Shown piece after piece: positions 1 through 33,939 of a stretch of DNA of 33,939 nt. The notes under the pieces are model-generated. The model was not told where the DNA came from, did not search any database, and saw only the letters and a program-made list of their open reading frames with translations. The stretch is from Clostridia bacterium. GTDB lineage: Bacteria; Bacillota; Clostridia; Lutisporales; Lutisporaceae. A program made the position numbers and the translations under genes. The stretch covers positions 18,508 to 52,446 of the forward strand of contig JAGOLK010000007.1 of the NCBI GenBank assembly GCA_017994115.1, given 5' to 3'. The number at the start of each line of letters is the position of its first letter. Positions within the stretch are counted from its first letter, which is position 1.

Positions 1-2
1 TA

Positions 3-327
3 TTTTTCTTCCATGTAGTAAGCCCTAATTCCTGCTGAATCGGCCAAGGAATACCTGGCCGGAGCAGTACTTTTGGGTGCGGCCCCCTGTACGGCAATGG
101 TATTCGTATGGAGCCATCTTACAAAGGGAGATCCTGCATATACCCTGGTGCAGGCAGCAGTGAATGATTTGATACTGCTAGCCGCCTTTACTCCTATAGT
201 GTCTTTTCTGCTTGGTGTCAGTGATGTTGCTGTTCCTTATGATACATTATTCCTGTCGGTTATATTGTTTGTGGTAATACCTTTGGCAGGATGCACTGCG
301 GGAGGCAGCCATGACTGCCAAAAATAA
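3..327 (+). pseudogene. ACR3-type arsenite efflux pump remnant (truncated and frameshifted)
   Basis: ACR3 pumps (bile acid:sodium symporter superfamily) export As(III) thiolates across the membrane. From about position 22 the frame reads [14 protein letters not shown] and then [13 protein letters not shown], the characteristic central segment of clostridial ACR3 with its conserved cysteine, and continues through two hydrophobic helices. The upstream residues F-F-F-H-V-V-S (positions 3-23) are ACR3-like but lie in another frame, and the in-frame codons at 16-21 are TAG TAA, so there is a frameshift near 20-24. After I-P-L-A-G around 300 the similarity stops and the reading ends at 327, so the last several transmembrane helices are missing. 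The start of the gene lies outside the window. I read it as non-functional. It shows that the following genes belong to an arsenic locus. Confidence 0.75.
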
Positions 328-368
328 AAAAATAGAATGAAAGGGTGTGAATAGTAGTGATAGCTGAT

Positions 369-671
369 ATGAACAGTAATCTGAAAAAAGCTGGAGTATC
401 TCCTTGGCTGTATGGCTATATCAGACAAAGAGGAGATTCTATGAACGTAACCTTGAGACTTTCTATGCACGGGTGATGAGTGGCTTATGAAGAACCATCT
501 GGATTGATGGGAAAACCTGAAAACCCGGAGAAATTCACTGCTTTCTTGGTTCGGGATATAGTAATATATATTGATAATGATATTCTGGACGAATACCTGA
601 AGGATAATAAGCTGCATATAAATATAGAAGGCTATGGGCGTCAGCTTTTTGAGATTAAGGAGGAGTCTTGA
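369..671 (+). CDS. CC/Se-motif (seleno)protein with two adjacent in-frame TGA (Sec-Sec) codons
   Basis: Read through TGA TGA at 474-479, one frame gives a protein of about 100 residues. It has G-Y-I-R-Q-R-G-D-S, then M-N-V-T-L-R-L-S-M-H-G, U-U at residues 36-37, V-A-Y-E-E-P-S, G-K-P-E-N-P-E-K-F, and an acidic C-terminal half (Y-I-D-N-D-I-L-D-E-Y). This matches my recollection of the small 'CC/Se motif family (seleno)protein', in which a vicinal CC, CU or UC pair precedes a Y-x-P-x-x-x-x-G-K-P segment. Vicinal thiols or selenols would suit binding of arsenic or organometals, but the function is inferred. Similarity runs without a break across both TGAs, which argues against decay. A conventional gene caller would start at 480 and lose the active motif. 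The start is uncertain: ATG 369 is used, while GTG 357 has the better upstream purine run (AAAGGGTG). It ends immediately before the DUF2703 gene. Confidence 0.72.
495..510 (+). promoter_or_regulatory. candidate bacterial SECIS hairpin for the tandem TGA
   Basis: CCATC (495-499) and GATGG (506-510) form a 5-bp stem with the loop TGGATT, which has G at its second position. The loop begins 20 nt after the second TGA, within the distance bacterial SelB-binding hairpins usually occupy. It lies inside coding sequence, as bacterial SECIS elements do. Not folded computationally. Confidence 0.45.
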
Positions 672-1274
672 ATGAATAATAGGGAAATTTTGAGCAGTGG
701 ATGCCGCTCATGCGGATCAGGCTGCTGCGGTGGAGAGGTACCAAAGCAGGCTGGCAAAAGAAAAGTGGTTATAGATTTTTTATACCTTGATTTGAGTGTC
801 TGTAAATGGTGCCAGGGTACGGATAAAAGCCTCGAGGAAGCTTTGAATGATATTTCCAATGTATTGCAGGCATCCGGTATTGAGGTTGTTGTTAACAAAA
901 TCAATGTTACCAGCGAAGAACTGGCAATAAAGCATAGATTCATCAGTTCCCCTACAATCCGTGTAAACGGCAGGGATATTCAGATGGAGGTCAGGGAGAA
1001 GCTGTGTGATTCCTGCGGGGATCTGTGTGGTGACAGCGTAGATTGCCGTGTATGGGTATACAACGGAGAAGAGTATACAATACCGCCAAAAGCCCTGATA
1101 ATAGAAGGCATTCTGAAAGCTGTGCATGGCGGAGAAACAGCATGTGAGAGCTCTGAGTATAAACTGCCTGAAAACTTGAAAAAGTTTTATAAATCGATGG
1201 ATCAGAAAAACAAAATCAATGATGATTTTAAGAAAAGTTCATGCTGCGGAAGTGGAGAAAATAAATGCTGCTAA
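672..1274 (+). CDS. DUF2703 Cys-rich thioredoxin-fold protein of the arsenic locus
   Basis: A 200-residue soluble protein. The core (about residues 33-155) carries the DUF2703 signature: V-I-D-F-L-Y-L-D-L-S-V-C-K-W-C-Q-G-T, then S-S-P-T-I-R-V-N-G-R-D-I, then C-D-S-C-G-D-L-C-G with further cysteines, and Y-T-I-P-P-K-A-L-I-I-E. This looks like a thioredoxin-like fold with a CxxC in the usual position. Both ends are unusually cysteine rich: S-S-G-C-R-S-C-G-S-G-C-C-G-G at the N-terminus and S-S-C-C-G-S-G-E-N-K-C-C at the C-terminus. Vicinal pairs of this kind typically hold trivalent arsenic or other soft metals. It follows the CC/Se protein with no gap and precedes the permease by about 56 bp, so the genes are probably one transcript. 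Family identity is firm; the biochemical role (metalloid binding, or thiol redox partner of the permease) is inference. Confidence 0.82.
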   Translation: MNNREILSSGCRSCGSGCCGGEVPKQAGKRKVVIDFLYLDLSVCKWCQGTDKSLEEALNDISNVLQASGIEVVVNKINVTSEELAIKHRFISSPTIRVNGRDIQMEVREKLCDSCGDLCGDSVDCRVWVYNGEEYTIPPKALIIEGILKAVHGGETACESSEYKLPENLKKFYKSMDQKNKINDDFKKSSCCGSGENKCC

Positions 1275-1330
1275 AGTTATAAACCTTTGCAGTTCTGGGA
1301 TTTGTATTCCTATTGGGGGAGGTGAAATCA

Positions 1331-2347
1331 ATGAGCTATATTACTCAAATATTCAGCTGGTTAAATGCTCAGCTGCTAAAAATGGCATGGCTGTCGGAGC
1401 TGGTTGAAGCTCTGGTGGAGAAGGTATTTGGCTTATCCGTCGAAACAAGGCTTGGAGGAAGCATTCACTTTTTTATTTATGATGTAATTAAGATATTTAT
1501 ACTTCTGTCAGTACTCATATTTGCAATATCCTATATACAGAGCTATTTTCCGCCTGAGAAGACCAAGAAAATGCTTGGCGGCTTTAAAGGTATCAAGGGG
1601 AACATTTTAGGTGCATTGTTAGGTACTATAACACCCTTCTGAAGCTGCTCCAGCATACCGATATTTATCGGTTTTACCTCGGCCGGGCTGCCGTTGGGTG
1701 TAACATTCTCGTTTTTAATATCATCACCATTGGTTGATTTAGCTTCAATGCTGATATTGATGTCATTCTTTGGAGCCAAGATTGCAATTGCTTATGTTGT
1801 TGTCGGACTGATACTTGCAGTAGCAGGTGGTACGGTCATTGACAAGCTGGGACTGGAAAAATACGTTGAGAGCTATGTAAGAGATATAGAAAATGTCGAT
1901 CTGGATATGTCGGAAATGACACGCCATGAAAGGATTTCTTATTCAAAACAGCAGGTAAAGGATATTATTAAGAAAGTCTGGCTGTATATATTGATCGGTG
2001 TTGGCATGGGAGCCGCAATCCACAATTGGATTCCTCAAAGCATAGTGGAAAATGTCATAGGAGAAAACAATCCTTTTGCGGTTTTATTGGCAACTGCTAT
2101 AGGAGTCCCGATGTATGCTGACATATTCGGTACTATTCCTATTGCAGAAGCATTGTTTTCCAAAGGTGTAGGGGTAGGTACCGTTCTTTCCTTCATGATG
2201 GCTGTTACAACGTTGTCTCTGCCTTCGATGATATTGCTGAGCAAGGTTGTCAAGCCGAAGCTCCTGGCAATATTTGTTGCAATTGTATCTATCGGTATTC
2301 TGATAATAGGGTATTTGTTCAATGCAATTTCCTTTATTTTAATATAA
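1331..2347 (+). CDS. ArsP/DUF318-family permease with selenocysteine (TGA) at the TPFCSCS cysteine
   Basis: Read through TGA at 1640-1642 this gives 338 residues of a predicted permease (PF03773, the family of the organoarsenical exporter ArsP). The N-terminal half has helices around S-I-H-F-F-I-Y-D-V-I-K-I-F-I and ends in G-A-L-L-G-T-I-T-P-F. The TGA (residue 104) is followed without interruption by S-C-S-S-I-P-I-F-I-G-F-T-S-A-G-L-P. The family motif here is T-P-F-C-S-C-S, so the TGA falls exactly on the conserved first cysteine. The C-terminal half repeats the fold (A-T-A-I-G-V-P-M-Y-A-D-I-F-G-T-I-P-I). ATG 1331 was chosen because a strong GGGGGAGGTG site ends 7 nt upstream. A standard caller would report two broken genes. 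The likely role is efflux of arsenic or organometal species; the substrate is unproven. It is flanked by a DUF2703 gene and a thioredoxin-like gene. Confidence 0.8.
1657..1672 (+). promoter_or_regulatory. candidate SECIS hairpin for the permease TGA
   Basis: ACCGAT (1657-1662) pairs perfectly with ATCGGT (1667-1672) around the loop ATTT. The loop starts 20 nt after the TGA, the same spacing as in the upstream tandem-TGA gene. It lacks the G often seen in bacterial SECIS loops, so the assignment is tentative. A second small hairpin, GCTG/CAGC at 1644-1654, lies too close to the TGA to be the usual element. Confidence 0.35.
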
Positions 2348-2373
2348 TAGAAATATTTTAAGGAGGTCAAAAA

Positions 2374-2604
2374 ATGGTAATAAAAGTATTGGGTTCAGGC
2401 TGCATGAACTGCAGGAAGCTAGAGGAGAACGCAAAAGCGGCAGTGAAGGAACTGGGTATTGATGCAAAAGTTGAGAAAGTGGAAAATTACAAAGACATAC
2501 TGGCCTATGGAGTAATGAAAACACCGGCACTTGTTGTAAATGAGAAAGTGAAGGTTATGGGCAGAGTTGCAGACACCGAAGAGATAAAAAAGCTTCTGGT
2601 ATAA
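2374..2604 (+). CDS. small thioredoxin-like protein (TM0996/MTH895 type, CxxC)
   Basis: A 76-residue protein opening V-I-K-V-L-G-S-G-C-M-N-C-R-K-L, i.e. a CxxC active site right after the first strand, and containing the cis-proline segment M-K-T-P-A-L-V-V-N-E-K-V-K-V-M-G. Both are typical of the minimal thioredoxin family that often sits beside ArsP-type permeases and ArsR regulators. AAGGAGG lies just upstream of ATG 2374. As the last gene of the resistance block it would be a thiol reductant or metal relay for the permease or for the selenol/thiol proteins upstream (inference). Its active site uses ordinary cysteine codons, unlike the permease and the CC/Se protein. It runs towards the ThiF-type gene on the other strand, leaving only 7 bp between their stops. 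Confidence 0.85.
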   Translation: MVIKVLGSGCMNCRKLEENAKAAVKELGIDAKVEKVENYKDILAYGVMKTPALVVNEKVKVMGRVADTEEIKKLLV

Positions 2605-2611
2605 TTGAGGC

Positions 2612-3997
2612 CTATTTATCTTTGCAAACAAACTCGTAATTTTGGAGCGTTGTGATAGAAGGATCAGTTCCGCACAACGCACACTCAGGCGATTTGCCGA
2701 TATCCACCAGGGTAAAATCCATATTTAGTGCATCAAACAGGAGTATTTTATTGGCCAGGGTCCCGCCGGCACCTGTCAAATGCTTAAGTGCTTCAATTGC
2801 CTGTATCATACCCATGACCCCGGGGACAGCACCTAATACTCCTGTTTCTGAGCAGGCCGGTACGGGATTGCTGTCTTTTGTTTCAGGGAAAATGCAGCGG
2901 TAGCATGGGCTTTTGTCCGGTATTATGGTTGTTGCAAGCCCGTCAAAGCGTAAGACTCCGGCTTCAATCAAAGGCTTTTTCAAGAAATAGCAGGCGTCAT
3001 TCAGCAAATAACGATTGGGCAAATTGTCAAGAGCACTTATTACTATATCATAATCAGCAATAAGTTCTTTCGCATTTTCAAATGAAAACTTCTGTTCATA
3101 GGTGCAGATTTCCAAATCAGGATTCAGCTTCTTTAAGAATATTTCCGCAGACTTTACCTTGGCCATGCCGAGAGTTTCAGTTGAGTGCAGTATCTGCCTG
3201 TTGAGGTTGCTGGTTTCAACCGTGTCAAAGTCTACCAATCCCAGTTTTCCTATGCCTGACACAGTCAGCATGTAGGCAATTGGAGAACCCAGTCCGCCGG
3301 TGCCCACAATCAAGACCTTTGCTTTGCCAAGTTGTTTTATTGCATTTTCAGGATTCATAGTATATTCTGCCTTTTTATTATTGATACGGCCATGGACAAA
3401 GTCATAAGTCCCTAAATCAAATTGAAATACTTGCTCACTGATACTGCCGACGCCCAACAATACCTTTACGGCTTCTATGGCAGCAAGTGTACCGGCAAAT
3501 CCTGGACATGCTTTATTAAACAATGGCAATTGCTCATAGTTCTTATTTTCCATAAAGAAGTTGTTAACTTCATTAATAACCTGATTTACGATTTCTTTTC
3601 CTCGGGCAGTTCTTACATATCCGCAGCTGCCGCAAGCTGCCGAGAATATAACGGGAATGTCTGTGTCACTTATCTTTGAAGCCGGTATCGGGTTTTCGCA
3701 TAATACCACCATGGCATCATAATCCTCAGCAAAATCAGCCATCTTTATTTCCAAATCAGGATTAAGCCCTCTGGCTTTTTGAAATATAAACTCAAATCCA
3801 TCCGTATTTCCTGAATGACAACTTATCTTGCCGATGCCCATAGCTGCCATATAATACAGCAAAACTGCAGAGCCTGAGATACTGTCACAGTATACCAGTA
3901 TGGATGATTCAAGCAGCTTCTTTTGACCAGGCCCGCTGATTTCCGGCATTATAATATGCCGCAAATATCTTTGAATTTGTTCTTTTTCCAGTATCAT
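2612..3997 (-). CDS. ThiF/MoeB/HesA-type E1-like adenylyltransferase with a second, degenerate E1 domain
   Basis: A protein of about 461 residues with two ThiF-like halves. The N-terminal half begins L-E-K-E-Q-I-Q-R-Y-L-R-H-I-I-M-P-E-I, as in MoeB/ThiF, but the nucleotide loop is lost (S-I-L-V-Y-C-D-S-I-S-G-S). The C-terminal half is complete: nucleotide loop V-G-T-G-G-L-G-S-P, D-F-D-T-V-E-T-S-N-L-N-R-Q, a zinc site from C-Y-R-C and C-A-L-C, and a candidate catalytic cysteine in P-A-C-S-E-T-G. Such enzymes adenylate the C-terminal glycine of ubiquitin-like sulfur carriers (ThiS/MoaD). No sulfur carrier gene is adjacent. ATG at 3997 is preferred over the longer reading from 4057 because GGGAG precedes it and homology starts there. 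The intact active half and dead first half suggest an internally asymmetric enzyme. The specific pathway is not determined. Confidence 0.8.
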   Translation of the reverse strand: MILEKEQIQRYLRHIIMPEISGPGQKKLLESSILVYCDSISGSAVLLYYMAAMGIGKISCHSGNTDGFEFIFQKARGLNPDLEIKMADFAEDYDAMVVLCENPIPASKISDTDIPVIFSAACGSCGYVRTARGKEIVNQVINEVNNFFMENKNYEQLPLFNKACPGFAGTLAAIEAVKVLLGVGSISEQVFQFDLGTYDFVHGRINNKKAEYTMNPENAIKQLGKAKVLIVGTGGLGSPIAYMLTVSGIGKLGLVDFDTVETSNLNRQILHSTETLGMAKVKSAEIFLKKLNPDLEICTYEQKFSFENAKELIADYDIVISALDNLPNRYLLNDACYFLKKPLIEAGVLRFDGLATTIIPDKSPCYRCIFPETKDSNPVPACSETGVLGAVPGVMGMIQAIEALKHLTGAGGTLANKILLFDALNMDFTLVDIGKSPECALCGTDPSITTLQNYEFVCKDK

Positions 3998-4229
3998 GCG
4001 ATCATCTCCCGAACAATACTTCGCCAAGTTGATAATTATTTTCATGTTTAATAACATTTTAACAGCTTTTGTTTACATTTTAAAGGTATTCCTGCAAGAT
4101 TAAATGAGGAGAGCGGCGCTTTTGCTTTTCAACATAAAATCTTCATATTTGTTTAATAGTATGGTAATAGAGAATGTACTGGGATACAAACGGATATATC
4201 CTCTGCAAAAAAAACTGGGAGGTTGGATT

Positions 4230-4355
4230 ATGAAAAGTCTTAAGAAAATGATTGATGATTTCCTGAAGAGGTTAGCTGCCCAAAACAAGGAGCAGTTTGG
4301 CGATGAAAAGCTGGACTGCTGCAAAGTGGGCCGGCCAAAACAGAAGGACAAGTAA
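4230..4355 (+). CDS. LDCC-motif mini-protein, putative metal binding
   Basis: A 41-residue protein with a basic amphipathic helix (M-K-S-L-K-K-M-I-D-D-F-L-K-R-L) followed by F-G-D-E-K-L-D-C-C-K-V and a lysine-rich tail. It resembles the small proteins named for an L-D-C-C motif and suspected of binding metal through the vicinal cysteines. CTGGGAGG lies 7 nt before ATG 4230. A longer in-frame reading from 4104 exists but has no ribosome site at its start and no family resemblance before the methionine used here. It is immediately upstream of the response-regulator remnant and sensor kinase. Function unknown. Confidence 0.65.
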   Translation: MKSLKKMIDDFLKRLAAQNKEQFGDEKLDCCKVGRPKQKDK

Positions 4356-4383
4356 AAATGAGAACAGTTTTAATTATATTGTA

Positions 4384-4562
4384 ATGGAGTAGAATGAACT
4401 TAAGATACTTGCTATAGATGATGAAGGAAAAATAGCGGAGGTTGTAGAATCCTATCTGAAGACAAGCGGATATAAGGTATATACAGCATTTAACCAGACA
4501 CAAAGTATCTTAAATATATTCTAACTGTGCATGGAGTAGGCTATAAATTTGGCGGTGATTGA
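4384..4562 (+). pseudogene. OmpR-family response regulator remnant (middle of gene deleted)
   Basis: From about 4393 the frame gives N-E-L-K-I-L-A-I-D-D-E-G-K-I-A-E-V-V-E-S-Y-L-K-T-S-G-Y-K-V-Y-T-A-F, the first strand, acidic pocket and first helices of a receiver domain. The next recognisable residues, in a different frame, are D-T-K-Y-L-K-Y-I-L-T-V-H-G-V-G-Y-K-F-G-G-D, the last strand and wing of an OmpR/PhoB DNA-binding domain, ending at the stop 4560-4562. Roughly 170 residues are missing, including the phosphorylated aspartate and the recognition helix. ATG GAG at 4384 is also followed by TAG. The remnant cannot be functional as read. Its stop directly abuts the kinase ATG (TGAATG), as in an intact regulator-kinase operon. 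Confidence 0.75.
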
Positions 4563-5969
4563 ATGAAGGTATCCTTAAGGACTAAACTGACATTGTCCCA
4601 TGTTGCAACAGCTTTGATATGCGTCGCATTGATAAGCTTGTTTTCCAATATCCTGTTGGAAAGACATTTTCAGGATTATATCAGGTCAAATCAGGAAAAA
4701 AGGAATAAAGAATTGGTCTCGGTTTTTTCAAGCAATTATCAAAGCAATGGGCGGTGGAATGCGGAAAGCGTACAGGATATAGGGATATATGCCCTTGAGC
4801 AGGGTATGATTGTTGAAGTAAGGGATCAATCGGGTAATATTATATGGAATGCTATATCCTATAATAATGGTTGGTGTAACCGAATGCTTGACCATATGGC
4901 AAATAATATGTACAGCCGTTATCCCAATTGGGAGGGTAAGCTGGTGCAGGTCAACTATCCCGTTTTCTATAAGGGAGAAAAAGTCGGCAGTATAGATATC
5001 GGGTATTATGGCCCTTTCTATTTTAATGACAATGATATGGCATTTATAAGTGCACTTAATCGTATATTTATTAGTGTAGGTGTCTTTTCGCTGCTTCTGG
5101 CCTTTTTGTTCGGCTCAATTATGTCCAGGAGGATTACAATGCCTATAACCCGGGTTATCAACACGGCGCGGATGATAGCAAAGGGTTATTTCGGGGACAG
5201 AAGCTATGAACGAACAAGTACAAAAGAAATCAGCCAGTTGACGGATACTATAAATGATTTGGCGGAAACCCTGGAAACCCAGGAGAAGCTCCGAAAGCGC
5301 CTGACGGGTGATGTTGCCCATGAACTAAGAACACCTGTTGCTACACTGCAAAGCCACCTGGAGGCAATGATTGACGGAATATGGGAGCCAAGCTCAGACA
5401 GGCTCAAAAGCTGCCATGAGGAAACAATGAGGATAAACAGGATGATCGGTGACCTGGAAAAGCTGGCACGCTATGAAAGCGACAATATGATATTGGATAA
5501 AGAAGAGTTCCCCTTATGCGAATTGATAAAGATAATGGTGCAGAACTTTGAAAAGGAGTTTATACAAAGGAATATAAAGATTCAAATACAATGTGAAAAC
5601 ATTATGCTTTTTGCTGACAGGGATAAAATCAGTCAGGTTCTTGTAAATCTGATATCAAATGCATTAAAGTATACCAACAACAATGGCCAGGTTACAATAA
5701 CCGCTGCTGATTCCGGCGATAATACGACAATTGCAGTCAGCGACACCGGTATCGGTATCTCAGAAGAAGATCTTCCCTATATATTTGAACGTTTTTATAG
5801 GGCGGATAAGTCCAGAAACAGGACGACCGGCGGCTCCGGTATAGGATTGACTATAGCCAAGGCTATTGTGGAGGCGCATAAAGGCAGTATTTCAGCAGCC
5901 GGCAAACTAAATGAAGGCACGGTATTTACCGTTGTTCTGCCGAAAAAAGATAATCGAAGGGAGATATAA
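4563..5969 (+). CDS. membrane sensor histidine kinase (HAMP, HisKA, HATPase_c)
   Basis: A 468-residue protein with an N-terminal membrane helix (about 10-31), an extracytoplasmic sensor region of about 135 residues rich in Asn, Tyr and Trp, and a second helix (about 165-187). A HAMP linker follows (S-R-R-I-T-M-P-I-T-R-V-I), then the H-box D-V-A-H-E-L-R-T-P with phosphoacceptor H253, and the ATPase boxes N-L-I-S-N-A-L-K-Y-T, D-T-G-I-G-I, F-E-R-F-Y-R and G-G-S-G-I-G-L. All catalytic boxes are intact. Length and order are typical of BaeS/CpxA-type kinases. Its cognate regulator directly upstream is reduced to a remnant, so the kinase is either orphaned or works with a regulator elsewhere. The signal sensed is unknown; lemA and the TPM gene downstream could be targets. 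Confidence 0.9.
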   Translation: MKVSLRTKLTLSHVATALICVALISLFSNILLERHFQDYIRSNQEKRNKELVSVFSSNYQSNGRWNAESVQDIGIYALEQGMIVEVRDQSGNIIWNAISYNNGWCNRMLDHMANNMYSRYPNWEGKLVQVNYPVFYKGEKVGSIDIGYYGPFYFNDNDMAFISALNRIFISVGVFSLLLAFLFGSIMSRRITMPITRVINTARMIAKGYFGDRSYERTSTKEISQLTDTINDLAETLETQEKLRKRLTGDVAHELRTPVATLQSHLEAMIDGIWEPSSDRLKSCHEETMRINRMIGDLEKLARYESDNMILDKEEFPLCELIKIMVQNFEKEFIQRNIKIQIQCENIMLFADRDKISQVLVNLISNALKYTNNNGQVTITAADSGDNTTIAVSDTGIGISEEDLPYIFERFYRADKSRNRTTGGSGIGLTIAKAIVEAHKGSISAAGKLNEGTVFTVVLPKKDNRREI

Positions 5970-6156
5970 GGAGCTAGAGCTATATTTGCAGTGTATGGAT
6001 GATAGGTTCAGAGGAATTCGATAAAGGGATTTCGATTCGGTTAATATCCGGATAATATATGGCTTTCAAAGAAACTATATATATGGTATATTCTATTATG
6101 ATGAATTTTAGTGGTACCATTTGAAATTCAGAGTAAAAAATAAGTGAGGTAGTAAA

Positions 6157-6720
6157 GTGAAAAACAAATCATGGATTATAATAATTGGGGTTGTCGTCTT
6201 ATTGGCGGTTTATGTTGTGGGGGTACAAAGAAGCCTGGTGAATTTGAGCGAGGAAGTAAACGCATCCTGGAGCGATATTGAGGTACAATATCAAAGAAGA
6301 GCTGATTTGATACCAAACATTGTAGAGACGGTAAAAGCGCAGGCTATAAAAGAACAGGAAATTTTCACACAGATTGCGGAAGCGCGTTCAAAACTGTCAG
6401 GGGCAGCAAGTGTGCAGGAGAAAATTGATGCAAATGCCGAAGTATCTTCGGTGCTGGGAAGACTTCTGGCTATCGCGGAGAATTATCCGGAGCTCAAGCA
6501 GAATCAGGGCTTCCAGGACTTAAGAGTACAGCTTGAAGGTACGGAAAACAGAATTGCAGTTGCCAGAAAATATTATAATGACAATGTAAAGGAATATAAC
6601 AAGAAGATAAAGGTATTTCCGACAAATATAGCGGCAGGCATATTGGGTTATTCAGATGAATTCCCTTATATTGAAGCGGAAGCCGGTGCGGAGAAGGCAC
6701 CTGATGTAGATTTTGATTAA
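6157..6720 (+). CDS. lemA: LemA family protein
   Basis: A 187-residue LemA protein: an N-terminal membrane anchor (S-W-I-I-I-I-G-V-V-V-L-L-A-V-Y) followed by the conserved helical domain with L-V-x-L-x-E-x-V-x-x-x-W-S-D-I-E-V-Q-Y-Q-R-R-A-D-L-I-P-N-I-V-E-T-V. It then has E-N-Y-P-E-L-K, F-Q-D-L-x-x-Q-L-E-G-T-E-N-R-I-A-V-A-R and the closing Y-N-x-x-V-K-E-Y-N segment with F-P-T-N-I. The family's biochemical role is not settled; members are membrane-associated and are commonly paired, as here, with a TPM-domain protein. GTG 6157 is the start, with GTGAGG 9-10 nt upstream. The intergenic region before it (5970-6156) is AT-rich and probably holds the promoter. Confidence 0.9.
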   Translation: MKNKSWIIIIGVVVLLAVYVVGVQRSLVNLSEEVNASWSDIEVQYQRRADLIPNIVETVKAQAIKEQEIFTQIAEARSKLSGAASVQEKIDANAEVSSVLGRLLAIAENYPELKQNQGFQDLRVQLEGTENRIAVARKYYNDNVKEYNKKIKVFPTNIAAGILGYSDEFPYIEAEAGAEKAPDVDFD

Positions 6721-6744
6721 TACGGAATGTAAAAGGAACTGTAC

Positions 6745-6775
6745 AGCAACTCTAAAACATGGTTTTAGAGTTGCT
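6745..6775. terminator. perfect 14-bp hairpin between lemA and the TPM gene
   Basis: AGCAACTCTAAAAC (6745-6758) and GTTTTAGAGTTGCT (6762-6775) are exactly complementary around the trinucleotide ATG. There is no T-run after it, so it may act as an mRNA processing or stability hairpin, or a weak attenuator that sets the lemA:TPM ratio, rather than a classical terminator. Confidence 0.5.
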
Positions 6776-6811
6776 CATCTATTTGAAGACTTTGAGTTGG
6801 GGGGCATGTGA

Positions 6812-7585
6812 GTGAAACAATTAAGGTTGTCTGCAGCATTTGTTGCTATTTTGCTTCTGATTGCCACGAGCTTTGGAGCAATAATCGTTCAGGGGGCTGA
6901 ACCCGAAATACCGAATCCTACAAGGGAGTTTTATGTAAATGATTTTGCCGGCATACTGGATTCCGGCACGGAAAGGGATATTCTGAAGCTGGGGGAAAGC
7001 ACTTATAAAGCAACAGATGGAGGCCAGGTTGTATTTGTCAGTATTGACACATTAAACGGAAATACTATTGAAGAGTATGCCAATGCTCTTTTCAACAAAT
7101 GGAAAATAGGTACTAAAGATAAGGGTATTCTATTCATACTCAGCATGCAGGAAAGAGAATCCCGTATTGAAGTGGGTTATGGCTATGAAGGCGTATTGAC
7201 AGATCTGGAAAGCAGCAAGCTGCTTGTGAAGTTTTCTGAACTGTATAAAGAAGAAGGTATAGACGAAGCGGTTAAAACAATTTACTCCGATATAGCCAAT
7301 ATTGTCAGCGGAAATGAAGATTTGGTACAATATCCCGAAACCAGCGAAGAAAGGCAGTATGCAGGTGACGATTTCAGCTTTTTCAGGGAGAACCCTATTA
7401 TAACTGTAATTCTGGTAATCATTATATTGATTTTAATTGTCCTGGATTTTGTATTTACCGGAGGCAGAGTAACCTTCTTCATACTTAGAATGGCTGCTTC
7501 GTCTGGCAGGCGCGGCGGAGGCGGCGGAAGGAATTCCGGAGGCGGAGGCCGTTCCGGAGGCGGAGGCGCTTCCGGCAGGTTTTAG
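6812..7585 (+). CDS. TPM domain (YgcG-type) secreted, membrane-anchored protein
   Basis: A 257-residue protein with a signal peptide (hydrophobic stretch at about 7-27) and a TPM domain (about 40-165). The domain shows the expected F-Y-V-N-D-F-A-G-I-L, G-G-Q-V-V-F-V-S-I-D-T-L, N-K-W-K-I-G-T-K-D-K-G-I-L and E-V-G-Y-G-Y-E-G-V-L-T-D motifs. A membrane helix follows (about 195-220), then a C-terminal tail of Gly, Ser and Arg repeats ending in G-A-S-G-R-F. This is the usual architecture of LemA partners, with the TPM domain outside the cell. The start is GTG 6812; GTTGGGGGG upstream serves as ribosome site. It lies 91 bp after lemA and is separated from it by a strong hairpin. Confidence 0.88.
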   Translation: MKQLRLSAAFVAILLLIATSFGAIIVQGAEPEIPNPTREFYVNDFAGILDSGTERDILKLGESTYKATDGGQVVFVSIDTLNGNTIEEYANALFNKWKIGTKDKGILFILSMQERESRIEVGYGYEGVLTDLESSKLLVKFSELYKEEGIDEAVKTIYSDIANIVSGNEDLVQYPETSEERQYAGDDFSFFRENPIITVILVIIILILIVLDFVFTGGRVTFFILRMAASSGRRGGGGGRNSGGGGRSGGGGASGRF

Positions 7586-7617
7586 GATGAACCATAGAAT
7601 AGCAGAAAAAAAGAAGA

Positions 7618-7884
7618 ATGCGACATTACTGAAGTTTGCATAATCCTCCGCAAGAGACAGTATAGTATATCGAGGCACACGGATTATGATTTTGACAGGG
7701 CTACTGATATGCATTTGAAGTTTGTAGTCATCCTACAGAGCACTTGCCTTGTATAACAGCGAGCACTTATTGGCTTTGGGCAACAGTATCAAGCTCTGAT
7801 TCTGTCCAAAGCTAATATCGTGCGAGTCGGTATACAAGGTTATTGCTCTGGGAGTATGACTACAAACTTATAGTTATGGCGCAT
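7618..7884. repeat. palindromic dispersed repeat, copy A (nested hairpin core)
   Basis: This copy begins ATGCGACATTACTGAAGTTT and ends with AAACTTATAGTTATGGCGCAT, imperfect inverted ends. Inside, the left arm (TTTGCATAATCCTCCGCAAG, AGACAGTATAGTATATCGAG, GCACACGGATTATGATTTTG) is nearly identical to copy B and to the reverse complement of the right side of copy C. After GATATGCATTTG the core and most of the right arm are replaced by a 152-nt hairpin (7718-7869). No convincing ORF. It fills the space between the TPM gene and the copper locus. Confidence 0.75.
7718..7869. repeat. 152-nt long hairpin nested in repeat copy A
   Basis: Arms pair in register: AAGTTTGTAGTCAT (7718-7731) with ATGACTACAAACTT (7856-7869), CAGAGCA (7736-7742) with TGCTCTG (7844-7850), CCTTGTATA (7747-7755) with TATACAAGG (7831-7839), and GCTTTGG (7773-7779) with CCAAAGC (7806-7812). 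It is likely a second palindromic element inserted in, or recombined with, the first. Confidence 0.7.
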
Positions 7885-7933
7885 TATTATTCCATTGTGC
7901 AGCAGCCTCAGTACTGTTCTTTGTGTTTCTGAT

Positions 7934-9724
7934 TTATGGAAGATACTTCTCTCTGATTTCCTTTATATCTGCAGCCTCAAGGTTGTCGACCACTTCAATT
8001 ATTCCTAAGATGTAATTGTCTTTTACAATTGCATAGCCATCAATATTTTTTGGACTAAACTCGATTTCATTTATACCTTTTTCGGCTGTAAAAGTCGTAA
8101 CATCTTTTCCTGTTGAGGCATCTATTATCAGGTACTCTCCTTCAGCATTGTCAAAGTCGGTTAAATCAAAGGTCAGACTGATTTTCCCGCCGCTGCCTGC
8201 AACAGCTATCAAAGGCTGAAGTTCATAACCGATACCTTTGAATGTCACACTTTGCTTCTTCCCGTCAACCAGTGCTTTACTAACTAACTTTTCAGTCGGC
8301 ACCTTGCTTATATCATCGCCGTATATGCTGGGCTGGCTTGGTTCATCCTCGTCAATCGGCACTGCACAGCAGCTTGGGCCTGTACTTGGAGGCGGCAGGG
8401 ACGGATCAGCCTTCGAGGTATCTACGGAATCAAGATTATCAACGACCTTTATGACACCGCCTATCATACCCATCCAGCAGCTGAAGTTTATATCCTTATC
8501 CCCCGGTGTAAATTCTATAATATTTTCTCCCTTTTTAATTTTCCGCTCAAGATTCAATGCTCGTGCAACAATCGCATTATTACAGGAATTCAATTCTTTT
8601 CCGTCAATTATCCACTTGACAGGTATTCCTTTCTGGACATAAAAAGCATTAGGCTTATAACCGTTATTATCAGCAGTCATATTTATAATCTGTATACCAT
8701 CCTGTAAAGTCGCCTTCGCAACATATGGATTTGAAGAGCCTACCGAATTGCTTGCAAAGGCAGTTATTGGATTAATATTTATACCTGCCAGCGCGAGGCC
8801 TCTGTTGCCCATAATCAGACCGAGTACTATTATAAGCACACCGCTGAATTTAAGTATTTTCTTGGTATAACCTTTGCTGAGCAGCCCTGATAATGCGCCG
8901 AAGGTCAGCATAAGGGGTACTGTTCCTATAGAAAATACAAACATTGCCAGGGCTCCTTTTGCCGCACTTCCCGTGCCCAGAGCGAAAAGCTGCATGGTCT
9001 GGAGCGGGCCGCAAGGCATTAGTCCGTTTAAAAGGCCGACAATAAGCGGAGAGCCGGACTTGGATTTTGCTTTACATGCAAATTGGGGAAGCCTAATCTG
9101 AAACTTTCTGAAAGCGCTGAAGCCTGCCATATTTAAACCCATAATAATCATAAATACACCGGCAAATATCTGAACGGCGGCTTTTGTAGTAATAGAAAGC
9201 GTAAATACTGAACCAAGGGCACCGATTGCCCCGCCAAGAATAGTGTAAGATATGACTCTCCCAATATTATATAATAGAGCCGGCTGAACGGCTTCGAACT
9301 TGTTTTTACTTTCTTTTGACAAGCTTTGTGAAAGCATTATACCGCCGCACATACCTACGCAGTGGAGCGAAGTAAGAACTCCTACGACAAAAAGAACCGC
9401 ATAGGAAGCATTGGCAAGCTTTGCCTCCATGTCAAAACCGCCGGTTTTTAACCCGAGCAGCACTATACCCACCGCAATTATAAGGATCCCCATGAATTTA
9501 TAGTCCTTGGAACCTTCTGTGCTGTATCCGGCATTTTTTACAGCATCCTTAATATTATTCATGCTGCATAATTCATCATCATATTCAATTTCCATATATT
9601 GTCCGCTGTAGCTGGCTTTGGCATATATAATTCCCTCTAATTGCCTGACGGCTTTTTCAACACGATTTTCACAAGAGGTGCAGGTCATTTCATAAATTTT
9701 GATTTTTTCTCTCTTAATGCTCAT
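7934..9724 (-). CDS. HMA - TauE/SafE membrane - cupredoxin-like fusion, copper handling
   Basis: A 596-residue multidomain protein. Residues 5-70 are a heavy-metal-associated domain (M-T-C-T-S-C). Residues about 78-315 are a sulfite exporter TauE/SafE (DsbD-like) membrane domain with L-H-C-V-G-M-C-G-G and N-G-L-M-P-C-G-P-L, cysteine motifs that in this subgroup are linked to copper or thiol transfer. Residues about 335-425 form a cupredoxin-like domain ending F-S-C-W-M-G-M-I-G-G-V-I-K-V-V-D, with candidate Cys and Met ligands. A Pro-rich linker with S-C-C-A-V then leads to a C-terminal beta domain that repeats the I-x-E-V-V-D-N-L-E ending. AGGAGG precedes ATG 9724. It diverges from copA across 171 bp with a CsoR-like site, which supports Cu(I) trafficking to or across the membrane. 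Substrate and direction are inferred. Confidence 0.82.
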   Translation of the reverse strand: MSIKREKIKIYEMTCTSCENRVEKAVRQLEGIIYAKASYSGQYMEIEYDDELCSMNNIKDAVKNAGYSTEGSKDYKFMGILIIAVGIVLLGLKTGGFDMEAKLANASYAVLFVVGVLTSLHCVGMCGGIMLSQSLSKESKNKFEAVQPALLYNIGRVISYTILGGAIGALGSVFTLSITTKAAVQIFAGVFMIIMGLNMAGFSAFRKFQIRLPQFACKAKSKSGSPLIVGLLNGLMPCGPLQTMQLFALGTGSAAKGALAMFVFSIGTVPLMLTFGALSGLLSKGYTKKILKFSGVLIIVLGLIMGNRGLALAGININPITAFASNSVGSSNPYVAKATLQDGIQIINMTADNNGYKPNAFYVQKGIPVKWIIDGKELNSCNNAIVARALNLERKIKKGENIIEFTPGDKDINFSCWMGMIGGVIKVVDNLDSVDTSKADPSLPPPSTGPSCCAVPIDEDEPSQPSIYGDDISKVPTEKLVSKALVDGKKQSVTFKGIGYELQPLIAVAGSGGKISLTFDLTDFDNAEGEYLIIDASTGKDVTTFTAEKGINEIEFSPKNIDGYAIVKDNYILGIIEVVDNLEAADIKEIREKYLP

Positions 9725-9854
9725 AACTATCCTCCTAAATGTACTTGTGAATTATAGTATATATATCAAATATGTTGATTTTATGGAGATTGGGAAAAAT
9801 AAATAAATGAATCTTCATAAAATCTCCACAAAGTGATATTATATTATTATACAG

Positions 9855-9870
9855 ATAGGGTAGGGGGGTA
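9855..9870. promoter_or_regulatory. probable CsoR operator upstream of copA
   Basis: ATAGGGTAGGGGGGTA is a G-tract element of the kind bound by CsoR-family copper sensors. It sits about 25 bp before copA, just after an AT-rich segment suited to a -10 box (TATTATTATAC around 9842-9852). A csoR gene ends this operon. The same 171-bp region must also carry the promoter of the divergent HMA/TauE gene, so both could be under one repressor. Confidence 0.5.
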
Positions 9871-9895
9871 AAGTAAATACGAAAGGAGAAATAAA

Positions 9896-12355
9896 ATGCG
9901 ATCAGATATTTTCAAAATAAATGGTATGACATGCGCAGCATGTGCCAAAGCAGTAGAGAGAGCAGTTAAGAAGCTGGACGGAGTATCAGATGCTACGGTT
10001 AATTTAGCGACAGAAAAGCTTTCCCTTACCTATGATGAAGAAAAAATTAAACCCGGTGACATTATGGATGCTGTCGCAAAAGCAGGATACGAAGCTGTAG
10101 AAGAGAAAAAAACAAAGGAGGTTTCCATACCGATTGAAGGTATGACTTGTGCTGCTTGTGCCAAATCAATAGAGAGGGCAGTCGGCAAGCTTTCCGGAGT
10201 AGAGGTTGTTTCAGTCAATTTTGCAACTGAAAAAGCGAATATCCGATATAATCCGGCTGATCTGAGGCTGTCGGAAATAAAGCAGGCTATTGCAAAGGCA
10301 GGCTACAAGGCTCTTGAAATAGAGAGCAAGGATAAGGTGGATGAGGATAAAAAGCGCAAGGACAGGGAAATCCGGATTCTATGGACAAAGTTTATTGTTT
10401 CAGCGATTTTTGCTGTTCCGCTTCTTTATATAGCAATGGGTGCCATGTTGGGATGGCCTATGCCTCAGGTTTTGAACCCAATGGAGTATCCGCTCCGTTA
10501 CGCATTGGTGGAGGTCTTGCTTACAATACCGATAGTCGTAGCAGGAAATCGTTTTTATACAGTGGGGTTCAAGGCGATATTGCACAGAAGCCCCAATATG
10601 GATTCATTGATAGCAATGGGTACTTCAGCCGCAGTGCTTTACAGCCTGTATTCGACTTATCAGATAAGCATCGGGCATTTTATGTATGTTGAGGATTTAT
10701 ACTTTGAAACAGCAGGGGTCATTATTACATTGATTCTATTAGGAAAATCCCTGGAAGCGGTATCAAAAGGAAGGACCTCGGAGGCTATCAAGAAATTGAT
10801 GGGCCTAGCTCCCAAAACGGCCATAGTAATGCAGGAGGGTGAGGAAATCGAGATACCCATTGAGGAAGTTGAAGTGGGCGATATTATTGTAGTAAAGCCC
10901 GGTTCGAAAATTCCTGTGGATGGAGAAGTGGTTGAAGGCCTTACAGCAATTGATGAATCCATGTTGACCGGTGAGAGCATTCCTGTGGAGAAAAGGCCGG
11001 GGGATAAAGTATTTGCAGCAAGTATAAACAAGACTGGTTCAATAAGATTCAAGGCTACAAAAGTAGGAAGCGATACAGCCCTGGCTCAGATAATTAAGCT
11101 GGTGGAAGATGCCCAAGGCTCAAAGGCACCTATTGCACAAATGGCGGATATTGTTTCAGGATATTTTGTACCTATTGTTTTCGTTATAGCAACCTTATCA
11201 GCATTGGCATGGTACTTTATCGGCGGGGAAACACCGGTATTCTCACTAACGATTTTTATAGCCGTATTGGTTATTGCCTGCCCCTGCGCATTAGGCCTGG
11301 CTACTCCGACAGCAATAATGGTAGGAACAGGCAAAGGTGCAGAATACGGAGTGCTGATTAAAGGTGGAGAAGCACTTGAAACAACACATAAAATAAAGAC
11401 GATAGTATTTGACAAAACAGGTACGATAACCGAAGGAAGGCCGGAGGTAACGGATATTGTAACTACAAAAATTATAGACATAAACAGGCTTCTTCAGATT
11501 GCTGCATCTGCTGAGAAAGGCTCAGAGCATCCCCTAGGGGAAGCAATAGTCCGCGGGGCAGAGAAAGAGAATCTGGAAAATCTTAAGGTTGACAAGTTCA
11601 ATGCAATACCGGGCCATGGTATTGAGGTTGAGATCGAAGGGAAGAATATATTACTGGGCAACAGGAAGCTTATGACAGAAAGGAATATCAGTCTTTCCGA
11701 GCTTGAAACCGAATCAGACAGATTGGCATCAGAAGGAAGGACACCGATGTATGCAGCAATTGACAATCAGCCGGCCGGTATTATTGCAGTTGCGGACATA
11801 GTAAAAGAGAGCAGCGCCAAAGCAATAAAGAGGCTTCATGAAATGGGTATAGAAGTAGCCATGATTACCGGAGACAATCGCAAGACAGCGGATGCCATAG
11901 CAAAGCAGGTTGGAATAGACCGTGTACTGGCTGAGGTTCTTCCCCAGGATAAGGCTAATGAAGTTAAAAAGCTGCAGTCTGAAGGCAAGAAGGTTGCAAT
12001 GGTTGGTGACGGAATCAACGATGCACCAGCATTGGCACAGGCGGATATAGGTATTGCTATCGGCTCAGGTACTGACGTGGCTATGGAATCTGCAGATATA
12101 GTTTTGATGAGAAGCGATTTGATGGATGTGCCTACTGCTATTCAGCTCAGTAAGAGTACAATAAGGAATATCAAGCAGAATCTTTTCTGGGCATTTGGCT
12201 ACAACGTAGCCGGAATACCGGTTGCAGCAGGATTGCTTCACGTCTTTGGAGGCCCGCTTTTAAATCCGATACTTGCAGCGGCAGCCATGTCGTTAAGCTC
12301 AGTTTCGGTATTGACAAACGCCTTAAGGCTGAAAGGCTTTAAACCATATAAGTAG
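9896..12355 (+). CDS. copA: Cu(I)-exporting P1B-type ATPase CopA
   Basis: An 819-residue P-type ATPase that pumps Cu(I) out of the cytoplasm. It has two N-terminal HMA domains, each with G-M-T-C-A-A-C (first cysteine pair at 13 and 16, the second domain around residues 80-145). Eight membrane helices follow, with the ion-binding C-P-C at 462-464, the phosphorylation site D-K-T-G-T (D506), S-E-H-P-L-G for the class-specific His-Pro, the actuator T-G-E-S, and G-D-G-I-N-D-A-P. The helix motifs F-G-Y-N-V-A-G and M-S-L-S-S-V-S-V specify Cu(I)/Ag(I) transport (P1B-1). GAAAGGAG precedes ATG 9896. It is followed by copZ at 20 bp and csoR, a standard copper-induced operon. Confidence 0.96.
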
Positions 12356-12375
12356 AATTTAAGGAGGAATAAAAG

Positions 12376-12591
12376 ATGAAAAAACAGATAAGTATTGAAG
12401 GAATGAGCTGCGGCCACTGCGTTAAGCATGTTGAGGGCGCACTTGGAGAAGTTCCCGGCGTAATAAAGGTCGATGCGAGTTTGGAAGGCAAATATGCAAT
12501 TGTGGAATTGGAAAAGGAAGTTCCCGATGCTGTGCTTAAGAATGCGATTGATGAGGCAGGCTATGATGCCGGAGCTGTAAAAGAGCTGTAA
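12376..12591 (+). CDS. copZ: copper chaperone CopZ
   Basis: A 71-residue single HMA domain, K-Q-I-S-I-E-G-M-S-C-G-H-C-V-K-H-V-E. The metal site is M-S-C-G-H-C, which differs from the C-A-A-C of the ATPase domains next door. The rest follows the babbab ferredoxin-like fold (G-V-I-K-V-D-A-S-L, A-I-V-E-L, A-I-D-E-A-G-Y-D). It would carry Cu(I) to CopA and CsoR in the cytoplasm. AAGGAGG lies just before ATG 12376; it is transcribed with copA (20 bp upstream) and csoR (24 bp downstream). Confidence 0.93.
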   Translation: MKKQISIEGMSCGHCVKHVEGALGEVPGVIKVDASLEGKYAIVELEKEVPDAVLKNAIDEAGYDAGAVKEL

Positions 12592-12615
12592 ATAAGCAGT
12601 AAAGGAGGAATACCC

Positions 12616-12912
12616 TTGGATTGTAATTGCGACCACAATGCAACTGTCCGAACAGAAAAAGAAAAGAAGGATATCATATCCAGGCTGAACCGCATTGAGG
12701 GTCAGGTAAGGGGCATCAAGGGAATGATAGAGAAGGATGTATACTGTGACGACGTTTTAAACCAGATATCCTCTGTAAACTCAGCAATGAATTCGGTAGG
12801 CAAGCTGATTTTGAAAAATCATATGAAATCCTGCCTGATAAAACGTATTCAAGCCGGGGAACTGGATGTGGTCGACGAGCTGCTTTATACAATTGAAAAG
12901 ATGCTGAAATAA
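12616..12912 (+). CDS. csoR: CsoR-family copper-sensing repressor
   Basis: A 98-residue all-helical DUF156 repressor. The W-x-Y fingerprint equivalents are in place: C44, H69 and C73, with exactly the C-x24-H-x3-C spacing of the Cu(I) site in CsoR. The DNA-contact region R-L-N-R-I-E-G-Q-V-R-G-I-K-G-M-I is typical. The N-terminus adds a Cys/His patch (D-C-N-C-D-H) that might bind metal too. The start is TTG 12616, preceded by AAAGGAGG. Cu(I) binding should release it from the site before copA, so the operon is autoregulated. A strong terminator follows 22 bp downstream. Confidence 0.93.
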   Translation: MDCNCDHNATVRTEKEKKDIISRLNRIEGQVRGIKGMIEKDVYCDDVLNQISSVNSAMNSVGKLILKNHMKSCLIKRIQAGELDVVDELLYTIEKMLK

Positions 12913-12934
12913 AGAAGGTAGGTTATTTATTATG

Positions 12935-12978
12935 AAAAATAGAACCTTGTTGCCTTAGGACAGTGAGGTTCTATTTTT
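12935..12978 (+). terminator. terminator of the copA-copZ-csoR operon
   Basis: AAAAATAGAACCT (12935-12947) is the exact reverse complement of AGGTTCTATTTTT (12966-12978), with an 18-nt loop and a T-rich 3' side. The flanking A and T runs mean it could work in both directions. Confidence 0.8.
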
Positions 12979-13037
12979 ATTATTTTGGAAAATTATGGCT
13001 TGAAATTTACCGGATATTGTGATACCATTTAAATAAA

Positions 13038-13053
13038 ATTGGTATATACAACA
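13038..13053. promoter_or_regulatory. NagR/DasR-type (dre) operator
   Basis: ATTGGTATATACAACA closely matches the dre operator recognised by B. subtilis NagR (ATTGGTATAGACAACT as I recall it), a loose inverted repeat of TGGT..ACAA. It lies about 50 bp before the GntR-family gene, and TTGGTA with TAATAA 17 bp further on could be the promoter it overlaps. Repression relieved by GlcNAc-6-P or GlcN-6-P would be expected. Confidence 0.6.
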
Positions 13054-13103
13054 TAACAACATAATAATATATCATACAAATATTAGAAAGAGTAGGTGAA
13101 GTT

Positions 13104-13835
13104 ATGAGAAAAGTAAACAAGAATTCACCGCTGCCGCTCTACTACCAGCTTAAGGAAATAATATGCGAGCTGATTGAGAACGAGGAGTTGAAGCCCAACG
13201 ACCCAATACCTCCTGAGCGAGAGCTTTGTGAATATCATGGAGTAAGCAGGATGACGGTCAATAAGGCTATAACCAATCTGGTTAATGAAGGCCTGGTATA
13301 CAGGGAGCAGGGAAAAGGGACCTTTGTTGCCAAACCTAAGGAAGGCTACCAGCTGTCAAGGCTGCTTAGCTTTACAGAGGATATGAAGGCTAAAGGGCTT
13401 CAGGTTGATACAAGGATTATCTCCTTCCAGAAAAAAGCTTCCACACGTAAGCTTCAGAAGGCTCTGAACCTGTCTGAGAAGGAAGAGGTATTTGAGATCA
13501 AAAGATTGAGGCTGGTGGCAGGGGAACCCTATGCTCTGGAAACAGCATATCTGCCGGTAAGCCTTTGCGCAGGGCTTACTATGGAAAGGCTGGAGGGGAA
13601 ATCCCTATATGATATTCTGCTTAGCGAATATGGGCTTAAAATGGATTATGCCCATCAGACCATAGAAGCGGTAATACTTGATGAATATGAAAGCGATATG
13701 CTGCAGGTGCCGGAAAAATCCATTGCACTTATGCTTTCCAGAAAGACATACCTGGAGGGTGACAGGCCTATGGAGCTTACAAAGGCCGTATACAGAGGAG
13801 ATAAGTACAAATTCGAGGTGGTGTTGAGGCGCTGA
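13104..13835 (+). CDS. nagR: GntR/HutC-family regulator of amino-sugar use (NagR-like)
   Basis: A 243-residue regulator. Residues about 5-75 form the GntR winged helix: P-L-Y-Y-Q-L-K-E-I-I, P-P-E-R-E-L-C-E-Y-H-G-V-S-R-M-T-V-N-K-A-I and Y-R-E-Q-G-K-G-T-F-V-A. Residues about 90-240 form a UTRA ligand domain of the HutC type, with the usual E-T-A-Y-L-P and S-R-K-T-Y-L segments. The UTRA domain of NagR/DasR binds GlcN-6-P or GlcNAc-6-P. Position at the head of an EIICB-murQ-nagA cluster and the dre-like site upstream support this specificity. ATG 13104 has GAGTAGGTGAAG before it. It probably represses its own operon. Confidence 0.85.
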   Translation: MRKVNKNSPLPLYYQLKEIICELIENEELKPNDPIPPERELCEYHGVSRMTVNKAITNLVNEGLVYREQGKGTFVAKPKEGYQLSRLLSFTEDMKAKGLQVDTRIISFQKKASTRKLQKALNLSEKEEVFEIKRLRLVAGEPYALETAYLPVSLCAGLTMERLEGKSLYDILLSEYGLKMDYAHQTIEAVILDEYESDMLQVPEKSIALMLSRKTYLEGDRPMELTKAVYRGDKYKFEVVLRR

Positions 13836-13881
13836 AAATTATACTATGAACAATTATTAAAATAAAAAGGGGGTTAGGTAT

Positions 13882-15264
13882 ATGAAAATCGAGTTTGGTA
13901 AACTACAAAGACTTGGAAAAGCCATGATGCTGCCTGTGGCAGTATTGCCTGCAGCAGCACTTCTGCTGAGGCTGGGGCAGCCGGATGTTTTCAACATTCC
14001 TTTCATGGCAAAAGCCGGTGGTGCCGTATTTGACAACTTGGCACTTATTTTTGCAATTGGTATTGCAGTCGGGTTATCCCATGACAGCGGCGGTGCTGCC
14101 GGTTTATCAGGTGCAGTTGGCTATTTTGTACTTGTAAACGGGTTGAGCACAATAAACCCGGAGCTGAACATGAGTGTTCTTGCCGGTATCATTTCAGGTG
14201 TAGTTGCAGGAAGCCTTTATAATAAGTACTATAATATCAAGCTGCCTGAGTTCCTCGGATTTTTCGGAGGCAGAAGGTTTGTGCCCATAGTAACTGCAGC
14301 TGCAATGATGGTTTTGGCAGGTGTCTTCGGAATAATCTGGGGACCGATACAGAATGCTATCAACTCAATGGGGCAGTGGATAATAGGAGCAGGGGCAGCA
14401 GGAGTATTCATTTTCGGTTTACTCAACAGGCTGCTTATTCCCTTCGGACTGCACCATGTATTGAACAGTTTCATATGGTTTGTATTCGGCAGCTATACCG
14501 ATGCTGCAGGCCAGGTATGGACCGGTGACCTAAACAGATTCTTCCATGGAGATCCGACAGCGGGCAACTTTATGGCAGGCTTCTACCTAATTTTCATGTT
14601 TGCCCTGCCGGCAGTGGCACTGGCTATATACAGGACAGCAAAGCCAGAAAACAGGAAGGCAGTCGGTGGTGCACTATTTTCTGTTGCATTTACAGCGTTC
14701 CTTACCGGTATTACAGAACCAATAGAGTTCATGTTCATGTTCCTGGCACCGGTGCTCTATGTACTGCATGCAGTGCTTACGGGATTGGCCCTTGCAGTAT
14801 CATATACCTTTGGGATACTGCATGGTTTCGGCTTCTCAGCAGGTTTCATAGATTATGCGCTTAACTGGGGACTGGCAACCAATCCGGTTATGATAATTCC
14901 GATAGGCCTTGTATTTGGTTTGGTATACTACATAATATTTGTATGGGTTATTCAGAAGCTTGACATTCCTACTCCCGGAAGGGTAGATGAGGAAATGGAC
15001 GAGAGCGCTATGGGCAGCTTGAATGTCAGTGAATTTTCTGCTAAACTGGTGGAAAGACTTGGAGGGAAAGCCAATATTGATGCATTGGACGCATGCATAA
15101 CAAGGCTTAGAATGACTGTTAAGGATCCTGATGCAATTGACGAAGCTGCTCTTAAGTCAATGGGCATCAAGGGTTTGCTGAAGAAGGCCAACAATATCCA
15201 GGTTATAGTGGGAACAAGAGCAGAGCTGATAGCTGATGAAATGAAAAAATCCATAAAAATGTAA
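13882..15264 (+). CDS. nagE: PTS EIICB permease, N-acetylglucosamine type
   Basis: A 460-residue PTS sugar transporter. Residues 1-365 are an EIIC domain of the glucose/GlcNAc family (R-L-G-K-A-M-M-L-P-V-A-V-L-P-A-A, G-L-H-H-V-L-N-S-F, G-I-T-E-P-I-E-F-M-F). Residues about 382-455 are the EIIB domain with phospho-cysteine C405 in L-D-A-C-I-T-R-L-R. It imports and phosphorylates its sugar on entry to give the 6-phosphate. NagA downstream points to GlcNAc; murQ next to it leaves MurNAc, or both, as possibilities. It has no EIIA domain of its own, and the separate EIIA at 17682 in the same operon would complete it. AAAAGGGGG precedes ATG 13882. Confidence 0.9.
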   Translation: MKIEFGKLQRLGKAMMLPVAVLPAAALLLRLGQPDVFNIPFMAKAGGAVFDNLALIFAIGIAVGLSHDSGGAAGLSGAVGYFVLVNGLSTINPELNMSVLAGIISGVVAGSLYNKYYNIKLPEFLGFFGGRRFVPIVTAAAMMVLAGVFGIIWGPIQNAINSMGQWIIGAGAAGVFIFGLLNRLLIPFGLHHVLNSFIWFVFGSYTDAAGQVWTGDLNRFFHGDPTAGNFMAGFYLIFMFALPAVALAIYRTAKPENRKAVGGALFSVAFTAFLTGITEPIEFMFMFLAPVLYVLHAVLTGLALAVSYTFGILHGFGFSAGFIDYALNWGLATNPVMIIPIGLVFGLVYYIIFVWVIQKLDIPTPGRVDEEMDESAMGSLNVSEFSAKLVERLGGKANIDALDACITRLRMTVKDPDAIDEAALKSMGIKGLLKKANNIQVIVGTRAELIADEMKKSIKM

Positions 15265-15285
15265 CAGAAAAAATGTAACAGACAA

Positions 15286-15311
15286 CAGGGCGGCTTATGC
15301 CGCCTTGTTTT
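15286..15311 (+). terminator. terminator/attenuator between nagE and murQ
   Basis: CAGGGCGGC (15286-15294) pairs with GCCGCCTTG (15299-15307), loop TTAT, followed by TTTT. Inside an operon it probably gives partial read-through, lowering the enzyme genes relative to the transporter. Confidence 0.65.
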
Positions 15312-15332
15312 AAGACCGGAGGAGGTACTGCG

Positions 15333-16154
15333 GTGCGTATAAATGCTGATACTGAAAAAATAGATAAGCTGTCAACAATTGAAATGGTAACACTGTTCAA
15401 TAATGAGGACAAAAAGGTTGCTGAGGCGGTTAGCGAGTGTATCGGAACAATTGCGGCTGCAGTAGACCTGATGACGGAAAAACTGAAAAAAGGGGGAAGG
15501 GTAATTTATCTTGGAAGCGGTACAAGCGGAAAGCTTGCTGTAATTGATGCTTCCGAATGCCCTCCTACCTTTGGAATAGATGATAATATGATAATTGGTG
15601 TAATATCGGGTGGGATTGAGGCTGTTGCCGGCTGGAAAGAGGAGACAGAGGATGACGAAGAGCTGGCGGTTAAGGACTTGAAGGACAGAGGCCTGAGTGA
15701 GCCGGATGTTGTAGTGGGTATAAGTGCAAGCGGCAATACGCCGTATGTATTATCCGGTATAAGGCATGCTTCTGAGCTTGGATGCAGTACCATAGGGATA
15801 AGCTGCTCAGAAAAAGGAAAGCTTAATGGATTGACAGACATATGCATAACGGCGGATGTGGGGCCTGAGGCCATTGAAGGCTCAACGAGACTTAAGGCGG
15901 GAACGGCTCAAAAGATGATACTCAATATGCTGTCCTCCTGTACAATGATAAAGCTGGGTAAGACATACGGAAACCTTATGGCTAACTTGAGGCCAATAAG
16001 CCTTAAGCTGAAAAAACGTGCCTTGGATATAATAATGTATGCTGCCGGCTGCAGTGAGGAGGAAGCGCTTAAGGCCTTCGAAAAGGCGGGGGGTAATGCC
16101 AGGGCTGCGATATTGTCACTTGTAAATGACAGTTCAAAAATAGAAGGTGATTAA
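15333..16154 (+). CDS. murQ: N-acetylmuramic acid 6-phosphate etherase MurQ
   Basis: A protein of about 273 residues that cleaves the lactyl ether of MurNAc-6-P to GlcNAc-6-P, feeding NagA. SIS-domain hallmarks are G-S-G-T-S-G-K-L-A-V-I-D-A-S-E-C-P-P-T-F-G, with the catalytic glutamate in A-S-E-C, and V-V-V-G-I-S-A-S-G-N-T-P-Y-V. The C-terminus has the short helical domain, slightly shorter than usual. Start chosen: GTG 15333 behind GGAGGAGG. The N-terminus (D-T-E-K-I-D-K-L-S-T-I-E-M-V) starts roughly ten residues late for the family, and the T-E-x-R-N stretch is absent or altered, so a true start slightly upstream or N-terminal erosion is possible. An in-frame reading from 15297 runs through the terminator hairpin and is unlikely. 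Stop and the nagA ATG abut (TAAATG). Confidence 0.88.
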   Translation: MRINADTEKIDKLSTIEMVTLFNNEDKKVAEAVSECIGTIAAAVDLMTEKLKKGGRVIYLGSGTSGKLAVIDASECPPTFGIDDNMIIGVISGGIEAVAGWKEETEDDEELAVKDLKDRGLSEPDVVVGISASGNTPYVLSGIRHASELGCSTIGISCSEKGKLNGLTDICITADVGPEAIEGSTRLKAGTAQKMILNMLSSCTMIKLGKTYGNLMANLRPISLKLKKRALDIIMYAAGCSEEEALKAFEKAGGNARAAILSLVNDSSKIEGD

Positions 16155-17297
16155 ATGAAGGCAATAGTTAATGCGAGGATAATCAAAGATAATAGTATAT
16201 TAGAAGGCTATACTGTGCTATTCGAAGAGAAAATACTTCGGCTGATGGAAGGCAATGCATTAAAGGGCATGGAGTTGGAGGAGGTCTTTGATGCGGCCGG
16301 AAGGTATCTTTCTCCGGGTTTCATCGATGTGCATATACACGGCTGTCTTGGAAATGACACCATGGATGACAATGAGAGCAGTCTCAGGAACATAAGCAAG
16401 TCTATTGCAGCTACAGGGGTTACGGCTATCCTGCCTACTACAATGACAATGGACTTTCCGATGATTGAGAGAAGCATAAACAGAATCCGGACGCTTATGG
16501 ACGATGCTCCGGGAGCGTCCATACTAGGCTGTCACCTGGAAGGCCCTTTCATAAGCGAAGAATATAAGGGTGCACAAGACGGAAAATATATAAGAAGGCC
16601 TGACTTCAAAACTATTGAGGGCCTGTCCGATGTTATCAGGATTGTAACCATTGCTCCTGAGGAGGAGGGCGCCGAAGAGTTCATAGAAAGCTGTGTCAGT
16701 CAGGGCATAGTAGTGGCGATAGGCCATACGAAAGCCAGCTATGAGCAGGCCATGAAAGCGATTCAGAAGGGTGCAAGCCATATCACCCATATTTTTAATG
16801 CAATGACTCCGCTGAATCATAGGGAGCCGGGGGTTGTGGGAGCTGCAATGGACAGTTCTGTTGTCTGTGAGCTTATTGCAGACAATGTACATGTGAATCC
16901 GGCAGTACAAAGAATCCTTCTGAAGGTAAAGGGAGTGGAAGGGATAATTCTTGTGACTGATGCTATGAAGGCATGTCTGCTGGAGGATGGAGAATATGAA
17001 CTGGGAGGGCAGCGGGTAGTAGTGAAAAATGAGGAAGCGAGGCTGCCTGCAGGCAATCTTGCCGGAAGTGTCCTTACCCTGGACAAAGCCTTGAGGAATT
17101 TTACGTCCAATACCGGAATAGGGCTGATGGATGCGATAAAAACCGTTACAGAGAACCCTGCAAGGGTATTGAAGGCCAATGACAGGAAAGGAAGCATAGA
17201 CATAGGCAAGGATGCCGACTTTGCGTTGTTTGATGATAGCTTCAACATATATGCCACCTTTGTAAAGGGTAAAAAAGTATATGAGAGAGTCATATAA
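16155..17297 (+). CDS. nagA: N-acetylglucosamine-6-phosphate deacetylase
   Basis: A 380-residue amidohydrolase that converts GlcNAc-6-P to GlcN-6-P and acetate. Motifs in order are D-V-H-I-H-G-C, C-H-L-E-G-P-F (metal-binding Glu), I-G-H-T-K-A-S-Y-E-Q, H-I-F-N-A-M-T-P-L-N-H-R-E-P-G, and L-V-T-D-A-M with the catalytic Asp. Length and order are normal for the family. The start follows the murQ stop directly, with GAAGGTG as ribosome site. The stop overlaps the nagB ATG (TAATG), so the two were translationally coupled before nagB was deleted. Confidence 0.95.
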   Translation: MKAIVNARIIKDNSILEGYTVLFEEKILRLMEGNALKGMELEEVFDAAGRYLSPGFIDVHIHGCLGNDTMDDNESSLRNISKSIAATGVTAILPTTMTMDFPMIERSINRIRTLMDDAPGASILGCHLEGPFISEEYKGAQDGKYIRRPDFKTIEGLSDVIRIVTIAPEEEGAEEFIESCVSQGIVVAIGHTKASYEQAMKAIQKGASHITHIFNAMTPLNHREPGVVGAAMDSSVVCELIADNVHVNPAVQRILLKVKGVEGIILVTDAMKACLLEDGEYELGGQRVVVKNEEARLPAGNLAGSVLTLDKALRNFTSNTGIGLMDAIKTVTENPARVLKANDRKGSIDIGKDADFALFDDSFNIYATFVKGKKVYERVI

Positions 17298-17411
17298 TGA
17301 GAGTAATAATAGCCGGAGATTCCGGCATCTATCCTGCAGCTGCATCAGGATGTCACCGTGGTGGCGGACGGAGAGTGCGGCAGTCTTCTTAAGGACGGCC
17401 GTGATGAATAG
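17297..17411 (+). pseudogene. nagB: nagB (glucosamine-6-phosphate deaminase) remnant, interior deleted
   Basis: ATG at 17297, overlapping the nagA stop, gives M-R-V-I-I-A, the usual NagB N-terminus. A few bases later, in another frame, 17316-17408 reads E-I-P-A-S-I-L-Q-L-H-Q-D-V-T-V-V-A-D-G-E-C-G-S-L-L-K-D-G, the usual NagB C-terminus, ending at TAG 17409-17411. About 200 residues including the whole active site are gone and the frames do not match, so it is dead as read. HPr begins 12 bp later. Confidence 0.8.
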
Positions 17412-17422
17412 GGGGATTGGAA

Positions 17423-18164
<742 letters not shown>

Positions 18165-18182
18165 TGTGTTGGGGGAGTCATA

Positions 18183-19921
18183 ATGAAAAAAGGTCTGGCT
18201 GTATCCCCGGGTATTGGGATCGGAAAGGCATATATTATCTCAGAGCCTGATATAAATATCGACAAGGGCAGAATAGACGCCGAACAGGTGAAGGAAGAAC
18301 TGACAGGCTGTCAAGGGCATTGGAGCTTTCAAAGAATCAGCTGGAGCTGATATACAAGGGAGCTGTAAGCCGCGGAGAAAAAGCGAAAATGGAAATCCTG
18401 GAGGCTCATATAATGATTCTGGAGGATCCGATGTTGTACGGACAGGCTGCCGAAAAGGTGGGCAATATGCTGGTTAAGGCCGAGTATGCCTATTCCATGG
18501 CTGTTGACGAACAACTGAAGGTATTTGAAGGAATAGAAGACTCATATATAAGAGAAAGGGCAAATGATATAAGGGATGTCGGAGGAAGGATGCTGAAGAA
18601 CCTTACCGGGGTTCCTATAAAGGATATATCGGCTATAAATGAAGAAGTGATATTGCTGGGTAAAGAAATAACTCCTTCTCAGATAGCGGCAGGAGACCCC
18701 CGGTATATCAAAGGGATTGTCTCAGAGACAGGGGGTATTGCTTCTCACACTGCAATACTGGCACGCAACGGCGGAATACCGGCAGTAATGGGAATCCCCG
18801 AAATAACAGCTCAGGTACGGGAAGGACAGCTTATTGCCGTGGATGGAAGCAAAGGCATGGTTGAGCTGGAATTGGATACTGAAAAGCTTAGGCAGCTGCA
18901 AGAGAAGATAATGGTTAATCAAAGGCTTGAGCAGGATCTGAGAGCGATAAAAGACCTGCCTGCAATGACCAGGGATGGGCATCGTGTCAGACTGGAATGC
19001 AATATAGAGGGCGAAGCAGGAGCTGCAAAGGCATTGGAGGTAGGAGCAGAGGGTATCGGACTGTTCCGCACTGAATTTTTGTTCATGGACAGAAGTTCCA
19101 TGCCCGGTGAAGAGGAGCAGTACAAAGCTTACAGAGATGCAGCTGTCGCTATGGAAGGACGTCCGGTGATAATCAGGACTCTTGATATAGGCGGAGATAA
19201 AGAGGTTGATTATCTTAAGCTGCCTAGGGAGGCAAATCCCTTCCTCGGGTTCAGGGCAATCAGGCTGTGCCTCGAAAGGGAAGAGCTGTTCAAGGTGCAG
19301 CTCAGGGCAATATTAAGAGCGAGCGCATACGGAAAAATCAAGCTGATGTATCCTATGATAGCTGCTTTGGAAGAGCTGAGGAAAGCCAACAGCATATTGA
19401 AGGCTGCAATGGATGAGTTGGAGCAGGAAGGTGTGAGCTTCGACAGGAACCTTGAAGTGGGGATTATGATAGAGATACCTGCTGCTGCGGTGATTGCGGA
19501 TGTGCTTGCAAAGGAGTCGGATTTCTTCAGCATAGGCACCAATGATTTGACCCAGTATACACTGGCGGTTGACAGGACAAATGAGAAGGTAAGCTATTTA
19601 TACAACAGCTTTGAGCCTTCCGTAATCCGGCTCATCAATACAGTCATCAGGTCGGGCCATGAAAGAGGAAAGCCGGTGGGCATGTGCGGAGAGCTTGCGG
19701 GCAATCCGTCAGCCGCAGTACTGCTTCTGGGGCTGGGCTTGGATGAATTCAGCATGAGCCCTGCCATGCTGCCTAAGGTTAAAAAGGTAATAAACTCCAT
19801 TGATATGAATTATGCCAGGGAAGTGGCAGCGGCGGTGCTGAATATGGCCACCTCAAGGCAGATTGAGGAATATCTGGGGGAGAAGCTTAAAGAACTGGGC
19901 TTGGAGTATTTACAGTTATAA
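18183..19921 (+). pseudogene. ptsI: PTS enzyme I (phosphoenolpyruvate-protein phosphotransferase), one-base frameshift
   Basis: ATG 18183, behind TGGGGGAG, opens the true N-terminus M-K-K-G-L-A-V-S-P-G-I-G-I-G-K-A-Y, and the frame runs to E-E-L at 18302 before going astray and stopping at 18350. The rest continues in another frame from D-R-L-S-R-A-L-E-L-S-K to the normal end. Adding a single G after 18302 restores E-E-L-D-R-L-S-R. The remaining 530 residues are intact, with G-G-I-A-S-H-T-A-I-L-A-R (phospho-histidine), R-T-E-F-L-F, D-L-T-Q-Y and G-M-C-G-E-L-A-G. Either a genuine recent mutation, a base-call error, or (less likely) recoding. The downstream half could in principle start at 18320 but would lack the HPr-binding N-terminus. 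Confidence 0.85.
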
Positions 19922-19999
19922 TCTTACATCGAAACTCTACGGAGCGTTTATTGAATTTTAGTTCGTCTGCGATTATTATTAATGCTTGGAGGTGACAAT

Positions 20000-20581
20000 A
20001 TGGATTGCAGCAAGGTTGGAAAGCTGATATTCGGTTTGCGGAAAGAAAAGGGTATGACACAAAAGCAGCTTGCCGATGCTATGAATATCAGTGACAAGGC
20101 CATTTCAAAATGGGAGCGTGGTTTGGGCTGTCCTGATGTATCCCTTCTTCGTGAACTCTCTGTAGTATTAAACGCAGACATCGAAAAAATATTATTGGGG
20201 GATTTGGAACCCAATAATGCAGACGGAGGAAATATGAAAAAAATAAAATTTTATATGTGCCCCAATTGCGGAAACATACTGACTTCCACAGGTGAGTCCG
20301 ATGTTTCCTGCTGTGGGCGAAAACTGGCGCCACTTATCCCAAAACCGGTTGATGAAACTCACAAATTTACGGTGGAAGAGATAGAGGAAGATTTTTATAT
20401 TACATTTACACATGAGATGAGCAAAAAGCATTACATCAGTTTTATAGCCTATGTTGCCTACGATAGAGTGCTCTTTGTAAAATTGTACCCGGAACAAGGC
20501 AGCGAAGTACGTTTTCCCAAAATGTACAGAGGAAAGATTTATATGTGCTGTAATCAGCACGGATTATGGGTGAATGGCTGA
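20000..20581 (+). CDS. Xre-family regulator with C-terminal Cys-rich domain
   Basis: A 193-residue protein. Residues about 6-62 form a Cro/CI helix-turn-helix: I-F-G-L-R-K-E-K-G-M-T-Q-K-Q-L-A-D-A-M, I-S-D-K-A-I-S-K-W-E-R-G and P-D-V-S-L-L-R-E-L. A linker leads to a zinc-ribbon-like stretch with C-P-N-C-G and V-S-C-C-G-R-K-L, then a domain with H-x-F, E-E-D-F-Y-I-T-F-T-H-E-M, H-Y-I-S-F and C-C-N-Q-H-G-L-W. The latter resembles the desulfoferrodoxin-like domain fused to such regulators in Clostridia, which may sense redox state or metal (inference). ATG 20000 has GGAGGTG before it; an in-frame start at 19982 lacks one. Transcribed alone, with a terminator downstream. Confidence 0.75.
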   Translation: MDCSKVGKLIFGLRKEKGMTQKQLADAMNISDKAISKWERGLGCPDVSLLRELSVVLNADIEKILLGDLEPNNADGGNMKKIKFYMCPNCGNILTSTGESDVSCCGRKLAPLIPKPVDETHKFTVEEIEEDFYITFTHEMSKKHYISFIAYVAYDRVLFVKLYPEQGSEVRFPKMYRGKIYMCCNQHGLWVNG

Positions 20582-20639
20582 AGAGAATTACAACGGACTA
20601 TGGATGATCCGTACGAGTGGCTATTATGATAGGTGTCAG

Positions 20640-20672
20640 GAGCCGGAAGATAATTTCCGGCTCTTAAATTTT
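20640..20672 (+). terminator. rho-independent terminator after the Xre-family gene
   Basis: GAGCCGGAA (20640-20648) pairs perfectly with TTCCGGCTC (20655-20663), loop GATAAT, followed by TTAAATTTTTTTT. Confidence 0.88.
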
Positions 20673-20697
20673 TTTTGAAAAAATTTGTAATTTGCTA

Positions 20698-20762
20698 TAG
20701 ACATTTAATAAAAACCATGATATTATTAACATTGTTATTGAAAATTAACAATGTTAATAATA
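20698..20762 (+). promoter_or_regulatory. promoter with perfect 17-bp inverted-repeat operator, TetR/FMN/EFR1 operon
   Basis: TAGACA (20698-20703) and TATTAT (20721-20726) are spaced 17 bp, a plausible sigma-A promoter. From the -10 box onward, TATTATTAACATTGTTA (20721-20737) is the exact reverse complement of TAACAATGTTAATAATA (20746-20762), separated by TTGAAAAT. Placement over the -10 and start region, next to a TetR gene, points to autorepression. Confidence 0.65.
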
Positions 20763-20811
20763 TGTATACATGTTAATACTGCAGATTGTATAAACGGGGA
20801 TAGGTGATATT

Positions 20812-21420
20812 ATGAAGGAGAAAACAACGGAAGATAAAAAGACTCTGAAGAAACAGAGGATCAGGACATACTTTTTGGAAGCAGCCAGAGAAATAATATT
20901 AAACGACGGCGTTGAAAGTGTCACAGTGAGGAAGGTAGCAGATATGGCAGGCTATTCCTATGCAACCATATATAATTATTTCTCCGATCTAAACCAGCTG
21001 CTTTGGGAGGTTAAGAAACTGATGATTAATGATATTGTTGAAGCATTATACAAAAAAATGGCTGGAATGACGAAGGATGTCGATGGAATCAAGAAGAGCT
21101 TCAAAATATATGTTGAATATTTTTTAGTAAACCCTAATGTGTTCAGATTTTTCTATTTTCACCATCTGGTCAAACCTGCCGAAGAAACCGGAAAAAATAA
21201 GGAGGAGCCCGATTTTGATGCAATGTGGGAAGAAACCTTTAAGGAATTCGTGATTTCAGGAAAGGTTAGGGCAGAGGACATTGAAGTACTTGCAAGAACA
21301 TTGATTTATGCCGTACACGGGCTGATAACATTATACTTTTCAGAGGATGTGGATTATAAGGGAGAAGATGTTTATAGTGAGCTGGACAAAGTTATTGAAT
21401 ATATTTTAGGAGGGGAGTAA
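20812..21420 (+). CDS. TetR/AcrR-family transcriptional regulator
   Basis: A 202-residue regulator. The N-terminal helix-turn-helix (about 15-62) is clear: R-I-R-T-Y-F-L-E-A-A-R-E-I-I-L-N-D-G-V-E-S-V-T-V-R-K-V-A-D-M-A-G-Y-S-Y-A-T-I-Y-N-Y-F. The all-helical ligand domain is not diagnostic of an inducer. The stop abuts the ATG of the FMN-binding protein gene (TAAATG), so it regulates and is co-transcribed with a flavin electron-transfer pair. ATG 20812 was chosen because AGGTGATATT precedes it. The perfect palindrome 50 bp upstream is its likely operator. Confidence 0.88.
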   Translation: MKEKTTEDKKTLKKQRIRTYFLEAAREIILNDGVESVTVRKVADMAGYSYATIYNYFSDLNQLLWEVKKLMINDIVEALYKKMAGMTKDVDGIKKSFKIYVEYFLVNPNVFRFFYFHHLVKPAEETGKNKEEPDFDAMWEETFKEFVISGKVRAEDIEVLARTLIYAVHGLITLYFSEDVDYKGEDVYSELDKVIEYILGGE

Positions 21421-21822
21421 ATGAAAAGCAGGAGAAGAATAGTGCTGGCTGCGGTTATAGTCCTTATAGCAATTATAACTGCTGTATTCGGAGCCAAATC
21501 ATATATTGAAGCAAGTCTTGTAAAACTGACTGAAACAAGCATCCCGGATGTGGATTTGTCAAAGGTTGCGGATGGGGTATATAAAGGCAGCCATAAGGTA
21601 TTTCCGGTGGAAGCTGAAGTAAGGGTGACAATAGAAAATCATAAGATAATCGGGATAGAGCTGGTCAAGCACTTTAACGGACAGGGGACAGCCGCTGAAG
21701 TAATCCCGGACAGGGTTACAGAGGCGCAGTCCTTAAAGGTGGATATTGTCTCAGGTGCAACATACAGCAGCAAGGTAATATTAAAGGCCATAGAAAATGC
21801 ACTGCAAAGTGCGAACAGATAA
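21421..21822 (+). CDS. membrane-anchored FMN-binding domain protein
   Basis: A 133-residue protein with one N-terminal membrane helix (about 7-27) and an extracytoplasmic FMN_bind domain of the RnfG/NqrC type. The domain has D-G-V-Y-K-G-S, a helical E-V-I-P-D-R-V, and the flavinylation motif D-I-V-S-G-A-T-Y-S-S, whose threonine would take covalent FMN through ApbE (established for this motif; no apbE in the window). It likely passes electrons at the outer face of the membrane. It directly follows the TetR gene and precedes the EFR1-type gene by 15 bp with AAAAGGAG. Partners are inferred from context. Confidence 0.88.
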   Translation: MKSRRRIVLAAVIVLIAIITAVFGAKSYIEASLVKLTETSIPDVDLSKVADGVYKGSHKVFPVEAEVRVTIENHKIIGIELVKHFNGQGTAAEVIPDRVTEAQSLKVDIVSGATYSSKVILKAIENALQSANR

Positions 21823-21837
21823 AAAGGAGCAGTTATA

Positions 21838-22644
21838 ATGAGCAGTATAGAAATCTACTATTTTTCCGGTACCGGCAATTCACTGCATGTAGCAAAGGAA
21901 TTGCAGGAGCGGATTGAGGGGGCAAAGCTTATACCGGTTATAAGCCGGTTGGACAGGGAAATAGTTGAAACTGATGCAGAGACAATAGGGCTTGTATTCC
22001 CGGTATATTTTTCGGCAATCCCGGTACCGGTGAAGAATTTTATCAAAAAACTGGATTTGAAATCGGCAAAATATATTTTTGCTGCAGCAACAAGAATCGG
22101 GACTTCACACAGTGCCTTTGTGACTATAGATAAAATATTGAAAAGCAAAGGCCAACGCCTAAATTCATATTTTTCCCTCAATATGCCCGGAAATGATCCG
22201 AAATTTGATTATAAGGTTCCTACAGAGGAAGAAATAGCAAGATTGGAAGCAGTTGTTCAAAAAAGGCTTGATTCTATTCAGAGTATTATAAAAAATAAAG
22301 AAATTAGCAGGGAAAAGGATGTTGACTGCACAACCCATATCCCCTTTGTGGGGATCCTTTCATCGCTGGCGGTCCTTACAGACATATCCAAAGACAATTT
22401 GTACTGCGATTCGAAATGTACAGGATGCGGCATATGTGAAAAGGTTTGCCTTGCGCATAAGATTAAAATGGCTGATGGAAAGCCTGAATGGCAGGATAAT
22501 GTGAAATGTTATCATTGTGCTGCCTGTCTTAACTATTGCCCTGTACAGTCTGCCCAGATAAAATCATACACCGAAAAAAACGGAAGGTATTCTCATCCGT
22601 ATGCAGCGGCGGAAGATATTGCAATGCAAAAAAATTTCTTTTAA
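21838..22644 (+). CDS. EFR1-type flavodoxin/ferredoxin fusion
   Basis: A 268-residue cytoplasmic protein. The N-terminal flavodoxin-like domain has the FMN phosphate loop Y-F-S-G-T-G-N-S-L-H-V-A, and I-G-L-V-F-P-V-Y-F-S-A-I-P-V-P. The C-terminal part carries two [4Fe-4S] ferredoxin motifs, C-T-G-C-G-I-C-E-K-V-C and C-Y-H-C-A-A-C-L-N-Y-C-P. This is the architecture of the EFR1 family, a soluble electron carrier for reductases in anaerobes. With the FMN-binding protein upstream it would form a short redox chain under TetR control. The physiological acceptor is not known. Confidence 0.9.
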   Translation: MSSIEIYYFSGTGNSLHVAKELQERIEGAKLIPVISRLDREIVETDAETIGLVFPVYFSAIPVPVKNFIKKLDLKSAKYIFAAATRIGTSHSAFVTIDKILKSKGQRLNSYFSLNMPGNDPKFDYKVPTEEEIARLEAVVQKRLDSIQSIIKNKEISREKDVDCTTHIPFVGILSSLAVLTDISKDNLYCDSKCTGCGICEKVCLAHKIKMADGKPEWQDNVKCYHCAACLNYCPVQSAQIKSYTEKNGRYSHPYAAAEDIAMQKNFF

Positions 22645-22659
22645 ATCCATAAAAACCTA

Positions 22660-22724
22660 TTGACTATTTCTGAAATAGCATTATAATAAAATCAAACATG
22701 TTTAAAACATGTTTGATTTTATTA
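22660..22724 (+). promoter_or_regulatory. promoter with 41-bp palindromic operator of the second TetR gene
   Basis: TTGACT (22660-22665) and TATAAT (22682-22687) with 16-bp spacing make a good promoter. Overlapping the -10 and start site, TAATAAAATCAAACATGTTT (22684-22703) is the exact reverse complement of AAACATGTTTGATTTTATTA (22705-22724), with one central A. A repressor bound here would block transcription of its own gene and the three genes that follow. Confidence 0.75.
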
Positions 22725-22737
22725 CATGGAGGTTTAT

Positions 22738-23313
22738 TTGAATTTGGATAATGCAAAGGAAAAAATTTTACAGGCTGCCTTGGATCTGTTGGATAGTGAA
22801 GATGATGCCGGGAAAATAACCACAAGGCAAATAGCAAAAAAAGCCAATGTGAACCTGGCCCTTATCAACTATTACTACCAATCAAAAGAGAATCTTATGG
22901 TCATGGCTGCGGGATACAAGATGGGAGGCATTATTGAACAAGTACTTATAGAAAGCAATACAGATGAGGATCCTGTCGTGAAGCTGAAAAAGCTTCTGAC
23001 TACTACGGCAGATTTTAGCTTTAAGCATCATGAAATATTCAAGATTGCAATAGCAGGAGAACTTAAGGAAGGATGCAAGACTTCCTGTGCAATGGTTATG
23101 CCGCTGCTGAAGGAGCTTTTTGGGAACAAGAGTGAAGCTGAATTAAGGATTATTGCTCTGCAGTTGATGCTTCCTTTTCATTTCATTGTTCTGTATCCTG
23201 ATAAGTATGGCGATTATCTGGATGTTGACTTTTTTAATGATCAGCAAAGAACTCGGATGATAATTCGGATGACTGAAAACCTTTTGTCTCGGGCAGAAGG
23301 CAAAAAATCTTGA
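22738..23313 (+). CDS. TetR-family regulator of the flavodoxin gene cluster
   Basis: A protein of about 191 residues with a TetR helix-turn-helix near the N-terminus: A-K-E-K-I-L-Q-A-A-L-D-L-L, I-T-T-R-Q-I-A-K-K-A-N-V-N-L-A-L-I-N-Y-Y-Y-Q-S-K-E-N-L. A helical ligand domain with several cysteines (G-C-K-T-S-C-A-M) follows. TTG 22738 is preferred because GGAGG (22728-22732) is placed for it; ATG 22726 is in frame but would have no ribosome site. It is followed after 18 bp by the membrane protein and then the flavodoxin, probably one transcript. The inducer is unknown. Confidence 0.86.
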   Translation: MNLDNAKEKILQAALDLLDSEDDAGKITTRQIAKKANVNLALINYYYQSKENLMVMAAGYKMGGIIEQVLIESNTDEDPVVKLKKLLTTTADFSFKHHEIFKIAIAGELKEGCKTSCAMVMPLLKELFGNKSEAELRIIALQLMLPFHFIVLYPDKYGDYLDVDFFNDQQRTRMIIRMTENLLSRAEGKKS

Positions 23314-23331
23314 TGACAGGGGAGTTTTATT

Positions 23332-24012
23332 ATGTTAATGATTGATACCAATGAATATAAAGCTGGCCGTCATAGTGTGAATGCAACAAGAGTAATCGTG
23401 TCGGTATTCGGAGTTATTTTTGCATTAGGCGGTATTTGCCATGGCTTTTTTGAAGCTCTCCAGGGAAATACTCCCATAAAGGGCCTGATCATACATGCCA
23501 TAGGCGAAGCAAACAGGATGTGGGTGTATGGCAATGAGCCCGCATTTACAATAATCCCCAATTTTCTTATTACAGGCATAGCTTCGATTATTGTCAGCCT
23601 TGCCATTATAATCTGGTCTGTCGGATTCATTGACAGGAGGAATGGACCGCTTATTTTTCTGCTTCTCTTCATCCTGTTGTTTCTTGTCGGCGGAGGTATA
23701 GGGCAAGTAATATTCTTTACTTTGATCTGGGCCTTTGCTACCCGTATAAACAAACCTCTGACCTGGTGGAGGAGGACTCTTCCGGTCAGTATGAGGAAAG
23801 CTCTGGCAAGGCAATGGCGTTCGTATCTTGCAATAAGCTCAATCCTGATTCTTTTTGCCCTTGAGGTTGCTGTTTTTGGGATTGTACCGGGGATAAGCGG
23901 TCCTGATTCGATTACAATAGCAATGCTGGCCAGCCTTGGATTTGGATTGCTGTTCATGCTTCTAGCTTTTGTTTCGGGATTTGCCCATGAAATTGAAAAA
24001 AAGGAGATATAA
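23332..24012 (+). CDS. membrane protein of unknown function, TetR-flavodoxin operon
   Basis: A 226-residue protein with about five hydrophobic segments (roughly 18-42, 63-90, 96-128, 158-182 and 192-216) and a basic cytoplasmic stretch W-W-R-R-T-L-P-V-S-M-R-K-A-L-A-R-Q-W-R before the fourth. No enzyme motif or family that I recognise. It has a GGGGAG site before ATG 23332 and ends two bases before the flavodoxin ATG. Its place between a TetR gene and a flavodoxin makes it a candidate membrane redox partner or transporter (inference only). Confidence 0.7.
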   Translation: MLMIDTNEYKAGRHSVNATRVIVSVFGVIFALGGICHGFFEALQGNTPIKGLIIHAIGEANRMWVYGNEPAFTIIPNFLITGIASIIVSLAIIIWSVGFIDRRNGPLIFLLLFILLFLVGGGIGQVIFFTLIWAFATRINKPLTWWRRTLPVSMRKALARQWRSYLAISSILILFALEVAVFGIVPGISGPDSITIAMLASLGFGLLFMLLAFVSGFAHEIEKKEI

Positions 24013-24014
24013 TT

Positions 24015-24518
24015 ATGAATAAGGTATTGGTAGCTTATGCTTCAAAATATGGAGCAACAGCGGGGATTGCCGAAAAAATAGGAGAGGTGCTGAATCAGGA
24101 GGGCTTGCAGTCTGACGTACTGCCTGCCAAGCAGGTTCGGGATTTGTCAGCCTATAAGGCAGTTATTATTGGCAGTGCAGTTTATTTAGGGATGTTCCGC
24201 AGAGAAGCCGCGGCTTTTCTGAAGACTAATGAAATGCAGTTATCCAAGCTGCCGGCATGGATGTTTTCCAGCGGCCCAATTGACCCGGGTGATCCAATGG
24301 AGCTGTCGGAAGGCTGGCTTTTTCCGGAGTCACTGCGCCCGGTTATTGACAATATACAACCCCGGGACATAATTTGTTTCGGAGGCAAGGCAGAGATGAA
24401 GAATCTTAATTTATTTGAGAAGTTTATTGTGAAGAAGGTAAACTCACCTATGGGCGACTTCCGCAATTGGGAAGCCATAGTTGCATGGGCTGAAGGAATT
24501 GCGGATAAATTGAAGTAA
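24015..24518 (+). CDS. flavodoxin-domain protein (HemG-like, Flavodoxin_5)
   Basis: A 167-residue flavodoxin. The FMN phosphate loop is A-S-K-Y-G-A-T-A-G-I-A, followed by V-I-I-G-S-A-V-Y-L-G-M-F-R-R-E and F-S-S-G-P-I-D, as in the menaquinone-dependent protoporphyrinogen oxidase HemG and similar flavodoxins. Without haem genes nearby it is safer to call it a flavodoxin-domain oxidoreductase. AAAAGGAG lies before ATG 24015. It completes the TetR-membrane protein-flavodoxin unit; the next gene, with hemerythrin and PAS domains, begins 39 bp later and may be co-transcribed. Confidence 0.85.
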   Translation: MNKVLVAYASKYGATAGIAEKIGEVLNQEGLQSDVLPAKQVRDLSAYKAVIIGSAVYLGMFRREAAAFLKTNEMQLSKLPAWMFSSGPIDPGDPMELSEGWLFPESLRPVIDNIQPRDIICFGGKAEMKNLNLFEKFIVKKVNSPMGDFRNWEAIVAWAEGIADKLK

Positions 24519-24557
24519 AGGGGATACTTATTATAAGAGCAAAGGAGGAGTGCTTTT

Positions 24558-25733
24558 ATGAAAACGGATCAGGATAGAGTTAGGAATTTGACGGAATACG
24601 TACAGGGACTTTTGAATAAGGAGAATGGAAGGGAGCTTTACTTTAAGTATAGGACTTATATTGAAGGGGTTACTCCCCAGGAGGTTTTTGAGATTTTCCA
24701 CCTTATTCTGCAGAAGGGCGTAAAGCCGAAGGAAATTCTGACTGTTCTGGATAAAGCGATAAATGTGTTTTATAAAAGCCTGTCGAATTATACATGGAAA
24801 TGGCCCGATAAAGACAGCTTTATGGATTATTTGATGCGGGAAAATCGCGCTCTGGAGGAAAAGCTTGAGGGCATTAAGGAAATCATCAAGGATATATCTT
24901 CGGAGGCCGGAAAGAAAGAACTGATACTCCGTATCCATGAACTCAGGAAGTTTAATGACCACTATCTCAAAAAAGAAAACATACTGTTCCCCTACCTGGA
25001 AAAGAAGATGAAGAAGTTTGACGGCCTGGCTATCATGTGGGCATTGCACGATGAAGCCAGGGCACAATTAAAAAAGGTCATTGAATGCCTTGAGGCTGAA
25101 GACTGCATAGATTCGGAGATTAACACAGAGCTGGGAAAGCTGTTTTTTGACATGTACGGTCTGGTGCAGAAGGAAGAGCTGATCCTTTTTCCGGCAGCCA
25201 GTGAGGTTATTACCGATAATGAATGGCTTGAAATGCAAAGGCAGAGTATGGAATATGAGTTCCCATTCATTGAAAGGCCTGAACCGGCAGACAGCGGATA
25301 TATACCGGATATTAAGGAAGGCTGCCGCTTTGAAACGGAAACAGGAGCTTTGGATTTTAATGAAATTCTTGCTATATTCAATGCGCTGCCTGTGGATCTG
25401 ACATTTGTCGATGAGAATAAAAAAGTAAAATTCTTTACCAAGCCTAAGGATAGAATATTCCCCCGTTCCCCTGCAGTTATAGGAAGGGACGTAGAAAAAT
25501 GCCACCCTCCGGAAAGTGTCCATGTGGTCAATGAAATACTTGATGCCTTTAAGGAAGGCAGACAGGATAATGCCGTGTTCTGGATAAGGGTTAAGGGCAG
25601 GATGATCCTTATACAGTATTTTGCCGTAAGGGATTCAATGGGCAGATACTTGGGGACTCTGGAAGTCAGCCAGGATATAACGGATATAGTAAAGCTTGAA
25701 GGGGAAAGAAGGCTTCTTCATTTTAATAAGTAG
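24558..25733 (+). CDS. DUF438/hemerythrin/PAS protein, probable oxygen or NO sensor
   Basis: A 391-residue soluble protein. Residues 1-75 resemble the helical DUF438 domain. Residues about 110-215 form a hemerythrin HHE four-helix bundle with candidate di-iron ligands in I-H-E-L-R-K-F-N-D-H-Y, K-K-E-N-I-L-F-P, W-A-L-H-D-E-A and K-E-E-L-I-L-F-P. Residues about 265-385 form a PAS domain (F-V-D-E-N-K-K-V-K-F-F, F-P-R-S-P-A-V-I-G-R, C-H-P-P-E-S-V-H-V-V). It matches the known 'DUF438 plus hemerythrin plus PAS' proteins of anaerobes. It has no output domain, so it may act by protein contact. The flavodoxin and EFR1 genes beside it suggest an oxygen, NO or redox-stress setting. AAAGGAGG precedes ATG 24558. 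Confidence 0.85.
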   Translation: MKTDQDRVRNLTEYVQGLLNKENGRELYFKYRTYIEGVTPQEVFEIFHLILQKGVKPKEILTVLDKAINVFYKSLSNYTWKWPDKDSFMDYLMRENRALEEKLEGIKEIIKDISSEAGKKELILRIHELRKFNDHYLKKENILFPYLEKKMKKFDGLAIMWALHDEARAQLKKVIECLEAEDCIDSEINTELGKLFFDMYGLVQKEELILFPAASEVITDNEWLEMQRQSMEYEFPFIERPEPADSGYIPDIKEGCRFETETGALDFNEILAIFNALPVDLTFVDENKKVKFFTKPKDRIFPRSPAVIGRDVEKCHPPESVHVVNEILDAFKEGRQDNAVFWIRVKGRMILIQYFAVRDSMGRYLGTLEVSQDITDIVKLEGERRLLHFNK

Positions 25734-25761
25734 AGCGAGGAACCATTGCACAAAAGTAGAA

Positions 25762-26043
25762 TATGACGTATCTGAAGTTTGCATAACCCTCCGCAAGAGA
25801 CAGTATAGTATACCGAGGCACACGGATTATGATTTTGACAGGGCTGCTGATATGCCTTTGGAAAAGTTCTAGCGGTGTCAAAAGGCCCTCCATGGCCCGA
25901 GACACCTAAGCCGGCCTCCATGCCGGCTTCACGAACTTTTTACCAAAGCCATATCAGAGGCCTGTTACAAAGTGCATAAAAGTGTGCCCTGCTATACTAT
26001 ACAAGCTCTTGCTTGGTTATTCAAACTTATAGTTGTGTCGCAT
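25762..26043. repeat. palindromic dispersed repeat, copy B (branched core)
   Basis: The most complete copy. The left arm from ATGACGTATCTGAAGTTTGC pairs imperfectly with the right arm ending AAACTTATAGTTGTGTCGCAT. Shared blocks are ATAACC, GCAAGAG, GTATAGTATA and GGCACAC against their complements. Inside, GATATGCCTTTGG (25849-25861) pairs with CCAAAGCCATATC (25943-25955, one mismatch), and AAAAGTTC (25862-25869) with GAACTTTT (25933-25940). The core has two hairpins: GGTGTC/GACACC closing GGCC-CTCCAT-GGCC, and GCCGGC-CTCCAT-GCCGGC, with identical loops. It fills the 337-bp gap before gerQ. No convincing gene. Confidence 0.8.
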
Positions 26044-26070
26044 TCTTCGTACTATACGGCAATTGTTATT

Positions 26071-26562
26071 CTAGAAATAGAAGCGTACAAATTTTATGGA
26101 GTAAATGTCGCAAAGCAGCAGGTCGTCTGTCTCAACTTCGTTTATTATGATATAGCTTATACCTACATCAACAAGTGTTCCTTCACGATCTATAAGCATG
26201 TTGGTTCCGATAAGGAATTCCACTTTTACCCGTTTGCCTATCTGAGTCTTGAGATATCCTTGTGTGTACTCGATATCAAGCACCGGTGTTGTCGGCAGCA
26301 TGTCAAAATCTACCGGAGCGGCACCTGTCACAGGCATCTGCATTGTTGGAGGCATCATTTGAGGCATTTGCTGTCCCATCTGCTGTCCGCCCATCTGCTG
26401 CCCGCCCATTTGTTGTGCCCCCATTTGCTGTTGTATCGGAAATGTCTGGGGGGCCATTGGATAGCCAAAGGTGGTACCCATATCGGGAGCCTGGCTGAAC
26501 TGGGACTGGCCTCCGCTGCTTGCAGGTGTCTGGTTAAAATTGTATGAACTATTGCTGTACAT
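26071..26562 (-). CDS. gerQ: GerQ-like spore coat protein
   Basis: A 163-residue protein. The N-terminal half is low-complexity, rich in Gln, Met, Gly and Pro, with repeats of Q-Q-M-G-G. The C-terminal domain, from G-Y-L-K-T-Q-I-G-K-R-V-K-V-E-F to D-L-L-L-C-D-I-Y-S-I-K-F-V-R-F-Y, matches the GerQ fold (R-G-K-K-x-T-V, a central glycine-rich turn, then D and an I-Y-L-D-Y-I-T-F-like ending). GerQ is a coat protein of the spore that anchors the cortex hydrolase CwlJ. A CwlJ/SleB-type gene lies 50 bp upstream on the same strand, which supports the call. AAAGGAG precedes ATG 26562. Sporulation-phase transcription is expected. Confidence 0.72.
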   Translation of the reverse strand: MYSNSSYNFNQTPASSGGQSQFSQAPDMGTTFGYPMAPQTFPIQQQMGAQQMGGQQMGGQQMGQQMPQMMPPTMQMPVTGAAPVDFDMLPTTPVLDIEYTQGYLKTQIGKRVKVEFLIGTNMLIDREGTLVDVGISYIIINEVETDDLLLCDIYSIKFVRFYF

Positions 26563-26612
26563 AGTTATCTCCTTTCATAGATATTCTGATTAATTAATCC
26601 TGCCTTCTTCTC

Positions 26613-27056
26613 CTATGTTAAGTAGTAAAGCCTTGTCGGATTATAGAAGCAGTGCTCTCCAATTCGATTGGCAAATGTTCCTGAGCCGTTTCTAGGGAAG
26701 GTTTGGATGCATGTCGGAGTAAAGGGATTGAAGTACCATAGGCTATAGGCCACTGTCAGCATCTTATTGCCCGACAGGGCCCAATCGGCTATATCATAGT
26801 GAATTTGCTCAGGCCGCATGTTATATATATTCTGTGCATTATATGCTCCTCCAAGAGTATCGGAAGCACAGTCAAACTGGCCTGGCTGGAACAGTATCCT
26901 TCTTAAATCCCCTTGGCCTATTCTTTGATATTCCCCGTTGGGTACATGGACTCTATTCATAATAACGGTGGCTACTGCCCTCATACCGTTGTCCCCTTCG
27001 CCACCGGCTTCACACCTTATCATCCGGGCAAATACTTCTCTGGTAGCAAGCGGCAT
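26613..27056 (-). CDS. cwlJ: CwlJ/SleB-type spore cortex hydrolase
   Basis: A 147-residue protein consisting of one Hydrolase_2 domain: R-E-V-F-A-R-M-I-R-C-E-A-G-G-E-G with the catalytic glutamate, A-V-A-T-V-I-M-N-R-V, and a C-terminal N-x-F-x-P and F-Y-N-P-T-R-L-Y. It lacks a signal peptide and a peptidoglycan-binding domain, which fits CwlJ rather than SleB. CwlJ degrades cortex peptidoglycan during germination triggered by calcium dipicolinate and depends on GerQ, encoded directly downstream. GTGAGGTG precedes ATG 27056, 9 nt away. I give the CwlJ name from this pairing and from length, not from an alignment. Confidence 0.82.
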   Translation of the reverse strand: MPLATREVFARMIRCEAGGEGDNGMRAVATVIMNRVHVPNGEYQRIGQGDLRRILFQPGQFDCASDTLGGAYNAQNIYNMRPEQIHYDIADWALSGNKMLTVAYSLWYFNPFTPTCIQTFPRNGSGTFANRIGEHCFYNPTRLYYLT

Positions 27057-27189
27057 AAAAATTCACCTCACATACAGTGATATTATCATTTTATGTAATA
27101 GCTGGATATTTGACACTGCAGTATTAAAGAATTTATATGAGGCGAAAAGATGTGAAACAGATTTCGTCTTGTTGAAACGCTCAGAGGCA

Positions 27190-27236
27190 AGAAAATTTTT
27201 ATGTAAATGTAAAATTTTCTGTTGATGCGTTATAAT
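27190..27236 (+). promoter_or_regulatory. palindrome and probable promoter upstream of dsdA
   Basis: AGAAAATTTT (27190-27199) and AAAATTTTCT (27211-27220) are exact inverted repeats. TGTAAA (27208-27213) and TATAAT (27231-27236) are 17 bp apart, so the right arm overlaps the -35 region. It could be an operator site or just an AT-rich hairpin. Confidence 0.4.
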
Positions 27237-27307
27237 TGAAATAAGCAATATATTAAGAAGGCAGGTAATGCTGAAAGCATGAAAATAAAATATAGGGAGG
27301 AATATAC

Positions 27308-28654
27308 ATGGATAAAATGGTATTAGGCAAGACCATAAGCCAATGGGTTGAAGAGTATCCCATCATAGATAATCTTATGAGCTGCAAGCCGGTTTTCTGG
27401 ACCAACAAGAATCTGGACAGCGCAGACAAAGTGTTACCCGAGCTTTCATTGACCCTTGAGGATATGGTTGATGCTGAGAAAAGGCTTCAAAGGTTTGCAC
27501 CCCTCATATCCGTGCTGTTTCCTGAGACGGCGGGCAAAGAAGGCCTGATTGAGTCCGAATTGGTGTGTATAGAAAACATGAAAAGCAGTATTCAAAAGAT
27601 ATACCGGCAGGACTTCCATGGTGAACTAATGCTGAAATGTGACAATTACCTGCCCGTGGCGGGATCTATCAAGGCAAGGGGCGGCATTTACGAGGTTCTG
27701 AAGCATGCGGAGGATCTGGCTATCGAGCACGGTTTGATAAGTATTGGTGATGACTATTCAAGGCTGGGGTCGCCGGAGTTCAAGGAATTCTTCGGTAAGT
27801 TTTCCCTGGCTGTAGGCTCAACGGGAAATTTGGGGCTAAGTATAGGAATAATGGGTTCTGCCTTGGGTTTTAAAGTTACCGTACATATGTCCGCTGATGC
27901 AAAGGAATGGAAAAAGAGTCTTCTCAGAAGCAGGGGAGTCAATGTCATAGAATACTCTTCCGATTACAGTAAGGCGGTTGAGGAAGGGAGAAGGCAATCA
28001 CAGCAGGATCCGAACAGTTACTTTGTGGATGATGAGCATTCCAAGAGCTTGTTCCTGGGATACAGCGTGGCGGCTTTTCGTTTGAAGAAACAGCTTGATG
28101 CTTTGGGAACAAAGGTAGATGGGAACCATCCCTTGCTTGTATATGTACCCTGCGGGGTTGGAGGCGCACCGGGGGGAATATGCTTTGGCCTGAAGCATGT
28201 CTTCGGAGATAATGCACATGTATTTTTTGTGGAGCCGACTCATTCCCCATGTATGCTTCTCGGTCTGGCTACCGGCGAAAATGAAAAGCTGTCGGTGCAG
28301 GACTTTGGAATAGATAACATAACCGATGCCGATGGACTTGCAGTTGGGAGGCCTTCGGGCTTTGTAGGCAATATGGTGGGTAGACTTATAAGCGGTATTT
28401 ATACTGTTGAGGATAATGAGCTTTATAAGCTGCTGGCAATGATGAAGGATGAGGAGAATATCAAGATTGAGCCTTCGGCTACGCCGGGGCTGCTGGGTCC
28501 CATAAGGGCGGAGGCTTACATTAGTGCCAACCTGCCTGAGGTTAGCATGAAAAATGCGACTCATATTGCATGGGCTACAGGAGGGTTGTTTGTGCCTGAG
28601 GATATGATGCAGGAGTTCTATGAAAGGGGTAAAAAACAATTGGGTGAGCTTTAA
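27308..28654 (+). CDS. dsdA: D-serine ammonia-lyase
   Basis: A 448-residue PLP enzyme that converts D-serine to pyruvate and ammonia. Features are G-S-I-K-A-R-G-G with the PLP lysine, V-G-S-T-G-N-L-G-L-S-I-G for the phosphate-binding loop region, V-P-C-G-V-G-G-A-P-G-G-I, and F-V-E-P-T-H-S-P-C-M-L-L-G-L. It is normal length and without gaps. ATATAGGGAGG precedes ATG 27308. It points toward a class IV aminotransferase that may act on D-amino acids, and their stops are 2 bp apart; this could be a small D-amino-acid locus (inference). Confidence 0.94.
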   Translation: MDKMVLGKTISQWVEEYPIIDNLMSCKPVFWTNKNLDSADKVLPELSLTLEDMVDAEKRLQRFAPLISVLFPETAGKEGLIESELVCIENMKSSIQKIYRQDFHGELMLKCDNYLPVAGSIKARGGIYEVLKHAEDLAIEHGLISIGDDYSRLGSPEFKEFFGKFSLAVGSTGNLGLSIGIMGSALGFKVTVHMSADAKEWKKSLLRSRGVNVIEYSSDYSKAVEEGRRQSQQDPNSYFVDDEHSKSLFLGYSVAAFRLKKQLDALGTKVDGNHPLLVYVPCGVGGAPGGICFGLKHVFGDNAHVFFVEPTHSPCMLLGLATGENEKLSVQDFGIDNITDADGLAVGRPSGFVGNMVGRLISGIYTVEDNELYKLLAMMKDEENIKIEPSATPGLLGPIRAEAYISANLPEVSMKNATHIAWATGGLFVPEDMMQEFYERGKKQLGEL

Positions 28655-28667
28655 GCTCATCCAATTG
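28637..28667. terminator. bidirectional terminator overlapping both stop codons
   Basis: CAATTGGGTGAGCTT (28637-28651) pairs with AAGCTCATCCAATTG (28653-28667), one G-T mismatch, with A6 before it and TTTTCTTTT after it. It sits at the convergent ends of dsdA and the aminotransferase gene and would stop both. Confidence 0.8.
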
Positions 28668-29493
28668 ACTTTTCTTTTATATACTTTTCTACAACATCAT
28701 TATAGCTTTTTATAAGCGCTTTGATTACAGGGTTTCCGGAGGAGCTGAAGCTCATATCGCCAATTGTGCTTATGGGAAGTATTTTTGGTGAGGTGCCAGT
28801 CATAAAAACACCGTCCATTTCCCCAAGCATGGAAACTGATATGGGTTCTTCAATTATTTCTATTCCCAGGTTCCTGCACAGTTCAAATACGTATGCCCTG
28901 GTTATACCTATCAGTACATTCCCTTTGGGGGCGGTCAATACCTTACCGTTCCTGACAAAAAATATATTGGAGCGGCTTCCTTCGGTAATCTCACCTTCCC
29001 TGTTCACCAGCAGTGCTTCATACGCGTTTGCTTCAGCTAAAGCAGCTGCAACCTTTTCCTTGTAACCTGAATTTACCACCTTTGCATTGGGATTGCTCCT
29101 TTCTTCCCTGAGAAGAATTCCATGTACTCCTGTTTCGTATTGTTCAGGGGTTGGGTAGCTGCTGCGGATGAAATATGCCATAAAGTCCGGCACAGTGTTT
29201 TCCATACTATACACAATTATTTTAATATTTTTTTCAGGACTGTTATTGGCTTTGATAAGCTCCATTATACTTTTCCGTATACTATTTGAAATATTGTTTA
29301 CCGAATAGTTGATAAGCCTGGCTGAAGCCTCCAGCCTTTCCATATGTTTTTCCAGGAAAAGAGGAATTCCGGACACTACTTTTATTACCTCATAGATTGT
29401 CCGGGAAGAGCCTGCCAAAATATCCCCTGCCTCTGAAACAGGTATGATTCTGCCGTTTATAACCATATATTTTTCTTCTGTTTCACTGATCAT
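28657..29493 (-). CDS. class IV PLP aminotransferase (D-amino acid / branched-chain type)
   Basis: A 278-residue fold-type IV enzyme. Features are M-V-I-N-G-R-I-I-P, G-I-P-L-F-L-E-K-H-M-E-R-L, V-V-N-S-G-Y-K-E-K-V-A (catalytic lysine), E-G-E-I-T-E-G-S-R-S-N-I-F-F, and T-A-P-K-G-N-V-L-I-G-I-T-R. D-alanine aminotransferase, branched-chain aminotransferase and aminodeoxychorismate lyase share these, and the sequence alone does not separate them. Position opposite a D-serine lyase makes a D-amino acid aminotransferase plausible. ATG 29493 with AGGAG 8 nt upstream is preferred to TTG 29496. Confidence 0.85.
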   Translation of the reverse strand: MISETEEKYMVINGRIIPVSEAGDILAGSSRTIYEVIKVVSGIPLFLEKHMERLEASARLINYSVNNISNSIRKSIMELIKANNSPEKNIKIIVYSMENTVPDFMAYFIRSSYPTPEQYETGVHGILLREERSNPNAKVVNSGYKEKVAAALAEANAYEALLVNREGEITEGSRSNIFFVRNGKVLTAPKGNVLIGITRAYVFELCRNLGIEIIEEPISVSMLGEMDGVFMTGTSPKILPISTIGDMSFSSSGNPVIKALIKSYNDVVEKYIKEKSIG

Positions 29494-29606
29494 CAATCTG
29501 TCTCCTGTCTCTATAATTAATTGTTCTATAATAGAAATCTAGCATTATGTGTATTATATTTCAAGAGGTATATGCTTAGTGTCAAACATTTTCCAAAATT
29601 AATGCG

Positions 29607-29670
29607 CCGTGAAACACATTACTTTAATAAAAAGTACTGCTGCTTTTGGGGTGATAAAACTTTTTCACGG
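29607..29670. other. hairpin-forming leader region before the mgtC-like gene
   Basis: CCGTGAAA (29607-29614) and TTTCACGG (29663-29670) are perfect inverted repeats enclosing ACTTT/AAAGT (29621-29635). MgtC genes are often controlled by leader RNA. No Mg2+ riboswitch consensus was recognised. Confidence 0.3.
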
Positions 29671-29743
29671 AATATATATTAAATACGGGTTAGGAATATT
29701 GGCACGATAAGCCGATATATATCATAAAAGGAGGTGGAGTTTT

Positions 29744-30406
29744 ATGCCAAGTTATTTTGAATTGTTTGTCCGACTTGTTCTTGCCTGCTTTCTCGGCGGG
29801 GTCATAGGCATTGAAAGGGAAAAGACCAGGCATCCTGCGGGCTTCAGGACGCATATATTGGTATGCGTGGGATCTGCACTGGCCATGTTGTGCAATATTT
29901 ATATATTTGAGGAGTATAAAGGTCTTGCCAATATTGATCCGGGACGTTTCGGTGCACAGGTAATAAGCGGCATAGGATTCCTGGGGGCAGGCACCATATT
30001 GAAGGAAGGTGTGACTGTCAAGGGGTTGACAACTGCAGCCAGCCTTTGGTCGGTTGCTTGTATAGGAATATCCGTGGGACTGGGTTTTTATTTCGGCTCG
30101 CTTCTTACCACCGCTTTTGTACTTGTTGCCCTTGTAGTCTTTTCAAGATTTGAAGTACTTATATCCGGGGGCAGGAAAAATACAATCCTGAAAATAAGAT
30201 CAGAGGATAAACCGGGGCAGCTGGGAAAAATTGGCACACATTTGGGTTCATTTAATCTGAAAATATGTGACATCTCCATAGAAGTGGAGGATGAAGCGTC
30301 GGTCATGGTAAAGATAAAGGTCAATAAGGCCAAAGAGGATATTAGTCCTGAGGTTTTAGATTCCCTGTCCAAAATTGAAGGAATATTGCAGGTTGAGGTT
30401 TGCTGA
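29744..30406 (+). CDS. MgtC/SapB family membrane protein
   Basis: A 220-residue protein. Residues 1-145 form the MgtC membrane domain with G-G-V-I-G-I-E-R-E, H-P-A-G-F-R-T-H-I-L-V-C-V-G-S-A-L, I-S-G-I-G-F-L-G-A-G-T-I-L and T-T-A-A-S-L-W-S-V-A-C-I-G. The C-terminal soluble domain (about 150-220) is ACT-like. MgtC proteins act in Mg2+ limitation and in regulating F-type ATPase and membrane potential in other bacteria; the role here is not determined. AAAAGGAGGTGG precedes ATG 29744. It converges on the mpg gene, with a weak 7-bp hairpin (AAGGGAT/ATCCCTT, 30412-30435) between. Confidence 0.92.
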   Translation: MPSYFELFVRLVLACFLGGVIGIEREKTRHPAGFRTHILVCVGSALAMLCNIYIFEEYKGLANIDPGRFGAQVISGIGFLGAGTILKEGVTVKGLTTAASLWSVACIGISVGLGFYFGSLLTTAFVLVALVVFSRFEVLISGGRKNTILKIRSEDKPGQLGKIGTHLGSFNLKICDISIEVEDEASVMVKIKVNKAKEDISPEVLDSLSKIEGILQVEVC

Positions 30407-30426
30407 TATTGAAGGGATTAATTAAG

Positions 30427-31038
30427 TCATCCCTTTGATACATGTTTGTTTCCTTCAATGTAGAATCTCCAAGGCTTATCCTTATATTCCCCTGCATAGT
30501 CTATATTGATTCTCGGGGAGGACTTTACAGAAAAAGGTTCATTATGTGCATCACATATATAAAGTGTGCTGCCGCACAAGTCAAGTCCGTTTTCAGCCTT
30601 TCCTATGCCCATGCTCATGCATAGCTTTCCCGGTCCGTTGCACAATCCGGATCTCTGGCTTGTTGACAGGGATAACAGGTCCCTGCCGTATCTTAATCTG
30701 GCCATATGCCCGATTCCGTCAACCGGCTCAACTGCCCTCACCAGTACTGCTGAGGGTTTATCCTTCTGTTCTGTGACCACATTGAAGCAGTAGTACATTC
30801 CATAAATGAAATATACATAGGAGAAGCCTCCTTCATGATACATTATCTCATTCCTTTTGGTCCTTCTCATGCCATAGGCGTGGCAGGCTCTATCTTCAGG
30901 GCCTACGTATGCTTCAGTTTCTACAATCCTTCCGACAATTCGACAATCCCGGGTTTTATGCACCAGATGCTTCCCCAGCAGATCCTTTGCTACAATCAAC
31001 GGATCTCTAAGATAGAAGCTCCTTTCAAGCTTATTCAT
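30427..31038 (-). CDS. mpg: 3-methyladenine DNA glycosylase (AAG/MPG family)
   Basis: A 203-residue base-excision repair enzyme that removes alkylated purines. Sequence marks are L-A-K-D-L-L-G-K-H-L-V-H, G-R-I-V-E-T-E-A-Y-V-G-P-E-D-R-A-C-H-A (catalytic glutamate), R-N-E-I-M-Y, Y-V-Y-F-I-Y-G-M-Y-Y-C-F-N-V-V-T and V-L-V-R-A-V-E-P. Length is normal. CGGAGGTATT precedes ATG 31038. It is transcribed alone, toward the MgtC gene. Confidence 0.94.
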   Translation of the reverse strand: MNKLERSFYLRDPLIVAKDLLGKHLVHKTRDCRIVGRIVETEAYVGPEDRACHAYGMRRTKRNEIMYHEGGFSYVYFIYGMYYCFNVVTEQKDKPSAVLVRAVEPVDGIGHMARLRYGRDLLSLSTSQRSGLCNGPGKLCMSMGIGKAENGLDLCGSTLYICDAHNEPFSVKSSPRINIDYAGEYKDKPWRFYIEGNKHVSKG

Positions 31039-31114
31039 AATACCTCCGATTATATCTTTTTATATTTCGTTTGAAAGAATAATACGCCGTAAAATCAAGG
31101 GTTTGTAAAGTACT

Positions 31115-31271
31115 CCGACTGTAGGGGAAGTATGTTCTCCTTACCTTCCAAAGCCAGCAAAATCACTGGCGTGGGTCCCATCTCTGCAAGCCCGTCTGGT
31201 TATTTTGCCAGGGATATTTCCGTTCCGAGGTCAGGTGGAAGGTTTCGTCGAATATAGCTTCCCCACGTCGG
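31115..31271. other. multi-branched inverted-repeat structure, possible ncRNA or mobile element
   Basis: The 548-bp gap between the mpg and free methionine sulfoxide reductase genes holds this and repeat copy C. CCGAC (31115-31119) pairs with GTCGG (31267-31271), GGGGAAG (31124-31130) with CTTCCCC (31258-31264), and ACCTTCC (31143-31149) with GGAAGGT (31237-31243). Inside are GCCAG/CTGGC (31153-31170) and CTGG/CCAG (31196-31211). The nesting fits one long branched RNA. No gene seen in either strand. The family is not identified. Confidence 0.45.
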
Positions 31272-31310
31272 TATTTGCATATCCTTTATATATAAGGCAG
31301 TATTCTGTAT

Positions 31311-31472
31311 GTTTGCATAACCAAGCAAGAGCTTGTATAGTATAGCAGGGCACACTTTTATGTATTTTTTCAAAGGCATAGCAGGTTAGGCCTGTCAAAA
31401 TCATAATCCGTGTGCATCGATATACTATACTGTCTCTTGCGGAGGGTTATGCAAACTTATAGTTGTGTCGCA
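31311..31472. repeat. palindromic dispersed repeat, copy C (inverted, short core)
   Basis: The right side from CAAAATCATAATCCGTGTGC through GGAGGGTTATGCAAACTTAT to TAGTTGTGTCGCA is the reverse complement of the left arm of copies A and B. The left side GTTTGCATAACCAAGCAAGA, GCTTGTATAGTATAGCAGGG, CACACTTTTATG is the reverse complement of the right arm of B. Only a short remnant of the core remains (CAAAGGCATAGCAGG), so the two arms nearly meet and form one long imperfect hairpin. It ends about 115 bp before the methionine sulfoxide reductase gene. Confidence 0.8.
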
Positions 31473-31586
31473 ATATTTGTATAGTATACAATAATAGTAG
31501 TATGAGCATAAGCAATTTACAATATGAAAATATTACTATATAATAGACGCAAGACACGAGAAACGAGTACAAAAGGAGGCCAGAAT

Positions 31587-32087
31587 ATGCAGGACAACAG
31601 CAGGATAATATCTGCGGACAGAGATAAATTTTACAAGATTATGATTACCAGGCTGGAGGGTTTGCTTTCAAGTGAATCTGACTGGCTTGCCAATTTATCA
31701 AATGCCGCAGCATTGCTTTATACAAACCTGGAGGACATCAACTGGGCGGGTTTTTATCTTATGAAGAAGGAAGAGCTTGTATTGGGGCCTTTTCAGGGGA
31801 AAACTGCCTGTACAAGAATAAAGCCGGGGAAAGGGGTATGCGGTACGGCAGCGGCAGAAATGAGGACACAGCTTGTACCGGACGTACATTTGTTTCCGGG
31901 GCATATCGCCTGCGACAGTGCTTCAAACTCTGAAATAGTGGTTCCTTTGATCAAGGATGGAACAGTATTCGGAGTATTGGATATTGACAGCCCCATAAAA
32001 AACAGGTTTGACGAACTGGATGCCAAATACCTTCAGCTTTTTGCAGATAAGCTTAATAAATATATTGATTGGAGTCAAATCAGCTGA
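31587..32087 (+). CDS. msrC: free methionine-R-sulfoxide reductase (fRMsr, GAF fold)
   Basis: A 166-residue protein that reduces free methionine-(R)-sulfoxide with thioredoxin. It consists of one GAF domain with the fRMsr cysteines: C75 in T-A-C-T-R-I, C85 in G-V-C-G-T-A-A and C109 in G-H-I-A-C-D-S-A-S-N-S-E. The spacing of 10 and 24 residues equals that of the E. coli enzyme (84, 94, 118). N-W-A-G-F-Y and G-V-L-D-I-D-S are also conserved. ATG 31587 lies 6-7 nt after AAAAGGAGG; a longer in-frame start at 31524 lacks a site. It is followed after 12 bp by malQ. Confidence 0.92.
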   Translation: MQDNSRIISADRDKFYKIMITRLEGLLSSESDWLANLSNAAALLYTNLEDINWAGFYLMKKEELVLGPFQGKTACTRIKPGKGVCGTAAAEMRTQLVPDVHLFPGHIACDSASNSEIVVPLIKDGTVFGVLDIDSPIKNRFDELDAKYLQLFADKLNKYIDWSQIS

Positions 32088-32099
32088 GGAGGTAATTGG

Positions 32100-33611
32100 A
32101 TGAAGTTCGGCAGAGAAAGCGGAATACTTCTGCATCCTACCTCGCTGCCTTCAAGATTCGGTATTGGAGAACTGGGCAGCGAAGCATACGGTTTCGCAGA
32201 TTTTTTGGCCAGAAGCAGGCAGAAGCTTTGGCAAATACTGCCCTTAGGCCCCGTAGGCTATGGAGAATCTCCATATCAGTGCTTTTCTGCTTTTGCAGGC
32301 AATACTATGCTGATAAGCATTGAGAGGCTTATTGAGGATAAGCTTTTACTTCAGGAGGATATCGGGGAGCTGCCTGATTTTGATGCGGGGCTTGTGGAGT
32401 TCGAAAAGGTCAGAGCATTTAAATCTCGCTTGTTCAGAAATGCCTTTAACAGATTTGAAGCCGCCGGCGCCGGTGAAGATTATAACAGGTTCTTAAGGGA
32501 GAACGATTACTGGCTTAATGAGTTTTCTTTTTTTATGGCTTTAAAGGAATACTTCGGAGGAGCTGCCTGGAATCTCTGGGATAAGGAAATAGCCTTCAGG
32601 GATTCCAAAGCAATGGTATATTACAGAGATAAGCTGTCCCGGGAAATTGAGTATCAAAATTTTCTGCAATATGTTTTCTTCAGCCAGTGGAGGCTGTTAA
32701 AAGAATATGCAAATAAACAGGGTATAAAAATAATTGGGGATTTGCCTCTTTTCATATCCTATGACAGCAGTGATGCCTGGTCTCAGAGATATCTGTTCCA
32801 GTTGGATGAGGGGGGCAACCCTTTAAAAACAGCCGGAGTGCCCCCGGATTATTTCAGTGAAACGGGGCAATTCTGGGGAAACCCCCATTACAAATGGAAT
32901 GAGATGGAGAAAGAAGGATTCAAATGGTGGAGAGACAGGCTGGACCTTTTGTTTCAAATGGCAGATATCATCAGGATAGACCATTTTAGAGGCTTCGAAA
33001 GCTACTGGGAGATACCGGCAGGAGAAAAAACGGCACAAAAGGGATGCTGGGTAAAAGCTCCCGGCAGGAAGCTTTTCCAAACCTTAAGAGCACATAGGAA
33101 AGACATGCATATTATTGCTGAAGATCTGGGCTTTATTACCAAGGAAGTGGAAGAGCTGAAAAACGAGTTTGGTTTTCCCGGTATGAAGATATTACAGTTT
33201 ATCTTCGACGGCCCTTTGGAAGAAGAATTGCTTCCGCATAATTTTGAAGAGAATTCGGTTGTATATACCGGAACCCATGACAATGACACTACGGCAGGCT
33301 GGTATCTGAAGATGAAGATAGCAAATCCCAAAGCAGATTATGAGATGAAGGAATACTTTCACATATCAGGAGAAATCGGAGAGAAAGCTATGTGCTGGAC
33401 TCTTATCGAGGCAGCTTTGAACAGCCCTGCGAATACGGCAATAATTCCAATGCAGGATTTGCTGTGCTTGGGAAGTGAGGCACGGATGAATATTCCAAAC
33501 ACAATAGGAGGCAGGAATTGGGGTTGGAGACTTAGAAAAGAGTTGTTGACAACAGAACTGGAGGAGAAGCTTGCGGGCCTGTCAGAGCTGTATGGCAGGA
33601 ATAAGAATTAA
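32100..33611 (+). CDS. malQ: 4-alpha-glucanotransferase (amylomaltase, GH77)
   Basis: A 503-residue cytoplasmic enzyme that transfers alpha-1,4-glucan segments in maltodextrin and glycogen metabolism. Signatures are R-E-S-G-I-L-L-H-P-T-S-L-P-S, G-E-S-P-Y-Q-C-F-S-A-F-A-G-N, G-D-L-P-L-F-I, R-I-D-H-F-R-G-F-E (catalytic nucleophile Asp), I-I-A-E-D-L-G (acid/base Glu) and Y-T-G-T-H-D-N-D-T (transition-state Asp), ending R-M-N-I-P-N-T. Full length, with no gap. GAGGAGG precedes ATG 32100. No other maltodextrin genes lie nearby. Confidence 0.95.
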   Translation: MKFGRESGILLHPTSLPSRFGIGELGSEAYGFADFLARSRQKLWQILPLGPVGYGESPYQCFSAFAGNTMLISIERLIEDKLLLQEDIGELPDFDAGLVEFEKVRAFKSRLFRNAFNRFEAAGAGEDYNRFLRENDYWLNEFSFFMALKEYFGGAAWNLWDKEIAFRDSKAMVYYRDKLSREIEYQNFLQYVFFSQWRLLKEYANKQGIKIIGDLPLFISYDSSDAWSQRYLFQLDEGGNPLKTAGVPPDYFSETGQFWGNPHYKWNEMEKEGFKWWRDRLDLLFQMADIIRIDHFRGFESYWEIPAGEKTAQKGCWVKAPGRKLFQTLRAHRKDMHIIAEDLGFITKEVEELKNEFGFPGMKILQFIFDGPLEEELLPHNFEENSVVYTGTHDNDTTAGWYLKMKIANPKADYEMKEYFHISGEIGEKAMCWTLIEAALNSPANTAIIPMQDLLCLGSEARMNIPNTIGGRNWGWRLRKELLTTELEEKLAGLSELYGRNKN

Positions 33612-33619
33612 TAAAGATA

Positions 33620-33670
33620 ACAATGCAAAAAAAGCTTTGGAAAATCTCCATAGCTTTTTTTGCATTGTTT
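33620..33670 (+). terminator. terminator after malQ
   Basis: ACAATGCAAAAAAAGCT (33620-33636) pairs with AGCTTTTTTTGCATTGT (33652-33668); inside, TGGA/TCCA extends the stem across a bulge. The T-runs make it strong. Confidence 0.85.
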
Positions 33671-33939
33671 GCCCCAAAATGCCGTTTAGCTGTAATTTGA
33701 CACCTAGCTCTCGCTAGGTGGGTATCCGGACATGACTTTCTATCTTCCTCTGCTGTTTATAGACTTCAAATGAGGCCTGATATCAGGTCATGTACCTTGG
33801 ATTCCCGTGTCATCTCTGTAGGTTCAAATACAAGCATATCGAACATCCCAGGATTCGGTTGTTTATTTACTATTATATTAACATAAATCATTAACATAGT
33901 CTATAGAATTATCTGTCGCGGCTTGTATTTTTTATGTAG
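33671..33939. other. right-edge intergenic segment with a hairpin and a doubtful small ORF
   Basis: CACCTAGC (33701-33708) and GCTAGGTG (33713-33720) form a perfect hairpin, loop TCTC. On the minus strand 33766-33891 reads a 41-residue ORF including G-M-F-D-M-L-V-F-E-P-T-E-M and D-L-I-S-G-L-I, without a ribosome site. It may be the remnant of something that continues beyond the window. I do not recognise it. Confidence 0.25.

Follow-up and report, generated by a model that had tools for sequence, protein, structure and literature searches.

Two adjacent in-frame TGA codons in a small gene of a Clostridia bacterium are very likely both read as selenocysteine (Sec), which gives a small bacterial protein with a side-by-side Sec pair; there is no protein-level proof at either position. 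The gene, here called the UU gene, lies in the window, that is, the whole stretch of 33,939 nucleotides that was analysed (Table 1). As claimed in the original prediction, which was made from the sequence alone, the frame is open except for the two TGAs, and the conserved pieces VTLRLSMHG before and VAYEEPS and GKPENPEKF after the TGAs are present. Translation with Sec at both TGAs gives MNSNLKKAGVSPWLYGYIRQRGDSMNVTLRLSMHG-UU-VAYEEPSGLMGKPENPEKFTAFLVRDIVIYIDNDILDEYLKDNKLHINIEGYGRQLFEIKEES. The claim that standard annotation would lose the first 36 residues together with the motif held in part: 35 residues and the motif (Sec36, Sec37) are lost. The Sec-Sec reading is well supported by conservation, homology, SECIS covariation and the Sec machinery, and we regard it as very likely, with the actual insertion at both UGAs being inferred. 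The whole reading, an IscA/HesB-like Sec-Sec protein for arsenic handling in which both UGAs are decoded via one SECIS, is considered likely.

Table 1. Features at and around the UU gene, in positions of the window
Feature	Position	Strand	Evidence and remarks
acr3 fragment (arsenite efflux)	22..327	+	TIGR00832 E 2e-25; tblastn against the intact acr3 of L122
UU gene	369..671	+	100-residue protein with predicted Sec36-Sec37; ATG at 369; stop TGA 669-671
Sec codon 1 (U36), predicted	474..476	+	conserved in 46/46; distance to P50 is 14, equal to that from the motif in UC/UA relatives without gaps
Sec codon 2 (U37), predicted	477..479	+	conserved in 46/46; most single-Sec relatives have Cys or Ala in this column (hhalign: CC on UC columns)
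bSECIS-like hairpin CCAUC-UGGAUU-GAUGG	495..510	+	loop GG starts 21 nt after TGA2 and 24 nt after TGA1; fold and covariation
DUF2703 / DF-family-like protein	672..1274	+	abuts the UU stop (TGAATG); PF10865 E 8e-38
ArsP_1 permease	1331..2347	+	PF03773 E 7e-68; in-frame TGA 1640-1642 (TPFUSCSS)
Small thioredoxin-like protein (GSGCMNCRKLE)	2374..2604	+	ORF L019 10882-11112; homologues near many UU loci

Relatives were sought in the order, class and phylum of the window, in the class of one Anaerolineae carrier and in a scan of named genomes. The two-TGA gene was found in 47 genomes of two phyla, namely that of the window and 46 further ones, which is far beyond chance. The carriers in Clostridia and other Bacillota belong to the window's own family and to other families of the phylum, and include Geosporobacter subterraneus, G. 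ferrireducens (an isolate with a complete chromosome) and Anaerosolibacter, while those in Chloroflexota are 24 Anaerolineae. The in-full sequence counts rest on 46 UU copies, all of which have TGATGA, and no Cys was found at either Sec site among the UU relatives within the searches made. Identity to the window protein ranges from 26 to 60% across the UU relatives, and only W13, U36, U37, S44, G48 and P50 are invariant in the 46 sequences. In close pairs, the parts before and after the TGAs both have a pN far lower than pS. The search of viral contigs revealed no UU relative. A locus recorded as Calditrichales bacterium MX18-03 (L070, JAJGRE010000004.1) does not add a third phylum: it matches genome G014, which is placed in the window's family, and the record is probably mislabelled.

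Three other explanations of the TGAs can be set against these data. A pseudogene or an assembly artefact might be suspected because the window comes from a metagenome-assembled genome (MAG), in which a scaffold gap lies nearby and acr3 is truncated. However, the same TGATGA occurs in isolates, including the complete chromosome of G. ferrireducens, and in 47 genomes overall, so this possibility is all but excluded. The same can be said of the TGAs as true stops with separate re-initiation of the downstream part. In its favour, GTG follows the TGAs directly in the window and ATG does so in some relatives, but only 8 of the 46 copies have ATG or GTG immediately 3′ of the TGAs, and therefore stop-and-restart is not the conserved feature; furthermore, the upstream and downstream parts can be aligned together throughout the members and are predicted to fold as a single domain across the TGAs. 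Global reassignment of TGA was rejected too, because 13 of the first 26 UU copies end in TGA, which is thus an ordinary stop elsewhere.

A bSECIS is expected to have a loop of 3–9 nt, a stem of 4–16 bp, a G in loop position 1 or 2 and a distance of 16–37 nt from the UGA (PMC13188914, section 5). The window hairpin, with a 5-bp stem and the 6-nt loop UGGAUU, meets all four rules, and both UGAs are within 16–37 nt of its loop, at a distance of 20–24 nt. The G at loop position 1 or 2 is present in all 46 UU copies. The energy criterion (MFE ≤ −7.5 kcal/mol) is attained by 44 of the 46 hairpins; that of the window is near the limit, with about −7.2 kcal/mol alone and −8.3 over positions 474–515, and its tip is a U-U mismatch, one of only two such mismatches among the 46. 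The first hairpin energy z-scores were unimpressive, and an Rfam scan around the UU gene gave no meaningful match. The SECIS claim is carried by covariation and not by energy. Over 26 sequences, the covariation score was 0.225 versus 0.124 in shuffled alignments (reached in 0/500 shuffles), with 94.5% of the cells paired and nine double changes versus 1.4 in shuffles. The tip pair in the 46 sequences is A-U in 24, C-G in 14, G-C in 4, U-A in 1, U-G in 1 and mismatched in 2, and its mutual information was not reached in any of 2000 shuffles. The 5′ base of this pair falls on the third position of the Ser44 codon and is silent, and the 3′ base alters residue 46, which is Leu, Arg, Ser, Gln or Trp, tracking its partner. 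It must be noted that the sequences are phylogenetically correlated, so these p-values are optimistic.

Of the Sec genes named in the original prediction (selA, selB, selC and selD), selA, selB and selD are present in the window's genome in one selB-selA-selD cluster (G000:C3:12267-16703, locus L018), and tRNA-Sec was not found in this MAG, which is 81% complete. Its best matches to RF01852 were rejected, being tRNA-Ser, -Leu and -Trp according to ARAGORN. The selD of this genome has an in-frame TGA of its own. Across the relatives, selA scored above the cut-off in all 26 UU genomes tested versus 256 of 398 in the background sample of the phylum, and tRNA-Sec exceeded 65 bits in 21 of the 26; the five without a clear tRNA-Sec are all MAGs, that of the window among them.

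The original prediction also placed the protein in the CC/Se family, with both TGAs at its vicinal Cys/Sec pair. The position held: hhalign of the UU proteins against the single-Sec/CC relatives gave a probability of 99 and an E value of 5.8e-18, with CC on CC, and the UU pair falls on the CC/UC/CU motif columns of NF041239, the model of this family. The membership held only partly. NF041239 was the sole match of the window protein in the profile search, at 35.8–35.9 bits (E 6e-9), just under the curated cut-off of 40, and all 16 UU members scanned match it at E up to 0.1; we therefore treat the UU proteins as a sister subfamily, not as formal members. They are homologous to the Moorella-type NF041239 proteins over nearly the full length and share the vicinal motif columns and a similar SECIS distance, whereas the single-Sec copies found here have UC, CU, UA or CC and never UU. 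In the literature NF041239 is given with one Sec and the motif CxxU (PMC13188914). Many UU genomes also have separate single-Sec or CC paralogues. In a tree of 74 proteins, the UU proteins form one clade (support 99/96) without reversion, whereas outside it UC, CC and UA interchange, and UC and CC change several times; the tree has few columns and its deep forks are unresolved.

These relatives also bear on the origin of the second Sec. The distance from the motif to Pro50 in the UC and UA forms of other families is 14 without gaps, equal to the distance from U36, which makes U36 probably the ancestral site. The hairpin loop of the single-Sec paralogues is mostly 20–24 nt from the UGA, at about the same distance as here, and therefore the simplest explanation is that the second Sec came from the vicinal Cys with one SECIS for both. 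Accordingly, we infer it as likely that U36 is the old Sec site and U37 a former Cys converted by one base change. In this scheme, a Cys codon (TGC/TGT) 3′ of the existing Sec and 5′ of the existing SECIS would have become TGA and been retained since, turning the vicinal Cys/Sec pair of the CC/Se type into Sec-Sec on a small IscA/HesB-like scaffold, and SelB with tRNA-Sec would decode both UGAs through the one hairpin 24 and 21 nt downstream. Alternatively, only one UGA could be Sec and the other a site of termination or misreading, yielding a selenium-dependent switch or a heterogeneous product. The presence of a single SECIS and the unproven nature of two successive insertions speak for it. 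However, both columns are Cys/Sec in the relatives, neither UGA has reverted in 46 copies, the coding constraint persists downstream and both UGAs are at an acceptable distance (16–37 nt) from the loop, so we regard it as very unlikely.

The structure model of the UU protein (pLDDT 89.8) has only weak matches, all the top ones being of the IscA/SufA/ErpA/DsrR type (Foldseek E 0.008, VIA Z up to 5.9). The model of a single-Sec paralogue (pLDDT 87.5) matches IscA with Z 10.2 and SufA with Z 9.7, the next unrelated chain having 2.1. The fold is thus predicted, on the basis of models in which the UU protein's own match is weak, to be IscA/HesB-like without the C-terminal CxC. The UU protein would share this fold with the HesB-like selenoproteins (TIGR01911, UxGP) and the A-type carriers IscA, SufA and ErpA, and likewise has its Sec near the first cluster cysteine position: when aligned with HesB-like selenoproteins by MAFFT, its Sec pair falls on their Sec, in the loop of the first IscA cysteine. 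It differs from them by two adjacent Sec, by the absence of a PF01521 match (none for the window protein at E up to 0.1) and by the absence of CxC; the window protein contains not a single Cys and no C-terminal cluster ligands. Weak matches to NF038090 (NCBIfam) were found in 5 of 16 UU members. The hhalign match between UU and HesB-like selenoproteins (E 0.012, 28 columns) was discarded as not significant, and a PDB sequence search with the UU profile gave only chance matches.

The genes arsR, arsD, arsA and acr3 are located upstream of the window (locus L019). In the window's MAG acr3 is broken (22-327; L019 8237-8799): an N gap of 100 bases interrupts the part that matches residues 21–220 of 370, nothing remains of the last 150 residues and an assembly gap is directly upstream of the window. 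In relatives acr3 is intact and is often followed by a metallophosphoesterase. Downstream, the DUF2703 protein scores 56.5 bits with NF049942, under the cut-off of that model, and has homologues near the UU gene in L112 and L123. The ArsP_1 permease is related to the SaoE / SO_0444 transporters, and its orthologue in L123 has equal length with Cys at the TGA position; it is predicted as a likely second selenoprotein of the operon. Two copies of a membrane protein with HMA and DsbD-like (and cupredoxin-like) parts flank the operon region (7934-9724 on the minus strand, and L019 1392-2843).

Across the relatives, an ars marker (ArsA, ArsD, ACR3, ArsP or ArsM in the fetched stretch) is present at 23 of 46 UU loci versus none of the 12 paralogue loci (Fisher p 0.002), without correction for relatedness and with stretches of different lengths. 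A metallophosphoesterase with an invariant CGC adjoins the UU gene in several relatives. The ars-linked Cys-Gly-Cys metallophosphoesterases at L121, L109, L071 and L074 are probably arsenate reductases of the Car1 type; ars operons of isolates have been described to carry a metallophosphoesterase resembling the arsenate reductase Car1 (PMC12124457). Seven UU copies from two families are in operons of the order Fer4, aldehyde ferredoxin oxidoreductase (AOR), in some cases ThiS, UU and Fe_hyd_lg_C. Such tungsten aldehyde oxidoreductase loci, in which the UU gene has the AOR gene on one side and an Fe-hydrogenase-like gene on the other, are L114-L118, L124 and L125, some with ThiS/MoaD. In the Anaerolineae loci L164, L165, L166, L172, L178, L076 and L077, a radical SAM/SPASM protein is close to the UU gene. 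Because about half of the UU loci are without an ars marker and seven are in AOR operons, it is possible that arsenic is not the common denominator; the AOR operons caution that what the UU loci have in common as substrate may be a different metal, or electrons only.

By general chemistry, adjacent selenolates are a strong ligand pair for soft metal(loid)s and a low-potential redox couple. The UU protein would thus have, in its two selenolates, a site that holds soft metal(loid)s strongly and is redox-active at low potential. In the lineage of the window, it would act within the ars operon (arsR, arsD, arsA, acr3 and the ArsP permease, with a Car1-like arsenate-reductase homologue in relatives), where its most likely role would be to bind or hand over trivalent arsenic or to supply electrons at that step. 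The arsenic context in two phyla favours binding or transfer of As(III)/methylarsenite, or electron supply for arsenate reduction. The original prediction had likewise proposed a selenol-selenol site for arsenic or organometals, which has not been shown and remains an inference from gene neighbours. It is also possible that the Sec-Sec is real but serves as a diselenide/diselenol electron carrier for an arsenate reductase of the metallophosphoesterase type or for the tungsten aldehyde oxidoreductase, and not as a metal(loid) binder. For this speak the UU gene directly after the invariant C-G-C metallophosphoesterase in relatives, a family to which arsenate reductase activity has recently been ascribed (PMC12124457), the seven copies in Fer4-AOR(-ThiS)-UU-Fe_hyd_lg_C operons and the small thioredoxin-like proteins as frequent neighbours; however, the predicted fold is IscA-like, not thioredoxin, and the neighbours fit metal(loid) transfer equally well. 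Our preferred reading is a protein of arsenic handling whose bis-selenol site binds metal(loid)s or serves redox chemistry, with the arsenic chemistry, As binding and partners inferred from gene context. A bolder assumption, which we are slightly inclined to doubt, is that the UU proteins are a prokaryotic subfamily with an obligate Sec-Sec, inserted at consecutive UGAs via a single SECIS, whose bis-selenol loop on an IscA-like scaffold would be a metal(loid) transfer site that connects the reduction of arsenate or the maturation of tungsten enzymes with efflux or insertion.

Consecutive Sec-Sec was claimed as a first case in 2020 for the algal PDI_e with the motif GUGUU (PMC7539508). That protein shares the Sec-Sec but is eukaryotic, with a thioredoxin-like fold and a eukaryotic SECIS, and is unrelated to the UU protein. 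A 2026 review of 119 prokaryotic selenoprotein families and subfamilies has no UU motif in its table (PMC13188914). The SAO and Tso operons cited there likewise have several selenoproteins clustered around metal(loid) chemistry, but their genes differ and the UU protein is absent from the family table. The novelty holds within the literature covered, and an existing UU record in NCBI's notes on NF041239 or in the Haft papers is not excluded. The Sec-Sec reading would explain a gene that is truncated by standard annotation, and the UU family points to selenium chemistry inside arsenic-resistance operons. Moreover, a conserved bacterial UU family would lend itself naturally to testing how two successive UGAs are recoded by SelB with one SECIS, and it is directly testable since cultured carriers exist (Geosporobacter, Anaerosolibacter).
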